Assembly (NCBI RefSeq): GCF_025772985.1
Contig: NZ_JAKMTB010000006.1
Location: 22,288 to 86,287, forward strand
Reading direction: 5' to 3'
DNA from: Campylobacter sp. CNRCH_2014_0184h
GTDB lineage: Bacteria > Campylobacterota > Campylobacteria > Campylobacterales > Campylobacteraceae
DNA length: 64,000 bases
The translations under genes were made by a program, and so were the position numbers. Positions 1-64,000 of the stretch are shown here, one piece after another. A model generated the notes under the pieces. That model saw only the letters and a list, made by a program, of their open reading frames with translations, had not been told where the DNA came from and did not search any database. Within the stretch, counting starts at the first letter, position 1. Every line of letters starts with the position of its first letter.

Positions 1-74
1 CTTGTATTTTTTTGGATATTTTTTTATAACTTTAATAAAATGAAGATATATTTTAAGAAAAAATGAGAGTATTT

Positions 75-164
75 TTAAGCTAGCGATCCAACTAAAATAG
101 ATTTCATTTGTATAAAAAATAAAAAAGATAAAATCAGATTAATTTTTATTTTAATATCAATCAT
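75..164 (-). CDS. candidate small hydrophobic peptide, 29 aa (toxin-like)
   Basis: Not a recognised gene. A 29-codon ORF starts at ATG 164 and ends at TAA 75. Seen: the start is preceded by AAGGAGGTGATC directly abutting the ATG, which is complementary over 12 bases to the 3' end of 16S rRNA, with GGAGG five bases from the ATG. The peptide begins MIDIKIKINL, has a hydrophobic core (residues 10-18 rich in Leu, Ile and Phe) and a short tail with one Lys. A -10-like TATAATT on the minus strand at 447-441 would give a leader of about 270 nt containing an inverted repeat (352-359/398-405). Inferred: a membrane peptide of the type I toxin class (compare H. pylori AapA, a known family of about 30 residues). 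The alternative is a chance ORF in AT-rich DNA. Confidence 0.4.
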   Translation of the reverse strand: MIDIKIKINLILSFLFFIQMKSILVGSLA

Positions 165-711
165 GATCACCTCCTTATAATTTAATAAAATATAAAAAGG
201 ATCGCAGCTCCAGCTTTAAAAATACTAAGTGATATAATTTTATAATAATTTTAAATTAAAATAATTTTTTTATATTTTTGATAAAAAGATTAAGATGTAT
301 ATAAAATAATATTTGCTTAATCCTAAAAGCAAAAAACCGAAAAAGCCGAGAAACCATTATTTTACCAATGCTAATAATTATAAAATTTCATATGTTTTAA
401 TGGTTTAACTAATTTTAAAGCCTTATGAATAAAATAAATAAATTATAATGTATTTAGTTTATACTGTCTTCTTTTAATAAAAAAAAGAAATAGAGAATGA
501 ATTAGCAATTGAATATAAAAAAGTAAAATGTATTTTTTATTTTATTCTTTTTTTAAATATTTTTATAAAAGTCAATTTCTTTTTTAGATTATAATGATAA
601 ATTATATTATTTTAATATGGAGTATTAAAAATTAATTTTTGAGAAAAAAACCGCTACCAAAACCGCTCCCTGAGTTTTTTAAAAATTTTAGAAAGTAGCT
701 TCAAAGCATGG
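165..711. other. gene-poor AT-rich stretch
   Basis: No convincing protein gene on either strand. It holds the perfect inverted repeat AACCATTA/TAATGGTT (352-359 and 398-405), a plus-strand -10-like TATAAT at 176-181 lying over the RBS region of the small ORF at 75-164, and a direct repeat of ACCGCT (650-655 and 661-667 region) just downstream of the tRNA cluster. It may contain the leader and an antisense RNA of the small ORF, or simply be spacer. Confidence 0.5.
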
Positions 712-796
712 TGGTGCGGATGAAAGGACTTGAACCTTCACGCATTGCTGCACCAGATCCTAAGTCTGGCGTGTCTGCCAATTTCACCACATCCGC
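712..796 (-). tRNA. tRNA-Leu (anticodon TAG)
   Basis: The acceptor stem 716-722 pairs with 790-796 and CCA is encoded (712-714 on the complement). The anticodon stem-loop reads CCAGA-CTTAGGA-TCTGG, giving TAG, which reads CUN leucine codons. The length of 85 nt with an extended variable arm fits a class II tRNA. It is the last gene of a five-tRNA minus-strand cluster. Confidence 0.95.
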
Positions 797-801
797 AAAA
801 G

Positions 802-878
802 TGGTACGCTCAAGAGGATTCGAACCTCTGACCTACGGCTTAGAAGGCCGTTGCTCTATCCAGCTGAGCTATGAGCGC
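802..878 (-). tRNA. tRNA-Arg (anticodon TCT)
   Basis: The acceptor stem 806-812 pairs with 872-878 (one G-U at the first pair) and CCA is encoded. The anticodon stem-loop is ACGGC-CTTCTAA-GCCGT, giving TCT (AGA/AGG codons). It lies 5 bp from tRNA-Leu and 27 bp from the next tRNA-Arg. Confidence 0.95.
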
Positions 879-905
879 ATAAAAATAAAAGTAACAATAG
901 GCTTA

Positions 906-982
906 TGGTGCGCCCGATAGGAATCGAACCCATAACCTACAGATCCGAAGTCTGTTGCTCTATCCAGTTGAGCTACGAGCGC
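906..982 (-). tRNA. tRNA-Arg (anticodon TCG)
   Basis: The acceptor strands 910-916 and 976-982 pair with one G-U, and CCA is encoded. The anticodon stem-loop ACAGA-CTTCGGA-TCTGT gives TCG, which reads CGA-type arginine codons. Third tRNA from the distal end of the cluster. Confidence 0.92.
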
Positions 983-985
983 TGA

Positions 986-1063
986 TGGGGTGAGTGATGG
1001 GAATCGAACCCACGACCCTCAGGACCACAATCTGATGCTCTAACCGACTGAGCTACACTCACC
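986..1063 (-). tRNA. tRNA-His (anticodon GTG)
   Basis: The anticodon stem-loop TCAGA-TTGTGGT-CCTGA gives GTG. The acceptor 990-996 pairs with 1056-1062. The extra G(-1), encoded by the complement of C1063, pairs with a C discriminator, which is the identity element of tRNA-His. CCA is encoded. Confidence 0.95.
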
Positions 1064-1074
1064 ATTTATAAAAA

Positions 1075-1152
1075 TGGTCGGGGTGAAAGGATTCGAACCT
1101 TCGGCCCCTTGGTCCCAAACCAAGTGCGCTAACCAGACTGCGCTACACCCCG
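1075..1152 (-). tRNA. tRNA-Pro (anticodon TGG)
   Basis: The acceptor CGGGGTG/CACCCCG (1079-1085 with 1146-1152) is perfectly paired. The anticodon stem-loop CTTGG-TTTGGGA-CCAAG gives TGG. It is the first gene of the cluster, about 14 nt downstream of the predicted transcription start. Confidence 0.95.
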
Positions 1153-1172
1153 ATGTACAAAAATAAAGCGTT

Positions 1173-1201
1173 ATTCTACATAAAAAAATATTAAAAGTCA
1201 A
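1173..1201 (-). promoter_or_regulatory. sigma70-type promoter of the five-tRNA cluster
   Basis: On the minus strand TTGACT (1201-1196) and TAGAAT (1178-1173) are separated by exactly 17 bp, immediately upstream of tRNA-Pro. The -35 is close to the E. coli consensus, which is unusual for Campylobacter and typical of strong stable-RNA promoters. Confidence 0.75.
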
Positions 1202-1207
1202 GATAAA

Positions 1208-1240
1208 AAAATATTTAGCATAAAAAATGCTAAATATTTT
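1208..1240. terminator. intrinsic terminator between terC and the tRNA cluster
   Basis: A 14-bp perfect stem (1208-1221 with 1227-1240) has a 5-nt loop and A/T runs on both flanks. It lies just after the terC stop codon on the minus strand and separates terC from the tRNA promoter. Confidence 0.75.
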
Positions 1241-1245
1241 AAGAA

Positions 1246-1965
1246 TTATTTGTTTGTTTGTTTGTTTTGTGAAATGATGTTTAAAATTTCTACTATCAAA
1301 GAAAAAGCCATAGCTGTATAAATATATGCTTTATCTATATGGATATCAAAACTTTCACATACTAAAACAAAGCCTATCATTACTAAAAATACCAAAGCTA
1401 AGATTTTAATACTTGGATATTTTTCCACAAAATCTGCAATTGGTTTAGAAGCAAAAAGCATAACTAAAACTGCAACAATAACAGCAATAATCATAATCTC
1501 TATATCTTGAGCAATGCCCACAGCAGTAATAACACTATCAAGAGAAAATACTATGTCTATCACAGCTATTTCAGCAACTACAACCCAAAGCTTATTACTA
1601 ATTTTTATATTACTTTGACTTTCCTCTTGGTGCATTATACTTTCTTTAATTTCCTTAATAGACTTAACTATTAAAAACAGCCCTCCAAGTAAAAGCACTA
1701 AATCCCTACCTGAAATTTCATTGCCTAATATACTAAATAAAGGTGTGACAAGTTTCATCACCCAAAATAAAGACAATAACAATAAAATTCTAGTAATCAT
1801 CGCAAAAGCAAGACCTAGAATTCTACCCTTATCTCTATGTTCTGGTGGTAATTTAGAAACTAAAATCGCTAGAAAAATGATATTATCAATACCTAGTACA
1901 ATCTCCAAAGCTGTAAGAGTAAGCAATACCACCCAAGCATCTACACTAAAAATCCATTCAAACAT
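1246..1965 (-). CDS. TerC family integral membrane protein
   Basis: A 239-residue polytopic membrane protein of the TerC/Alx family. Seen: about seven hydrophobic segments and the two conserved acidic membrane motifs, GIDN near residue 27 in the first helix and DIVFSLDSV near 137-145. The family is associated with metal (Mn, Ca) homeostasis or export and with tellurite resistance; the substrate cannot be read from sequence. It follows purN in orientation but is separated from it by about 40 bp, and it has its own terminator at 1208-1240. C. jejuni has the same gene next to purN (Cj0186c, from memory). Confidence 0.88.
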   Translation of the reverse strand: MFEWIFSVDAWVVLLTLTALEIVLGIDNIIFLAILVSKLPPEHRDKGRILGLAFAMITRILLLLSLFWVMKLVTPLFSILGNEISGRDLVLLLGGLFLIVKSIKEIKESIMHQEESQSNIKISNKLWVVVAEIAVIDIVFSLDSVITAVGIAQDIEIMIIAVIVAVLVMLFASKPIADFVEKYPSIKILALVFLVMIGFVLVCESFDIHIDKAYIYTAMAFSLIVEILNIISQNKQTNK

Positions 1966-2006
1966 TTACTTTCCTTAAACAAAAGCGTAATTATAATGAT
2001 GAAAAA

Positions 2007-2579
2007 TTAATCATTTTCAAAAATTTTTACAATGGCTTCAGGCAAAAGTGTATGTTCGAGCTGGTGAATTTTATCTTCAAACTCTTCAAAGCTTAGCTTA
2101 GCTTTTTCAAACGCCTTTTGTGCAATGATTTTACCACCATCAAGCTCTTCATTAACCCAATGCACACTAATGCCTGCTACTTTCATATCACTTTCATAGC
2201 TTTCTTTGATAGCATGAGCACCTTTGAATAAAGGAAGCAAAGAAGGATGAAGATTAATAGCTTTTATATTTTGAGTAAAAACAGGACTTAAAATTCGCAT
2301 AAATCCTGCTAGGATAGTCAAATCTACTTGACTTTCTTTTATAATTTTTACTAATTCTGCGTCAAATTCTTCTCTTGAAGTAAATTTTTCATGTTCTATG
2401 ATTTTAGTTTCAAGACCATATTTTAAAGCTCTTTGTATGCCATAAGCTTCTTTTTTATTGCATACGCACAAAACCACTTCAAAGGTATTTTTACCAAAAG
2501 TTTTTTTATGTAATTTTTCTAAAATATTTTCCAAATTACTTCCATTACCACTAAATAAAACTGCTAGTTTTATAAGCAT
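2007..2579 (-). CDS. purN: phosphoribosylglycinamide formyltransferase
   Basis: GAR transformylase of de novo purine synthesis, which transfers formyl from 10-formyl-THF to glycinamide ribonucleotide. Seen: the SGNGSNL substrate loop near residues 10-16, catalytic Asn109 and His111 in NLHPSLLP, and Asp147 in ELDGG; the length of 190 residues is normal. The start overlaps the end of the nnr gene by 10 bp, so it is probably translationally coupled and the last gene of the long tig-to-purN run. Confidence is high because all three catalytic residues are present. Confidence 0.95.
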   Translation of the reverse strand: MLIKLAVLFSGNGSNLENILEKLHKKTFGKNTFEVVLCVCNKKEAYGIQRALKYGLETKIIEHEKFTSREEFDAELVKIIKESQVDLTILAGFMRILSPVFTQNIKAINLHPSLLPLFKGAHAIKESYESDMKVAGISVHWVNEELDGGKIIAQKAFEKAKLSFEEFEDKIHQLEHTLLPEAIVKIFEND

Positions 2580-3916
2580 TTTAACCCCTTTATTAATTTT
2601 AAAGCATCAAAACTAATTTTATTTTTCTTATAATTTTTAGCTACTAAAGCATGAGCTAATACTGCATTTTTAGCAGCTTCTAAAGCATTAAATTTAGCTC
2701 CAAGTAAAGCTGCTATCATGCCACTTAGCACATCCCCACTTCCACCTTTTGCCAAAGCCTCATTGCCACAGTTTACTACAAAAAGTTTTTCTTTTTGAAC
2801 GATGATGGGATTAGCCCCTTTTAACACCAAAGCACATTGGAATTTAGAACTAAATTTTCTTGCACAAAAAAAGCGTTTGTTTTGAATTTCTTCTACACTT
2901 ACATCCTCATTAAAACAAAGTTTTAAAAGCATAGAAAACTCTTTAGGATGAGGGGTTAAAACAACATCTTCTCTATTAAGATATGAAAGCAAATTTTCAC
3001 TTTGAAAGCAATTTGCATCTAAGACTAAAGGAATGTTTTTTAATCTTTCGTCTTTTAAAATACTTAAATCATCAAGCCCCATGCCTATAGCAGCTGCATT
3101 TATTTTACCTTCAATATCATCTTTTAGCATAATCAAAGGCGAAAAGCTTTCTTTGGCCACTAAAGATACAAGCCCCGCTCCAAACTCTAAAGCACCAAGT
3201 CCAGCTAGAGTACCTGCGCTTTTATTGGCAAAAATATAAACATGACCAAAATCGCCTTTATTTGAGTTGGCCTTTTTATCAATACATCTTAAATCTTTTT
3301 TTTCTAGTAAAAAATTTTGTAAATTTTTGTTTTTTAGCTTTAAACCAAGATTGGCAAGTTTTATTTTACCAACATAATCTTTTGCAAAATCTTCTAACAA
3401 AATTTCTTTTAAAACGCCCATACAAAGTGTGTAATCAGCCTTAAAACATAGCTCTTGTCCAAGCCCGCTAGGAATATCACAAGCTATTTTTAAAGCTTTG
3501 CTTTTAGTAATTTTTTTAAAAATTCTTTGTAAATTTTCATCTAAAGCTTTATTTAAACCACTTCCAAAAACACAATCAACTATAATGTCAAAATCTTTAA
3601 ATTTAGGTTCTTTTTTTAAAAAATTAAAACCTACATTTTTTAAAATTTGCTCTTGCTTGATAAACATTGTATTTTTTTTATATGGCATAACATAGGCAAA
3701 AGCTTTTTTTAAGTGTCTAATGGCCACAAGTCCATCAGCTCCATTTCCACCAGTACCAAGCAAAAATAAAATTTTAGCATTTTTTATGTTTTTACTTTTT
3801 TTCTTAATCAAATTTGCAAGTTCTATGCCTGCATTTTCCATCATTAAAAACTCATCCAAACCTTTTTCAATAAGCTCTTTTTCATAAGAAATATTATCTT
3901 TAAATACTACTTTCAT
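2570..3916 (-). CDS. nnr: bifunctional NAD(P)HX repair enzyme (epimerase / ADP-dependent dehydratase)
   Basis: It repairs hydrated NADH and NADPH. Residues 1 to about 205 form the YjeF_N epimerase domain (MENAG motif near 26-30, GTGGNGADG loop near 54-62). Residues 215-448 form the ribokinase-like ADP-dependent dehydratase, with LTPHPKEFS, KGAN and the nucleotide loop GGSGDVLSG. At 448 residues it is shorter than E. coli NnrDE (about 515). It overlaps rmuC by 17 bp and purN by 10 bp, so the three genes are probably cotranscribed. Confidence 0.93.
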   Translation of the reverse strand: MKVVFKDNISYEKELIEKGLDEFLMMENAGIELANLIKKKSKNIKNAKILFLLGTGGNGADGLVAIRHLKKAFAYVMPYKKNTMFIKQEQILKNVGFNFLKKEPKFKDFDIIVDCVFGSGLNKALDENLQRIFKKITKSKALKIACDIPSGLGQELCFKADYTLCMGVLKEILLEDFAKDYVGKIKLANLGLKLKNKNLQNFLLEKKDLRCIDKKANSNKGDFGHVYIFANKSAGTLAGLGALEFGAGLVSLVAKESFSPLIMLKDDIEGKINAAAIGMGLDDLSILKDERLKNIPLVLDANCFQSENLLSYLNREDVVLTPHPKEFSMLLKLCFNEDVSVEEIQNKRFFCARKFSSKFQCALVLKGANPIIVQKEKLFVVNCGNEALAKGGSGDVLSGMIAALLGAKFNALEAAKNAVLAHALVAKNYKKNKISFDALKLIKGLKCL

Positions 3917-5240
3917 CGCTCATCTCACATTTTATAAGCTTTTGGGTTTTAGCGCCTAGCTCTTTAAGTTTTATCACTCTTGAAGCGATATTTCCACTTC
4001 CATGAGTAAGCTTTGTTTGCATATTATCTACATTTGTGTTTAATCTTTTGATGTTTTCTTTGATTTTTTCAAAATCATCTAAAACACCTGCAAATTTATC
4101 ATGAAATTTGCCAAGCTCATCAAAAGCTTTTAGGATATTTTCATTACTTTGTATATTTTTCCATGAAATATTTATCGTATTTAGTGCCATAAAAAGAGTG
4201 TTTGGTGTGGTTAAATAAACCTTTTTTTTGTAAGCGTATTGATAAATTTCAAGATCTACATTTAAAATCAAATCTAAGATATTTTGATAAGGTATAAAAA
4301 GCAAAACAAACTCATAAGTGTGTTTATCATACTGCATATAAGGCTTTTTGGCTAACTCATCAATCCTTGATTTTAGATTATAAGCTAAATCAAGGCAAGT
4401 GTTTTGACTAACATCTTCAAAAGCAAAATCACTTGGCAAAGAAAATTTTGCATCTATGATTATACTTTTTTGTTTATCTAAAAATACTACCGCATCAGGA
4501 ATATAGGTTTTACCCTCATCTTGAAATCTCTCTTGCAATTTATACTGCACGCCCTCTACCAAACCACTATTTTCTAAAACAGATTTTAGTTGCAATTCTG
4601 CAAAATTACCACGAATTTTTTTATCACCCTTTAAAATTTTAGCTAGCTTATCTGCATTTTCTGTCATATTTTGACTAAATTTAAACATATTATCAATATG
4701 AGTTTTAAGACTAACTTCATTTGAATTTAGTCTTTCATTGTATTCTTTAACGCTTTTTTTCACAGGCAAGAAAATTTCTTCTAAGATTTTTTTTGTATCC
4801 TCATTAAGCATAAGTTTGTTTTGGTTTAAAATATTAGCATTTTGTTTTTGTAAATTTTGTTCTAATTCTTGTTTTAATTCTACTAAGCTTTGCTTGTATT
4901 TTTCTTCTAGTTTTATTAAAGTTTGGGTATATTCTTCTTTTAAATTCGCACGCTCTTTTAAATGTATATTTAAAAGTTCTTGCTGGGTTTGTTCTTTTTG
5001 AGCTAATTTTGCTTCTAAAGCCTCATTTTTAGACAAATATAATATTTTTTCATCTAAAAGTTTGGAATTTTTTTCTATGAGTGTAGTTTTTTCAAACTCT
5101 AAATTAGCAAGTTGATTTTGCAAGGCTATATTGCTTTGGTTTAAAAACTCTAATTTTGCTTTTTCTTTTTGACTTTTAAACGCATACCATATAAAAGCTA
5201 AAACTACAATAGCTAAAAAGGCTATCAAGATATTTTCCAT
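3900..5240 (-). CDS. rmuC: DNA recombination protein RmuC
   Basis: RmuC family protein of 446 residues. Seen: one N-terminal membrane anchor (about residues 3-18), a long Glu/Lys/Gln-rich coiled coil (about 25-155), then the RmuC domain with a PD-(D/E)XK-like nuclease core, PDAVVF followed by IIIDAK. RmuC limits inversions and rearrangements at repeats and is linked to recombination; its biochemical activity is not settled. It overlaps nnr downstream and starts 2 bp after the NYN gene upstream. Confidence 0.9.
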   Translation of the reverse strand: MENILIAFLAIVVLAFIWYAFKSQKEKAKLEFLNQSNIALQNQLANLEFEKTTLIEKNSKLLDEKILYLSKNEALEAKLAQKEQTQQELLNIHLKERANLKEEYTQTLIKLEEKYKQSLVELKQELEQNLQKQNANILNQNKLMLNEDTKKILEEIFLPVKKSVKEYNERLNSNEVSLKTHIDNMFKFSQNMTENADKLAKILKGDKKIRGNFAELQLKSVLENSGLVEGVQYKLQERFQDEGKTYIPDAVVFLDKQKSIIIDAKFSLPSDFAFEDVSQNTCLDLAYNLKSRIDELAKKPYMQYDKHTYEFVLLFIPYQNILDLILNVDLEIYQYAYKKKVYLTTPNTLFMALNTINISWKNIQSNENILKAFDELGKFHDKFAGVLDDFEKIKENIKRLNTNVDNMQTKLTHGSGNIASRVIKLKELGAKTQKLIKCEMSDESSI

Positions 5241-5242
5241 TT

Positions 5243-5932
5243 TTAAGCCTTTGTTTTTTCAATAAGAAAATAAATATTTTTTTCATTACCTTCTTTAAAT
5301 TGTTTCATTTGTGGTAAAAACTCTTTTACCAATGCTCTAAAATTTTTAAAACCAAAATTTTGAGGGATAAAATTTGCGTGTTTTCTATTCATATTGGTGC
5401 GAATTTGAGCATATTCAGCACGACCTTTTTCTTCTATTAAGGCTTCTGTGATATTGATTAAATCTTTGATATATTCTTTAGTGCTTAATATTTTTTCTTT
5501 AGATTCATCTTGATCTAAATAAAAAAATTCACTAAAAGAATTCACATAAGATTTTACAGCTTGTTTTAAACCCATACCTATAACTTGCTTTTTACCCTCT
5601 TTAAGCCTTTGGATTAAACTAGTATAATCACTATCGCTTGAAACAATGACAAAAATATCAATATCTTTTTCATAAAAAAAACTCATAATCTCAGTGATTA
5701 AGTACATATCACTTGAGTTTTTATTAGCTATAAAATTAAATTGCTGCATAGCGATAATAGAATATTGTGCGATTTGTTCTTTCCAATTTTGTATATTTTT
5801 TTGTGTCCAATCTCCATAAATTCGTTTTATAACAATTTCTCCATAATCAGAAGCGATATCAAAAATAGATTTTGCATATTTTGAAGGAATATTTTCTGCA
5901 TCAATAAAGATCGCCACGCTTTTGTTATCCAT
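5243..5932 (-). CDS. NYN (PIN-like) nuclease with C-terminal OST-HTH/LOTUS domain
   Basis: A 229-residue, two-domain protein. The N-terminal NYN domain keeps the acidic metal site: Asp11 in FIDAEN, Asp75 in SSDMYL, Asp100 and Asp102 in SSDSDYT. Residues about 155-225 resemble the OST-HTH/LOTUS fold, a winged-helix RNA-binding module. Known of the family: NYN proteins are predicted RNases related to LabA/Limkain. Inferred: a structured-RNA nuclease. It sits between comM and rmuC, so it travels with DNA-uptake and recombination genes, but no partner can be deduced. Confidence 0.85.
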   Translation of the reverse strand: MDNKSVAIFIDAENIPSKYAKSIFDIASDYGEIVIKRIYGDWTQKNIQNWKEQIAQYSIIAMQQFNFIANKNSSDMYLITEIMSFFYEKDIDIFVIVSSDSDYTSLIQRLKEGKKQVIGMGLKQAVKSYVNSFSEFFYLDQDESKEKILSTKEYIKDLINITEALIEEKGRAEYAQIRTNMNRKHANFIPQNFGFKNFRALVKEFLPQMKQFKEGNEKNIYFLIEKTKA

Positions 5933-5940
5933 TTTTTCTC

Positions 5941-7449
5941 CTATGTAGTTCTCATTCTAAAACTTAATGCTTTTAAAATATGAGTTTTTAAAATCAACTC
6001 GCTTTGCTCTAAATCTGCAATAGTTCTTGCTACTTTTATGGTTTTATTTACCCCTCTTTGAGAAAGATTATATGAATTTATAGCCTTTTGTAAAATTTCA
6101 TTCGCAGTAGAATCTAAAATACAAAATTGCTTCAGTTGTTCATCATTTAATTTAGCATTAAATTCTTCTTGTTTTCTTTGCTTTTGAAATAAAAATCCTT
6201 TAAAAACCATTTCACTCATCTGTTTAGAGCTTAAACTTGTTTTATCTTCATGCGAAATCTCATCCATAGCTACATAAAGATCAATTCTATCTAAAATAGG
6301 AGATGAAATTTTATTTTTATATTTTTTAATTTCCATCTCTTGGCAACGACATGCAAGACTTTTAGAAAATAAATTTCCACAAGGACAGGGATTTTGCGCA
6401 CAAGCAAATAAAAATTTAGTTTCATAAATTACTTTGGTATTAACTCTTGAAATAAGAATTTTAAAATCCTCTAGCGGCTCTCTTAAACTTTCTATGATTT
6501 GTTTTGAAAAATGGGGAAACTCATCAAAAAACAAAACCCCTCCATTTGCAAGCGCTATTTCTCCTATCTTGGCATTTTTGGTTCCTCCACCAAAAATACT
6601 AGCCCTAGTACTTGTATGATGAGGACTTCTAAAAACCCTACTAGCACTAAAATCATCGTCTAAAGAATTTAATGACTTATAGGCATTTTGAGCTAAAATT
6701 TCCTTCAAACTTTGCGGTGGCATGATGAAAGGAAGTCTTTTAGCACACATACTTTTACCACTACCTGGACTACCTTCAAATAAAATATTATGCATACCCA
6801 AAGCTGCTATTATACAAGCAAATTTAGCATTTTCTTGACCCTTAACTTCTTTAAAATCATAAGGGTAAATAGAATTTTTTATATATTTTTGATTATTAAT
6901 TTCTATGGCATTTTCAAATAAAGGATGGGCATTATTTATATGATAATTCTCATAATTTTTTTCTTTAAAAAAATCCATAGCTTGAGCTAAATTTTCCAAA
7001 GCATAGATTGTTAAGTTGGGTATCATCGAAGCTTTTTGTGCAATAGCTTTTGGTACTACTACTTTGGCATTTTGTACTTTTGCACTTAAAAAAAGCAAGA
7101 TAGAAAATAAACTAGCAGTACTTTTAATACTACCATCTAAACCAAGTTCTCCAAAAACAAAAAAGTCATCTAAATTTTCTTTTTGAAATAAAATCAAAAT
7201 CGCAATAGCCAAATCAAAATGAGAGCCATTTTTAGGGATATCTGATGGACTAAGATTGATAGTGATTTTTTGAGCTGGGAAATTGAAATTTTGACTTAGT
7301 AAAGTTGCCTTAACTCTTTCTGTGCTTTCTTTGATGGTAGAATTTGCAAGACCCACTATACTAAAACCTGGCAAACCTCTTGTGAAAGTTGATTCTACAT
7401 CGATAATATCAAGCTCTGTAGAAAAACTTGCACATTTTAGTTTTTTCAT
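5941..7449 (-). CDS. comM: ComM/YifB family AAA+ ATPase (Mg-chelatase-like)
   Basis: A 502-residue YifB-type protein. Seen: an N-terminal Lon-protease-like S5 fold region (about 1-180, with GLPGFSIVG), Walker A GSPGSGKS at 226-233, Walker B VLFFDEFP, a Cys cluster (CPCG and CRC) and a C-terminal Mg_chelatase_C region. In naturally competent bacteria ComM is a hexameric branch-migration helicase that helps integrate transforming DNA, which suits Campylobacter. The ATG overlaps the def stop codon by 4 bp, so it is coupled to def. Confidence 0.93.
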   Translation of the reverse strand: MKKLKCASFSTELDIIDVESTFTRGLPGFSIVGLANSTIKESTERVKATLLSQNFNFPAQKITINLSPSDIPKNGSHFDLAIAILILFQKENLDDFFVFGELGLDGSIKSTASLFSILLFLSAKVQNAKVVVPKAIAQKASMIPNLTIYALENLAQAMDFFKEKNYENYHINNAHPLFENAIEINNQKYIKNSIYPYDFKEVKGQENAKFACIIAALGMHNILFEGSPGSGKSMCAKRLPFIMPPQSLKEILAQNAYKSLNSLDDDFSASRVFRSPHHTSTRASIFGGGTKNAKIGEIALANGGVLFFDEFPHFSKQIIESLREPLEDFKILISRVNTKVIYETKFLFACAQNPCPCGNLFSKSLACRCQEMEIKKYKNKISSPILDRIDLYVAMDEISHEDKTSLSSKQMSEMVFKGFLFQKQRKQEEFNAKLNDEQLKQFCILDSTANEILQKAINSYNLSQRGVNKTIKVARTIADLEQSELILKTHILKALSFRMRTT

Positions 7450-7970
7450 TTGTTCTTTTTGGATTTTTTCTTAAAGTCTTTATCAAATTTTTGGCGTTTT
7501 AAAAAAGAAAGTTTTTCTATAAACAAATGCCCATCAAGATGATCAACTTCATGTTGAATAGCCACTGCTAAAAAATCATGCGCTTGCAAACTTTGTGGCT
7601 TTCCAAACCTATCTTGATAATCAAGTTGTATATTTTTATAACGCATTACATCTTCATAAAAACCTGGTATACTTAAACAACCTTCATTGCAAGAAATTTT
7701 TTCATCATCCAAAGGTGTTATAATAGGATTAATAATTTCTAAAAGAGTTTGCTTATCCTCTTTTTGCTCACCTTCTTCATCACCAATATCTACAAGCAAA
7801 GCTCTAATTGGCACATCAATTTGAATAGCAGCCAAGCCTACGCCCTTATTAGCTATCATTGTTTCATACATATCATCTAAAAGTATATGTAAATCTTTAT
7901 CAAAATTTTCTACTTTTTTTGACTCTAAAAATAATCTTGGATTAGGATAGGTAATTATTTTTCTTATCAT
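7446..7970 (-). CDS. def: peptide deformylase
   Basis: It removes the N-formyl group from nascent peptides. All three signatures are present: GVGLAAIQ (43-50), EGCLS with metal ligand Cys98, and QHEVDHLDG with His140, Glu141 and His144. The length of 174 residues is normal, with a Lys-rich tail. ATGA-type 4-bp overlaps with the genes on both sides (degenerate GGDEF gene upstream, comM downstream) indicate tight coupling within the operon. Confidence 0.97.
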   Translation of the reverse strand: MIRKIITYPNPRLFLESKKVENFDKDLHILLDDMYETMIANKGVGLAAIQIDVPIRALLVDIGDEEGEQKEDKQTLLEIINPIITPLDDEKISCNEGCLSIPGFYEDVMRYKNIQLDYQDRFGKPQSLQAHDFLAVAIQHEVDHLDGHLFIEKLSFLKRQKFDKDFKKKSKKNK

Positions 7971-9007
7971 TTTTCTTTTTCCACTATTATAAAGGGTTCT
8001 AAATTTTTTCCTGAATCTTTTAAAGCTTCAATGCATTTTTCTATTAATTCTTCACCCTTACTATCTTGATTAACAGCACTTATAGCCACTTCAACATCTA
8101 CTTCTATTTCTTTATCTGCTAGGAAAAAATTTGAATTTTCTAAAGATTCTAAAATTTTATTACATATTTCTTGTGCTTTTTCTAAATTTGTATGAGAAAT
8201 CATCATAGCAAAAATATTGTTTCCACAATGGGCTACTATATCGCTTGAAGAGACATTTTTACTAAAAATTCTACACACACCTTTTAAAAAAGCATTTTTT
8301 TCTTTTTGAGTATAAGTTTGCTCAAGAATTTCTTCTTTTACTCTAAAAAATATTAAGGAAGTATGATAATTATATTTTGCATTACTTTCAATGCTTTTTT
8401 CTAAATTTTCTAAAAAATATTTTTTATTATAAACTCCAAATTTAGAATCAAAATCACTTTGCTCTTCTATATGTTTATAAGTTTGTCTAACCTCATCAAA
8501 ACTTTCTTTAATCTCATCTGAATATTTATCTAAAATACTAGAAAATCTTGAAAGATCTGCTTCAAGAGCGTGAATTACATTAGATACTGCTAAATTTCCT
8601 GTGCTAATAGCAAGTTCTGAATTACGTCTTCTTAACATATCTTTAACTGTTTCAAGATGTCTATAAATCATAGCAATGTATTGCAATAATGCCGAAGTAG
8701 AACTAAAACTTTTTTTGATTTCTTGTTCTATATTTGCACGTTTGATACCATCATCGTTTTGCTCAAATTCCATAATCTCGCTAACTTTTTTCTTAAAAGC
8801 TACCGGACGTTCTTCAAGCATTTTTTGAAAATAAACTCCATAATTAGTTGGTGTTGGAGGTACATTATCTTTTACAAGCTCAGTCAAAATAGACTTTGCA
8901 AATTTTTCAAATTCACCTCCACTAATTTTTTGAATTTTTGGAGCTTCTTTGGCTGGAGTTGGATCACTACTTAAATTTAAATCAGCAAATAAATCATCAT
9001 CTAACAT
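7967..9007 (-). CDS. degenerate GGDEF-domain protein
   Basis: A 346-residue cytoplasmic protein. Residues about 30-180 are helical and unrecognised. Residues about 184-335 follow the diguanylate cyclase fold (DSKFGVYNKKYFLENL at the start, then strand-loop-strand), but the catalytic GGDEF loop is replaced by HCGNNIF (260-266). It is therefore very unlikely to make cyclic di-GMP; a scaffold or sensor role is inferred. It lies between clpP and def, and the start is 15 bp after clpP on the transcript. In C. jejuni I recall def and clpP as neighbours without this gene. Confidence 0.75.
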   Translation of the reverse strand: MLDDDLFADLNLSSDPTPAKEAPKIQKISGGEFEKFAKSILTELVKDNVPPTPTNYGVYFQKMLEERPVAFKKKVSEIMEFEQNDDGIKRANIEQEIKKSFSSTSALLQYIAMIYRHLETVKDMLRRRNSELAISTGNLAVSNVIHALEADLSRFSSILDKYSDEIKESFDEVRQTYKHIEEQSDFDSKFGVYNKKYFLENLEKSIESNAKYNYHTSLIFFRVKEEILEQTYTQKEKNAFLKGVCRIFSKNVSSSDIVAHCGNNIFAMMISHTNLEKAQEICNKILESLENSNFFLADKEIEVDVEVAISAVNQDSKGEELIEKCIEALKDSGKNLEPFIIVEKEK

Positions 9008-9021
9008 TGCTATGCTTTTCC

Positions 9022-9612
9022 TTATTTAAAACTTTTTTCCAAAACCTTATCGATTAAGCCATATTCTTTAGCTTCTACAGCACTCATAAAAAAGTCTCTA
9101 TCAGTGTCTTTTTCTATTTTAGAGAGTTTTTGTTTGGTGTTTTTAGCCAAAATATCATTTAAAATCGCTTTTAATCTTAGAATTTCTTTTGCTTGAATTT
9201 CTATATCAGTTGCTTGCCCTCTTGCTCCACCTAATGGCTGATGGATCATAATTCTTGAATTTGGCAGAGCAAATCTTTTCCCTGGAGCACCACAACTAAG
9301 CAAAAATGCACCCATTGAAGCAGCTTGACCAATACAAATAGTACTTACATCAGCTTTAATATAATTCATCGTATCATAAATACTAAATCCACTGGTTACA
9401 ACCCCACCTGGTGAGTTAATATAAAGATAAATATCTTTTTGAGGATCTTCAGCCTCTAAAAACAAAAGCTGAGCTACAATAGAAGCAGCAAGATCATCAT
9501 TGATCTCGCCACTTAGCATGATAATTCTATCTTTTAAAAGTCTTGAATAAATATCATAACTTCTTTCGCCCCTGCTTGTTTTTTCAACCACATAAGGTAT
9601 GTATGAGCTCAT
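9022..9612 (-). CDS. clpP: ATP-dependent Clp protease proteolytic subunit
   Basis: A tetradecameric serine protease that partners ClpX/ClpA. The catalytic triad is visible: Ser99 in GQAASMG, His124 in MIHQPLGG, and Asp173 in DTDRDFF. The length of 196 residues is normal. Its ATG overlaps the end of tig by one base (9612), so trigger factor, ClpP and deformylase, all acting at nascent chains, are in one transcript. Confidence 0.97.
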
Positions 9613-10931
9613 TATTTTTCACTTTCTTTTTCAGTTTTCTTTTTGTCATTTTTTTTGAAAATATCAGCAAAAAGTTTTTCTTCGATTAAAGACATTTTAA
9701 TAGCAGGCAATGCACCTTGTTTTTTGTAATTATCTAAATGTTCTTGCGGGTTAAAACCATATCTATAAGCTTCAAAATAAATCGCTTGGATTAATTCTTG
9801 ATCGCTTACTGTAATATTTCTAAGTTTTGCTAGCTCGTCTATAATGAAAGTTAATTTTACGCTTTTTTGTGCATCTTCTTTAAAACTTTCTCTTTTTTCT
9901 TTATATTTAGCCTCATCTTTAAATTCTTTTAATTCTTCTTCGCTTAAAGTTCTCAAAGAGCTTCTAAATTGCATATCTGTTTCTTGCTCTACTATATTTC
10001 TTGGTAAAACAAAGTCAAACTTAGCTACCAAAGCTTCTGCAAATTGATTTTTAAGCTCATCATTGATAAGTTTAAAGATTTTTTCATTTTTTAGTTGTTC
10101 TTTTAATTTTGCATCTAATTTTTCAACACTTGGTTCTTTTTCTTCAGGTAACAAGCTTTTTAAAAGCTCTTCATTTAACTCAGGTAATTTAAGTTCTTGA
10201 ATTTCATGAATTTTTACTTTAAATACCGCATCTTTTCCTGCTAAATGCGCTGCACCATATTCTTTTGGAAAAGTTACATTAATATCTTTTTCCTCACCTG
10301 CTTTTAAACCAATCATACCTTCTTCAAATCCTGGTATGAATTGTTTTGAACCAATTTCTAAAACATAATTTTGAGCTTTTCCACCATCAAAAGCTTTACC
10401 ATCAACAAAACCTTCAAAATCAAATTTAGCAAAATCGCCTTCTTTTAAAGCTCTCGCTTCTTTAATCGCTTCAGGAGTAGCAAATCTTTTTAATAATTCT
10501 TCTTTTTTTGCATCAATTTCTTTTTGAGTTACTTTTGGTGTATTATAAGTTGGAATTAGTTCTTCATATCCATCTAATTTTACTTCTGGTCTAAAAGATA
10601 ATACCATTTGAGCCTCAATAGCGCCATCTTTTCTATCAAATTTTTCAAAATATGGCTCACCTACTAAATCTTTAGCCTCTTTTTTAACTTCTTTTAAAGC
10701 ACCATCTACAGCATTTCTTAAAAGATCTTGCTCCGCATCTCTTGTAAGCTCTTTTTCATATCTTTTAAGTATAGCAGCAACAGGAACTTTTCCTGCTCTA
10801 AAACCATCCATTTTCATAGTTTTAGATGCTTTTTTAGCTAATTTTTCAACTTCTGCTTTAATAGCTCCTTGAGCAATTTTCACAGTAGCATTTGCATTTG
10901 CAAAATCAATTAGTTTTGCTGTAACTTCCAT
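9612..10931 (-). CDS. tig: trigger factor (ribosome-associated chaperone, prolyl isomerase)
   Basis: A 439-residue three-domain protein: the N-terminal ribosome-binding domain with GFRAGKVP (residues 44-51, the FRxGxxP signature), a central FKBP-type PPIase domain (about 150-235) and a helical C-terminal chaperone arm ending in a Lys/Glu-rich tail. First gene of the minus-strand run; the roughly 110 bp to divergent folE must hold both promoters. Confidence 0.97.
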
Positions 10932-11040
10932 AATATTTTCCCTTTTTAAATAAAATTTTTTGATAATATACCAAAATTTTCCTTATCACTTTATATAAAA
11001 ATAAAAATATGTTAAAATTTTAATTTTTGATGGAGAAAAA

Positions 11041-11613
11041 ATGCAAGAAAAATTTGAACAATCAGTAAAAAATATGTTAGAGATTATTGGGGAAAATCCA
11101 CAAAGAGAAGGGCTTTTAAAAACTCCTACTAGAGTTTTTAAGGCTTTTGAATTTTTAAATAGCGGTTATAAACAAGATCCAAAACAAATACTAAATGATG
11201 CCTTATTTGAAAGCTCAAACAATGAAATGGTTTTAGTAAGAGATATAGAATTTTACAGTCTTTGCGAACATCATCTTTTGCCTTTTTTTGGGCGCGTGCA
11301 TGTTGCGTATATACCAGATAAAAAAGTCGTAGGACTTAGTAAAATTCCACGCCTTGTAGAAGTTTTTGCAAGACGCTTACAAATTCAAGAACAACTCACA
11401 GAGCAAATCGCAGAAGCACTAATGGAACATGTAGGTGCAAAAGGCGTTGGGGTGGTTATTGAAGCAAGACATATGTGTGTTGAAATGCGTGGGGTACAAA
11501 AGGCAAATTCTACTACTAGCACTTCAGCATTAAGAGGTAGTTTTTTAAAAAGTGAAAAAACAAGAAAAGAATTTTTTACCTTAATTAACTCAGCAAAACA
11601 GGTTAGATTTTAA
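11041..11613 (+). CDS. folE: GTP cyclohydrolase I
   Basis: It makes 7,8-dihydroneopterin triphosphate from GTP, the first step of folate (and possibly queuosine) synthesis. Seen: zinc ligands Cys75 and His78 in [10 protein letters not shown] and Cys146 in RHMCVEMRG; the length of 190 residues is typical. RBS GGAG sits seven bases before the ATG. Its stop overlaps the fliI start by one base (TAATG), so the two are cotranscribed although unrelated in function; C. jejuni shows the same pair (Cj0194-Cj0195, from memory). Confidence 0.97.
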
Positions 11614-12923
11614 TGGGTTTAGAAAAACTTCGTAGCAAAATTGCTTCACAAAATCTTGCCAGTGTTTTTGGACAAATTACTAAAATTTCAAGCACTAGTA
11701 TAGAAATAAATGGCTTAAAAACTAGCATAGGTGATATTATTAAAATAGTTTCTAGTGAAGATGAGAGTAAAGAAGCTATGGCTATGGTAGTAGAAGTAGA
11801 TGAGAATTTAAGTTATTTAAGTCCTTTTGGTTTTGTGGAAGGTTTTAAAATAGGTGATCGTGCTTTTATTAACGATGCAGGTATGCAAATAGGTGTTAGT
11901 GATGAACTTTTAGGAAGAGTAGTTGATCCTTTTATGCGACCAAAAGATGGTAAAGGACCTATTGAGGCAAGTAAATTTATGCCTATTATGCGTGCACCTA
12001 TTGATGCAATGAAACGAGGTTTGATAGAGGAAGTCTTTCCAGTAGGAGTTAAAACAATAGATGCGCTTTTAACTTGTGGGGTAGGACAAAAGCTTGGGAT
12101 TTTTGCAGGAAGTGGGGTTGGTAAATCAACCCTTATGGGCATGATAGTAAAAAATTCCAAAGCTCCGATTAAAGTCATAGCTTTAATCGGTGAGCGCGGT
12201 AGAGAAATTCCTGAATTTATACAAAAAAATCTTGGTGGTAAACTTGATGATACTGTCATCATCGTTGCAACAAGTGATGATAGTGCGCTGATGAGAAAAT
12301 ACGGAGCATTTTGCGCTATGAGTGTGGCAGAGTATTTTAAAGAACAAGGCAAAGATGTGTTATTTATCATGGATAGTGTAACGCGTTTTGCTATGGCTCA
12401 AAGAGAAATAGGCCTAGCTCTAGGTGAACCACCTACGACAAAAGGCTATCCGCCAAGCGTTTTAAGTCTTTTACCTCAGCTTATGGAGCGCGCAGGAAAA
12501 GAAGAAGGTAAAGGCACTATAACAGCATTTTTTACCGTGTTGGTTGATGGAGATGATATGAGTGATCCAATAGCTGATCAAAGCAGATCAATACTTGATG
12601 GGCATATAGTGCTTAGTCGCGAACTTACTGACTTTGGAATTTATCCACCTATAAATATACAAAATTCAGCCTCAAGGGTTATGGGTGATATTATTAGTGA
12701 TGAACACAAACTAGCTGCTAGAAAATTTAAACGTTTAAATTCTTTGCTTAAAGAAAATGAGGTTTTACTTAGAATTGGTGCTTATCAAAAAGGCACTGAT
12801 AAAGAACTTGATCAGGCTATCGCTAAAAAAGACTTTATGCAACAATTTCTTAGTCAAAATCCTGAAGAAAGTTTTGAATTTGAAGATACTATCAATATGC
12901 TAAAAATGATTGATACACAATAA
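11613..12923 (+). CDS. fliI: flagellum-specific ATP synthase FliI
   Basis: The ATPase of the flagellar type III export apparatus, working with FliH and FliJ at the inner membrane. The F1-beta-like fold has Walker A GSGVGKST (166-173), a Walker B in the DVLFIMDSVTRFA segment and the family motif near GYPPSV. The length of 436 residues is normal. It overlaps folE by one base. A sigma54 promoter for the next gene begins right after its stop codon. Confidence 0.97.
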   Translation: MGLEKLRSKIASQNLASVFGQITKISSTSIEINGLKTSIGDIIKIVSSEDESKEAMAMVVEVDENLSYLSPFGFVEGFKIGDRAFINDAGMQIGVSDELLGRVVDPFMRPKDGKGPIEASKFMPIMRAPIDAMKRGLIEEVFPVGVKTIDALLTCGVGQKLGIFAGSGVGKSTLMGMIVKNSKAPIKVIALIGERGREIPEFIQKNLGGKLDDTVIIVATSDDSALMRKYGAFCAMSVAEYFKEQGKDVLFIMDSVTRFAMAQREIGLALGEPPTTKGYPPSVLSLLPQLMERAGKEEGKGTITAFFTVLVDGDDMSDPIADQSRSILDGHIVLSRELTDFGIYPPINIQNSASRVMGDIISDEHKLAARKFKRLNSLLKENEVLLRIGAYQKGTDKELDQAIAKKDFMQQFLSQNPEESFEFEDTINMLKMIDTQ

Positions 12924-12942
12924 TTGGAATGATTTTTGCTTT
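12924..12942 (+). promoter_or_regulatory. sigma54 (RpoN) promoter
   Basis: TTGGAATGATTTTTGCTTT has the invariant GG (12926-12927) and GC (12938-12939) separated by exactly 10 bp. It lies 38 bp before the start at 12977. RpoN with FlgR controls middle and late hook genes in Campylobacter. Confidence 0.85.
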
Positions 12943-12976
12943 TTCATGATAAAAAGTCATGAAAAAAGGATGGATC

Positions 12977-13465
12977 ATGTCAAATATAGCTTTTTTAGAT
13001 CATCAACAAAGCTTGGGTTTAAAATACACCGATATTTGTCAAAATATCTTTGAAAGAGAAATTTTTACACATATGTTTTTAGAGTGTATAAGCTATCTTT
13101 TATTAGAAAATAAAGCTAAATTAAAATACTTAAAAATTATTAATTCAAAAGAAGAATTTATCGTTGAATTTAAAATCAACAATCAAAAAAAATCATTTAT
13201 TATCAATGATAAAAAAATACTAAATGCAGAATTTAGTGCAAAAAGAATAACTCAAGATGAGTATGAAAGAGAAATCGCTAGAATTTATCAAATAGAAAGA
13301 TATTTAAAAACACAAAGCAATCTTCAAAATTTTTCTAGCGAAATTAACACTACCATGAAAAATCTTTTTAAAGATATGGATGAGTTTAAAAACTATATCG
13401 ATATGCTTGAAGCAAAAGAAAACACTCACAATCACTACTTATCAAAAATTTATAATATAGCTTAA
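12977..13465 (+). CDS. uncharacterised flagella-co-regulated protein
   Basis: A 162-residue, mostly helical soluble protein without signal peptide or membrane segment; not recognised. The start at 12977 is chosen over an in-frame ATG at 12959 because AAAGGATGG at 12966-12974 is the only RBS and the upstream codons lie too close to the sigma54 promoter. Between fliI and two other genes with flagellar promoters, it is probably part of the FlgSR/RpoN regulon. Possible roles are a secreted effector, a chaperone or a structural accessory; nothing in the sequence decides. Confidence 0.8.
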   Translation: MSNIAFLDHQQSLGLKYTDICQNIFEREIFTHMFLECISYLLLENKAKLKYLKIINSKEEFIVEFKINNQKKSFIINDKKILNAEFSAKRITQDEYEREIARIYQIERYLKTQSNLQNFSSEINTTMKNLFKDMDEFKNYIDMLEAKENTHNHYLSKIYNIA

Positions 13466-13488
13466 TATTAACCAAACTTTGCCGATAA
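13462..13488 (+). promoter_or_regulatory. sigma28 (FliA) promoter
   Basis: An exact GCCGATAA -10 element (13481-13488) is preceded, after a 15-bp spacer, by TTAA (13462-13465; consensus TAAA). It lies 30 bp upstream of the 59-residue YjfB-like gene and overlaps the stop codon of the preceding gene. Confidence 0.8.
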
Positions 13489-13518
13489 TACTACTAATCC
13501 AAACAAAAGGAGTATGTT

Positions 13519-13698
13519 ATGGGCGAAGTTACTAACAACCAAGCAAGTTTAATGCTTAACATTGCAACTACTATGATGAAAAAAACCATAGAAGCCAATG
13601 AAAATGCAGTAATGCAAGTACTTGAAGGCGTAAATGCAAACCCTGCTCCAACTACTACTCCTAGCACTAGTTCAGGATTGCTTGACATTTACGCTTAA
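13519..13698 (+). CDS. YjfB-family putative motility protein, 59 aa
   Basis: A small ORF starting MGEVTNNQAS and ending GLLDIYA, with RBS AAAGGAG 7-8 bases before the ATG. Residues 8-36 (Gln-Ala-Ser, Met-rich, MMKKTIEANENAV) resemble the YjfB putative motility family, which are short helical proteins. The tail (41-53) is Pro/Thr/Ser-rich. The sigma28 promoter at 13462-13488 supports a late flagellar role. A longer antisense ORF here is a shadow. The family function is unknown; it could be secreted through the flagellar export system. Confidence 0.8.
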   Translation: MGEVTNNQASLMLNIATTMMKKTIEANENAVMQVLEGVNANPAPTTTPSTSSGLLDIYA

Positions 13699-13721
13699 TT
13701 TTTCTCTTCGATTCAAAAATT

Positions 13722-13740
13722 TTGGCATAGCTTTTGCTTT
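13722..13740 (+). promoter_or_regulatory. sigma54 (RpoN) promoter
   Basis: TTGGCATAGCTTTTGCTTT has GG (13724-13725) and GC (13736-13737) with the required 10-bp gap. It lies about 38 bp upstream of the start at 13776 and matches the consensus TTGGCAC-N5-TTGC closely. Confidence 0.88.
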
Positions 13741-13775
13741 TTTAAGGCTAAGCAATATTTTTGAAGAGAAGAGTT

Positions 13776-14921
13776 ATGTTTGTAAATTCTAATGTCAATC
13801 CGTATCAGAATTTTGCAAATTATCCTTTTGCAAAGACTGGACACGCGGAAGAAAAAAAAGAAAATACCAATATTAAAAGTGATTTACTTGATATAAAAGG
13901 TTCTAATTTAGATTATGAAGTAAGCTATGCAAGCGAGTTTGGTTTTAGAATCAATGAGCAAGGTTTTTTTGAAAAAGATCTTAATAAAACGGCTGCTTTG
14001 CCTCTTGATTATGATATTAATATAAAAAGCATAAGAGAAATTTCAAAACAACTTATAAAGCTTGATGAAAATTTAAACTATAACAAAATAGACTTACCAA
14101 GACTTTTAAACACTTATCATAATACACTAAAAACCATCAATCATGAATTTCAAAAAAATGATAATAGTTTTTTAAGTAAAGCACAAATTTCAGAATTAAA
14201 TCAAGGTTATAGCTATACTTATGAAGGAAAAATTTTAAAAGTTTATGAAAATGCCAAAAGTTTACAAAATGCAAAAGAAGCAAATAAAAATCTAAATACC
14301 TTAATGCTTGATAACAAAATAGGAGACTTTGCATTCAATGCGAGCATTGAAAACACGGCTAGTAATCCTATCATAAGACCTTATCTAAACCGACAAGGCG
14401 AAGTTTCTAAAAGTGGATTATTGCTTAATTATATTTATCATGATTTAAAAGAACAAAATAATCAAAAGGCTAATTTCTTTTTAACTCCTATTGAGTTAGA
14501 TATGTCTTCTAATGTAAATTTTCAAAAACTCATGAGAGGTCAAATGAGTATGCAAGATTATCTAAGTGAAAGCAATAAAGAAAAAATGAGTTTTGATTTA
14601 TATTTATATATCAATGGAGTAGATAAAAACAACACCACAGAAGATAAACTTTCAGTTTTCTTTCAACAATACATCAACTATCAACACAGTATCAACATGC
14701 AAGAATTTGCTAATTCAAGTTCTATTTATAGTCTTTATAGTGAGCAAATTAGCAAAGATTTTGAAGCTTTAAAAAAAGAGTTTAATCAAAATGATTCTAA
14801 TATCGATCTTGAAAAAATTAATACTCAAAAAGAACTTTTAGATACCCAATTTTTAGAAAATCGCAAAAGACAAGCAAGCATTAATAAAATTTTACACTCA
14901 TATTTAAATGCAATGGCTTAA
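13776..14921 (+). CDS. uncharacterised protein with sigma54 promoter, probable flagellar accessory or secreted protein
   Basis: 381 residues from ATG 13776; a TTG 15 bp upstream is less likely because GAAGAGAAGAG sits just before 13776. There is no signal peptide or membrane segment. The protein is rich in Asn, Lys, Gln and Ser, with a Tyr/Asn-rich N-terminus (residues 2-14), and is mostly helical after residue 80. It is not a family I recognise. The composition and RpoN promoter resemble flagella-secreted or flagella-associated proteins of Campylobacter. Third gene of the flagellar mini-island following fliI. Confidence 0.8.
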   Translation: MFVNSNVNPYQNFANYPFAKTGHAEEKKENTNIKSDLLDIKGSNLDYEVSYASEFGFRINEQGFFEKDLNKTAALPLDYDINIKSIREISKQLIKLDENLNYNKIDLPRLLNTYHNTLKTINHEFQKNDNSFLSKAQISELNQGYSYTYEGKILKVYENAKSLQNAKEANKNLNTLMLDNKIGDFAFNASIENTASNPIIRPYLNRQGEVSKSGLLLNYIYHDLKEQNNQKANFFLTPIELDMSSNVNFQKLMRGQMSMQDYLSESNKEKMSFDLYLYINGVDKNNTTEDKLSVFFQQYINYQHSINMQEFANSSSIYSLYSEQISKDFEALKKEFNQNDSNIDLEKINTQKELLDTQFLENRKRQASINKILHSYLNAMA

Positions 14922-14971
14922 CTTGTGCTAAAATAATAAAAAATTTTACACAAGTTAAATCCATTTAGTTT

Positions 14972-14989
14972 AATGTTAAATTTAACATT
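14972..14989. promoter_or_regulatory. perfect 18-bp palindrome, probable operator of iscS
   Basis: AATGTTAAATTTAACATT is identical to its reverse complement. It is centred at 14980.5, just upstream of a -10-like TATATT at 14996-15001, so it would cover the -35 region (centre about -27). This position suits a repressor of the iscS-nifU operon; the regulator is unknown. Confidence 0.6.
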
Positions 14990-15031
14990 TTAGTGTATAT
15001 TAACAAAAAAGATAAAAATTATCCTAATTAA

Positions 15032-16222
<1,191 letters not shown>

Positions 16223-16232
16223 AGGATAAAAA

Positions 16233-17204
16233 ATGGCAAAGAATAATTTAATTGGCGGATCAATTTGGGATGAGTATTCTCAAAAAGTACAAGATAGAAT
16301 GAATAACCCTCAACATATGGGCGAATTCACACAAGAAGATGCACAAAAAGCAAATGCAAAACTTATTGTTGCAGATTTTGGAGCTGAAAGCTGTGGTGAT
16401 GCAGTTAGACTTTATTGGTTGGTAGATGAAAAAACTGATAAAATCATTGATGCTAAATTTAAAAGTTTTGGCTGTGGTACAGCAATAGCAAGTAGTGATA
16501 CTATGGTTGATCTTTGTATAGGTAAAACCGTAGATGAGGCTGTAAAAATTACAAATTTAGATGTTGAATTTGCTATGAGAGATAACCCTGAAACTCCTGC
16601 AGTTCCACCGCAAAAAATGCACTGCTCAGTTATGGCTTATGATGTTATCAAACAAGCTGCGGCGCATTATAAAGGTGTTAATCCTGAGGATTTTGAAGAT
16701 CAAATCATAGTTTGTGAGTGTGCTAGAGTAAGCCTTGGAACCATTAAAGAAGTAATTAAACTAAATGATTTACATACAGTAGAAGAAATAACGCAATTTA
16801 CCAAAGCAGGTGCTTTTTGTAAATCTTGTGTTAAGCCTGGAGGACATGAGAAAAAAGATTATTATCTTGTAGATATTTTAGCTGAAACTAGGGCTGAAAT
16901 GGAAAGAGAAAAGCTAAAAGATCAAAGTAAAACAGATATTGCTTTTGATGATATGACCATGGTTAAACAACTAAAAGCAGTAGAGGCTGTTTTAGATAGC
17001 GATGTGCGTCCTATGCTACATGGTGATGGTGGAGATTTAGAAGTAATTGATATCCAAAAAAGTGACAATAAAAATATAGATATATATATACGTTATCTTG
17101 GAGCATGTAGCGGCTGTTCAAGTGGGAGTGGTGCAACCTTATATGCTATAGAAAATATCTTACAAGAAGAACTTAGTCCAAATATACGCGTTATACCTGT
17201 TTAA
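16233..17204 (+). CDS. nifU: NifU-type Fe-S cluster scaffold (three-domain)
   Basis: 323 residues in NifU arrangement. The N-terminal IscU-like domain has ligands Cys54, Cys81 and Cys131. The central BFD-like [2Fe-2S] domain has Cys161/Cys163 and Cys196/Cys199. The C-terminal Nfu domain has CSGC at 292-295. Epsilonproteobacteria use this Nif-like pair as their main Fe-S assembly system (known for H. pylori). Cotranscribed with iscS; terminator at 17199-17223. Confidence 0.95.
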   Translation: MAKNNLIGGSIWDEYSQKVQDRMNNPQHMGEFTQEDAQKANAKLIVADFGAESCGDAVRLYWLVDEKTDKIIDAKFKSFGCGTAIASSDTMVDLCIGKTVDEAVKITNLDVEFAMRDNPETPAVPPQKMHCSVMAYDVIKQAAAHYKGVNPEDFEDQIIVCECARVSLGTIKEVIKLNDLHTVEEITQFTKAGAFCKSCVKPGGHEKKDYYLVDILAETRAEMEREKLKDQSKTDIAFDDMTMVKQLKAVEAVLDSDVRPMLHGDGGDLEVIDIQKSDNKNIDIYIRYLGACSGCSSGSGATLYAIENILQEELSPNIRVIPV

Positions 17205-17223
17205 GCAGTTTTTCTGCTTAAAC
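17199..17223 (+). terminator. hairpin terminator after nifU
   Basis: A 10-bp perfect stem GTTTAAGCAG/CTGCTTAAAC with a T5 loop starts inside the last codons of nifU and contains its stop codon. The T tract after it is short (TTTAAATTT), so termination may be partial. Confidence 0.55.
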
Positions 17224-17285
17224 TTTAAATTTCAAGCCTTTTTATGTTAAAATAACACGTTAATAAAAATTTAAAAAGGCTATTT

Positions 17286-18446
17286 ATGCAAAGACTTCAA
17301 ACCTTTGTTAAAAGTGAAACTTTTCCTGGTGTTTTACTAATATTTTTTACCGTACTTGCACTCATTTTACAAAATAGTTCTTTAACGGATCAATATACTA
17401 ACTTTTTAAATATTCCTTTTGGCTTTCAAGCTGGAAGTTTAGAAATTTTCAAACCTTTACTTTTATGGATTAATGATGGACTTATTGCAATCTTTTTCTT
17501 TGCCATAGGACTTGAATTAAAATATGAAGTAACAAGAGGGCAACTCAATAGTATAAAGGCTATGTCTTTACCTGTATTTGCTGCACTTGGCGGTATGATA
17601 GTGCCTGCTTTGATTTTTGCGTTTTTTAACTATAAGGATCCTTTTGCTTTGCAAGGTTGGGCTATACCAACGGCTACTGATGTAGCTTTTGCGGTTGGTA
17701 TTTTAATGCTTTTAGGCAAAAGAGTACCTACTTCTTTAAAATTATTCTTACTTTCTTTAGCTATTTTTGATGATTTAGGCGCGATTATTGTGATTGCTTT
17801 ATTTTATACAAGTGAGCTTTCAGTTTTTGCTATGATTGCTGCTTTGGTGTGTATTTTAGCACTTTATTTGCTAAATCATTTCCACGTTACCAAAAAATCT
17901 TTTTATATCATCATAGCTATAGTATTTTGGATAAGCATGTTAAAAAGTGGGGTGCATGCAACTTTGGCAGGTGTGATTACTGCTTTATTTATACCACTTC
18001 AAACAAAAAGCGGTGAGTCTTTCTTAAAAGAAATAGAACATGATTTAGCACCCTGGGTAAGTTATTTCATCTTACCTATTTTTGCTTTTGCAAATGCGGG
18101 AGTTGATTTAAAAGATATGGATCCAAGTTTTATGTTTTCTTCGGTTAGCTTAGGTATTATTTTAGGATTATTTTTAGGAAAACAAATTGGAGTATTTTTA
18201 TTTTCATATATTAGTATAAAACTAGGGCTAGCAAAACTTCCACAAAATGTTAATTTCAAACAACTTTACGGGGTTTGTATACTCACAGGTATAGGTTTTA
18301 CTATGAGCTTTTTTATAGATGGCCTAGCTTATCAAAATAGTGATATTTTTGCATATTCAGACAAACTTGCAATTTTAGTAGCTTCATTATTAAGCGCTAT
18401 AGTTGGATATGTTTACTTAAAACTTATTTATAGTTTTAAAAAATGA
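17286..18446 (+). CDS. nhaA1: Na+/H+ antiporter NhaA, first copy
   Basis: A 386-residue inner-membrane antiporter with about 12 helices. Seen: the [11 protein letters not shown] motif and the adjacent aspartates of the ion site in LAIFDDLGA. Known role: sodium export and pH homeostasis. Its last codons overlap the start of nhaA2 (ATGA, 4 bp). The two copies share the motifs [18 protein letters not shown] and [17 protein letters not shown], so they arose by tandem duplication, and they are conserved as a pair in C. jejuni. Confidence 0.95.
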
Positions 18447-19597
18447 AATTAAGAAGCTTCCAAAACTTTTTATCACTTGAAATTTTAGGAGGATTGTTGC
18501 TTTTATTAGCAACGATCTTTGCCTTGCTACTTAAAAATAGTCCTTATGGACAACACTATATGGATTTTTTAAGTGTAGAAATGGGTGTAAAAGTAGGTGC
18601 TTGGGAACTTTTTAAGCCTTCTTTATTGTGGATTAATGATGGTCTTATTGCAATCTTTTTCTTTGCCATAGGACTTGAATTAAAAAAAGAATTTGTTCAA
18701 GGAGAGTTTAAAACTCTTAGTAATATTACCCTACCCTTAATGGCTGCTATAGGCGGTATAGTTGCGCCTGCTTTGATATTTTGTGCTATCAATTTTAACG
18801 ATGCTTATGTTTTAAAAGGTTGGGCTATACCAACGGCAACTGATACTGCATTTGCTCTAGTTATACTTACAATGCTAAAACAACGCATACCAAGTTCTTT
18901 AAAAATATTCTTAGTATCTTTAGCGATTTTTGATGATGTAGGAGCTATTTTAATCATTGCTATTTTTTATACAGGAGAGCTTTCAACTTTAGCCTTTTTT
19001 GTTGCCTTTTGCTGTATTGTGGGTCTATTTTTACTTAATCGCTTGGGTAATGAAAGAAAATCATTTTATTATATACTTGGAGCATTACTTTGGCTTAGTG
19101 TATTAAAAAGTGGAGTGCATGCAACTTTAGCAGGTATTATCACAGCTTTATTTATACCTGTATATACAAAAAACAACCATGCTTTATTAGAAGAAATCGA
19201 GCATGGTTTAAAATTTTGGATAGCTTTTATAATACTACCACTTTTTGCTTTTGCCAATGCAGGGGTTGATCTTTCAAAAATTGAAGCTCATATGCTATTT
19301 AGCGGTGTAAGTGTAGGGATTTTCTTGGGCTTATTTGTTGGAAAACAACTAGGTGTATTTGGCTTTGCTTATATGGCAATTAAACTTAAACTTGCAAAAC
19401 TACCAAAAGATGCTAATTTTAAACAACTCTATGGAGTTTGTATACTCACAGGCATAGGTTTTACCATGAGCTTTTTTATAGACGCCCTTGCCTATGAAGT
19501 AAGTGATATATTTAATTTTGTGGATAATTTTGCTATTTTACTAGCTTCCTTAGCTTCAGGTGTATTTGGCTATTTTTATCTGCGCTTTGTAAAATAA
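18443..19597 (+). CDS. nhaA2: Na+/H+ antiporter NhaA, second copy
   Basis: 384 residues, paralogous to the upstream NhaA along its whole length. The transport aspartates are kept ([20 protein letters not shown]). Translation is probably coupled to nhaA1 through the ATGA overlap. The first copy has [14 protein letters not shown] and the second KKEFVQG-like loops, so divergence is mainly in loops, which suggests different pH or ion set points (inference). Confidence 0.95.
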
Positions 19598-19623
19598 TTA
19601 AGTTTTTTTTAAATTAAATAAGA

Positions 19624-19629
19624 TATAAT
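19624..19629 (+). promoter_or_regulatory. -10 element of tRNA-Glu promoter
   Basis: TATAAT lies 21 bp before the tRNA and is itself framed by the inverted repeat ATTAAATAAG (19613-19622) and CTTATTTAAT (19637-19646). The repeat could act as the nhaA2 terminator stem or as an operator over the tRNA promoter. Confidence 0.5.
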
Positions 19630-19650
19630 TTCATTTCTTATTTAATATTT

Positions 19651-19725
19651 GGCCCATTCGTCTAGCGGTTAGGACATCGCCCTTTCACGGCGGTAACACG
19701 AGTTCGAGTCTCGTATGGGTCACCA
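19651..19725 (+). tRNA. tRNA-Glu (anticodon TTC)
   Basis: The acceptor GGCCCAT (19651-19657) pairs with ATGGGTC (19715-19721) with one G-U, and CCA is encoded (19723-19725). The anticodon loop CTTTCAC gives TTC. The T-arm GTTCGAGTC is canonical. It stands alone, with no integrated element at its 3' end. Confidence 0.97.
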
Positions 19726-19919
19726 CTTTTAACTTCTAATTACAAAAATATTAAAAATAGTAATTTTCCATAACTAAGCTTAATTTATAATCAATACATC
19801 AAATAAATATTCTAAAAGTAAAAAATATAAATAAATTTACCTACTGACAAGCTTGTAAGATTTTATGAAAATACTATGGATAATAAGGCTTATCCTTTAA
19901 GAATTTATAAGATAGAATT

Positions 19920-20546
19920 TTAACTTTCTTTATTTTCTCCATCTTTAAAAGAAAATATAGGCAAACTTAAACCATAATATATAGCCAAAAGTCTTGCTAT
20001 GGTTCCTACAATCAATGAAGCAAGAATTACCCATAACTCATCTACGCCCAAAATATACAATATATAATACAAAGCCCCTGTTAATATAGCAACACCCGCA
20101 TAAATTTCTTTTTGAAATACAAGTGGTATCCTAGCACACAATATATCTCTTAATATCCCACCAAATACACCAGTAATTACAGCTGAACTCACAGCCACTA
20201 TAAAACCATACCCCATTTGTATTGCAATTTGTGCACCTAAAACACTAAAAACAACCAAACCTATAGCATCTAAAATCAAAAAAAGTTTTTCAAGCCTTAT
20301 AACATATTTGGCAATTTTTGTTGTAATCATAGCTGCAACACAAATTAAAATCACATACTCAGGAGTTTTAATCCAAGTTAGCGGATGATGATCAAGCAAA
20401 ATATCTCTAATAGAACCTCCGCCAATAGCTGTTACCAAAGCTATAAATATCACTCCAAAAAGATCCATTTTATGTCTTCCCGCAGCAATAGCTCCTGTCA
20501 TTGCATCAACAGTAATTCCGATAATATAAAGTATAGTTAAAAGCAT
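19920..20546 (-). CDS. trimeric intracellular cation channel (TRIC/YicG) family membrane protein
   Basis: A 208-residue inner-membrane protein built of two repeats, each with about three helices and the signature [10 protein letters not shown] (first repeat) and [13 protein letters not shown] (second). Known of the family: prokaryotic TRIC homologues form trimeric, K+-permeable channels; some are annotated as glycine transporters. It follows the ATP-grasp gene on the same strand but a terminator lies between them (20559-20584). Confidence 0.85.
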
Positions 20547-20558
20547 AAATGAGTTTTC

Positions 20559-20584
20559 AAAAAACCCTTGTTAAAACAAGGGTT
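20559..20584 (-). terminator. intrinsic terminator of the ATP-grasp gene
   Basis: Read on the minus strand, a 9-bp stem AACCCTTGT/ACAAGGGTT with a 4-nt loop is followed by TTTTTTG. It starts at the stop codon of the gene ending at 20583. Confidence 0.75.
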
Positions 20585-21626
20585 AATTTTTACTTACAAT
20601 ATCAATGATATTTTGAGCTACTTTTTTAGCAATAGGATCAACAAATTCAGCAGGAGAGGTAAATCCTACACAAGAGCAGTTAATCTCACCTAAAACATAT
20701 TTATCTTTACCATTTTCATCTGTATCTAAGATAAAATCAGCAGTCCAAATCAAAGGAATATCGTAATTTCCAAGTTTTGAGCGAATTTCCGGCAATGTTG
20801 CTAAAAACCAATCTACTAATTCTTGCCAATCTTTTGGCTCATCATATCTATATTTTGCACCTGAAAAAAGTGTAGCAGAGAATGCATCAGCACCTTCTGC
20901 AGGCTTTTTATGCACTACATAAATTGGAGTATGATAAAGCATTAAAATTCTAATTTCACCTTCTTTAATACGCGGTAAGAAAGTCATATCTACAAGCATA
21001 CCATTATCACCTATAATGTATTGCTCACAAAAGTCCATAAACTCACCAAGTTCTCTTTCTTCTGTGTGATTATCTTTTGCTTCTGTGCATTTGATTTTTG
21101 CATTTAATGGCACGCTCACAGCCCCTGCTGGCAACTCATCTATCAATCTCACACGCCAAATTCCCTCACCCGTTGAACCACGATTTTGTTTTAAAACCCT
21201 CTCACCCTTTGCTAAAGTTTTTGGGAAACTTTCTTTAAAAGTTTTGATATCATAATACGCATAAGTATCTTCAGGTACTAAAGCCGTTTTATTAAGCTTG
21301 GTAAGCGCATCTTTAGCGCCATATCCTATCATCGCATCAGGATGAGGCATACCTATAACACCATTTGCACAAAGTTTTCTAAGCATATCAAAATACTCGT
21401 TTTCTTCTTTTAAATTTCCAGGATTAATTCTAGAAACATAAGCATCAGCATTGTTTTTTACATATTCATAAATTTCATCTTTCTTTTCAACTTCAAAAAA
21501 GATAACCTCAGCATTCCAACCTTGTTCTTTTAAGGCGTTTACCATAGGCATAGTATCTTTTCTGTGGCCATCTTCACCTTTATCGCTACCACCTCTAACT
21601 TCAAAAAACACAATATTTTTTTTCAT
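20583..21626 (-). CDS. ATP-grasp-like protein of unknown substrate
   Basis: 347 residues, cytoplasmic. Seen: an N-terminal nucleotide-binding-like region beginning IVFFEVRGGSDKGEDG, the glycine-rich ATP-grasp segment VLKQNRGSTGEGIWRV (about 143-158), and a C-terminal LGEINCSCVGF segment at the place of the metal-binding Glu and Asn of glutathione-synthetase-like enzymes. The fold implies ATP-dependent carboxylate-amine or thiol ligation. It is an isolated transcription unit with its own terminator and a good RBS (GGGAG). The neighbours give no pathway. Not assigned a gene name. Confidence 0.75.
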   Translation of the reverse strand: MKKNIVFFEVRGGSDKGEDGHRKDTMPMVNALKEQGWNAEVIFFEVEKKDEIYEYVKNNADAYVSRINPGNLKEENEYFDMLRKLCANGVIGMPHPDAMIGYGAKDALTKLNKTALVPEDTYAYYDIKTFKESFPKTLAKGERVLKQNRGSTGEGIWRVRLIDELPAGAVSVPLNAKIKCTEAKDNHTEERELGEFMDFCEQYIIGDNGMLVDMTFLPRIKEGEIRILMLYHTPIYVVHKKPAEGADAFSATLFSGAKYRYDEPKDWQELVDWFLATLPEIRSKLGNYDIPLIWTADFILDTDENGKDKYVLGEINCSCVGFTSPAEFVDPIAKKVAQNIIDIVSKN

Positions 21627-21680
21627 ATTTCTCCCTTTTTAAAGATATTTTATCATCATATCTAAATAAGTATTAAATTT

Positions 21681-22769
21681 TTATTTATTTTTTACATAAA
21701 CTCGTTGTAAATTTTGCAAATTTGAGCTTGCATTTAAAAGCAAAGTATCAGCCATGCAAATTGCCACCATAGCATTTACCACAACACTACCCCTTATACC
21801 CACACAAGGATCATGTCTGCCTTTTAACTCGTGTATAATATTTTCTCCTTGAATATTTTGCGTTTGTTGGGGTAAAAATATAGAAGGAGTTGGCTTAAAA
21901 TATGTTTTTATATCAATAAAATCCCCATTAGAAATTCCACCTAAGATCCCACCGCTATGATTGCTTAAAAACACCCCATCTTTTAGCTCATCATTATTTT
22001 GACTTCCATACATATAGCTACTTTGAATGCCACTTCCTATTTCTATAGCTTTAACCGCATTAACTCCCATAATTGCATGAGCAAGTTTAGAATCAAGCTT
22101 ATCATACAAAGGCTCACCCAAGCCTTTTATAGGGTTTCTCACTCTAGTAAAAACTCTAGCACCTATGCTATTTTTTGCCTTTTTAGCTTTTAAAATTTCA
22201 TCTTTAAAACTTTGCTCTAAATTTTTATCTAAAGCATAAACTTCACTATTTTTAGCATAATCAAAATCAAACTCATCATTACTAAGTTTGCTATCAATAC
22301 TTCCTACTCCAAAAACCCCACTCATTATCTCTATATCAAATTCTTTTAAAAGCATTTGTGCTACAGCTCCTGCTGCTACTCTTGCTACACTTTCTCTAGC
22401 ACTAGCTCTTCCACCACCTCTATAATCTCTAATGCCATATTTATGATAATAAGTAAAATCAGCATGCGCAGGACGAAATACATCTTTTTCATAATCTTTT
22501 GAGCGTGTATTTTCATTATACACCAAAACACTTATAGGAGTTCCTGTTGTATAACCCTCAAAAACCCCACTTAAAACTTGAGCTTTATCTTCTTCTTTTC
22601 TAGGGGTACTAAATTTATTTTGACCAGGTTTTCTTTTATCTAGCATTTCTTGTAAAAAATCAAAATCAAACTTCACCCCTGCTGGCATACCATCTATTAT
22701 ACAACCTATAGCTTGACCATGGGATTCACCAAAGCTTGTAAATTTAAATCTTACTCCAAAGCTATTCAT
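21681..22769 (-). CDS. aroC: chorismate synthase
   Basis: The last step of the shikimate pathway, from EPSP to chorismate; needs reduced FMN. Seen: GESHG near residues 13-17, the Arg/Gly-rich [10 protein letters not shown] segment near 119-128 and GRHDPC near the C-terminus; 362 residues. Its ATG overlaps the rnc stop by 4 bp. It is the last of four overlapping genes (lapB-like, rnhA, rnc, aroC), an order I recall as conserved in C. jejuni (Cj1637c-Cj1634c). Confidence 0.96.
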
Positions 22770-23434
22770 AGTTTTCCTAATTTCTCAAGTGCGATTTTAG
22801 CACATTGTTGTTGGGCTTCTTTTTTACTACCTGCTGTAGATCTTGCTACTTCTATGCCTTGAATTTTCACTGCGATTTCAAATTGCTTTTTATGATCAGG
22901 CCCAAAAGCCTTTACTACAATATACTCAGGTGTGCCTGCCATATTTGCCTGCGTAATTTCTTGTAATCTTGTTTTATAGTCTTTAAACAAACTTTGTGTG
23001 TCAATATGCGGATAAACTTCATTAAGTAAGTTTAATGCTATATTTTTAGTTTTTTCAAAACCTATTTCTAAATACAAAGCCCCCATTAGTGCTTCAAAAG
23101 CATCAGAAAGTATGGAAGGTTTATTGCGTCCATCGTTATTTTCTTCTGCGATAGACATAAAAATACATGCTCCAAGATCAAGTTTTTGCGCTAAAGTTGC
23201 AAAAGATTTTTCATTCACCAAAGCTGCTCTAAGTTTAGAAAGATTTCCTTCTGAGTCTTTTTGAAATTTAAAAAACAAAAACTCCCCTACCACTAAATCC
23301 ATCACAGCATCACCTAAAAACTCTAATCTTTCGTTATTATAAGGCTTTTTATAGCTTTTATGCGTCAAAGCTTCGATAAGCAATTGCTCATTTTTAAAAT
23401 GATAATTTAATCTTTCTTGGAGTTTTTTAAGCAT
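22766..23434 (-). CDS. rnc: ribonuclease III
   Basis: A double-strand RNA endonuclease for rRNA, mRNA and crRNA processing. The N-terminal nuclease domain has the signature [13 protein letters not shown] (Glu38, Asp42); residues about 150-222 form the double-stranded RNA binding domain, ending in [15 protein letters not shown]. 222 residues. It overlaps rnhA by 8 bp upstream and aroC by 4 bp downstream. Confidence 0.97.
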
Positions 23435-23867
23435 TTATTGACCTTTCTTCTTGGAGCTTTAAGGCTGCATTTCTTGCTAGCTCATCACAACGCTCATTTA
23501 ATTCATGGCCATTGTGTGCTTTGATCCAAAAAGCAGTTATTTTATGATCTTTAGCTACATTTAAATACTCTTTCCAAAGATCAATATTTTTTTTACCCTT
23601 AAAATCTTTTTTTACCCAACCTTCAAGCCATTCATTAATACTTTGTACCATTAAATTTGAATCTGTGTATAACTTTACCTCACATGGTTCTTTTAAAGCT
23701 TTTAAAGCCTCTATAATAGCCATTAATTCCATACGGTTGTTTGTTGTATTCTCACACGCCCCACTTTGTTCTTTTTGATGATTTTTATAAGTTAAAACAT
23801 AAGCCCACCCTCCAAAGCCAGGGTTGTTTAAACACGAGCCGTCTGTATAAATTTCAATATTTTTCAA
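23427..23867 (-). CDS. rnhA: ribonuclease HI
   Basis: It degrades RNA in RNA:DNA hybrids. The catalytic acids are all present: Asp9 (YTDGSC), Glu47 (NRMEL), Asp69 (YTDSN) and Asp128 (ERCDEL), plus His118. 146 residues. The start is TTG, overlapping the stop of the upstream TPR gene as TTGA; no ATG lies nearby and the N-terminal strand IEIYTDG needs this start. Coupled translation is likely. Confidence 0.95.
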
Positions 23868-24826
23868 GCTTTTACCTCATAATAAATCTCGCATTTTCCA
23901 AATTCATAACAAAATGGACAATGATAAAAAAACAAAGGACTTTGATTTTTACAATTATTACACACATAAGTAAAGCTAAGATTTGCACTTAGCTTATTAT
24001 CGTTTAAAATTTTTAAAATTTTTAGTTTATGATTTTTGATAGGAATAGCTTTTGTGATTAATTTTTTTGCATAAAAAAACTCATGGTATTTTTCATCTTC
24101 AAGATTAAGCGGACTTTTGCATTCATTAAGCAAATCAATGACATTTTCAAATTGAGGCATTTGAGTAAGTTTATCTTTATAATGCAAAAAGCAAAGTCTT
24201 AAAATATACTCATTATCCTTACTCAAAGCTAAAATTTCTTTTAGTTTTTGTTCTTGCTCTTTAGAACTTGCTTGAATTTTTAAAGCTTTTATCAAGGCTT
24301 TTTCTGCATATATATTTTCTCCTAGCTCAAACAAACACTCTAAAACATCTAAAACCTTGTCATAATCTTTGAGTTTTAAATAAACAATTTTTAAAAGTTT
24401 TAAGCTTTCTTTATTGCGTGCTTTAATTTTTAAGGCATTTAACAAAGCTTCTACACTACGCTCTAAAAATCCTGCTTTTAGATAAACTTGTGCTAGTGAA
24501 AAAAAGATAAATTCTTTTTGGCTTGCTTCATTTGCTTTTTGCAAAGCTATGAGATAAATCCCCACAGCTTTTTCAAATTCACCACTTTTGGTAAAAATTT
24601 GAGCTAAGAAATTTAAATTTTCTATGCTTAAATTGGCATTTTTTAAAATTTGTTGGTGTGTGGAATTAATTTCAAATTTTTTTACAAAACGATCAAGTTT
24701 GCTTTTTTGGTCTTTACTTGCAACAATACGCCATATATAATGTGAGCTAGCTATGATAAAAACCAAAGCAGTTAAAACAATAAGACCAAATAAAGGATCG
24801 CGGTATTCTACAAAGAAAAAATCCAT
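23864..24826 (-). CDS. LapB/YciM-like TPR protein with zinc ribbon
   Basis: 320 residues. An N-terminal membrane helix (about 13-33) is followed by TPR-type helical repeats (about 50-270) and, at the C-terminus, a rubredoxin-like metal site: CNNC near 289 and CPFC near 305. This order is that of E. coli LapB, which links FtsH-dependent LpxC turnover and LPS export. Inferred: the Campylobacter counterpart in lipid A/LOS homeostasis. It heads the overlapping rnhA-rnc-aroC transcript and is divergent from dnaG. Confidence 0.75.
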   Translation of the reverse strand: MDFFFVEYRDPLFGLIVLTALVFIIASSHYIWRIVASKDQKSKLDRFVKKFEINSTHQQILKNANLSIENLNFLAQIFTKSGEFEKAVGIYLIALQKANEASQKEFIFFSLAQVYLKAGFLERSVEALLNALKIKARNKESLKLLKIVYLKLKDYDKVLDVLECLFELGENIYAEKALIKALKIQASSKEQEQKLKEILALSKDNEYILRLCFLHYKDKLTQMPQFENVIDLLNECKSPLNLEDEKYHEFFYAKKLITKAIPIKNHKLKILKILNDNKLSANLSFTYVCNNCKNQSPLFFYHCPFCYEFGKCEIYYEVKA

Positions 24827-24900
24827 AACCTTACAACTTAATTTTCAAATTTATAACAATTATAGCTAAATGCTTATATAATTTTCTTTAAGGTTTAAAG

Positions 24901-26685
24901 ATGATAGAACAAGCAAGTATAGAACAACTTTTACAAAAAACAGATATTGTTGATATCATAGCTCATTATGTTGAAGTAAAAAAACAAGGCTCAAGCTATG
25001 TTTGCGTTTGTCCTTTTCATGATGATAAAAATCCTAGTATGCATATTAATTCTATTAAAGGGTTTTATCATTGTTTTGCATGCAAGGCTGGGGGTAATGT
25101 TTTTAAATTTGTAATGGATTATGAGAAATTAAACTTCGTTGAAGCGGTGGAAAAAGTTGCTTCATGGAGTAATTTTTCACTTACTTATATCTCGCAAAAA
25201 CAAGATAATAAAAAATCCATCATTCATATCTTGCCTACTCTTAATGCTTTTTACAAACAAAACCTAGCTAAAAACAAAGAAGCTTTAGCTTATCTTTATA
25301 AAAGAGGCTTAAATGATGAGGATATCAGAACCTTTGAACTAGGCTTTGCGCCAAGTTCCAATGAAACACTAAGACTGCTACAAAATGAGCAAATCACTCA
25401 AGAAGAAGCTTTAGAGGTAGGTGCGATAAAACAAAATGAAAATGGCGCTTATGCAAGTTTTATCAACCGCATTACTTTTAGTATTTATGATCATAAAAAT
25501 TTGCTTATAGGCTTTGGTGGTAGAACTTTAGATGAAACAAATATGGCAAAATATGTTAATTCTCCCCAAAGCAAACTTTTTGATAAATCACGCGTTTTTT
25601 ATGCACTCAATTTAGCAAAAGATGCCATTTATAAACAAAAAGAAATGATAATTTGCGAGGGCTATATGGATGCTATAGCCTTTCATAAAGCAGGATTTAA
25701 AAATGCTGTGGCAGTTTTAGGAACAGCTTTGGGTGAAAATCACATACCCTTGATAAAAAGATTAGAAGCAAGGGTGATTTTGTGTTTTGATAATGATAAT
25801 GCAGGGTTTAATGCTGCTGTGCGTTCAGCACATTTGCTAAGTTTAGCAAAAATTGATGGAAAAGTAGTCTTAATAGAAGGTGGAAAAGATCCGGCTGAAC
25901 TTGTAGCAAGCCATCAAGAAAAATTACTTTTTAATATTTTAGAAAAAGGCATAGAGCTTGGAGAATTTTATATAAGAAGTTTGATTGCAAGTTGTGATTT
26001 AAGCTCAGCACTTAGTAAACAAAAGGCTTTAGAAGAGGCGCAAAAATACACTTTTAATCTTGAGCCTTTAGTAGCAAATTCTTACACTACCTTAGTAGCA
26101 AATCTTTTGGGTGTAAATATTAATGATATTAAACTTTCTAAAAATACAAGAAAAATAAGCTTCATTAATCCCATCAAACAAAGTAAAATCAATAATATAA
26201 GCGAGTTAGAGCTTTTGAAATTTTTATATGAAAATAATGAAACCATAGGGCTTTTTAAGCTTTTAAGTACAAAAGAATATTTTTTACACCAAGACATTAC
26301 TAAAGCTATTTTAGAGCAAAAAAACTTTGAAGATCCTAGTATAAGAGAGCTTTATGAATTTGAAAATATCAAAAACTTAAGCAATTTAGAAGAATTTTTA
26401 TATGCTATTTGTAAGATCAACCTTGCATATTTTAATAAATTAAAAAGTTTAAATTTAAAACAAGCCTTTAAAAAACAAATTTATAATTTGCTCAATCAAA
26501 ATTTAGAAAAAATCAAAAAAAGCTATCAAAATGATGAAGTTTTTTTAAACCATTTAATAGAAGTTTTAAAAAGCGTGCATTTTTTAGATGATGAGGAAAG
26601 TTTGGAATTATTTTTAAATAGACTACAAAAAAACATCAAAGATAAAAAAGCAATTCATTATAACTTTGAAGAAGAAGTTTTTTAA
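24901..26685 (+). CDS. dnaG: DNA primase
   Basis: It makes RNA primers at the replication fork. The N-terminal CHC2 zinc finger has Cys37, His40, Cys58 and Cys61. The primase core and TOPRIM domain follow (CEGYMDAIAF near 251-260, CFDNDNAGFNAA near 292-303). The C-terminal helicase-interaction region is divergent and Asn/Lys-rich. 594 residues, a normal length. It starts 74 bp from the divergent lapB-like gene, so the two promoters share that gap. Confidence 0.96.
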   Translation: MIEQASIEQLLQKTDIVDIIAHYVEVKKQGSSYVCVCPFHDDKNPSMHINSIKGFYHCFACKAGGNVFKFVMDYEKLNFVEAVEKVASWSNFSLTYISQKQDNKKSIIHILPTLNAFYKQNLAKNKEALAYLYKRGLNDEDIRTFELGFAPSSNETLRLLQNEQITQEEALEVGAIKQNENGAYASFINRITFSIYDHKNLLIGFGGRTLDETNMAKYVNSPQSKLFDKSRVFYALNLAKDAIYKQKEMIICEGYMDAIAFHKAGFKNAVAVLGTALGENHIPLIKRLEARVILCFDNDNAGFNAAVRSAHLLSLAKIDGKVVLIEGGKDPAELVASHQEKLLFNILEKGIELGEFYIRSLIASCDLSSALSKQKALEEAQKYTFNLEPLVANSYTTLVANLLGVNINDIKLSKNTRKISFINPIKQSKINNISELELLKFLYENNETIGLFKLLSTKEYFLHQDITKAILEQKNFEDPSIRELYEFENIKNLSNLEEFLYAICKINLAYFNKLKSLNLKQAFKKQIYNLLNQNLEKIKKSYQNDEVFLNHLIEVLKSVHFLDDEESLELFLNRLQKNIKDKKAIHYNFEEEVF

Positions 26686-26750
26686 ATAAAAACTTGCACA
26701 AAAATTAAAAAATATTCATTACAATATGCCAAAAATTTCGAAAGGAAAAA

Positions 26751-27734
26751 ATGAAAGCATTAGCACTTTTTAGTGGCGGGCTTGATTCTATGCTTGCTAT
26801 AAAACTCATAAGCTCTCAAGGTATAGAAGTAAAAGCTTTAAATATAAACATAGGCTTTGGTGGCACAAGCGACAAAAGCGAACTCATGGCAAAACGCGCT
26901 GCTATGGCAGGGGCTAGTTTTGAAATGATAGATGTAAGAAATGCTTATTTACAAGAAGTTTTATTTAACCCTCAATATGGATATGGAAAGCATTTTAATC
27001 CTTGTATAGATTGTCATGCTTTTATGTTTAAAACTGCTCTTTCAATGTTAAAAGATGAAAATGCAAGTTTTATCATCACAGGAGAAGTAGTTGGTCAACG
27101 CCCAATGAGCCAAAGAAATGATGCTATGGCCAAGGTTAAAAAACTAGCACTTGATGAAGAAGATTTAATCTTGCGTCCAATGTGTGCTAAAAATTTACCT
27201 TTAACCAAACCTGAGCGTGAAGGTTGGGTTGATAGAGAAAAGTTAGAAAATATAAGTGGAAGAAGCAGAAAAAGACAACTTGAACTAGCTGCCAAATTTG
27301 GTTTTGAAGATTTTGAAAGTCCAGGCGGTGGATGTTTGCTTACACTTGAGAGCTTTTCTAATAAAATCAAAGATTTCATTAAATTTGATAAAAATATGCA
27401 AGTTAATGACGCTCAACTTTTAAAATACGGACGCCACTTAAGACTTCCAAATGGCTCTAAAATGATAGTAGGTAGAAATGAGCTAGAAAATCAATTTTTA
27501 AAAGAATTAAAAACTCAAAAATACGAAGAATTAAAACTTTTTGATTTAATAGGTGCTTATTCTTTGGTGGATGAAAATATCAATCCACAAGATCTTGAAC
27601 TTGCTCTAAGCATAGCACTAACTTATGCTAAAACTCAAAATAATACAAAATACAAAATAGGCTTTAAAGATAAAATTTTCCAAAGTATGGCTTTTGAAGA
27701 TAAAAATAAAATTCAAGAATATTTTATAAATTAA
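26751..27734 (+). CDS. PP-loop ATPase of the ThiI/MnmA type with NFACT-R-like C-terminus
   Basis: 327 residues. The PP-loop SGGLDS is at 8-13. Conserved cysteines lie in NPCIDCHAF and in ESPGGGCLL, as in thiouridylases that adenylate a tRNA base and pass sulfur through a disulfide. The C-terminal piece LKYGRHLRLPNG followed by VGRNELEN resembles the NFACT-R RNA-binding domain. Inferred: a tRNA-thiolation or related RNA-modifying enzyme distinct from MnmA. C. jejuni has it next to dnaG and aroC (Cj1633). Terminator at 27733-27759. Confidence 0.8.
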   Translation: MKALALFSGGLDSMLAIKLISSQGIEVKALNINIGFGGTSDKSELMAKRAAMAGASFEMIDVRNAYLQEVLFNPQYGYGKHFNPCIDCHAFMFKTALSMLKDENASFIITGEVVGQRPMSQRNDAMAKVKKLALDEEDLILRPMCAKNLPLTKPEREGWVDREKLENISGRSRKRQLELAAKFGFEDFESPGGGCLLTLESFSNKIKDFIKFDKNMQVNDAQLLKYGRHLRLPNGSKMIVGRNELENQFLKELKTQKYEELKLFDLIGAYSLVDENINPQDLELALSIALTYAKTQNNTKYKIGFKDKIFQSMAFEDKNKIQEYFIN

Positions 27735-27759
27735 ACTACCCTTTAAAGGGTAGTTTTTT
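27733..27759 (+). terminator. intrinsic terminator after the PP-loop gene
   Basis: The perfect palindrome AAACTACCC-TTTAAA-GGGTAGTTT is followed by TTT (six T in a row, 27754-27759). It lies between convergent genes and ends within the stop region of the chemoreceptor gene. Confidence 0.8.
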
Positions 27760-29839
27760 AGAATTTCTTTCTTCTAACCTCTGCTACAATATCAGCTGAC
27801 ATAGAATCAACTTCATTAGCTACAGAATTAGTCGCATGAGCAATTTGTGAGTTTTCTTTAGTTAAACCATCAATTACTGAAACAGATTGATTAATTTGTG
27901 AAATTCCTAAAGCTTGCTCCTTAATACTCTCACCCATTTCATTAATAGATTGAACTAAGATATTAGTATTAGCTTCAATCTCACCTAAAGACTTTTGAGT
28001 TCTTTCGGCTAGATTTCTAACTTCATCAGCAACAACAGCAAAGCCACGTCCATGTTCACCAGCACGTGCAGCTTCAATAGCTGCATTTAATGCAAGTAGG
28101 TTAATTTGATCTGCAATATCTCTAATAACATCGGTTACATCTTTAATATCACTACTTTGCTTAATAACCTCTTCAGTTCTTGCTGCTACTGCATTCATAG
28201 AAGCACTCATCTCTTCAACTGCAGCGGCACTTTCTTGTAAAGAATCGGCTTGTTTTTGCGCACCATCATTAAGTTTTAAAACACTCTCTTTTAAAGCATC
28301 AGCTTTAGTTTGAAGCATTTCACCTTGACTTAGTGAAGCTTGAAGCATTTTTCTAATCTCTGCACCTACTGCATTAAGTGATTTTTCTATCTCACCTTCT
28401 GCATTTTCAAGCTTATCGGAAAAATCAAGATTTTTAAAACTTGCAAAAACTCTTTCTATTTCATTTAAATCCCTACCTATTTTTAATTCCATATCCTCAA
28501 GCATTTTGTTTAACACTTCTTTTAATTCTACAAGTTTTGGATTTACAGGATTTGCCTCTATTCTTTGAGTGAAATATCCTTTTTCTATTTCACAAGAAAC
28601 TTCTAAAATATTTTGCACAGTAATGTCATCTTTTTCTAAGCAAGTTTGAATATACTGAACATTATCATTAATCACACCAGCCATTTTGCCTATTTCATCA
28701 TTATATCTAGGTTTTAAAACTTCTACTGTTGCAACCTCATGATTTAGGTATCTAAAAAATTTCATTAAATGACTTTGAAGTCTTTGTACTCTAACAGAAA
28801 CAATTCTTTTTACAGAAACACTGATTGCAATCACGATAAAAATAACCGCTATAACAGAACTTACCAAGATGATATTTCTAAGATCTACGATTGGTGCATA
28901 CACAGATTCATTAGGCACAACAGCCAACATAGCCCAATGAATTCCAGTATTTGGCCACACTTCAAACACCCTTATAGCTCCATGATATTCACTGCCATCA
29001 TCTGCTATATAATCAATAGCTCCTGCATGGATAGTTTTTTGAGCTTCTATCACATGAGCTGCATTTTTATTAACATCCGTAATTTTCTTAGTAACAAAAT
29101 CTGCATTTGGATGTGTAGCTATGACACCGTTGCTTGCTATTAAAATCCTTCTTGCTCCTTGATAAATTGATCTTGATGGATCATTTAAAAAATCTGCAAT
29201 AGGTTTAAGATCATAAAGCATACCAACAACACCTATTGCCTTGCCTTCTTTATTTACAATAGGTGCAGCTACATTAAGTCCTAAAAATTTATTACCTTGG
29301 ATGTTATACCATCTTGGTTCACCAAAATAAAGCTTATCACCACCCATTAAATTTTTAATAGCTTGTGTTGAAGCTATTTCTTCACTCGCTGCTATAGTTT
29401 GCATACCGCCAGCATTGTTTGCGTCATTATCTTTCATCAAAACCATAAATTCATTATTATTTGTAAAGTATTTTGTATCAACACCTAAATTTTTATATAC
29501 AGAACCATCTTGCAAATAATAATAACCATAAGATACATCATGGTTTGCATCAATAGCTTCCCCTAGAATATTTTCTATCCTTTTTGGGTTTATAGCACCT
29601 TCTGAAATAAGATTGTTTAATGTTCTTTGAGTACCAATAGCACTTACAAATAAAGACTTGATACTTGCTTCAGCTTGATTTCCATAGCGATGTACAGAAG
29701 CTGTAAGTGTATTTTCTATCTGCGTGTTTAAAATAGCAGTAGATCTGTTAATAATAAGCAAAGACAAAGCACTCAAAATTAAAATAACAGTAATAATTGC
29801 CACGAAGACAATTTTTGCACCAAGACTCCAATTTCGCAT
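27758..29839 (-). CDS. methyl-accepting chemotaxis protein (dCACHE-type)
   Basis: A 693-residue chemoreceptor. Seen: a short cytoplasmic start, TM1 (about 10-28), a periplasmic region about 30-315 with CACHE-type features ([19 protein letters not shown]), TM2 (about 318-340), then a HAMP-like segment and the signalling hairpin with its highly conserved tip ([20 protein letters not shown], about 588-607). It belongs to the Tlp group A architecture of Campylobacter. The ligand is unknown. A G10 tract lies 148 bp upstream (see 29987-29996), suggesting phase-variable expression. Confidence 0.93.
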
Positions 29840-29940
29840 TTTCTCTCCTTAGATATTAAGTGGTAAAATATTCTTGTTATTATAAATAATTTTTATTAAA
29901 AAAATATAAAAAATTATTTTATTTTTATTTATTTTATAAG

Positions 29941-29947
29941 AATTATA
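29941..29947 (-). promoter_or_regulatory. -10 element of the chemoreceptor promoter
   Basis: Minus-strand TATAATT, about 100 bp upstream of the start at 29839, in very AT-rich DNA as usual for Campylobacter sigma70 promoters, which lack a fixed -35. The G10 tract begins 40 bp further upstream. Confidence 0.5.
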
Positions 29948-29986
29948 ATTACTTTTATTTTTTATCGCTTAAAATACTATAAAATA

Positions 29987-29996
29987 GGGGGGGGGG
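29987..29996. repeat. G10 homopolymer, probable phase-variable tract
   Basis: Ten consecutive G on the plus strand (C on the transcript strand) in a region that is otherwise almost free of G and C. Tracts of 8 or more G/C are hypermutable in Campylobacter. It is intergenic, between the ends of pbpC and the chemoreceptor promoter, roughly at -50 relative to the predicted start site. Confidence 0.85.
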
Positions 29997-30033
29997 TAAT
30001 GGATTTTTAGTTAGTATTTTTTACTATTTATAT

Positions 30034-32238
30034 TTAAAATATATTAAAAGTTACAAAATCACTTTGTCCATTTTCGCTAATAATATTAAGAGTATATTTA
30101 CCTTTTTTTAAATTTAAGGCCAAAGATTCTTCCTTACCTTCGAAAATTAGCTCTTGATTTAAATACCAAAAAAGCTTTTCTTTTCTAGGATTTGTAAGCT
30201 TTATTAATAATTTTTGTGAACCTTTTAAATCTTTTGGTAAAATGATATTAAGATTATTTAATGGATAAATAATTTTTAAATTTTGATTATAATTTTGCAA
30301 ATTTTGCCTTTCTTTTGCAAAAAACGCTTGTGCATTAGAAGGTAAATTTAATATAATCTTTTTCTTTGCATGGATGAAATTTTCATCTAAAGAATCAACT
30401 TCTTTGTTTTTATACATAAAAACTTCTTTTAAAAATGGCGAAGTCCTTAAAACATTTGCACTTTGTGGGTAAAGTACCTCTTTAAAATCAAATTTATAAT
30501 CATATCTATACCCTGTTTGATTTTCTATCTTTATAGTAACCAAATCACTAGATTTTTCAAATTCTAAATTAACTCCCTCAAGTAAAGCTAAAAGCTCAAA
30601 AAACAATTCTCCTGCTATACTCACACCATATAAATTTGCATTTGCTTCGCCATTAAAATTTCCAACCCATACTCCTAAAGTGTATTTTGGAGAAGTTCCT
30701 ATAGCCCAGGCATCTTTTCTACCATAACTTGTACCTGTTTTCCAAGAGATGATAGTATTAAAATCATATTGTCTTAAACCTGCTCTATCTAAATCCTTTA
30801 AGGTTTGTAAGGTTAAAAAGCTTGCTCCATCACTAATAAGTTTTTTATCTTTTTTAGTAAATGTATTTTCTTCATACAAAAGCTCTTTAAAATTTCCATA
30901 ATTTCCAAGCCCTAGATAAATTTTTACCATATCTTCTAAACTCAATTCTTTTGTACCTAAAATCAAAGAAAGTCCGTATTTTTTAAAATTTTCATCTTCA
31001 AAATCTAAAATATCTTTGAGTTTATAAAAAAACTTCTCATACCCATATTCTGCAAGCAAGCTTACAAAAGGGATATTAAGTGATTTTTGCAAAGATTCTT
31101 TTGCGCTAATAAGGCCATGATATTTTTTATTTGCATTTTGCGGAGCAAAATTAGAAAAATATGTAGGCACATCAAGCATTAAAGATTCAGGCACTATAAA
31201 CCCCTCATCTATAGCAAAAGCAAAAAGCAAAGGTTTTAAGGTTGAACCCACACTACGCTTTGCAATAACCCCATCAACTTGACCAAAACTTGCAAAATCA
31301 TAAAAATCATTAGATCCTACATAAGCTAAAACTTTATTTGTTTTGGTATCTGCTAATAATATGGCTAAATTTTTTATACCCTTTTGCTCTAATTTATAAG
31401 AATATTCCTTAGCTTTTTCTTCAAATTTGATTTGAATTTTTTTATCTATACTAGAAACAATTTTTTCTTTATCAGTTAAAAGTCTACGCGCTAAATGTGG
31501 AGCCAAGTTTTTCCTTGTTTTAAAACTAGGAAGTTTTTCAGCCTTTGCAAGAGTTAAAATATCTTTAGAAAAATATCCCTTTTCAAAAAGCCTATCAAGC
31601 AAAACATTGCGTTTTTTTAAAAGCTTATCTTTGTTTTTTTCAAGATTAATCAAACCTGGATTATTAGGAAGCACAGAAAGCAAGGCTGCTTCACTCCAAG
31701 TAAGATCTTTTAAATCTTTTTCAAAATAAAACAAACCCGCACTTGCAACACCTACTAAATTTCCTCCATAAGGGGCATTGTTTAAATAAAGCTTTAGAAT
31801 TTCATCTTTTTCATAAGCACTTTCTAAAGCAAAAGCTTTGATGATTTCGTTAAATTTATTAAAATATGTACGTTTATTTTGCTCTAGAAGTTTGATTGTT
31901 TGCATAGAAATTGTACTTGCACCACTTCTTTTACTTGAAAAAAGATTATTTTTAAAAGCTCTTATAAGTGCTAAAAAATCTACTCCATAATGAGAATAAA
32001 AATTTTTATCTTCATATAAAATAACTGCACTTTTTAATTTTTGTGGTATAAAATCACTCTCTAAGTGCCATTGTTCATTAGCATCTAAAAATACACTAAG
32101 AATTTCTTTGTTTTTATCAAGTAAAACCTTGCTATAAGTGCCTTTAAATAAATCCTTGCTATCAAAACTAAAATAAACTAAGCCTATGTAAAAACATAGG
32201 CTTAAAAAGCATATTGCAAGGCTTATTTTGATTTTCAC
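30034..32238 (-). CDS. pbpC: penicillin-binding protein 1C
   Basis: A bifunctional peptidoglycan synthase, 734 residues. Seen: an N-terminal membrane anchor (5-25), a glycosyltransferase (GT51) domain with catalytic Glu76 (YEDKNF), a transpeptidase with Ser332/Lys335 (STLK), SLN at 386-388 and KTGT at 500-503, and a C-terminal BiPBP_C-like domain. It has a GTG start that overlaps the stop of the A2M gene (GTGA). PBP1C and bacterial alpha-2-macroglobulin are a known conserved pair (yfhM-pbpC in E. coli), thought to repair the wall and trap proteases after damage. Confidence 0.93.
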   Translation of the reverse strand: MKIKISLAICFLSLCFYIGLVYFSFDSKDLFKGTYSKVLLDKNKEILSVFLDANEQWHLESDFIPQKLKSAVILYEDKNFYSHYGVDFLALIRAFKNNLFSSKRSGASTISMQTIKLLEQNKRTYFNKFNEIIKAFALESAYEKDEILKLYLNNAPYGGNLVGVASAGLFYFEKDLKDLTWSEAALLSVLPNNPGLINLEKNKDKLLKKRNVLLDRLFEKGYFSKDILTLAKAEKLPSFKTRKNLAPHLARRLLTDKEKIVSSIDKKIQIKFEEKAKEYSYKLEQKGIKNLAILLADTKTNKVLAYVGSNDFYDFASFGQVDGVIAKRSVGSTLKPLLFAFAIDEGFIVPESLMLDVPTYFSNFAPQNANKKYHGLISAKESLQKSLNIPFVSLLAEYGYEKFFYKLKDILDFEDENFKKYGLSLILGTKELSLEDMVKIYLGLGNYGNFKELLYEENTFTKKDKKLISDGASFLTLQTLKDLDRAGLRQYDFNTIISWKTGTSYGRKDAWAIGTSPKYTLGVWVGNFNGEANANLYGVSIAGELFFELLALLEGVNLEFEKSSDLVTIKIENQTGYRYDYKFDFKEVLYPQSANVLRTSPFLKEVFMYKNKEVDSLDENFIHAKKKIILNLPSNAQAFFAKERQNLQNYNQNLKIIYPLNNLNIILPKDLKGSQKLLIKLTNPRKEKLFWYLNQELIFEGKEESLALNLKKGKYTLNIISENGQSDFVTFNIF

Positions 32239-35200
32239 TGCACTACTTTGACTCTTTTACTCTCACTTAAAGCTTTATAAGCATTATCATACATTGCTTC
32301 AGCATAAGCTCCACTCAAAGTATAAACACCCGGAGTAACAGCACTTAATTTCACAAAAAATTCTCTTGATTCATCAGAATACAAAGGAAAGAAATACATG
32401 ATTTTATCATCTCTTATATCGACAAAATCATAATAAGAATTTTTCACAAAATCAGGAGTTTCATCATCTAAAAGATCATGCACTATCTCCCATCCACTTG
32501 GTAAAATTTGAGTTAAAACTATATTAGAAGCGCCTGGATAATTTTTATTTGATATTTTTAATTTCATATAAAAAATTTGAGAACTTTTTATAGCACTTTC
32601 ATCTATTTCATTTCCATTTTCATCATAAAAACTTCTTTCTATATACATACGCTGCGCAAAAGGCTCGGCAATACCTTTTTTAATACCCTCTACTCCAAAA
32701 TGTACATAAGTATCTTCTTTAGCTTCTATCAAAGCGCTGCCTTGATTAAACTCAAATTTAGAAAAACTCGTATTGAGCTTTTTATCCTCACCATTAATTT
32801 TTACTCTTGCATTGATAGTTTTAGAGTTTTCATCACTAAAACTATTTGCCAAAGCATATAAAGCATAACCTGTGCTTTGAGTACTAAGCCAAGCTTGGCT
32901 TTCTAAAGTTTTTTTAATATCATCTAATAATTCATCATTATCTTTACCATAGATTATTTTATACGCATTTGCAATAATAGCTTCATCTCTTAGAAAAGAT
33001 CCATAGGTGTGAGTATAATTAGCTTTTTCATCAGGCTTTGTGCTTAAATTTTTAGCTATATTTAAAGCTACCTCATCAAAACCTGCTAATTTATAAGCTG
33101 CACTAAGTTGCCAAAGACTTACATTATTTAGGCTTTGCAAATAAGTACTATCTTCATAAATGGCATTCATTATGCTTAAATTTGGCTCTTTAGCTAAAGC
33201 TAAAAGATATAAAGAATTTATTCTAATTTCTTTATTTATTTGAGTTTTTAAAACATAACGTTTTTGATAATCAAGCCATGCTTTAAACATTCCCTCACTC
33301 ACATAATAGCCTCTTTCTTTAGCCAAAATCATAAACATACCCGCATAATTACTTCCCCAAGCATCAGAATCTTTAAGTCCTTGCCAATAAGCAAAGCCAC
33401 CATTAGCAGTTTGGAAATTTGCGTATTTACTTAACAATGCATTGATATTGTTAATATTTTTTTGCTCATTTGCTCCTTGATCAAGTTTTTGTAAAAAAAG
33501 TTGTGGTAAAACTGCTGAAGTGCTTTGCTCTATACATCCATAAGGATAATTTTGCAAGTATTTTAATCTATGATTTATATTTAAAATAGGCTTAGAACTC
33601 ACACTTAAAAACGCCACTGGATTAATATAATCTTGTGTGATTTTAAACTCCATAGAGGTATTTGCAGGAATTTTAAAAGATTTACCCTCATAAGTAATGG
33701 TATTTAGCGCTTTTATGTCAATTTGAGTATTTTGAGTATAGGTGTAATCTTTTGCATTTAAACTTAACTCTATTTCTTCTACTCCAAGCTTGTTTGAATT
33801 TACTTTTGCATTAACATAAATATCTTTGCTTTTTTCATTACCAAAGTCAATTAAAATTTCATCGTTTTCAAAATTTATGAGTGAATTTTTTGTTTTTAGT
33901 TTAAGTTTTGCATTTTTTACATCATCATCTACTTTAAATACTTGCACCAAAAGCTTAAACTCATCATCAAGCCTTAAAGCCCTTGGCAAAGTTTCAAGCA
34001 TTACAGCAGGTGCGCTAACTTGGATATCTTTAGAAGCACTACCAAAACCTGCTAAGTTGTTTGCCACTACCATAACTCTAACCGAACCTAAGTATGATGG
34101 CATATTAAATTTTAATTTTGCATAACCATTTTCATCACTTTGTACTGGCTCTTGAAACAATACAACAGGTTTAAAGCGTCTTGCTTTTTCATCATTTTTG
34201 CTTTTATTTGCTCTACTTTCTAAGAAAACATCACCGCCCGTAGTTAATACCTTAGAAGCATTAGAAATATTTTTAGCAATGATTTTATCATAGGTATCAT
34301 ATATGCTCATATTAAAGCGAATTTTTTGATAAAAATATTCCCAAATATCTGGGGTTTTAAAAGCATTCACATCAAGCAAGCCCTCATCTACAATAGCTAC
34401 AGTATAAGTATAACTTTGCTTGTTTTTACTTTGAATTTCTACTTCAAAATCTTGTTTTGGCATGATTTTATCCGGTACTTTTAAATCAAGCTCGATTTTA
34501 CTTTGCTCATCTACTACATTTAAAGGCACCACACCAAAAAGTCTTAAGGCTCTATCGTTAGTGTATTGATCATAATCTTGAAGTAAAATCACGCTCACAT
34601 AAACATTTGGCATATATTCTTTAAGAATAGGAATTTCAACCTTTGTAATATCTTCATGCGTATCTATCACAAAGCGTTTTAAAACCTTTGCATTATCATT
34701 TAAAGTAACAATGGCTTTTGCACCCTTAACACTTTCAAATTCTATAAAAGCTATTTCATTTGGCTTGTATTCTTTTTTATCACTTTTTATTTTTAAAGAA
34801 CTCACTATATCAGCATTACTTGGCGCACCAAAACTACTAATATAAAAAAACTCTCCTGTGCTTGTTTTACTTTGTACATCTTCAAGCTCTATGAACATTT
34901 CACCATGATATTCTTTTGGATCAAATTCTATTTTAACCGGTTTATCCTTACTTAAAATACTTCCTTGAGTAATGATTTGTGTGTTTTTATCTTTTTTGAG
35001 TGATTTTAAAAAATCATCATAATTATCATAATCCCACCACCAAGAATAATCATTTGCATAAATAGTATATTTAATCTCCCTATTTGCTATCAAATTCTCA
35101 TCTAAATCACTCACAATGGCTTCAAAATTGATAATAGAACCCGAGCTTAAATAGTGATTTTTTAAACGCTTAATACCTACAAAATACTCATGCAATATTA

Positions 35201-37520
35201 CTTGTGAATTTACAAGCGCTTCAACCGATCTTGAGCCTTTTTCAAAAACCCTAGCCCTTATGCTAGCTTCTAAATTATATGGGGTATTTTTTAAAAAGTC
35301 ATTTAAAGTAAATTCTTGCTTTGTAAAGCCATTTTCATCTAACATACCTTTTAAATTATCTTGATATTTTTGTACTAAAACACTAGGATTTGAAAAAATG
35401 TATTCTGGGTATTTTGAATTTTTATATTCTTTTTTACTTACAAATAAATCAGCTTGATATTGCAAATTACTTGCTGGTGCTCCAAAAAGATATTTTGAAC
35501 TAATATTAAAATCTAATTTTTCATTTTCTTTTATACTTTTTGGAGCTTGCATGGATACTTTTATACGATTTGGCACTATATTTTGTACTAAAATTTCTTT
35601 ATCAAAAACCATATTTGCAAATTCAACCCTAGCTAAATACACTCCACTTAAAGCTTGTTGATCAAGTGAAATCTTTTTATAAAAAGCTCCATTACTCAAA
35701 GGTTCAAGCTTGATTTTATCTAAAAGCTTTTTATTACGTGGATCAAAAAAACTTAAAAATATAGGATGATTAACAACTCCTTTATCATTTCTTGCAACCA
35801 TAGTTAAATGGATATCATCACCTGATCTATAAACCCCTCTTTCTGTGTAAATAAATACTTTATTTTGAGAAGTTAAATCAAAACCATCTACATCAAAACC
35901 ATCATATAATAAAGGTGAACTCAAGCGCAAGATAGAAGCTTGTTTATCTTTTGAAGCAATGATAAATAAAGCTTTTGATTCATCAATACCATCAAAAACA
36001 GCCAAACCATTATCATCACTCATTTTAGAAGCTAAAACTTGGTTGCTTTTGCTAATAACATCAACCTTAACCCCACCTAAAGCCTTTTGCGTGGTAAAAT
36101 CTCTCACATCTACAAAAAGCTTTTTATTTAAATTTTGAGCAATCAAAGCTATATCTGAAAAAATTAAGTTCTTACTTACTTTTGCTTTTTGGTTAAAAAA
36201 TCTATATTTTTTCCAACTCTCCATTCCCTCATCAAAAACATAATCAACATCTTCTTCTTTAAAATAAAGCTTGACTATAAACACACCGCTTAAATCTTTT
36301 AAACCATCTAATACTATTTCATTTTCTTGCCACTGATTTTTGGTATTTTTTATATCAAAATCTTTTTTTAACACTATTTCACTAGTATAATCACTCTCTA
36401 AAAAAATATCACTATCATAATCGCTTAAATTTTTAGCACCTTGAAGATTTTTATATCTTAAATATTCACTTAAGTTATTTGAAAATACTTGATAAACTTC
36501 CAAACGAACCTTTTTAATATTCATACTCTTAAAAGCTATTTTTTTACTCGCCTTGCTAGATAAAAACACTCCTTGATTTGTAAAACTTATAGCAGGCTCA
36601 TAGTCTTTTAAACTTACTTGAGTTTTATAATTTTCTTTTGTACTAATTCCATCAGCACTTTTAATCCCTTGAGCAAGTTGAATTTCATAAGTTTTATTTG
36701 GAGAAAAATCACCTGTAAGTTTGATTTTATTTCCAAAAGCTAATGCTTTAAAATCTACTTCTGGGGTAATAAAAATCAATTCTTTTAAATTTTGATCTTG
36801 CGAAATATTTTGAGAAAAAAGCAATTCTATGTTTTTATTAACTATATTTGCATTTTGAAAAACAAATTCGCTCTTTGCAAGCAAAATATACTCTAAATCT
36901 ATATTTTTCTCTAAACCTAAAATTTCTTTATCAAAAACTACTTTTACATTGGTATTAGTATTTTTGATACTTAGTGCTTTAGAATATATACTTGCTATAT
37001 CACCTTGGATAATGATTTTATCTATTTGAATTTCTTTTTCTTGTGCAGTAATTTTAATAGCTTTTAACAATTCATCTTTATTAAGAATATAAAAACTTTG
37101 AATATTTAAAAGCAATACACTCTCATCATTTGAAATATTTTGAAAATATCCTTTAATATCTAGTTTTTCAAAAGGAGTTTGGACTTTTAATTGCACTTTT
37201 TCATTTGCTAAAATATCATTTAAGTTTATAAAAATATCATATGCTTGATTTGCTTTTAAAGCTGTAAAAATATTTAATCTTGTGGGTGTTTCAAGCTCAT
37301 ATTTTACTTTTGTCTTTTGATTATTAACAATAATTTCTCTTTCTTTTATAACGCCTATTTCTTGATTAATAATATTAGTATTAAACTCTATAAAAATACT
37401 TTGCGTGTTTTCATTAAAACCATAAGCTCTTATAGCAGAGCTTTTATCTTCATTTTTAGAACAAGCAAACAATAAACTTGCAAGCAAAAATGCAAAAAAA
37501 CAATGTAAAAACCCTCTCAT
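32235..37520 (-). CDS. bacterial alpha-2-macroglobulin, thioester lipoprotein
   Basis: 1761 residues, the largest gene here. Seen: a lipoprotein signal with lipobox LLFAC (Cys20); MG-type beta domains over most of the length; and an intact thioester GCIEQ (Cys1329) in PYGCIEQSTSA, followed by the helical thioester domain with WQGLKDSDAWGSNYAGMF. Known role: a periplasmic, inner-membrane-anchored trap that covalently captures proteases, working with PBP1C. Coupled to pbpC by a 4-bp overlap. Divergent from the small secreted protein gene at 37621. Confidence 0.93.
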   Translation of the reverse strand: MRGFLHCFFAFLLASLLFACSKNEDKSSAIRAYGFNENTQSIFIEFNTNIINQEIGVIKEREIIVNNQKTKVKYELETPTRLNIFTALKANQAYDIFINLNDILANEKVQLKVQTPFEKLDIKGYFQNISNDESVLLLNIQSFYILNKDELLKAIKITAQEKEIQIDKIIIQGDIASIYSKALSIKNTNTNVKVVFDKEILGLEKNIDLEYILLAKSEFVFQNANIVNKNIELLFSQNISQDQNLKELIFITPEVDFKALAFGNKIKLTGDFSPNKTYEIQLAQGIKSADGISTKENYKTQVSLKDYEPAISFTNQGVFLSSKASKKIAFKSMNIKKVRLEVYQVFSNNLSEYLRYKNLQGAKNLSDYDSDIFLESDYTSEIVLKKDFDIKNTKNQWQENEIVLDGLKDLSGVFIVKLYFKEEDVDYVFDEGMESWKKYRFFNQKAKVSKNLIFSDIALIAQNLNKKLFVDVRDFTTQKALGGVKVDVISKSNQVLASKMSDDNGLAVFDGIDESKALFIIASKDKQASILRLSSPLLYDGFDVDGFDLTSQNKVFIYTERGVYRSGDDIHLTMVARNDKGVVNHPIFLSFFDPRNKKLLDKIKLEPLSNGAFYKKISLDQQALSGVYLARVEFANMVFDKEILVQNIVPNRIKVSMQAPKSIKENEKLDFNISSKYLFGAPASNLQYQADLFVSKKEYKNSKYPEYIFSNPSVLVQKYQDNLKGMLDENGFTKQEFTLNDFLKNTPYNLEASIRARVFEKGSRSVEALVNSQVILHEYFVGIKRLKNHYLSSGSIINFEAIVSDLDENLIANREIKYTIYANDYSWWWDYDNYDDFLKSLKKDKNTQIITQGSILSKDKPVKIEFDPKEYHGEMFIELEDVQSKTSTGEFFYISSFGAPSNADIVSSLKIKSDKKEYKPNEIAFIEFESVKGAKAIVTLNDNAKVLKRFVIDTHEDITKVEIPILKEYMPNVYVSVILLQDYDQYTNDRALRLFGVVPLNVVDEQSKIELDLKVPDKIMPKQDFEVEIQSKNKQSYTYTVAIVDEGLLDVNAFKTPDIWEYFYQKIRFNMSIYDTYDKIIAKNISNASKVLTTGGDVFLESRANKSKNDEKARRFKPVVLFQEPVQSDENGYAKLKFNMPSYLGSVRVMVVANNLAGFGSASKDIQVSAPAVMLETLPRALRLDDEFKLLVQVFKVDDDVKNAKLKLKTKNSLINFENDEILIDFGNEKSKDIYVNAKVNSNKLGVEEIELSLNAKDYTYTQNTQIDIKALNTITYEGKSFKIPANTSMEFKITQDYINPVAFLSVSSKPILNINHRLKYLQNYPYGCIEQSTSAVLPQLFLQKLDQGANEQKNINNINALLSKYANFQTANGGFAYWQGLKDSDAWGSNYAGMFMILAKERGYYVSEGMFKAWLDYQKRYVLKTQINKEIRINSLYLLALAKEPNLSIMNAIYEDSTYLQSLNNVSLWQLSAAYKLAGFDEVALNIAKNLSTKPDEKANYTHTYGSFLRDEAIIANAYKIIYGKDNDELLDDIKKTLESQAWLSTQSTGYALYALANSFSDENSKTINARVKINGEDKKLNTSFSKFEFNQGSALIEAKEDTYVHFGVEGIKKGIAEPFAQRMYIERSFYDENGNEIDESAIKSSQIFYMKLKISNKNYPGASNIVLTQILPSGWEIVHDLLDDETPDFVKNSYYDFVDIRDDKIMYFFPLYSDESREFFVKLSAVTPGVYTLSGAYAEAMYDNAYKALSESKRVKVVQ

Positions 37521-37620
37521 AAATACCTCATTTTAGTAAATTTTTTAAATTATATCTAAATTCACTCTTGCTTCACTCAAAAAATTATATAATTCTTGCA
37601 TAAAAAATAAAGGAGAAAAA

Positions 37621-37983
37621 ATGAAAAAGAAAATCGCTACATTATTAACAGTTTTAGGTCTTTCAAGTCTTGCTTATGCAGATGGAATTTATGGAGTGAT
37701 AGTAGATGTAAATGATGGTGCAAAAACTATTTTAATTGACACCACTTACGGTCAAAAAATGAATGTAAAAATTCTACCAAATACTGAAATTGATATGGAT
37801 GATTGTGGTATTTTTGGTATGGATAAATACGGCACTTTTAGAGATTTAAAAGTAGGAACTTTTATAGAAGCTGAAGTTTTCCATGGCTATGCTCAAACAA
37901 CACCAAATCCACAAACACCAAATCAAGTTCAAAATATAACTGCTAAAGAAATCAAAATCGAATGCAAAAAAAGAGCTTATTAA
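37621..37983 (+). CDS. small secreted protein, first of two paralogues
   Basis: 120 residues with a clear Sec signal peptide (MKKKIATLLTVLGLSSLAYA). The mature part is predicted beta-rich and resembles OB-like DUF5666-type domains: YGVIVDVNDGAKTILIDT, then NTEIDMDDCGIFG and ITAKEIKIECKKRAY. Two cysteines (CGIFG and IEC) are shared with the next gene and may form a disulfide. Strong RBS (AAAGGAG). Function unknown; periplasmic. A hairpin follows (37986-38013). Confidence 0.85.
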   Translation: MKKKIATLLTVLGLSSLAYADGIYGVIVDVNDGAKTILIDTTYGQKMNVKILPNTEIDMDDCGIFGMDKYGTFRDLKVGTFIEAEVFHGYAQTTPNPQTPNQVQNITAKEIKIECKKRAY

Positions 37984-37985
37984 GC

Positions 37986-38013
37986 AAAATAACTCCTAAA
38001 AAGGAGTTATTTT
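37986..38013 (+). promoter_or_regulatory. 12-bp hairpin that holds the RBS of the next gene (terminator or RBS lock)
   Basis: Perfect stem 37986-37997 with 38002-38013 (AAAATAACTCCT / AGGAGTTATTTT) and an A4 loop. The AGGAG of the 38015 gene is fully paired and the ATG is one base beyond the stem. It looks like an intrinsic terminator, but with only T4 inside the stem it could equally gate translation or partial read-through. Confidence 0.7.
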
Positions 38014-38014
38014 A

Positions 38015-38329
38015 ATGCGTTTTTTTCTTATACTAGTTTGCATTAGCACTTTTGCATTTGCTTATAAAGTTCAAGGCATCTTAAAAAATACCACCGCTCA
38101 CACAATAAGCATTCAAACAAGTTTTGATAATAATTTAATCATCACAATTTTACCCCAAACACGTATTGATGTTTATGGTTGTGGAATTTTTGGAAGCAAT
38201 AAAAAACAAGCTAATGTACAAGATTTAAAAAAAGGAAGCCTTGTTAAAATTAAAGGCAGTAAAAATGGAAGTATTATCATCGCTGAAAAAATTATAGTTG
38301 AATGCGATGATCAAAGACGAGCTTATTAA
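38015..38329 (+). CDS. small secreted protein, second paralogue
   Basis: 104 residues with a signal peptide (about 1-16, ending AFA). Paralogous to the preceding protein: shared pattern of I-pT-x-I-D-(V/M)-x-x-CGIFG, a K-K-G-or-V-G segment, then A-E/K-I-x-I/V-E-C and the C-terminal RAY. The RBS lies inside the hairpin at 37986-38013. Its end overlaps by 4 bp with the convergent mscS stop. Unknown periplasmic function. Confidence 0.8.
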   Translation: MRFFLILVCISTFAFAYKVQGILKNTTAHTISIQTSFDNNLIITILPQTRIDVYGCGIFGSNKKQANVQDLKKGSLVKIKGSKNGSIIIAEKIIVECDDQRRAY

Positions 38330-40197
38330 GATAATAGCTCTTCTTTGTCTTCTTTATTGATTTTTTCTATATAAAGACTTTGCGAAGGAAAAGCAAAGCT
38401 GAGTTTATTTCTTTCAACAATTTTCATTAACTCAAGCAAAATACTTTGTCTTGCCTCTCTAAAACCACCTGCATCTACTGCTTTGGTATAAAAATACACT
38501 TCTATATCAATAGAACTTGCGCCAAAACCACTCACAGCCACATAAGTGTTATTTTTATACCCTTCTAAGTCATTTACTGAAACTAAATTTTGTCTGTATC
38601 TAGCGCGTGTTCCGCCATGATTTAACGCACTATCATCAACTTGGGCTATCAAAGGACTAGTAGCTAATAAATATCTTATATCTTCTACACATTGTTCAAG
38701 TTGCTCAGGTCTTGCATCATAAGTGACACCGATAAATAATTTTACATGGCGTCCTATTTTTCTTTTGCTCCAATTTTTTATATTTGTTCCCATGATGGTT
38801 GAGTTTGGTAAAAATACTAAAGAATTATCAAAAGTTCTAATAGTGGTTTTTCTAAGTCCAATTTCTACTATGGTTCCTTCTATACCTGAAATTTCCACCC
38901 AATCGCCTTGATTAAAACTATTATCAAAAAGCAAAAGCACAGAAGCAAAGAAATTTGCGATAATATCCTTAGCTGCTAATGCCACCGCCAAACCACCAAT
39001 ACCTAAAGACGCAATTAATGCTGAAATATTAAATCCTAAATGCGCTAAAACAAATAAAACAGCTATTACTATAATGATAAAATATAAAATTTTAATAATC
39101 AAATTAACCACTTCACGCTTACCACTTTTTTCAGCAAGCTTTGCAACAATCACCATGCCATAACTATCAAAGATATTTATCACAAGCCAAGCAGTTAAAA
39201 TAACATAAGCAATAGATAAAATATTGCTAATTCTTATATCAACAGGTGCAGGATAGTAAAAAATAGTAAAACAAATTCCTATAGCATAAGCAAATAAAAA
39301 CCAACCCACTGGCCCTTGAAGTTTTTCTAGAAAATGAGTTTTTATCTCCATATTGGCTGAATTTTTTCCAAACAAACGTATAAGTATAAAATATAAAATC
39401 TTTGCTAGATAAAACTTCAAAGAATAAAAAAAGACAATTACAGCGATAGAAATGACTATTTTTCCAAGATTTACGCTACTAATAGAAGTTTGTTCATTGA
39501 TATAATTAATTGCATTTTGCAAGCCTAAACCTGTAAATAAAAAATTAGTTTCAAGCAAACTAGCATTGTTTCTTAGATAAACTAAAATTTCATTATAAGA
39601 TTTAATAGCATTTCTTAAATTATTTTCATTGATTTCTAAGGTTCTAAGCTGAGTAATATCATTAATTTTTTCTTTATCTAAGGTAAAATTAAAAACCATA
39701 TCTTCTTTAAGCACATCAATACTTTTATCAATAATGCTTCTTATAGTCTGACTTTGTGCTCCTTCGATAAAAACTTTTTCTAATTCAAAGATGCATAGGT
39801 AAAAATGTTCTGCAGAGGTTAAATTTAAAAGTTTAATTTTATTATCCACATAATCATAATATCTTTTCCTAGCTTGAGCATTTTCAACACTTTTTTGCAA
39901 AGCATTTTTAGTTTGTAAAAAGTCTTTTGCCTCTTTATCATCAATTTTTTGAGATACCATTTTTAAAGGTAAAGTAGTTAAAATTGCAGCTTTTTGTTTT
40001 TCTATTTCTTTAATATTATCTTGAAATTCACTGCTATTTGTATCACTATTTTTAAAACTTTCTAAAAGTAAATTTAGCTCTATGTAATTTTGCACTAGGG
40101 CAAAAATACTATTTTTATCCTCTAAAGCGTTTTTTTCTTGTGCATATAAAGCATTAACAAATAAAAAAAGCAAAATAATGCTAAAAATCTTTTTCAT
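38326..40197 (-). CDS. MscS-family mechanosensitive channel with large N-terminal domain
   Basis: 623 residues: a signal peptide (about 1-19), a helical periplasmic domain (about 20-235), several membrane helices (about 240-400) and the MscS core with the pore-lining Gly/Ala-rich helix SLGIGGLAVALAAKD, then the beta domain (FNQGDWVEI). A member of the KefA/MscK-like or YbiO-like larger channels; releases solutes on hypo-osmotic shock. Overlaps the carbonic anhydrase gene by 4 bp (ATGA), an arrangement also present in C. jejuni (Cj0237-Cj0238). Confidence 0.92.
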   Translation of the reverse strand: MKKIFSIILLFLFVNALYAQEKNALEDKNSIFALVQNYIELNLLLESFKNSDTNSSEFQDNIKEIEKQKAAILTTLPLKMVSQKIDDKEAKDFLQTKNALQKSVENAQARKRYYDYVDNKIKLLNLTSAEHFYLCIFELEKVFIEGAQSQTIRSIIDKSIDVLKEDMVFNFTLDKEKINDITQLRTLEINENNLRNAIKSYNEILVYLRNNASLLETNFLFTGLGLQNAINYINEQTSISSVNLGKIVISIAVIVFFYSLKFYLAKILYFILIRLFGKNSANMEIKTHFLEKLQGPVGWFLFAYAIGICFTIFYYPAPVDIRISNILSIAYVILTAWLVINIFDSYGMVIVAKLAEKSGKREVVNLIIKILYFIIIVIAVLFVLAHLGFNISALIASLGIGGLAVALAAKDIIANFFASVLLLFDNSFNQGDWVEISGIEGTIVEIGLRKTTIRTFDNSLVFLPNSTIMGTNIKNWSKRKIGRHVKLFIGVTYDARPEQLEQCVEDIRYLLATSPLIAQVDDSALNHGGTRARYRQNLVSVNDLEGYKNNTYVAVSGFGASSIDIEVYFYTKAVDAGGFREARQSILLELMKIVERNKLSFAFPSQSLYIEKINKEDKEELLS

Positions 40198-40859
40198 GGT
40201 TTTCTCGCTCTCTCTTGAATTAAAACAAAATTTTCAAAATTAAAATCATACTCATAAATTTCACCCGTTTCTATGATGTAATACCAAGCATGGAGTTCAA
40301 TTTCTTTTTTATTTAAAGCTTCTTCAACGCCTGGATAAGTTAATAAATTTTGCAAAGAATTTACCAAATTCATTTTTTCAGTCATCCAAGAACGCATAGC
40401 TAAATCACTACCTGCAATCTTTAAAACCTTATTTTTTATAGGCTCAAGCAAAGTAAGCCATTTTTTGACATTAGGCATATTTTTTAAATCATTTTCGTTT
40501 GCATATAAAGCCGCGCAGCCTCCGCAATTACTATGACCGCAAACTATAATATTTTTTATATGTAAAGAATTAAAAGCATATTCAATAGCTGAAGTAGTTG
40601 CTAAAAAATCATCCCCGACTCTATAAGGTGGAACGATATTGCCTATATTTCTTACAACAAAAAGCTCGCCTGGACCTGTATTAGTGATTAAGTTTGGTAT
40701 CACTCTTGAATCAGCACAACCTATAAAAAGCGTATGAGGATTTTGCTTGTTTTTTAAACTTTCAAAAAGCTCTGCGTGCTCTTTAAAATCTTCTTGCATA
40801 AATTTTAAAGCACCATCGATCAAGTCTTTCAAGAATAGTCCTTTTTTGTATTTTAACAA
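40194..40859 (-). CDS. canB: beta-class carbonic anhydrase
   Basis: It interconverts CO2 and bicarbonate, important for a capnophile. Zinc ligands Cys48, His109 and Cys112 and the Asp50-Arg52 dyad in GCADSRV are all present; 221 residues, no signal peptide, so cytoplasmic. Translationally coupled to the MscS gene. Compare the alpha-type protein at 47401, which lacks key residues; this one therefore looks like the functional enzyme of the window. Confidence 0.95.
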   Translation of the reverse strand: MLKYKKGLFLKDLIDGALKFMQEDFKEHAELFESLKNKQNPHTLFIGCADSRVIPNLITNTGPGELFVVRNIGNIVPPYRVGDDFLATTSAIEYAFNSLHIKNIIVCGHSNCGGCAALYANENDLKNMPNVKKWLTLLEPIKNKVLKIAGSDLAMRSWMTEKMNLVNSLQNLLTYPGVEEALNKKEIELHAWYYIIETGEIYEYDFNFENFVLIQERARKP

Positions 40860-40992
40860 GACATTATACTAAAATTATTTTTACTTAAACCAAATCAATA
40901 AATTTATTTTTTGTTATATTTTTATGTAGTTTTAATCTTTCATTTATCTTTTTTTTGTAAATTTTGGTTTTAAAAATTATTGGAGGATTTTA

Positions 40993-41694
40993 ATGAGTCT
41001 TTATGATAGAGATTATTCTAACTCTAAAACTCAAGAATTTGAAGGTTATGCTAGAAGTGATTTAAGCATTTTTATAAAACAAACTTATCAGCTTTTTGCT
41101 GCTTCATTATTAGCTGCAACAGCGGGCGCTTACATAGGAATTTTTGCTCTAGCGCATTTATTTGCACAATCTCAAGCAACTTTTTGGATTTTATTTGTTG
41201 TTGAAATTGGTTTATTGTTTGCATTACAATGGAAAAAAAGAGAAGCTCCGCTTAATTTAATTTTACTTTTTGCCTTTACTTTTGTTTCAGGGCTTACTTT
41301 AACACCACTTTTATATTCAGTTTTAGCACTTCCTGCAGGGGCTAGCATCATCGCTCAAGCTTTTGCTTTAACAACAGTAGCTTTTGGTGCTTTAAGTGTA
41401 TTTGCTATGAATACAAAAAGAGATTTTACTATGATGGGAAAAATGCTTTTTATAGCTTTAATCGTTATCGTAGTGGCTTCTTTAATTAATCTATTTTTCC
41501 AAAGCTCACTTGTAAGTTTAGTTATTTCTGGTATTGGTGCGATTTTATTTTCTTTTTACATCCTTTATGATACTCAAAACATCATTAGAGGAAACTATGA
41601 AACACCAATCGAAGGCGCAGTTGCTCTTTATCTTGATTTTATCAACCTTTTCATCTCTCTTCTTAATATTTTAAGAAGCTTTAATAGCAGATAA
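40993..41694 (+). CDS. Bax inhibitor-1 (YccA/TMBIM) family membrane protein
   Basis: 233 residues with seven membrane helices after a short hydrophilic start (residues 1-25). Typical BI-1 motifs are GLTLTPLL near 93-100 and YILYDTQNII near 187-196. Known: prokaryotic BI-1 proteins are pH-dependent Ca leak channels or, as YccA, modulators of FtsH. RBS GGAGG. Followed by a strong terminator at 41695-41724, so separate from secG. Confidence 0.92.
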   Translation: MSLYDRDYSNSKTQEFEGYARSDLSIFIKQTYQLFAASLLAATAGAYIGIFALAHLFAQSQATFWILFVVEIGLLFALQWKKREAPLNLILLFAFTFVSGLTLTPLLYSVLALPAGASIIAQAFALTTVAFGALSVFAMNTKRDFTMMGKMLFIALIVIVVASLINLFFQSSLVSLVISGIGAILFSFYILYDTQNIIRGNYETPIEGAVALYLDFINLFISLLNILRSFNSR

Positions 41695-41724
41695 AAATTT
41701 GCGAGATTTTTTCTCGCAAATTTT
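41695..41724 (+). terminator. intrinsic terminator after the BI-1 gene
   Basis: A 12-bp perfect stem AAATTTGCGAGA/TCTCGCAAATTT with a T5 loop and a further T, directly after the stop codon at 41694. Confidence 0.8.
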
Positions 41725-41796
41725 CTTTACCTCTTTCAAGTTTTTATCAAACTTTTTAAGTTAAAATACTCATTTTATTTTCAATAAGGAAAATTC

Positions 41797-42141
41797 ATGA
41801 CTACTCTTTTAATTATTTTGCAATTTGCAATTGTTGTAATTATTTGTATTGCAGTTTTATTACAAAAAAGTTCAAGCATAGGACTTGGAGCTTATAGTGG
41901 AAGTAATGAAAGTTTATTTGGAGCAAAAGGTCCTGCGGGATTTTTAGCTAAATTTACTTTTGTAATGGGTGTTTTACTTATTGCTAATACAATTGCTCTT
42001 AGCTATATGTATAATAATGCTAATTCTAACTCACTTGCTGAAAAAGCAGAACAAATTTTACCAAAAGCACCTGAGACAAACACAACTAACATTCCAGTTG
42101 CACCAAGTGCCCCAATTAGCGAAAGCAACACTAGCAAATAA
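41797..42141 (+). CDS. secG: preprotein translocase subunit SecG
   Basis: 114 residues: two membrane helices (about 2-21 and 53-72) flank the conserved cytoplasmic loop LLQKSSSIGLGAYSGSNESLFG. A Pro/Ala/Ser/Thr-rich tail (about 88-114) is longer than in E. coli and typical of epsilonproteobacteria. It assists SecYEG translocation. First gene of secG-frr-pyrE-RDD-nrdB. Confidence 0.95.
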   Translation: MTTLLIILQFAIVVIICIAVLLQKSSSIGLGAYSGSNESLFGAKGPAGFLAKFTFVMGVLLIANTIALSYMYNNANSNSLAEKAEQILPKAPETNTTNIPVAPSAPISESNTSK

Positions 42142-42153
42142 AAAGGATAAACC

Positions 42154-42711
42154 ATGCTAAATGAAATTTATACCAAACAAAAACAACAATCAGATAAAAG
42201 CTTAGAGGCCTTAAAAAAAGATTTTACCACTATAAGAACTGGTAAAGTAAATATCAACATACTTGATCATATTCATGTTGATTATTATGGTAGTGCAACC
42301 CCGCTTAATCAGGTAGCAACAGTTTTAGCAACCGATGCTTCAACCATAAGCATTACTCCTTGGGAAAAATCAATGCTAAAAGCTATAGAAAGTGCCATAG
42401 CTGCAGCAAATATAGGAGTAAATCCAAACAATGATGGTGAAAGTGTGAAATTATTCTTTCCACCTATGACAAGAGAACAAAGAGAAGAAAATGCTAAAAA
42501 TGCCAAAGCTATGGGAGAAAAGGCTAAAGTAGCCATTAGAAACATTAGAAAAGACGCAAATGATGCGGTTAAAAAATTAGAAAAAGATAAAGCAATTTCA
42601 GAAGATGAAGCCAAAAAAGCTTATGATGAGGTTCAAAAACAAACTGATAATTACACAGCAAAAGTAGATGAATTAGTTAAAAATAAAGAAGCAGAACTTT
42701 TAAAGGTTTGA
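42154..42711 (+). CDS. frr: ribosome recycling factor
   Basis: 185 residues with the RRF pattern: TIRTGKVN near 28-35, the SITPWEKSM region, [10 protein letters not shown] near 109-118 and an [10 protein letters not shown] helix. With EF-G it splits post-termination ribosomes. It starts 12 bp after secG with its own RBS (AAAAGG) and ends 2 bp before pyrE. Confidence 0.97.
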
Positions 42712-42713
42712 TA

Positions 42714-43322
42714 ATGAACTTAGAACAAATTTATAAAGATTGTGGGGCATACCTACAAGGACATTTCTTGCTTAGCTCAGGGAAACACTCTGAGTTTTAC
42801 CTTCAAAGTGCTAAAGTTTTAGAAAATCCAAAACTAGCAGGTGAGCTTTGTAAGGAGCTTGCAAAAGTTATTGCTAGTTTTAACATTGAATTTGATAGCA
42901 TTTGTTCTCCTGCCTTGGGTGGAATTTTAGCAGGTTATGAGCTTGCTAGAGCTTGCAATAAACGCTTTATTTTTACTGAGCGCGTAGAAGGAGTGATGAG
43001 TCTTAGACGTGGTTTTGAAGTAAAAAAAGGCGAAAAATTTATCGTTTGTGAAGATATTATTACAACAGGTGGTTCTGCACTTGAGAGTGCAAAAATCATC
43101 GAAAGCTTAGGTGGGGAAGTAGTAGGCTTTGCAGCTTTAGCAAATCGTGGTTTTTGTGCGGTAAAAAATTTAAACAACCCTAGAAAAGAAAATGCAAAAC
43201 TGCCTGCAAATTTACCACTTTTTGCACTAGGAAATTTCGAATTTGATATTTATGAAGCAAATGCTTGTCCACTTTGTGAAAAAGGCACCAAAGCTATCAA
43301 ACCTGGTAGTCGTGGAAACTAA
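42714..43322 (+). CDS. pyrE: orotate phosphoribosyltransferase
   Basis: It converts orotate plus PRPP to OMP in pyrimidine synthesis. Seen: the PRPP motif [17 protein letters not shown] (about 107-123) and a Cys-containing tail NACPCEKG-like segment near 185-192. 202 residues from ATG 42714. An in-frame TTG at 42708 lies within the frr stop region and is not needed; RBS AAAGG inside frr. Overlaps the RDD gene start by one base (TAATG). Confidence 0.95.
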
Positions 43323-43738
43323 TGAAAACTAAAGCAAAAATAGCTACTCGCTTTTTAAGATTTAAAGCTTTTTTGATTGATCTATTTTTGCTTTATGTGC
43401 CTGTTTTATATTTATTTTATTTTACACTTGGCTCTAAAGAAGCCTTTTTAAACAATCAACTTATAATTTTTTTATGTTCTTTGCTTTTTGGGCTTATACA
43501 GGCCTTATTTTTAGCAAAAAAAGCTCAAAGTCCTGGACTTAAAGCTTATGATTTATATTTAATTGATCTTAAAAATGGCCAAAAACTTAATTTTTTTAGA
43601 ATACTCTTACGCTATATAATTTTTATCGTAAGTTTTGGTTTATTGATTGGGTTTTTGGTAAGTTTTTTAAGAAAAGATACTTTGGCTTTGCATGATATTT
43701 TAAGCCAAAGTGTTATTGTCACAAAGGTAGAAAAATGA
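43322..43738 (+). CDS. RDD family membrane protein
   Basis: 138 residues, three to four membrane helices. RDD-type pattern: FLRFKAFLIDLFLLYVPV at the start (Arg and Asp in the first helix), KAQSPGLKAYDL in the loop and ISFLRKDTLALHDILS near the end. Function is poorly known; some RDD proteins act in Na+/H+ exchange. Embedded between pyrE and nrdB with overlaps at both ends (TAATG and ATGA). Confidence 0.88.
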   Translation: MKTKAKIATRFLRFKAFLIDLFLLYVPVLYLFYFTLGSKEAFLNNQLIIFLCSLLFGLIQALFLAKKAQSPGLKAYDLYLIDLKNGQKLNFFRILLRYIIFIVSFGLLIGFLVSFLRKDTLALHDILSQSVIVTKVEK

Positions 43739-44757
43739 ATAGAAAAAGAATTTATAATCCAAAATCAAATGAAACTTTAAATGATAGAAAAGTATTTAAT
43801 GGTAATCCTCATGGGATTTTAAATTTTACTAAAGCAAAATACACTTGGGCTTTAAAGCTTTGGGATTTAATGGAGGCAAATACTTGGTTTCCAAAAGAAG
43901 TAGATACAACCAAAGATGCACTTGATTATCGCTGTAATCTAACCGTAGCAGAAAAAAGAATGTATGATTTAGTTTGGTCTCAACTTATCTCAATGGATAG
44001 TTTTCAAACAAACAATCTTGCTGATAATATCAATCCTTACATCACAGCGCCTGAAATCAATGCAGTTTTAGCAAGACAAGCTTATGAAGAAGCAAATCAC
44101 TCAAAATCTTATGCAGTAATGGTTGAAGCAATCTGTGAAAATACAGACTTAATTTACGAAATGGAAAAACATGATGAAACTTTAAGAGAAAAAAATGATT
44201 TCATTTCAAGCATTTATGAAGAATTAGCTGGCGAAGTAGATGATAACAAACTCTTACTTGCAATGGTAGCAAATCAAATCTTAGAAGGAGTGTATTTTTA
44301 TAGTGGTTTTACTGCTATTTATGCTTTAGCGCGCGCAGGGAAAATGCTAGGATCAGCACAAATGATACGCTTTATACAAAGAGATGAGATTACACATTTG
44401 CTATTATTTCAAAATATGATTAATTCTGTGCGCAAAGAAAGACCTGATTTATTTAATGATACCAATGTAAATAAAATCTATGATATGTTTAAAAAAGCAG
44501 GTGAACTTGAAATTAAATGGGGTAAATACATCACTCAAAATCAAATCATGGGCTTTACAGATGATATTATAGAAGAATATATTCATTATCTTGTTGATCA
44601 AAGACTAATTGCAATTAATCTTGATAAAATCTATAATGCAAAACATCCTATTAAATGGGTAGATGATTTTTCTAAATTTAATGATCAAAAGAGCAATTTC
44701 TTTGAAAGCAAGGTTACAAATTACTCCAAAGGAAGCTTAAGTTTTGATGACTTCTAA
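43735..44757 (+). CDS. nrdB: ribonucleotide reductase class Ia, beta subunit
   Basis: 340 residues. It carries the diiron-tyrosyl cofactor: ligand motifs EEANHS and ELAGEVDDN plus RDEITHL are visible. It supplies the radical for the NrdA subunit in dNTP synthesis; NrdA is not in the window. Overlaps the RDD gene by 4 bp. The C-terminal SLSFDDF is the expected tail that docks on NrdA. Confidence 0.95.
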   Translation: MNRKRIYNPKSNETLNDRKVFNGNPHGILNFTKAKYTWALKLWDLMEANTWFPKEVDTTKDALDYRCNLTVAEKRMYDLVWSQLISMDSFQTNNLADNINPYITAPEINAVLARQAYEEANHSKSYAVMVEAICENTDLIYEMEKHDETLREKNDFISSIYEELAGEVDDNKLLLAMVANQILEGVYFYSGFTAIYALARAGKMLGSAQMIRFIQRDEITHLLLFQNMINSVRKERPDLFNDTNVNKIYDMFKKAGELEIKWGKYITQNQIMGFTDDIIEEYIHYLVDQRLIAINLDKIYNAKHPIKWVDDFSKFNDQKSNFFESKVTNYSKGSLSFDDF

Positions 44758-44881
44758 GTCTCAAAACTACTCATTTTTTTATACTTTTTAAATCAAATCT
44801 CTTTTTCAGTTTAATATTTTATTTTTATTTATTCTAATATAGTAAAATCGGCGGTTTTTATTTTATTTCAAAGGGGAAATG

Positions 44882-45049
44882 ATGGAGTTTTTAGAACTTT
44901 TGTTAATCTTTATCGCCATAGTCCTCATGATAGTTAAACCAGAAAAAGAAAAATTAGCTTTTTCTATACTTGTAATTTCATGGGCTATTATGGTATTTGA
45001 CTATTTAGGTCGTAAATCAGGCGCAATCTTAGGCCTAATGAATCTATAA
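44882..45049 (+). CDS. dba: Dba, small membrane protein coupled to DsbI
   Basis: 55 residues, two hydrophobic segments (about 3-18 and 23-40) separated by KPEKEK. The start at the second ATG (44882) is preferred because AAGGGG ends five bases before it; the first ATG (44879) is too close. The stop at 45049 is 10 bp before dsbI and the dsbI RBS overlaps it. In C. jejuni the dba-dsbI pair is known to be translationally coupled and Fur-regulated. Too short for routine gene callers. Confidence 0.88.
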   Translation: MEFLELLLIFIAIVLMIVKPEKEKLAFSILVISWAIMVFDYLGRKSGAILGLMNL

Positions 45050-45059
45050 GGTGGCAAAT

Positions 45060-46577
45060 ATGTGTGATATTAACAAAACTAAATTCTTTTATTTTTTAAT
45101 GTGCTTAGCAGGCTTTTTGGTTATTTTATTGCCTGTTGGAATTGCAAATTTAATCTTTGGCTATATGCTAGGTGATAGCCCTTGTACTTCTTGCTGGGGT
45201 CAAAGAGAATCAATGATTTTCATCGGCGTAGCGGCTTTATTTGTTGTACGTTATGGTATGAAAGGTAAATTTTTAGCTTTCCTTTTAATCGCAACAGCTT
45301 TTGGTTTATGGCAATCATTTAATCATATAAGCGGCCATGCACACCGTGATCTTGATCAAGGTTTTGGTTTACCTATTTTTGGTTTACATACTTATTTTTG
45401 GGCTGAAGTGGTATTTTGGGCTGTAGTTTTACTACTTGGTGTTATTTTTGCCTTTGCTCCAAAATTTGGTTCTTTTGAAAAAGAAATGGAAGGATCTAGC
45501 TTTAGAAAATTAACTAAATTTAATCTAGCTGCTATGGTTATTGTTGCTTTTATCGTAGCTTCAAATGTATTCCAAGCTTTTGTAAGCACTGGTCCTGTTC
45601 CATATAGCGGACAAGGCGATCCGGTTCGTTTTAGTTTAAATCCAAAATATATCATTTGGGATGATTCAGGTTGGAGCAAAAGCTGGAAAAGCATTTCTTT
45701 CTTAGGAAAACGCGACGTTAAAGAACCTGACTTTGCTTTTGCGCCTGCTAGTGAAAAACTAGGTATTCAATTTGATAATAATATTAGCAATGCTCCATTT
45801 GCAAGTATTGATGAAAATCTAAAAATAACAAATGAAACAAAAATTGATTTTCCTAAAGCTATCAATACACTTGATTATATCAATGGAGAATATGTTGCAA
45901 GTTCAAAATGGGAAGTATTTTTCCTAGATAATAATTTTAGCACTAAAGTTGATTTTGTTTTAGATCCATATTTTTCAGCTACAATCAACCCTATCATAGG
46001 AATTATCCCTTATCTAGACAATAAATACATCTTAATGGGTTCTAATAAAACTTTCTTAAGATTTGCTCAAAATCCTAATGCAAATGAGGCTTTACAATAT
46101 GCTGATTTTATGAAAGGGGCAAATAATTTCGAAGGTCAAGGCAAAGATCTTGGTCGTGGTAGAATTGATACAGTTAGAGCTAAATTCCATCACATCTTAA
46201 GCACAACTACCGATGGAAAATATATGTATACAGCAACTGTTCCAAACAATAAAGACGCTAAAACTTTTGTAATTTCTAAAATTTCTTTAGCAGATAGAGT
46301 TCTTTCAGCTGAATTTACTCCTAAAGCTGATCTAAAGGAAGGGAAAACATTAGGTGATCTTTATGTAACTTCAATGGCATTTAAAGACGGTAAAATTTAT
46401 GCATTAAGCAAAAAGCATAATGTTATTGCTGTAATTGATCTAGACAAAGAAGAAGTTGTAAAAACCATTTCTTATCCAGAAAATATAACTAATGCAAGAA
46501 GTTTATTCTTTAAAGATGGCAAAATGCATATCTTATCTTATCAAGATGGATCAAATATCCTTTATACACTTGATTAA
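45060..46577 (+). CDS. dsbI: disulfide bond formation protein DsbI (DsbB-like plus beta-propeller)
   Basis: 505 residues from ATG 45060 (a GTG at 45051 is possible, but AAGGTGG sits just right for 45060). The N-terminal half is a DsbB-like quinone-linked oxidase with about five helices and one active pair Cys42-Cys45 (CTSC). No second periplasmic cysteine pair is seen, unlike DsbB. Residues about 190-505 form a periplasmic propeller-like domain. It reoxidises a DsbA-type partner, not in this window. Terminator at 46576-46609. Confidence 0.93.
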   Translation: MCDINKTKFFYFLMCLAGFLVILLPVGIANLIFGYMLGDSPCTSCWGQRESMIFIGVAALFVVRYGMKGKFLAFLLIATAFGLWQSFNHISGHAHRDLDQGFGLPIFGLHTYFWAEVVFWAVVLLLGVIFAFAPKFGSFEKEMEGSSFRKLTKFNLAAMVIVAFIVASNVFQAFVSTGPVPYSGQGDPVRFSLNPKYIIWDDSGWSKSWKSISFLGKRDVKEPDFAFAPASEKLGIQFDNNISNAPFASIDENLKITNETKIDFPKAINTLDYINGEYVASSKWEVFFLDNNFSTKVDFVLDPYFSATINPIIGIIPYLDNKYILMGSNKTFLRFAQNPNANEALQYADFMKGANNFEGQGKDLGRGRIDTVRAKFHHILSTTTDGKYMYTATVPNNKDAKTFVISKISLADRVLSAEFTPKADLKEGKTLGDLYVTSMAFKDGKIYALSKKHNVIAVIDLDKEEVVKTISYPENITNARSLFFKDGKMHILSYQDGSNILYTLD

Positions 46578-46609
46578 TCCTTAAGGCGTTTTTACGCCTT
46601 AAGGATTTT
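46576..46609 (+). terminator. intrinsic terminator after dsbI
   Basis: A 14-bp perfect stem AATCCTTAAGGCGT/ACGCCTTAAGGATT with a T4 loop and a short T run follows the stop at 46577. Confidence 0.82.
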
Positions 46610-46665
46610 AAAGCTAGATAAATAAAATTTAAGATAAAATAACACTTTTTATCAAGGGGTGCTTA

Positions 46666-47298
46666 TTGATTCATATATTTGAACAAAAACAATGTCAAAC
46701 TATGGCAGAAGAAATTCGCAAAAATACTTTCATCAATGAAGAATTATTTGAAGCTTTTTGTTCCACTCCAAGAGAAATTTTTTCACCTTTAAAAATGCAT
46801 GCTTATAGACTTGATGCGCTTCCTTTAATGGGTAATCAATGGATAAGCTCACCTTTAACCGTAGCTAAAATGACTATGGCACTTGATTTTAAAGATGCTG
46901 ATAGTGTTTTAGAAATAGGTTGTGGTAGCGGGTATCAAGCTGCGATTTTAAGCAAACTTATTAGAAGAGTTTTTACCATAGAGCGCATTGAAAAACTTGC
47001 AATTAGCGCTATAGAAAAATTTAAAAAACTAAACTATGCTAATATCCATGTAAAATTTGATGATGGACAAAATGGTTGGAAAAATTATGCACCTTATGAT
47101 AGAATTTTACTCTCAGCTTATATAGAGCATATTCCAAATGTATTGTTTGATCAACTTGAAAACAATGGAATTTTAGTAGCTCCTTTACTCATAGGAAATC
47201 AACAATTTATCACTAAATTTACAAAAAAAGATGGCGAGATTAGTAAAGAAGTTTTAGATGAATGTCTTTTTGTACCCATCAAAGATGGTAAAGAATAA
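46666..47298 (+). CDS. pcm: protein-L-isoaspartate O-methyltransferase
   Basis: 210 residues. The AdoMet-binding motif LEIGCGSGYQAAIL (about 84-97) and the post-motif VFTIERIEKLA identify the family, which repairs isoaspartyl residues. A TTG start with AAGGGG six bases upstream; no in-frame ATG until about residue 14. It stands alone between dsbI and the carbonic-anhydrase-like gene; the weak upstream -10 is TAAGATAAAAT-like. Confidence 0.88.
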   Translation: MIHIFEQKQCQTMAEEIRKNTFINEELFEAFCSTPREIFSPLKMHAYRLDALPLMGNQWISSPLTVAKMTMALDFKDADSVLEIGCGSGYQAAILSKLIRRVFTIERIEKLAISAIEKFKKLNYANIHVKFDDGQNGWKNYAPYDRILLSAYIEHIPNVLFDQLENNGILVAPLLIGNQQFITKFTKKDGEISKEVLDECLFVPIKDGKE

Positions 47299-47400
47299 TC
47301 CTACTAATTTTAGGTAAATATTTAATTTTAATATAATTATTTTTAAACATAAGCTTTTTATAGGGGATATTTTTTTATAATTATATTAAAAAGGAATATT

Positions 47401-48141
47401 ATGAGTTTAAAAAAAATACTTTTTGGTTTATTTACCACTAGCATGCTTTTTGCCTATGAGCAAATGCCTCAAAATGTCTCACATGGAAATTTTATAGAAA
47501 AAGATAAATGGAAAAATTTAGATAAAAACTGGATTTACTGTGAAAGTGGTTTAAATCAAGATTTTATCAATATAAATAGTAAAAAGGCTACAAATAAAAA
47601 TCATTCTTTAGAATTTAACTATTCAAATGATTCTTTTGGTTTAATAAATGATGGTTATACCATAAAAATGCATTTTGCAAGCAATGGAAGCCATATCGTG
47701 CTAGATAATACAGCTTATAATTTATCTCATTTTCACTTCCATAGCCCATCAAAAATTTCTATTGATAAAAAATCTTATCCTTTAGAAATTCATTTTAGCC
47801 ATGTAAGTCAAAAAGGCGATATAGCAGTAGTTGTACTGTTTTTACAAGAAGGTGTGGAAAACCCTTTTATTAAAAAAATCATCCGTGCTTTTCCTAAAAA
47901 AGAAGGCGATAAACTTTATGTTCAAGGCTTAAGTGCTAATGAGTTATTGCCAAATGACCTTCAATCTTTTTATATCTTTAAAAATAAACTCAACAAGCCT
48001 TGTAATCAAAAAATCGCTTGGATAGTTTTAAAAGATATGAACTATGCCTCTAAAGAGCAAATCCAAACTATACAAAATTTAATGGGAAAAAATGAGAATT
48101 TAAAAATACAAGAAATTAATAATTTAGAACAAAATGATTAA
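47401..48141 (+). CDS. alpha-carbonic-anhydrase-like periplasmic protein with degenerate active site
   Basis: 246 residues with signal peptide (about 1-18). The fold signature and zinc ligands are intact: His112, His114 (HFHFH) and His131 (LEIHFSH), plus the Cys47-Cys201 disulfide pair. But residues essential in active alpha-CAs differ: Glu106 is Lys118 (PSK for PSE), Thr199 and Thr200 are Leu197 and Asn198, and the proton shuttle His64 is Tyr86 (NDGYT). Inferred: weak or no hydratase activity, perhaps a binding role. No frameshift; the ORF is intact. Confidence 0.85.
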   Translation: MSLKKILFGLFTTSMLFAYEQMPQNVSHGNFIEKDKWKNLDKNWIYCESGLNQDFININSKKATNKNHSLEFNYSNDSFGLINDGYTIKMHFASNGSHIVLDNTAYNLSHFHFHSPSKISIDKKSYPLEIHFSHVSQKGDIAVVVLFLQEGVENPFIKKIIRAFPKKEGDKLYVQGLSANELLPNDLQSFYIFKNKLNKPCNQKIAWIVLKDMNYASKEQIQTIQNLMGKNENLKIQEINNLEQND

Positions 48142-48162
48142 ACATAGCTTGTTTAATCATTT
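48132..48162. terminator. bidirectional terminator between convergent genes
   Basis: A 13-bp perfect stem AAATGATTAAACA/TGTTTAATCATTT with a 5-nt loop overlaps the last codons of both flanking genes. Confidence 0.78.
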
Positions 48163-48785
48163 ATAAAAGCTTGAATTTTTTCTAAATTAGCCCTAAAAAG
48201 TTTAAAATTTAGCTCACTTGAAATTTTTAAATCAGCAAAAAAAGGATTTTTCAAACTTGCTATGAGCAAATAATCATCTTTTTTCAAAACTCTTTGTGTA
48301 GAAAATTCTTTATCCTTTGCTTTTTCAAAAATACTTTCACTTGAGTTAATATCTTCTTTTAATTTCTTACTATAAAGCAAAACTCCACAAAAGAAATTTC
48401 CAAAATCATCTTTAAATTTCACATCATAAAGAATAAAATCATCAAAAATAAAAGAATTTTGAGAATAATAAGTTTTTAAAGAAAAGTCAAAAGCAATTTT
48501 TTCAAAATCTTTTTGATTAAAACCTTGTTTGTCAAATTTAGCATTGTTTTGTTTTAAAAATTCTTCACACATTTTAAATACAAGCTCATTGCGTCCCCAC
48601 ATAAGCTTTCTTCCTAAAATTCTAAAAAACAAAACTCCTGCTAAAACAGCAAAAAACAAAGCTATAATCACATCTTTGCTAAATTGAAAAGCAAGAAAAA
48701 ATATAACCAAAGCTTCAGCAAATGCTAAAATTTGCAAAGCTTTGAGTCTTTTATTTAAAGCTTGTCTTATGGCTTCAAAATCCAT
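48153..48785 (-). CDS. membrane protein of unknown function, downstream of typA
   Basis: 210 residues: a basic N-terminus, two adjacent membrane helices (about 17-35 and 38-55), then a cytoplasmic mixed domain (about 60-210) with aromatic-rich strands. It resembles DUF3137-type proteins only loosely. One base overlap with typA suggests cotranscription; C. jejuni has the same neighbour (Cj0038c-Cj0039c, from memory). No catalytic motif is visible. Confidence 0.8.
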   Translation of the reverse strand: MDFEAIRQALNKRLKALQILAFAEALVIFFLAFQFSKDVIIALFFAVLAGVLFFRILGRKLMWGRNELVFKMCEEFLKQNNAKFDKQGFNQKDFEKIAFDFSLKTYYSQNSFIFDDFILYDVKFKDDFGNFFCGVLLYSKKLKEDINSSESIFEKAKDKEFSTQRVLKKDDYLLIASLKNPFFADLKISSELNFKLFRANLEKIQAFIND

Positions 48786-50605
48786 TAAGACTTAGCCTTT
48801 TCCATTCTTTTTCTTTGAGTAGGATCAAGATATCTTTTTCTAACTCTAATATTTTGCGGAGTAACCTCTACAAGCTCATCTTCTTCTATCCATTCTAACG
48901 CTCTTTCAAGGCTTAATTTTCTAGGTGGTACAAGCTTAATTGCATCATCGCTACCGCTTGCTCTAACATTGGTTAAATTTTTACCTTTAATAGGATTAAC
49001 GTCTAAATCATTTGGGCGTGAATGCTCGCCTATAATCATACCTGTATATACTTTTGTTTGAGGATCAATAAATAATACCCCTCTATCTTGCAAATTAAAC
49101 AAAGAATACCCTAGCGCAACACCATTTTCCATAGAAATTAACGCGCCATTATTTCTTTTTTCAACTGCTCCGCTAAATGGACGAAACTCTAAAAAGCTAT
49201 GATTCATCACACCCTCGCCTTTAGTATCTGTTAAAAATTGTGATCTAAATCCTATAAGCCCACGCGCAGGAATTTCGAACTCAAGTCTTGTTTGACCATC
49301 TCCAGTTGGTGTCATAGTTTTCATTTCAGCTTTTCTTTTACCTAATTTTTCAATCACAACCCCAGTAAAATCATCAGGCACATCAATCACTAAATGCTCA
49401 AATGGTTCTGTTTTAACTCCATCTTCTACCTTAACGATAACTTCAGGTCTTCCCATGCAAAACTCAAAACCTTCTCTACGCATATTTTCAGCCAAGATAG
49501 TTATTTGCAGTTCACCTCTTCCACTTACTTTAAATTTGCCCTCGCCTGTACTTTCATATTTCATAGCAATATTAGTTTTCATCTCAGCTTCTAGACGTTC
49601 TGCGATTTTATTTGAAGTTACATGCTTGCCTTCAGTACCTGCTAAAGGACCATCATTTACTGAAAATACTATGCTTAAAGTCGGTTCTTCTATATGTAAA
49701 GGATCAAGCGGCATAGGATTGTTTGGATCTACCACACTATCTCCCACATCTAAAGCTTCAAAACCTGCAATCGCTACAATATCACCTGTTCCTGCTTCCT
49801 CAATGTCCATTTTTTCTAGACCCATAAAACCAATAAGTTTTGAAATTCTTCCATTGATTTTAGAACCATCTGCCTTAGCAAGCATTACATTTTGATTTTT
49901 CTTTACTTTACCATTAAAAATTCTTGCAATGCCTATTTTACCAACGAAATTATCATAACCTAGAGTAAAAACTTGAAGCTGTAAAGGGTTTTCATCGCTA
50001 CCGCTTGGAGCAGGTACGCGCTCAAGTATAGTCTTAAACAATGGCTCCATATTAGTGCTTTCATCTTCAAGCGCAAGCTTTGCATAACCATTTTTAGCAG
50101 CTGCATAAACTACAGCAAAATCAAGTTGTTCATCATTTGCTTCTAAAGCCACAAAAAGATCAAAAATTTCATTAATTACTCTTTCAGGATCAGCAGCTGG
50201 TTTGTCGATTTTATTGATAACAACGATAGGTTTAAGCCCTAAAGATAAAGCCTTTTTTACCACAAATTTAGTTTGAGGCATAACACCTTCTTGCGCATCA
50301 ACTAAAAGCAAAACCCCATCAACCATTTTTAACACACGCTCAACCTCACCGCCAAAATCAGCATGGCCTGGAGTGTCTATGATGTTTATTTTAGTACCTT
50401 TATAATTAATAGCAGTATTTTTAGAAAGTATAGTAATACCTCTTTCTTTTTCTATATCATTACTATCCATCACACGCTCTGCTATTTGCTCGCGTTCACT
50501 AAAGGTTCCTGATTGTTTTAAAAGCTCATCTACCATTGTTGTTTTTCCATGGTCAACGTGAGCTATAACAGCTATATTTCTAATATTGTCCAAGTTTTTC
50601 TCCAA
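48785..50605 (-). CDS. typA: GTP-binding translation factor TypA/BipA
   Basis: 606 residues, ribosome-associated GTPase of the EF-G family. Seen: P-loop AHVDHGKTT (about 15-23), switch [10 protein letters not shown], specificity NKID, domain II, and a C-terminal domain specific to BipA. It acts in ribosome biogenesis and stress. A long antisense ORF within it is a shadow. Confidence 0.97.
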
Positions 50606-50666
50606 AGTCTTAAATTTAAAATCTAATATTATATAAAAAAATTGCTTAAAAATTAAGATTGCTAAA

Positions 50667-50686
50667 TTGGAACACTTGTTGCTTTT
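50667..50686 (+). promoter_or_regulatory. sigma54 (RpoN) promoter of the hook cluster
   Basis: TTGGAACACTTGTTGCTTTT has GG (50669-50670) and GC (50681-50682) with a 10-bp gap. It lies 35-54 bp before the start at 50721 and drives the small gene and fliK. Confidence 0.9.
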
Positions 50687-50720
50687 ATTTTGGGTAAGAA
50701 TTATTTTTAAGGAGAAAAAT

Positions 50721-51059
50721 ATGTCAAACCTAGGAACTCAAATCTTTAACGCTAACTTAGAAAAACAAGGAACTTCAGTTTTAAATAGTAAGCATTTTAT
50801 GGAACTTTTAAATTATCTAGAAGTTGTAAATTCAAGTGAAGAAAAAGAACTAAACTATGCAAAACTTTCAAGTAAAGTAAGTGAAATTTTGGATGATGCT
50901 CATAATGAAAATGCAGTTTTAAATGCTAAAAATATAGAAGAATTACTAGTAATATTTAAAAACTTTAATCTTTCTCATGAAAATTTAAAACTTGATTGTG
51001 CAGCACAATTGCAAAATTTATTTCCAAATTTAGCAAAAAATAATTTTTTAGTAGGTTAA
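50721..51059 (+). CDS. hook-cluster protein homologous to the FliK N-terminal module
   Basis: 112 residues, helical, no signal peptide; corresponds by position to C. jejuni Cj0040. The start at 50721 follows AAGGAG; an upstream TTG frame extension would run through the promoter. Residues 18-112 align with FliK 84-176 from the next gene: [11 protein letters not shown] against [21 protein letters not shown] against NINELFNIAK, and [11 protein letters not shown] against AFPNLDKKGFF. Probably cotranscribed with fliK (3-bp gap). Inferred to bind the same partner as FliK in hook-length control or export. Confidence 0.85.
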
Positions 51060-51062
51060 TTA

Positions 51063-52706
51063 ATGTCAAATATCCAAGCTAGCGATGCTTTAAACTTACT
51101 AAGCATCGCTCCACAAAATGAAAATCCTAGCAAAGAAAGTGCTAATTCAAATAGTGATGGAGAAGAATTTTTAAATTCACTATTACAAGCTATAGATGAA
51201 AAAGATGGAAGTTTACCAAAAGACTTTAAAGCACCACAAAAAGAAAATAAAAACGAAAGCTTAAAAGAAACCATTGACGATAAAGTTCAATTAGATGAAA
51301 AGGATGCTTTAAAGCTTTTTGAAGGTGCAAATTTTATGCAAATTCTTTCTTTACTAGAAGTTTTACAAAGTGATAGCAAGGATATAAAATTAAACAAACT
51401 TGTCCAAGATAATACTGCTATTTTAGCTCTTGAAAAAAACCTACACAAGTTAAAAAATATAAAAAATATCAATGAGCTTTTTAATATAGCAAAAGAACTT
51501 GGATTAAATATAAAAAATATAAAATTTGAACAAATCAAAGATTTAAAAGAAGCTTTTCCAAATCTTGATAAAAAAGGTTTTTTTGAAAATGCAAAACAAA
51601 ACAATACTAATGTTTTTCAAGATTTAATCAATCAAAAAATCACCAAACTTTTAAAAGAAGAACCAAATACAAATAAAAATATAAAAAGCAAAGAAAACGA
51701 AGGCGTTTCTTTACTTTCTTCTGCTTTAAAAAACATAGAGCTTCCAAAAAAAGATGTAAAAGTAAAAGAAAATATTCAAAATATAGATTTCAAAGAAAAA
51801 TTTATAGAAAAAATTCAAGATAACAAAGAAACAAAAGACATAAAAAATATAAAAAATATTAATAAAAATGATAAATTAAATGATATAGAACTCATTAATC
51901 TAACTCAAAATTCAAACTTAAAAAAAGAAATTAAAGATAAAGAAAAAATAGATTTTAAAGAAATATTAAAAAATGAAAAATTAACTACCAGTGAAGATAG
52001 TTTTAGTAAAAAAATAAGTTCTGTTTTAGAAAATTCAAAGGACTTAAAAGCTGAATTAACAAATACAAAAAATACTCAAAATTTACAAAATCAAGATTTA
52101 AAAATTAATTTAGAGAATTTATTAAATACTCAAGAAAAACAATTAAAAACAGAAAAAAATACTCAAAACACAGATGTTTTTAACGATATTTTCAAAAACA
52201 CCACAGAACTTACAAAAGATGATAGTGATCATAATGAAGAAAATTTAAATTCTTACGTGAAAGAAATGAATAGAGTTTCTAATAATTTTGTGAAAAATCA
52301 AAATATTCCTATGAAAGAAACTTTCAATGATTTTGCTCAAGAATTTAAAGACAAACTAGAAAGTTATAAAGCACCTATAACTCGCTTTAGTATAACTTTA
52401 AATCCACACAACCTTGGAGAAGTAGAAGTTACCTTAGTCCAAAGAGGATCTAATCTAAACATCAGCTTTAATTCTAATCAAAATACTTTAAATCTTTTCA
52501 TACAACATCAAGCTGAGTTTAAAAACGCTCTTGTAAACATGGGCTTTACAAATTTAGAAATGAATTTTAATAATCAAGAAAGAAAAGAACAAAATAACCA
52601 ACAAAAACAAAAAAACAATAATAATAATAAAGAAGATAAGGTGAATTTCGAAAAAGAAATTCAAGAAAAACCAAGCTTAGAAATGGTTTTAGCAAAATAT
52701 TTTTAA
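51063..52706 (+). CDS. fliK: flagellar hook-length control protein FliK
   Basis: 547 residues, very rich in Asn and Lys. Residues 84-176 form a module shared with the upstream small protein; about 180-430 is low-complexity and probably extended (the ruler part). The C-terminal Flg_hook domain (about 440-510) has FSITLNPHNLGEVEVTL. An Asn/Gln/Lys tail follows. It measures the hook and switches export specificity at FlhB. A second sigma54 promoter starts at its stop codon. Confidence 0.9.
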   Translation: MSNIQASDALNLLSIAPQNENPSKESANSNSDGEEFLNSLLQAIDEKDGSLPKDFKAPQKENKNESLKETIDDKVQLDEKDALKLFEGANFMQILSLLEVLQSDSKDIKLNKLVQDNTAILALEKNLHKLKNIKNINELFNIAKELGLNIKNIKFEQIKDLKEAFPNLDKKGFFENAKQNNTNVFQDLINQKITKLLKEEPNTNKNIKSKENEGVSLLSSALKNIELPKKDVKVKENIQNIDFKEKFIEKIQDNKETKDIKNIKNINKNDKLNDIELINLTQNSNLKKEIKDKEKIDFKEILKNEKLTTSEDSFSKKISSVLENSKDLKAELTNTKNTQNLQNQDLKINLENLLNTQEKQLKTEKNTQNTDVFNDIFKNTTELTKDDSDHNEENLNSYVKEMNRVSNNFVKNQNIPMKETFNDFAQEFKDKLESYKAPITRFSITLNPHNLGEVEVTLVQRGSNLNISFNSNQNTLNLFIQHQAEFKNALVNMGFTNLEMNFNNQERKEQNNQQKQKNNNNNKEDKVNFEKEIQEKPSLEMVLAKYF

Positions 52707-52725
52707 ATGGAATATTTTTTGCTTT
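52707..52725 (+). promoter_or_regulatory. sigma54 (RpoN) promoter before flgD
   Basis: ATGGAATATTTTTTGCTTT has GG (52709-52710) and GC (52721-52722) with a 10-bp gap, placed directly after the fliK stop and about 34 bp before flgD. It gives flgD-flgE their own RpoN control. Confidence 0.82.
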
Positions 52726-52756
52726 AAGCTTTAAAAATATATAAAAAAGGATTTTT

Positions 52757-53764
52757 ATGTCAAATATAAATACACAAACTCTTCAAGGTCCTTTAGCAAC
52801 ACTTAATACTAAAGATATGCCAAATGCAAAAGGAAATGCTAGAGCTGGAGAAGGCGATAGTGGGTTGATTTATAACCCTGGAGCAGAACTTGACAAGGAT
52901 GCATTTTTAAAGCTTCTTTTGATAGAACTTCAACACCAAGATCCAACCGATCCTATGGATACTGAAAAAATGCTTACTCAAACAGCACAACTTTCAGCAC
53001 TTGAAATGCAAGATAACACCAATAAAACCATGACTCAACTAGTAGATGCGATGGCAAAACTACAAAATTCTATTGCAGCAAGTACCGGTATGAGTGCATT
53101 AGCTGCAGTTGGAAAACTTGCAACAGTTAAAGATGATTATCTTGTGGTAGCAGATGATGATATACAATTTCAAATTAATATGTATTTACCAAAAGAACCA
53201 CAAAAAGGTAAAAAGACTGATATTGACACTGAAGGTTTTGAACTTAAGAAAAATGGTGAAGACAAACTAGACATTACAGGTAAGGTAGATAAAGAAATAG
53301 CAGGGCCTGGGGAAACTGTATATGTAAAATTAGTTGATGATAAAGGCCAAGAAGAAACTGTTAAAGCGGTAGTTGGTGAGGATCAAACCTTTAAAATTAT
53401 AGGACATACTCCAAGCGTTGATATCAAAACAGCTAAGATTGATTCAGCTTATAAATCAGATAGCGAACCTGTAACATTTACTATTTATAACGAAGCAGGT
53501 GATCCTGTAAGAACAATGAAAGTTAAAGATATGACTGCAGGTATGAAACAGATTGTTTGGGATAGAACGGATGATAGTGGAAATCCTGTGCCATCTGGTA
53601 AATACTATGTAAGAGCAAATTATATAGGCGAAGATGGAACAACAGTTAACTCAACTTATGGTGCTTATCCTATCACTGGTGTAAGATTTGAAGATGGCGA
53701 AGCTCTAGTTGGTATGGGCGGTAGCTGGGTTAAATGGGAAGACATTAAAGAAATTACAGGATAA
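52757..53764 (+). CDS. flgD: flagellar hook capping protein FlgD, with an extra domain
   Basis: 335 residues. The N-terminal export and FlgD signature region (LDKDAFLKLLLIELQHQDPTDPMDTEK, split here as DKDAFLKLL and QDPTDPMD) is at about 46-71. The Ig-like part has VRTMKVKDM and VWDRTDDSGNPVPSG (about 251-281). Between the halves, residues 154-236 form an added domain that is also present in FlgE (211-298). The length exceeds E. coli FlgD (about 230). It caps the growing hook. Confidence 0.93.
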   Translation: MSNINTQTLQGPLATLNTKDMPNAKGNARAGEGDSGLIYNPGAELDKDAFLKLLLIELQHQDPTDPMDTEKMLTQTAQLSALEMQDNTNKTMTQLVDAMAKLQNSIAASTGMSALAAVGKLATVKDDYLVVADDDIQFQINMYLPKEPQKGKKTDIDTEGFELKKNGEDKLDITGKVDKEIAGPGETVYVKLVDDKGQEETVKAVVGEDQTFKIIGHTPSVDIKTAKIDSAYKSDSEPVTFTIYNEAGDPVRTMKVKDMTAGMKQIVWDRTDDSGNPVPSGKYYVRANYIGEDGTTVNSTYGAYPITGVRFEDGEALVGMGGSWVKWEDIKEITG

Positions 53765-53768
53765 AATC

Positions 53769-55394
53769 ATGTTTACAGCATTTTACAATGGAGTAAATGG
53801 AGTAAAATCCCAAAGTTATGGTATAGACAATACTGCTCACAATATAAGCAATGTCAATACAGTTGGTTTTAAATACTCTGATGTAGCATTCAAAGATGTA
53901 TTTTACAGCACCGTTACAACCCAATCATACAACAAAGGTCAAACTGGTTATGGTAGTGTAGCAGGAGCTACAAATGATGTTTTTGAACAAGGGCCACTAG
54001 TTTCTACTGATAATGAATTTGATGTGGCTATTGCTGGAAAGGGCTTTTTTGGTGTAAGTAATGCCAATGGAGTTTATTATACTAGAAATGGCGCTTTTAA
54101 ACCTGATGCAAATGGATTTTTAGTAGATTCAAATGGTAATTATGTGCTTGGAACTATGAATCCATCATTAAAAGAAATTCAGCTAAGCGATAGGGTTTCT
54201 AATATGTTTGGTCAAGCTATGGGACAAAAAGTTACCACAGCTTGGAGTGGAACACCTGGAGAAAATTTCCAAATAGGTGGAGTTAATACCCAAGGGCCTA
54301 TTTCTGTGCCTAAAAATCTTTATTTACCACCTCAACCAACACAAAATATCACTTGGAGTGGAAATTTAGACACAAGCACCAAAACAGAAGCAGTGAACGT
54401 AGATGTAGATGCTTCTAAATTTGAATTTAGCAAAAATGAAGATGGTAGTGTAAAAATTTCAGGTAGTGTAAAAGATGAGCAAATTTTTGGTTTAAAGCCT
54501 GGTGATACTATATATTTTAAAATTACTGATGAAAAAGGTGCTAGTCAAACATTACAAGCTACTTTAGATGAGAATTTGGCTTTTAGTATTGACAATCAAA
54601 AACTAGATAAAGTAGATTTAGAAACAGCTAAGTTAGAATCATCTCATTTAAGTGTAGAAAAAGAAGTAGCTGATAGCACAGAACTTTCTGCAAAATTAAT
54701 TAATCCTGATGGTTCTACTAGTTGGGTTAAGGTTAAATTAGATAGAGTTTTACCGCAAAATGGCACAGATTTAGAGTACAAAGCCGTTGCTCAAGTATAT
54801 GATAATGATGGCAATAAAATAGGTGGAACCACCGAAGGTTTAATCACCTTCAATGAAGCTGGAGCTTTGGTATCTAGCACTCTAAACTCAGTTGATAATA
54901 ATGGAACAAAAGTCAATATAAACCTTGGTTCTTATTATGATCCAAATATACCAAATTCAGGTTATGATGGACTTCATGCTTTAAAAAATAAACAGCCTTC
55001 AGTACACACACAAACAGATGGCAAAGGTGAAGGGTTTTTAAATAATTATTCTATCAACACAGATGGTACCATCATCGCCACTTTTACCAATGGTGATCAA
55101 ATAGCTATGGCAAAACTTGCTTTGTTTAATTTTACCAATGAACAAGGTTTGGAAAAGCTAGGAGAGAATCTTTATGGACAAACAGGAAATAGCGGTAATC
55201 CAACCTTTTTGCTTGATGATAATGGAAATTTCAGCACAGCAACCTTTAAAGGCTCTTATTTAGAGCAATCAAATGTAGATTTATCCGTAGCATTTACAAA
55301 CTTAATCACTTTGCAAAAAGCTTATGATTCAAGTAGTAAAAGTATCACAACAGCTGATCAAATGATACAAAAAGCAATCAACATGAAACGCTAA
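53769..55394 (+). CDS. flgE: flagellar hook protein FlgE
   Basis: 541 residues from ATG 53769, four bases after flgD (an ORF extension upstream overlaps flgD and lacks an RBS). N-terminal flagellar rod-hook motif (residues 1-35, NTAHNISNVNTVGFK) and C-terminal helix (YLEQSNVDLSVAFTNLI, about 497-513) make the D0 core. Central surface domains include residues 211-298, homologous to the FlgD insert: SKFEFSKN against EGFELKKN, PGDTIYFKITDEKG against PGETVYVKLVDDKG, and VDLETAK against VDIKTAK. Confidence 0.95.
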   Translation: MFTAFYNGVNGVKSQSYGIDNTAHNISNVNTVGFKYSDVAFKDVFYSTVTTQSYNKGQTGYGSVAGATNDVFEQGPLVSTDNEFDVAIAGKGFFGVSNANGVYYTRNGAFKPDANGFLVDSNGNYVLGTMNPSLKEIQLSDRVSNMFGQAMGQKVTTAWSGTPGENFQIGGVNTQGPISVPKNLYLPPQPTQNITWSGNLDTSTKTEAVNVDVDASKFEFSKNEDGSVKISGSVKDEQIFGLKPGDTIYFKITDEKGASQTLQATLDENLAFSIDNQKLDKVDLETAKLESSHLSVEKEVADSTELSAKLINPDGSTSWVKVKLDRVLPQNGTDLEYKAVAQVYDNDGNKIGGTTEGLITFNEAGALVSSTLNSVDNNGTKVNINLGSYYDPNIPNSGYDGLHALKNKQPSVHTQTDGKGEGFLNNYSINTDGTIIATFTNGDQIAMAKLALFNFTNEQGLEKLGENLYGQTGNSGNPTFLLDDNGNFSTATFKGSYLEQSNVDLSVAFTNLITLQKAYDSSSKSITTADQMIQKAINMKR

Positions 55395-55404
55395 TTTTAG
55401 CCTT

Positions 55405-55848
55405 TCATGATGGTTCTTTTGAATTTTTTTCTAAAATATATTTTATTTCTTGCTCAAAAAATTCATACACCCTAAGTTGCACTAAAGCTTCTTCTTCATT
55501 TTTATCCATCAAACGCTCAAGTCTATGAAAATTAATCTTTTTTGCATATCTTGGATTTTTCTTTAAAAGTGAAGCAATATTTTTAAGTAAAGCGTCTAAA
55601 CTAAGCTCATTTTTTAAAACTCTATCTACATATTCTTTAGAAGTTTGCACTAAAATTGCTTGTCTGCTTTTATCATCTGGATAAACTTCACTTGCAATAT
55701 CAGCCAAAACTTGCCAAATTTCTGCTTTTATAGTCTTATTTGCCACAATAATAGCAGCAAAAGATTTTGCTCTAAATTCTAAAGACAAATGACTAGGAAC
55801 AAAAAATTCTCTAAATTTAGATAAAAAATTTGCAAATATACTCAACAT
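55405..55848 (-). CDS. hypothetical protein, convergent with flgE
   Basis: 147 residues, helical and charged, without signal peptide or membrane helix. Contains IWQVLADIASEVYPDDKSRQ-type helix near 44-62 and a basic segment KKNPRYAKKINFHRLERL. Not recognised. It ends 10 bp after flgE on the opposite strand, and its upstream region borders the SRP RNA gene. Position matches C. jejuni Cj0044c (from memory). Confidence 0.75.
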   Translation of the reverse strand: MLSIFANFLSKFREFFVPSHLSLEFRAKSFAAIIVANKTIKAEIWQVLADIASEVYPDDKSRQAILVQTSKEYVDRVLKNELSLDALLKNIASLLKKNPRYAKKINFHRLERLMDKNEEEALVQLRVYEFFEQEIKYILEKNSKEPS

Positions 55849-55882
55849 ACTTCACCTCAATGTTTTTTAAGATATTTTAAGG

Positions 55883-55888
55883 TATTAT
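55883..55888 (+). promoter_or_regulatory. -10 element for the SRP RNA
   Basis: TATTAT ends 9 bp before the predicted 5' end of the SRP RNA. Confidence 0.45.
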
Positions 55889-55896
55889 TTCAACTG

Positions 55897-55999
55897 CCTT
55901 CTCTTAGACCTGTGCAATGCTATTTTTAAGCACCGCTTCAGGGTGGGAACACAGCAGAGCACTTAGACTTAGTGTGTGCCGCAGTCATCTGGGAGAGGG
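55897..55999 (+). ncRNA. ffs: signal recognition particle RNA (4.5S type)
   Basis: The conserved domain IV apical loop is visible as TCAGGGTGGGAACACAGCAGAGC (here given in part: GGTGGGAACACAGCAG, 55942-55957), containing the GGAA tetraloop and the asymmetric ACAGCA Ffh-binding side. The ends CCTTCTCTTAGA and TCTGGGAGAGG pair to close the long hairpin (55897-55908 with about 55988-55998). About 103 nt, the small bacterial form. Works with Ffh and FtsY. The 3' end abuts the stop of the convergent HD gene. Confidence 0.88.
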
Positions 56000-56001
56000 T
56001 T

Positions 56002-57225
56002 TTAAAGTTTAAAATACCCTTTAATATCCTCACAAATTCTAAAGAAATTTATCCCATTAATAGTCGGATTTGTTTTAAAATATTCATACATTCCCACAAA
56101 ACCGCTTTCAAGCTCTTTAGACTTTACTCCATAGCTAATTGACAAAGCTGCTTCTATAAAAGCTGCTAATTTATCACAATATTTCAAAGCCTTTCCATCA
56201 ATAGCCTTAAAACGATCTTCATTAACCGCATCTAAACTACCACTATAAACACTTGGCTTATTATTAAAAATACGATTTTCAAATTCATTTTTTACAAAGG
56301 CACTTTCTTCATTTTGTCCTTCTCTAATACCAAGTATATAGCTAAATTCCTCTCTAAAAGATAGTGGTATAAAAGGTAAAATTTTCTCATTAATAAGCTT
56401 CATTTCATACTCATTGATGATTTCATTTAAACCATCTATGCCATATTTTACCGGAGAGATGATATCTCTAGTTAAACTTTCAGGCAAATCATGAAACAAA
56501 GCGCAATAAAAATTGCTTTCTATTCTACCATCGCATGCTTTTACTTCTAAAGAATAAAAATAAGACAAAATAGCTACCACAAGCATATGCCCTAAAACTG
56601 CAGTTTCTGGAATCCTTGGAGTTTGCGCCCATCTTTTTTGAAAACGCAAACGCCCGCTTAGATCGATTATTTTAGAAATTTTTTGATTAAGAGCTATTTT
56701 TCTTGCACCGATTAATTCATAATAATCTTCTAATTCTTCTTCAACCTTAGCCTTAATCTCATCAATATCACTTAAAAACGAGCTAGTTTGATAAACTATA
56801 TTAAACTCCCATCTTGTCGCAAAATACGAAGCAGCTTTTAAAATAAGCCTTTCTTTAGCATAATCTTTACCTTGTAAAAAAAGCTCATAACGTTTTAAAA
56901 ACTCACCATTTTCAATATCTTGAATCATCGGTGCGATTTTGCTTAACACCCAAGCACTTACCTGCTCATTTTTTGCACGCGTTATCTCATGATACACATC
57001 AGGGCGTATATCAGTCACTACTACCCTACTTAAAAACTCAAAAATCCCCGCTTCTATGATAAAGCGCATATTGACATCTTTTTCCATTTTAGCAATGAAA
57101 TAAGCAATGATGAATTTATGCGCTTGTTTATCAAGTTCGACTAAATTTGTCATTCTAGGATAATCATTCCATCTTGATATAGAAGCAGCTTTAAAAATAT
57201 GCTCTATTAATTCTACGCTAATCAT
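56002..57225 (-). CDS. HD-domain protein (YfbR-like), with a degenerate duplicate
   Basis: 407 residues, soluble. The C-terminal half has a good HD site: RIPETAVLGHMLVVAIL (His213), ALFHDLPES (His245-Asp246, Glu249) and Asp254 in TRDI, as in YfbR-type 5'-nucleotidases. The N-terminal half (about 10-80) repeats the pattern (RMTNLVELDKQAHKFIIAY, then GIFEFLSRVVVTDI) but lacks the His-Asp pair. Inferred: an internal duplication with one inactive copy. Substrate unknown. Convergent with the SRP RNA. Confidence 0.8.
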   Translation of the reverse strand: MISVELIEHIFKAASISRWNDYPRMTNLVELDKQAHKFIIAYFIAKMEKDVNMRFIIEAGIFEFLSRVVVTDIRPDVYHEITRAKNEQVSAWVLSKIAPMIQDIENGEFLKRYELFLQGKDYAKERLILKAASYFATRWEFNIVYQTSSFLSDIDEIKAKVEEELEDYYELIGARKIALNQKISKIIDLSGRLRFQKRWAQTPRIPETAVLGHMLVVAILSYFYSLEVKACDGRIESNFYCALFHDLPESLTRDIISPVKYGIDGLNEIINEYEMKLINEKILPFIPLSFREEFSYILGIREGQNEESAFVKNEFENRIFNNKPSVYSGSLDAVNEDRFKAIDGKALKYCDKLAAFIEAALSISYGVKSKELESGFVGMYEYFKTNPTINGINFFRICEDIKGYFKL

Positions 57226-57390
57226 TTATTTCCTTTTTTTGCTGTGATTTTACTTTATTTTATAATCTTTAGCAAATTTTATTTTTATTTTATGATTTAA
57301 TGTTTTATTATTAAATAATCTTTTGCAATAAGAAGAATTTGAGATTAACAAGCTTATGTCAATAAAAATTATAAAACTAGCTTTAAACAA

Positions 57391-57999
57391 TCAAAAAAGC
57401 TCTTTTGTTTTATAGAGTGTATATCCTTCATAATAATAGCTTGCATCAATCCCTCTTGCAAAAATATTAAAGCTATGAATGTCATCACTCAAAGCATTTT
57501 GAAGTAAAATTTTTATCTCTACATCTTTAATAGGGCTTCTTTGCATTGCCATTATATAATCATCTTTATCAATCAAACTCCAATCAACCACTTTTTTCAA
57601 CTCTTTTTTAAGTATTAAATCAAGCCAAATTCTCATGCTTCTACCATTTCCTTCTCTAAAAGGATGAGCTACATTCATTTCTACATATTTTTCTACAATT
57701 TGTTCAAAGCAAGATTGCTCCATGAGTTCTATTTTTTTAATTGCTTCATGTAAATAAACAGCAGGAGCAAATCTAAAATTTTCTTTTGAAATATTTACTT
57801 CTCTTATTTTTCCTGCAAAATCATAAATATCTTCAAATAATTTTTGATGAATTACCCTTAAGCTTTCAAAACTTCCTGCTTTTAATGTATCTAAAAAACC
57901 ACTTTCAAATAAAGCTTTTGCCTTTAGTTTGCTTATTCTTTCCTCTTCTTTGGCTAATTCTAGTTGATTTTTTATACCAAGTTTATTTGTAAGTATCAT
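57391..57999 (-). CDS. Fic protein, class III (self-inhibited AMPylator type)
   Basis: 202 residues, single Fic domain. The catalytic loop HPFREGNGR (His112 to Arg120) is complete. At the C-terminus SYYYEG (Ser187 to Gly192) matches the inhibitory motif (S/T)xxxE(G/N), so the inhibitor is in the same chain, as in the Neisseria NmFic family. A beta-flap region (IREVNISKENFRF) precedes it. Known of the class: the Glu blocks gamma-phosphate binding until tetramers break up. No antitoxin gene lies next to it, consistent with an intramolecular inhibitor. Confidence 0.88.
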   Translation of the reverse strand: MILTNKLGIKNQLELAKEEERISKLKAKALFESGFLDTLKAGSFESLRVIHQKLFEDIYDFAGKIREVNISKENFRFAPAVYLHEAIKKIELMEQSCFEQIVEKYVEMNVAHPFREGNGRSMRIWLDLILKKELKKVVDWSLIDKDDYIMAMQRSPIKDVEIKILLQNALSDDIHSFNIFARGIDASYYYEGYTLYKTKELF

Positions 58000-58061
58000 T
58001 TTAAACCTTTAAAGTTTATATTTTATAAGATATTTAATATAAACTTTATTAAATTTATGAT

Positions 58062-59042
58062 TTAAAACTCTTTTGCTTCGTTTAACTTAAGATAAATCTC
58101 ATCATTTTTACTAAGTTCTTTATGATGATAAATACTAAAAATATGCTTTTCCAAACTCACGCTTAACTCATAAAAATCCCCATAAAACACGCATTCTAAA
58201 ACACTAGCTTTTAAAGGAGTTTGTGAAGTTGAAATTTGTATATCATTAGGGCGTAAAATGCCATTTTTACTTTGCAAATATGCTTTGAATTTCTCATCTA
58301 AAATTGTATTTGGATCTATAAAAAATGCTTCTCCCAAAAAGCAAGCACTATCTATATTTTTAGGCTTATAAAAAAGCTCTTTAGCGCTTCCATAGTCTAA
58401 AATTTTCCCATCCTTAATCAAAGCGATATTATCTGATAAATAAAAAGCATCGTCTTTATCGTGTGTGACAAAAATAGCACTAAGCTTATGCTCTTTTAAG
58501 ATATTTTTGATTTCTTTGCGCATTTTAACGCTTAAAGTGTGATTTAAATTTGAAAAAGGTTCATCAAAAAGTATAATCTTTGGCCTTGCGACTATGGTTC
58601 TTGCTAGTGCTACTCTTTGGGCTTGCCCACCGCTTAGCTCATTTGGATAGCGCTTTAAAAGTGTATTTAAATTTAAAATTTCTAAAACTTCATCAAGCCT
58701 TTGTTTTTGCTCGTTTTTACTTAAAGAGCTTATACCAAAGCATATATTTTCTTCTACATTTAAGTGCGGAAATAAAGCATAATCTTGAAACAAAACTCCA
58801 ACATCACGCTCTTGTGGGGCTAAATATACACTCTTAGAAGCAACTAGTTTATCCCCTATATAAATACTGCCATCATTGATTTCAAAAAAACCTGCTATAC
58901 AACCAAGTAAAGAACTCTTACCACATCCACTTTCTCCCAAAATACTGACAATCTCACCTTCTTTTAAGCTCAAAGAAATTCCTTTTAAAACTTCTGTTTT
59001 TCCAAAAGATTTGTAAAGATTGTCAATTTTTAAGATTTCCAT
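58062..59042 (-). CDS. cfbpC: ferric iron ABC transporter ATP-binding protein
   Basis: 326 residues. Walker A GESGCGKSS (about 36-44), signature LSGGQAQR (about 136-143), Walker B IILFDEPF and the H-loop HD; a C-terminal regulatory region follows. Energises FbpB. It begins 2 bp after cfbpB on the transcript. Last gene of cfbpA-B-C (C. jejuni Cj0175c-Cj0173c). Confidence 0.92.
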   Translation of the reverse strand: MEILKIDNLYKSFGKTEVLKGISLSLKEGEIVSILGESGCGKSSLLGCIAGFFEINDGSIYIGDKLVASKSVYLAPQERDVGVLFQDYALFPHLNVEENICFGISSLSKNEQKQRLDEVLEILNLNTLLKRYPNELSGGQAQRVALARTIVARPKIILFDEPFSNLNHTLSVKMRKEIKNILKEHKLSAIFVTHDKDDAFYLSDNIALIKDGKILDYGSAKELFYKPKNIDSACFLGEAFFIDPNTILDEKFKAYLQSKNGILRPNDIQISTSQTPLKASVLECVFYGDFYELSVSLEKHIFSIYHHKELSKNDEIYLKLNEAKEF

Positions 59043-59044
59043 TA

Positions 59045-60625
59045 TTATCCTTTTTGGTTGTTTTTATTTTGCAAATAATGCATTAAAAATGTAGGAATAA
59101 TCCCAAATAACACTATAATCAAAGATGGCAAAGAAACATTGTAAATTAACTCATTTTCACTATAAGCAAATACAAGCGATGAAAGTGTTTGAAAACCTGA
59201 TGGTGAAAGTATAGTCGAAATAGGCAATTCTTTTAAAATATCCACACAAATAATCACCACAGCCAAAGCTAAATAGTGTTTCATCAAAGGAAAATGAATT
59301 TGAGTGAAAATTTTAAGTGGTTTTGATTTTAAGGTTAAATTTGCATAGTCTATATTTTTAGAAATTCGCTCATAGCCTGATTGAGTTGCAAAAATCCCTG
59401 AAGCTAAAAACCTCACAAAATACCCAAAAAACAACACCAAAAAGCCTCCACCTATGGCATATTCAAACGATAAAAGATCAAAAATATAATTTAACACACC
59501 CAAAATCACTAAAATTCCCACAGCTACCACAGCTCCAGGTAAAGAATACCCCAAAGTCGTAAGCCAAAGAATGATTTTAGAAGCTTTTGTATCATTTAAA
59601 CGCACCACAAAACACAAATAAAACGCCACCCCCACAATAGCAAAAGAACTCACCAAAGCTACGCTAAGGCTATAAAATGCAGGTGTTAAAACATTGCTTA
59701 AATTTTGCATAAAATCAAACCCGGCCCAATAAACAAGCCATATAATAGGCACGACAAAGGCCAAAAATGCCACTAAAAAACACCATAAAAAGGCTAAGAA
59801 TGCCTTTAAGCCTTTTAACTCATCTTTTGGAGTAGGCAAAAATACATTTTGATTAAAACCTTTTTTGCCTCTTTGAATTTTTTCTAAAAGCATTAAAAGT
59901 GCGATAAACACTAGCAAAGCCACGCTTAAAGCCACAGCACTCACTTCATCACCGCCGCTTCCCCATGTTCTAAAAATTCCTGCACTAAAAGTATCTACAC
60001 CAAAATACGCTACCAAGCCATAATCACTCAAAACCTCCATAGCCACCAACAGCAAAGCACCCACTATACCCACACGGCAAAATGGCAAGATCACTTTAAA
60101 AAATGTTTTTAGATTAGAAGCCTTAAGTGTTTTAGCACTTAAAATGATATTTCCAAGTCCATAAGCAAAGGTGTTTTTAGCAAAAAAATACACATAAGGA
60201 TAAAGTGCAAAAGACAAAATCACAATCACGCCATATGCATTCATGATATCTATACGCCTATCAATGCCTAAAAAAGTAGGGATTAAGCCTTGAAATTCAA
60301 ATAAATCAATCCACACAAAACCCATCACATAAGAAGGTATTGCCAAAGGTAAAATCAAAAACCATTCAAAAAATTTCGAGCCAAAAAATTTATAAAAAGC
60401 TATCAAATAAGCACTAACTAAACCTATAATCAAACACAATACTAAAGTACCAAACAATATAAAAGCACTACCAAAAATATATCGTGGCAAGACATTTTTA
60501 CTCAAATGTTTTAAGGTGTTAATATCTATAAAAGGAAGGTGCAAGATGATAGCAAGTATAGGCAGTATGATTAAACTACAGAAAAAAAAGGTGGCAAAAG
60601 ACCACCTTAGACTTAAAAATTTCAA
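59045..60625 (-). CDS. cfbpB: ferric iron ABC transporter permease
   Basis: 526 residues, about 12 membrane helices in two halves, each with an EAA-type loop (ASNLKTFFKVILP in the first half, KSKPLKIFTQIHFP in the second). The duplicated permease is typical of FbpB-type iron uptake. It lies 17 bp after cfbpA and 2 bp before cfbpC. Confidence 0.92.
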   Translation of the reverse strand: MKFLSLRWSFATFFFCSLIILPILAIILHLPFIDINTLKHLSKNVLPRYIFGSAFILFGTLVLCLIIGLVSAYLIAFYKFFGSKFFEWFLILPLAIPSYVMGFVWIDLFEFQGLIPTFLGIDRRIDIMNAYGVIVILSFALYPYVYFFAKNTFAYGLGNIILSAKTLKASNLKTFFKVILPFCRVGIVGALLLVAMEVLSDYGLVAYFGVDTFSAGIFRTWGSGGDEVSAVALSVALLVFIALLMLLEKIQRGKKGFNQNVFLPTPKDELKGLKAFLAFLWCFLVAFLAFVVPIIWLVYWAGFDFMQNLSNVLTPAFYSLSVALVSSFAIVGVAFYLCFVVRLNDTKASKIILWLTTLGYSLPGAVVAVGILVILGVLNYIFDLLSFEYAIGGGFLVLFFGYFVRFLASGIFATQSGYERISKNIDYANLTLKSKPLKIFTQIHFPLMKHYLALAVVIICVDILKELPISTILSPSGFQTLSSLVFAYSENELIYNVSLPSLIIVLFGIIPTFLMHYLQNKNNQKG

Positions 60626-60642
60626 ATTTTATTTTTCCTTAA

Positions 60643-61647
60643 TTATTTCCATTGAACTTCATCAAAAATCATTAAAGCTTCTTTAGCATTACCCCAGTAA
60701 GCTTCAAAATTTGGTTTTTCAATTTTAAACTCGCCCCATGATTGTAAAATTTTAGCAGGTTTTACTTCTTTATTTACCGGATACTCATAATTTTGGTTTG
60801 TTAAAATTTCTTGTGCTTCTTTTGAAAGCATAAACTCGATAAATTTAACAGCAGCTTCTTTATTTTTAGAAGTTTTTAAAACACCTATACCACTTACATT
60901 AATATGTGTTCCTCTACCATCTTGGTTTGGAAAAATCACTTTTACTGAATTTGCAGCTTCAACATCTTTAGGATTTTTTGAATTTGCCAAGTGTCCTAGA
61001 TAATAACTATTTGATATAGCTACATCGCCTTCTTTTGCATAGATTGCACGAATTTGATCACGATCCCCACCTTTTGGAGTACGTGCAAGATTATTTGCTA
61101 TACCTTGTGCCCATTCTTTTGCTTTTTCTTTACCCAAAGTATCAATCATTGCACTTAATAAAGAGATATTATAAACATTATTTGAACTTCTTACTAAAAC
61201 TTTACCTTTAAATTTAGGATCAGTTAAATCCTCATAAGTTTTAATCTCTCCATCTTTGATTCTATCTTTAGAAGCGATGATGATTCTTGCTCTTGTTGTA
61301 AAAGCATACCATTCGTTGTTTTTACCTCTTAGCTCTTTTGGAGAAAGTTTTTCTAACTCAGGCGAGCTAACCGAAACAAAAAGATTATTTGTGCGAACTT
61401 GTTCTAAATTTCCTGCATCAGCAGTCATAAATAAGTCTGCCTTTGAATTTTTACCTTCAACTTCTAATCTTTTAGCAAGCTCATTAGCTTTAGCTTGCAC
61501 CACATTTACACTAATACCTGTTTTTTCTTGAAATAATTTGAAAATTCCTTTATCAGAATCATAATGACGATGAGAATAAATCGTAAGCTCTTGAGCGCTT
61601 AAACTCATAGCAGCTAATAAAGATAGTAAAACTACTTTTGCTTTCAT
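60643..61647 (-). CDS. cfbpA: periplasmic ferric iron binding protein
   Basis: 334 residues with signal peptide (MKAKVVLLSLLAAMSLSA, about 1-18). A transferrin-like FbpA fold; likely iron ligands include the tyrosine pair in SNSYYLGH (about 213-220) and the N-terminal His-Tyr in SHRHYD. It binds Fe(III) and delivers it to cfbpB/C. Fur-box-like site at 61681-61695 in its promoter. Confidence 0.93.
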   Translation of the reverse strand: MKAKVVLLSLLAAMSLSAQELTIYSHRHYDSDKGIFKLFQEKTGISVNVVQAKANELAKRLEVEGKNSKADLFMTADAGNLEQVRTNNLFVSVSSPELEKLSPKELRGKNNEWYAFTTRARIIIASKDRIKDGEIKTYEDLTDPKFKGKVLVRSSNNVYNISLLSAMIDTLGKEKAKEWAQGIANNLARTPKGGDRDQIRAIYAKEGDVAISNSYYLGHLANSKNPKDVEAANSVKVIFPNQDGRGTHINVSGIGVLKTSKNKEAAVKFIEFMLSKEAQEILTNQNYEYPVNKEVKPAKILQSWGEFKIEKPNFEAYWGNAKEALMIFDEVQWK

Positions 61648-61680
61648 TTTATAAATTTCCTTAATTTTAAATTTTGAAAT

Positions 61681-61697
61681 TGATAAGGATTATTATA
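61681..61697 (-). promoter_or_regulatory. Fur-box-like operator over the cfbpA -10
   Basis: TGATAAG-G-ATTATTA (61681-61695) matches the 7-1-7 Fur pattern TGATAAT-N-ATTATCA at 12 of 14 arm positions. The minus-strand -10 TATAAT (61697-61692) overlaps it. Iron repression of cfbpABC is the expected behaviour. Confidence 0.65.
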
Positions 61698-61764
61698 TTA
61701 ATAATTCACTTTATATTTACTTAAATTGATACACATAATCATTTTAAAGCAAAATGATTCAAAA

Positions 61765-61778
61765 TTAACATAAATCAA
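61765..61778 (+). promoter_or_regulatory. CRP/FNR-family site (probable NssR box) before cgb
   Basis: TTAAC-ATAA-ATCAA; the left half matches the NssR half-site TTAAC exactly, the right half less well. It is centred at 61771.5, which is about -41.5 from the start predicted by TATAAT at 61801-61806, the standard position for an activator of this family. Confidence 0.6.
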
Positions 61779-61837
61779 GATATTTTTTCTCTCATTTTTA
61801 TATAATCATCAAAAATACAATATGCAAAGGAGAAAAA

Positions 61838-62266
61838 ATGACTCAAGAACAAATTCAAATCATCAAAGATTGTGTGCCGATTTTACAAAAAAATGGCGAA
61901 GTTTTAACTAAAGAATTTTATAAAATCATGTTTGAAGAATACCCTGAAGTAAAACCTATGTTTAATATGGAAAAACAAGCTTCAGGAGAACAACCAAAAG
62001 CTTTAGCAATGGCTATTTTAATGGCAGCAAAAAATGTAGAAAATTTAGAAAACATGAGAAGCTTTGTTGATAAAGTAGCTATCACTCATACAAAATTAAA
62101 TGTCAAAGAAGAACATTACCCTATAGTAGGCGCTTGTCTTTTAAAGGCTATTAAAGTAGTATTAAATGCAGATGAAACTACACTAAAAGCTTGGGAAGAA
62201 GCTTATGGTGCTATTGCTAAATTTTACATAGACATTGAAAAAGAAATTTATGCAAAAGCTAAGTAA
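61838..62266 (+). CDS. cgb: single-domain haemoglobin Cgb
   Basis: 142 residues, globin fold. Proximal His84 in AITHTKLNVK and the B-helix Tyr28 (EFYKIMF) fit the Vgb/Cgb type; no reductase domain. In Campylobacter it dioxygenates nitric oxide and is induced by nitrosative stress through NssR; a matching site lies upstream. RBS AAAGGAG. Convergent with the ABC exporter over a shared terminator. Confidence 0.95.
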   Translation: MTQEQIQIIKDCVPILQKNGEVLTKEFYKIMFEEYPEVKPMFNMEKQASGEQPKALAMAILMAAKNVENLENMRSFVDKVAITHTKLNVKEEHYPIVGACLLKAIKVVLNADETTLKAWEEAYGAIAKFYIDIEKEIYAKAK

Positions 62267-62269
62267 TAA

Positions 62270-62291
62270 TAGGCTTTGATTTCAAAGCCTA
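62270..62291. terminator. bidirectional hairpin between cgb and the ABC exporter
   Basis: TAGGCTTTGA/TCAAAGCCTA pairs over 10 bp with TT between (so at least 8 bp form with a 6-nt loop). T-rich on the downstream side for both directions. Confidence 0.7.
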
Positions 62292-63917
62292 GAATTTTTC
62301 TACTGCATTTTTAGCTAGTTCTTTTATATCGCCCTTTAATTCACAAATTTGACCATTTTGTGCGAGTAAAATTCTATCAGCCATATCAAAATATACATCA
62401 TCATGAGTTATAGCAAATATAGTAATGCCTTTTTGCTTCAAAAGTGGCAAAAGTTTAGTATAAAAAAACTTTCTAAACATAGGATCTTGATCGGCTGCCC
62501 ACTCATCTAAGATCAAAATATCCCTTTTTTCAAGTAAAGCATTAAGCATAGCAAGACGCTTTTTTTGTCCAGCTGAGAGCTTTATAGTGCTAAAAGTATT
62601 TCCCACAAGCTCTACTTTTTCATTAAGTTCTAAAATTTCAAGCCAGTATGCCAAGTTTTCTTTGCTAAATTTCTCATCTTCTAAAACATGCTCAAACAAA
62701 TGAAAATCACTAAAAATAGCACTAATTAAACTTCTATACTCGTAAATATTTTCCGAAGTTACTTTTTCATCATCTAAAAAAATATCCCCTTTAAAATCTG
62801 TAAAAAGTCCTGCTAAAATCATAGAAAAAGTAGATTTACCACTACCATTTTTACCTATTAAAAATACACATTCGCCTTTTTTAAGCTCAAAATTTACAGG
62901 TTTTAGAGCAAATTTTTCATTGTACGCAAAAGATACATCTTTAAAAGAAAGTTTTTGCCAAGTTTTTTTATTTTGACTGAGTTTAAACTCATGAGAATAA
63001 TTTTCTAAATTTAAATTTGAAATTTTATCTAAAGCGATTTTTGCCATCATAAGCGTAGGAAAACTTCCTATCATAGCTCCAAGTGGCGCTCTTAAAAAAA
63101 GCACACTCAAAGCAATAGTCGTAGCACTTTGCAAACTAGCAAGCTCATAATTTAAAGCTATATAAAACTCCACTCCTACTAAGGCTAGCATAGCACTATT
63201 GCTCCAGTTGTTAGATAAAATATGCAAGATATTTCCCATAGTGGAGCTTTTTTTCTTTTTCAAAGCATTTTTTTCAAACTCATTTTCATAATAATACTTT
63301 GCTCTTAAAGGATTTAAGGTTAATTCCTTATGCCCTTGTAAAATATTTTGATAGTTTTTTTGCAAAGCATCATCATTTTCTCTAGCATTTTTAAAATAAA
63401 AATACACCTTGCTCATTAAAAAATTATCCACCAAAAAAACACACACTATCCACGCTAAACACAAAAAGAAAATTTCTAAAGAAAGATAAGCTATATAAGC
63501 ACTTACACAAATAATCAAAACACTTGATTGTATAAATTCAGGAAGCCTTAAAAGTCCAAAAGAAATACTACGCACATCATTATTTAAAGAAGCTAAAATT
63601 TTTGCTTTAGTAGTGTTTAAAATACTCAAAACACTTGTATCTAAAATTTGCTTTACAACCCTTCTTTGCATTTTAAAAATAAAACTTTGTCCAAATGAGC
63701 TTAGAGCAATTTCTACAAAAGAAGAACTCGCAAAAAATACAAGCAATAAAAGCACAAAATACACAATGATATTTGAGTTTTCAAGACTAGTTTTTAATAA
63801 AAACTCATTGATAAAAACTAAAGTAAGCACACCTAATATACTCGTAAAAATGCTAAAAAGCAAAAAAAGAATGATTTTAAATTTATTTTCTTGAAATAAA
63901 ATCCACAAAAAACTCAC
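62289..63917 (-). CDS. ABC exporter of the YojI/PvdE (cyclic peptide) type
   Basis: 542 residues: six membrane helices (about 12-300) fused to an ATPase. Walker A GKNGSGKST, signature LSAGQKKR (Ala in place of the usual second Gly), Walker B ILILDEWAADQDP (the DEWAADQDP form is typical of this subfamily) and H-loop THDD. GTG start with AAAGG upstream. Known relatives export microcins or siderophore precursors; the substrate is unknown. Gene order (beside cgb) gives no hint. Confidence 0.85.
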   Translation of the reverse strand: MSFLWILFQENKFKIILFLLFSIFTSILGVLTLVFINEFLLKTSLENSNIIVYFVLLLLVFFASSSFVEIALSSFGQSFIFKMQRRVVKQILDTSVLSILNTTKAKILASLNNDVRSISFGLLRLPEFIQSSVLIICVSAYIAYLSLEIFFLCLAWIVCVFLVDNFLMSKVYFYFKNARENDDALQKNYQNILQGHKELTLNPLRAKYYYENEFEKNALKKKKSSTMGNILHILSNNWSNSAMLALVGVEFYIALNYELASLQSATTIALSVLFLRAPLGAMIGSFPTLMMAKIALDKISNLNLENYSHEFKLSQNKKTWQKLSFKDVSFAYNEKFALKPVNFELKKGECVFLIGKNGSGKSTFSMILAGLFTDFKGDIFLDDEKVTSENIYEYRSLISAIFSDFHLFEHVLEDEKFSKENLAYWLEILELNEKVELVGNTFSTIKLSAGQKKRLAMLNALLEKRDILILDEWAADQDPMFRKFFYTKLLPLLKQKGITIFAITHDDVYFDMADRILLAQNGQICELKGDIKELAKNAVEKF

Positions 63918-64000
63918 AATGATACCTTTTAAATAATAATTATAAAATTATAACAATTTTTAAAAATTATTTTTTAATTACAAAGCCTTATTTTATGGTG

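What the first reader, a model, noticed from the sequence alone, without database searches (positions are those of the whole stretch)
53217..54662. FlgD and FlgE carry the same added domain
FlgD residues 154-236 (53216-53464) and FlgE residues 211-298 (54399-54662) align over about 85 residues with few gaps: TDIDTEGFELKKN with VDVDASKFEFSKN, ITGKV with ISGSV, PGETVYVKLVDDKG with PGDTIYFKITDEKG, VDIKTAK with VDLETAK, about 30 percent identity by eye. The two proteins are otherwise unrelated: cap and building block of the hook. A shared surface domain suggests duplication between neighbours, with the cap mimicking or contacting the subunit it assembles. I know of no description of this exchange.
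Basis: partly seen in the sequence, partly recalled or inferred. Interest (0 to 1): 0.8.

Follow-up and report, generated by a model that had tools for sequence, protein, structure and literature searches.

The report
Hook cap borrowed neighbour's surface domain
In bacteria of the Campylobacter lari group, the protein predicted to cap the growing flagellar hook carries an extra, predicted immunoglobulin-like domain that was most likely copied from the hook-like protein encoded by the next gene, and the copy would likely help the cap reach the outer surface of the structure it helps to build.

Summary

The FlgE copy aligns in 36 of 36 same-genus FlgE proteins examined. The FlgD copy is a clean 86-residue insertion in 16 of 48 same-genus FlgD proteins, the C. 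lari group. A sister lineage lacks it. A tree joins it to C. lari-group FlgE (99/94), but the alternative is not rejected (AU p=0.075). Best reading: one copying event, flgE to flgD, without detectable later gene conversion.

One premise fails: the neighbouring FlgE is not the hook building block. It scores 184 bits against a curated cut-off of 412.85; another gene of this genome scores 872. It is the flgD-coupled paralogue (Cj0043 type).

Proposed role, untested: the domain extends each cap petal to dock on outer domains of the growing structure. In another family, FlgE-type neighbours of flgD carry an FlgD-type Ig domain.

The parts
52757..53764 (+). flgD, predicted hook-cap protein, 335 aa
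   Evidence: Pfam FlgD E=1.3e-19 and FlgD_ig E=8.1e-14; sequence relatives among solved FlgD structures
53210..53467 (+). inserted domain in FlgD, residues 152-237, predicted Ig-like, between the YLP motif and the Ig-like petal domain
   Evidence: absent by a clean gap in 24 of 36 aligned same-genus FlgD proteins; homologous to the FlgE domain; predicted fold
53468..53623 (+). FlgD Ig-like petal domain after the insert (residues 238-289)
   Evidence: Pfam FlgD_ig match 227-289; aligned with FlgD proteins that lack the insert
53769..55394 (+). FlgE-type paralogue coupled to flgD (Cj0043 type), 541 aa, not the main hook protein
   Evidence: TIGR03506 237 bits over its cut-off; TIGR02489 184 bits under its cut-off of 412.85; starts 4 nt after the flgD stop
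54399..54662 (+). donor-type domain in FlgE, residues 211-298, predicted Ig-like, inserted in D2 (D3 position)
   Evidence: homology to the FlgD insert; predicted fold and position
51063..52706 (+). fliK-type gene upstream of flgD (context)
   Evidence: Pfam Flg_hook E=5.9e-13

Best explanation
FlgD of the Campylobacter lari group contains an 86-residue, predicted Ig-like domain that was most likely copied once from the FlgE-type gene directly downstream, and that would likely extend each petal of the hook cap so that it can dock on the outer domains of the structure growing beneath it. Shown by calls: homology, insertion site, restriction to one species group, and presence of the domain in the FlgE neighbour across the genus. 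Inferred: the copying event on the stem of the C. lari group. Inferred and untested: the role. The Salmonella cap is about 90 A wide on a hook of 180 A and lies over D0 and D1 (PMC8595650, section 10), so one more Ig-sized domain per petal would about bridge the distance to the outer D2/D3 ring (my arithmetic); a copy of a partner's own outer domain could make the kind of contact that two neighbouring subunits make.
For: Homology. Same predicted fold on the same residues of 6xi3. Clean insertion in 16 of 48 same-genus FlgD proteins and absence in the sister-lineage FlgD P0021, whose FlgE P0133 has the domain: direction FlgE to FlgD. Gradient of HMM scores, 28-52 bits in C. lari-group FlgE, 2.6-27 bits in other same-genus FlgE. 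Tree: inserts one clade 100/100, with C. lari-group FlgE 99/94, these plus P0133 100/100. Constraint on the insert, pN/pS 0.20, so it is not decaying. Tight linkage of flgD and an FlgE-type gene, -4 to +28 nt in 53 of 54 loci.
Confidence: 0.5

Rival explanations
1. The domain was copied from the neighbour as above but is a free surface decoration (for example shielding or variation of an exposed surface), not a contact with the growing hook.
For: Both copies are the loosest parts of their proteins (pN/pS 0.20 and 0.25 against 0.03-0.12 elsewhere) and show no within-genome matching. Outer domains of hook proteins are described as hyper-variable (PMC5069557, abstract and Discussion).
Against: The cap is a transient structure (general knowledge), so decoration of it would have little use; the insert is still under constraint and present in 16 of 16 C. 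lari-group FlgD proteins examined.
Confidence: 0.3
2. FlgD and FlgE took up related Ig-like domains independently from a common pool of adhesin-type domains.
For: The best domain-only structural match of both is an adhesin repeat, 6xi3; Ig-like domains turn up in other FlgE- and FlgD-type proteins of the order. The tree alternative is not rejected (p-AU 0.075).
Against: The inserts are nearest to C. lari-group FlgE by HMM score and in both trees; in the own genome the FlgE query at E<=1 finds, besides FlgE-family genes, only the FlgD insert as another carrier.
Confidence: 0.1
3. The domain was present in both FlgD and FlgE of an early Campylobacter ancestor and was lost from FlgD in all other lineages.
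For: A tree with the inserts outside C. lari-group FlgE plus P0133 is not formally rejected (p-AU 0.075).
Against: It needs exact losses in the lineages of the 32 other same-genus FlgD proteins and of P0021; no remnant is seen in the 24 insert-free rows of the alignment.
Confidence: 0.05

Closest known systems
Salmonella hook cap FlgD (7bhq, 7eha) and H. pylori FlgD fragment (4zzk)
   Different: The window FlgD has an additional predicted domain between the Tudor-like strand and the Ig-like domain; only 138 of the model residues in that range align to 4zzk
D3 domains inserted in D2 of hook proteins FlgE (C. jejuni 5jxl/5az4, Caulobacter 5ay6)
   Same: Extra domain in an FlgE-type protein at about the same place in D2
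   Different: Here the protein is the flgD-coupled paralogue, the domain is a small Ig-like one, and a copy of it sits in the cap. PMC5069557 reports that D3 of C. jejuni and of Caulobacter have unlike folds
Proposal in PMC8595650 that extra sequence of C. jejuni FlgD might contact extra FlgE domains (Discussion)
   Same: The same functional idea, published as a speculation for C. jejuni
   Different: The C. jejuni-named FlgD P0022 and the C. jejuni-like FlgD proteins in the alignment lack this insert. The sections I read (7, 10, 12) mention no domain shared by FlgD and FlgE
FlgE-type proteins with an FlgD_ig domain in family f17 of the same order (L073, P0241-P0276)
   Same: An Ig-like domain type shared between flgD and the FlgE-type gene next to it
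   Different: Opposite sense (FlgD-type domain in FlgE), another domain, and the donor is unresolved

Membership tests
FlgD hook cap (Pfam PF03963, PF13860) | N-terminal FlgD region and FlgD Ig-like domain above gathering scores | tested here: met
   70.6 and 51.8 bits, cut-offs 27 and 27; FLgD_tudor 19.3 bits, below its cut-off of 26.9, split by the insert and the Ig-like domain
FlgD hook cap (function) | Forms a five-subunit cap on the growing hook | not testable with these tools
   No experiment on this protein seen
NCBIfam NF009452 (a FlgD equivalog model, 289 positions) | Score over the curated cut-off of 258 bits | tested here: not met
   243.5 bits in two stretches; so not filed under this model
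Hook protein FlgE of epsilonproteobacteria (TIGR02489) | Score over the curated cut-off of 412.85 bits | tested here: not met
   Window FlgE 184 bits; ORF L093:1621-4002 of the same genome 871.8 bits
FlgE/F/G family (TIGR03506) | Score over the curated cut-off of 70.25 bits | tested here: met
   237.1 bits over residues 4-521
flgD-coupled FlgE paralogue (Cj0043 / HP0908 type) | FlgE-family gene directly after flgD, distinct from the hook gene | tested here: met
   4 nt after flgD; hook gene elsewhere in the genome; gene names from PMC5069557 and PMC2864241
Bacterial Ig-like domain | Ig-like sandwich fold | tested here: inconclusive

The most novel reading that the evidence does not exclude
The closely coupled pair flgD-flgE' of Campylobacterota is a site of repeated domain transfer in both directions: the outer domain of FlgE' was copied into the cap in the C. 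lari group, and an FlgD-type petal domain took the place of the outer domain of FlgE' in another family. The flgE' product would then be a cap partner, placed at one end of the hook, and cap and partner would recognise each other through like domains.
Probability: 0.25. Interest if true: 0.75.

Novelty: new variant of a known kind. Interest (0 to 1): 0.5.

Why it matters
How the petals of the hook cap help to trap and place FlgE is called unclear in PMC8595650 (Discussion). A cap that has taken over the outer domain of an FlgE-type protein gives a natural experiment: one removable module, its donor next door, one species group with it and close relatives without it. It also draws attention to the flgD-coupled FlgE paralogue, which sits beside flgD across the order while the papers I looked into gave no role for it. 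If the second, reverse case holds, the pair would be a rare example of an assembly factor and an axial protein trading domains.

Tried and rejected
Chance or composition: rejected. Later gene conversion: not seen; the FlgD inserts form one clade and within-genome scores equal between-genome scores (135.6 and 136.3 for 12 genomes); DNA identity over aligned codons in the window is 58% (140 of 240). Donor is the true hook protein: not supported; the FlgD-insert HMM reports no hit in it with the E limit at 100. The same insert in C. jejuni-like FlgD proteins: no, they run through the site without it.

Source of the FlgD-type Ig domain in the second family: not resolved. The 33 FlgE-borne copies form one clade (SH-aLRT 100) in a quick tree without bootstrap; their place among FlgD proteins is weak (67 and less) and the alignment is short. 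Of the 36 proteins P0241-P0276, six (P0271-P0276) were not reached by my Ig HMM and are not in that tree.

A suspected long fusion of FlgD in G332 (846-residue open frame) was checked and is not one: flgD (299) and flgE (546) are separate frames with a stop between them.

Rows dropped: from the domain tree, L062 (two copies of the domain), L066 and L067 (no matching domain in the aligned columns); also the long branches L068 and L060. Of the 18 order-level loci outside the genus only L066-L068 were put into the FlgE domain alignment; all 18 were in the HMM search, where only L068 was hit under E=0.05 (E=0.0021).

I could not superpose the two predicted models on each other; the comparison goes through matches to third structures. 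Only the first 1000 Foldseek chains were aligned there, so families not listed are not excluded. The rest of both models is partly poor (mean pLDDT 69.9 and 68.6). Pfam gave no family above its cut-off for either piece.

Full report
What is there. The window comes from a genome of the Campylobacter lari group: its closest FlgD relatives are named C. lari, C. armoricus, C. peloridis, C. volucris, C. subantarcticus and C. insulaenigrae. Gene order is a fliK-type gene (51063-52706, Pfam Flg_hook), flgD (52757-53764) and an FlgE-type gene (53769-55394) that starts 4 nt after the flgD stop.

Homology. BLASTP of the two proteins gives 37/113 identities, E=3e-14. An HMM of 12 FlgD inserts scores 28-52 bits in the 12 FlgE proteins of the same genomes and 2.6-27 bits in the other 24 same-genus FlgE proteins. 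Of the 36, 33 are hit at E<=0.013; G016, G028 and G034 are not, but show the domain in the FlgE alignment. Profile-profile: E=1.4e-14 with C. lari-group FlgE, 5.6e-10 with 23 other Campylobacter FlgE domains.

Direction and age. A census of the genus (49 genomes) found FlgD in 48; 16 match across the insert without a break and 32 break there. Of the 16 carriers I saw 12 in the alignment and 4 by full-length HMM matches. Of the 32 others I saw 24 in the alignment, 4 by match ranges, and 4 by match ranges only. A metagenomic sister lineage has FlgD P0021 (251 aa, no insert) and FlgE P0133 (58% identical, with the domain); that both lie on one 9006-base contig is inferred from equal contig lengths. 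In the tree without the two longest branches the inserts are one clade (100/100), join C. lari-group FlgE at 99/94, and these plus P0133 at 100/100; a tree with the inserts outside that set is 8.7-9.1 log units worse and not rejected (p-AU 0.075 and 0.077). In the first tree the values were 89/86 and 98/100 with an unsettled bootstrap. Whether the inserts lie inside or beside C. lari-group FlgE is open (p-AU 0.21 and 0.27 for C. lari-group FlgE as its own clade). Together this reads best as one copying event from flgE to flgD on the stem of the C. lari group.

Afterwards. Across 12 genomes (66 pairs) pN/pS is 0.20 in the insert, 0.03 in the FlgD N-terminal core, 0.08 in its C-terminal part, 0.25 in the FlgE domain and 0.11-0.12 in the rest of FlgE (the variable first part of FlgD was left out). 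So both copies are constrained but are the loosest parts measured. Insert and FlgE domain of one genome are no more alike than those of different genomes (135.6 and 136.3), so there is no sign of gene conversion or of matched change.

Which FlgE. NCBI's model for the hook protein of this class, TIGR02489, gives the window FlgE 184 bits against a cut-off of 412.85, and 872 bits to another ORF of the same genome (L093; G000:C4:127120-129501), which matches the solved C. jejuni hook protein 5jxl over residues 2-794 at 5e-244. A match above that cut-off exists in 46 of 49 genus genomes, and in 0 of 14 control genomes. In the four tandem loci of other families that I tested, the FlgE-type gene next to flgD fails the model or is not listed at E<=1e-60, and the second one passes (L066, L068, L069, L075). 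PMC5069557 states that C. [quoted passage not shown] in H. pylori HP0907 is listed as flgD and HP0908 as an flgE (PMC2864241, passages). That the window gene is the Cj0043 type rests on its place after flgD, on its size and on relatives named C. jejuni (P0147, 52% identical). The passages I saw give no role for it. It is nevertheless closely linked to flgD: an FlgE-type gene starts -4 to +28 nt from the flgD stop in 53 of 54 loci; in the last one (L079) the first ATG of the frame lies 217 nt inside flgD and the true start is unknown.

Mechanism. Salmonella FlgD makes a five-petalled cap of about 90 A on a hook of 180 A, modelled over D0 and D1 (PMC8595650, sections 7, 10 and 12 read). An added Ig-sized domain on each petal would bring the cap about to the radius of D2 and D3; this is my arithmetic, not a result. 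The authors say that it is unclear how the petals trap FlgE, and speculate that extra sequence in C. jejuni FlgD might contact extra FlgE domains. I propose that in the C. lari group the petal borrowed a ready-made outer domain to make such a contact. No call tests this. The rapid change of the insert and the lack of matched change count against a tight interface, and the donor is not the main hook subunit. My confidence is high (about 0.85) for the copy from the neighbour and low (about 0.35) for docking; the 0.5 given is for the joint statement read as a best guess.

A second case. In another family of the order (f17) the FlgE-type protein next to flgD carries a Pfam FlgD_ig domain (L073, E=6.9e-18 at residues 201-272); my own HMM finds it in the FlgE of all three f17 genomes fetched (G051, G069, G084). 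Among the 120 relatives listed of 1239, 35 have PF13860. This is sharing in the opposite sense; whether the domain came from that lineage's own FlgD is unresolved (own FlgD of G051 matches at 25%, E=2e-4, FlgD proteins of other genomes at up to 39%, E=6e-10). FlgD_ig-like domains also occur outside flagella (recalled), so another source is possible.

Novelty. Nine paper searches listed nothing on a domain shared by FlgD and FlgE. Most papers were judged from listings; I read named sections of two (PMC5069557, PMC8595650) and passages of four (PMC5403827, PMC4626219, PMC12221982, PMC2864241). The library lacks most subscription journals. I rate the finding a new variant of a known kind: variable outer domains of hook proteins are known, a copy of one in the cap is not known to me.

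Noticed in passing
L073:1635-2846 (G051); also L094 (G069) and L095 (G084): The FlgE-type protein next to flgD carries an FlgD-type Ig domain (PF13860, E=6.9e-18 in L073); 35 of 120 listed relatives have the same architecture.
   Followed up: partly
L098 (G272), FlgD of 315 aa: FlgD seems to carry two FlgD-type Ig domains in tandem (residues about 123-200 and 209-313).
   Followed up: partly
L062 (G034), FlgE-type protein of 643 aa: The domain region is 189 instead of 99 residues long and looks like two diverged tandem copies of the domain.
   Followed up: no
L066, L067, L068, L069, L070, L072, L073, L075, L077, L080, L082: In 11 of the 18 order-level loci fetched outside the genus a second FlgE-type gene follows the first behind flgD; in the four of these tested, only the second passes the hook-protein model.
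   Followed up: partly
L093 (G000:C4:127120-129501): The main hook protein of the C. lari group is shorter than that of C. jejuni (794 against 851 residues in 5jxl), and the 16 insert carriers all score 840-874 bits on TIGR02489, below the 950-1217 bits of 23 other genus members. Whether this goes with the cap insert is unknown.
   Followed up: no
L090 (NZ_NFOE01000039.1): A record titled Campylobacter jejuni isolate_S4 encodes a C. lari-group FlgD (94% identical, with the insert range matched), so its species label may be wrong.
   Followed up: no
window 50718-51059: A protein of about 113 residues before the fliK-type gene has no Pfam family above cut-off; a frame of similar size stands before fliK in G332.
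   Followed up: no
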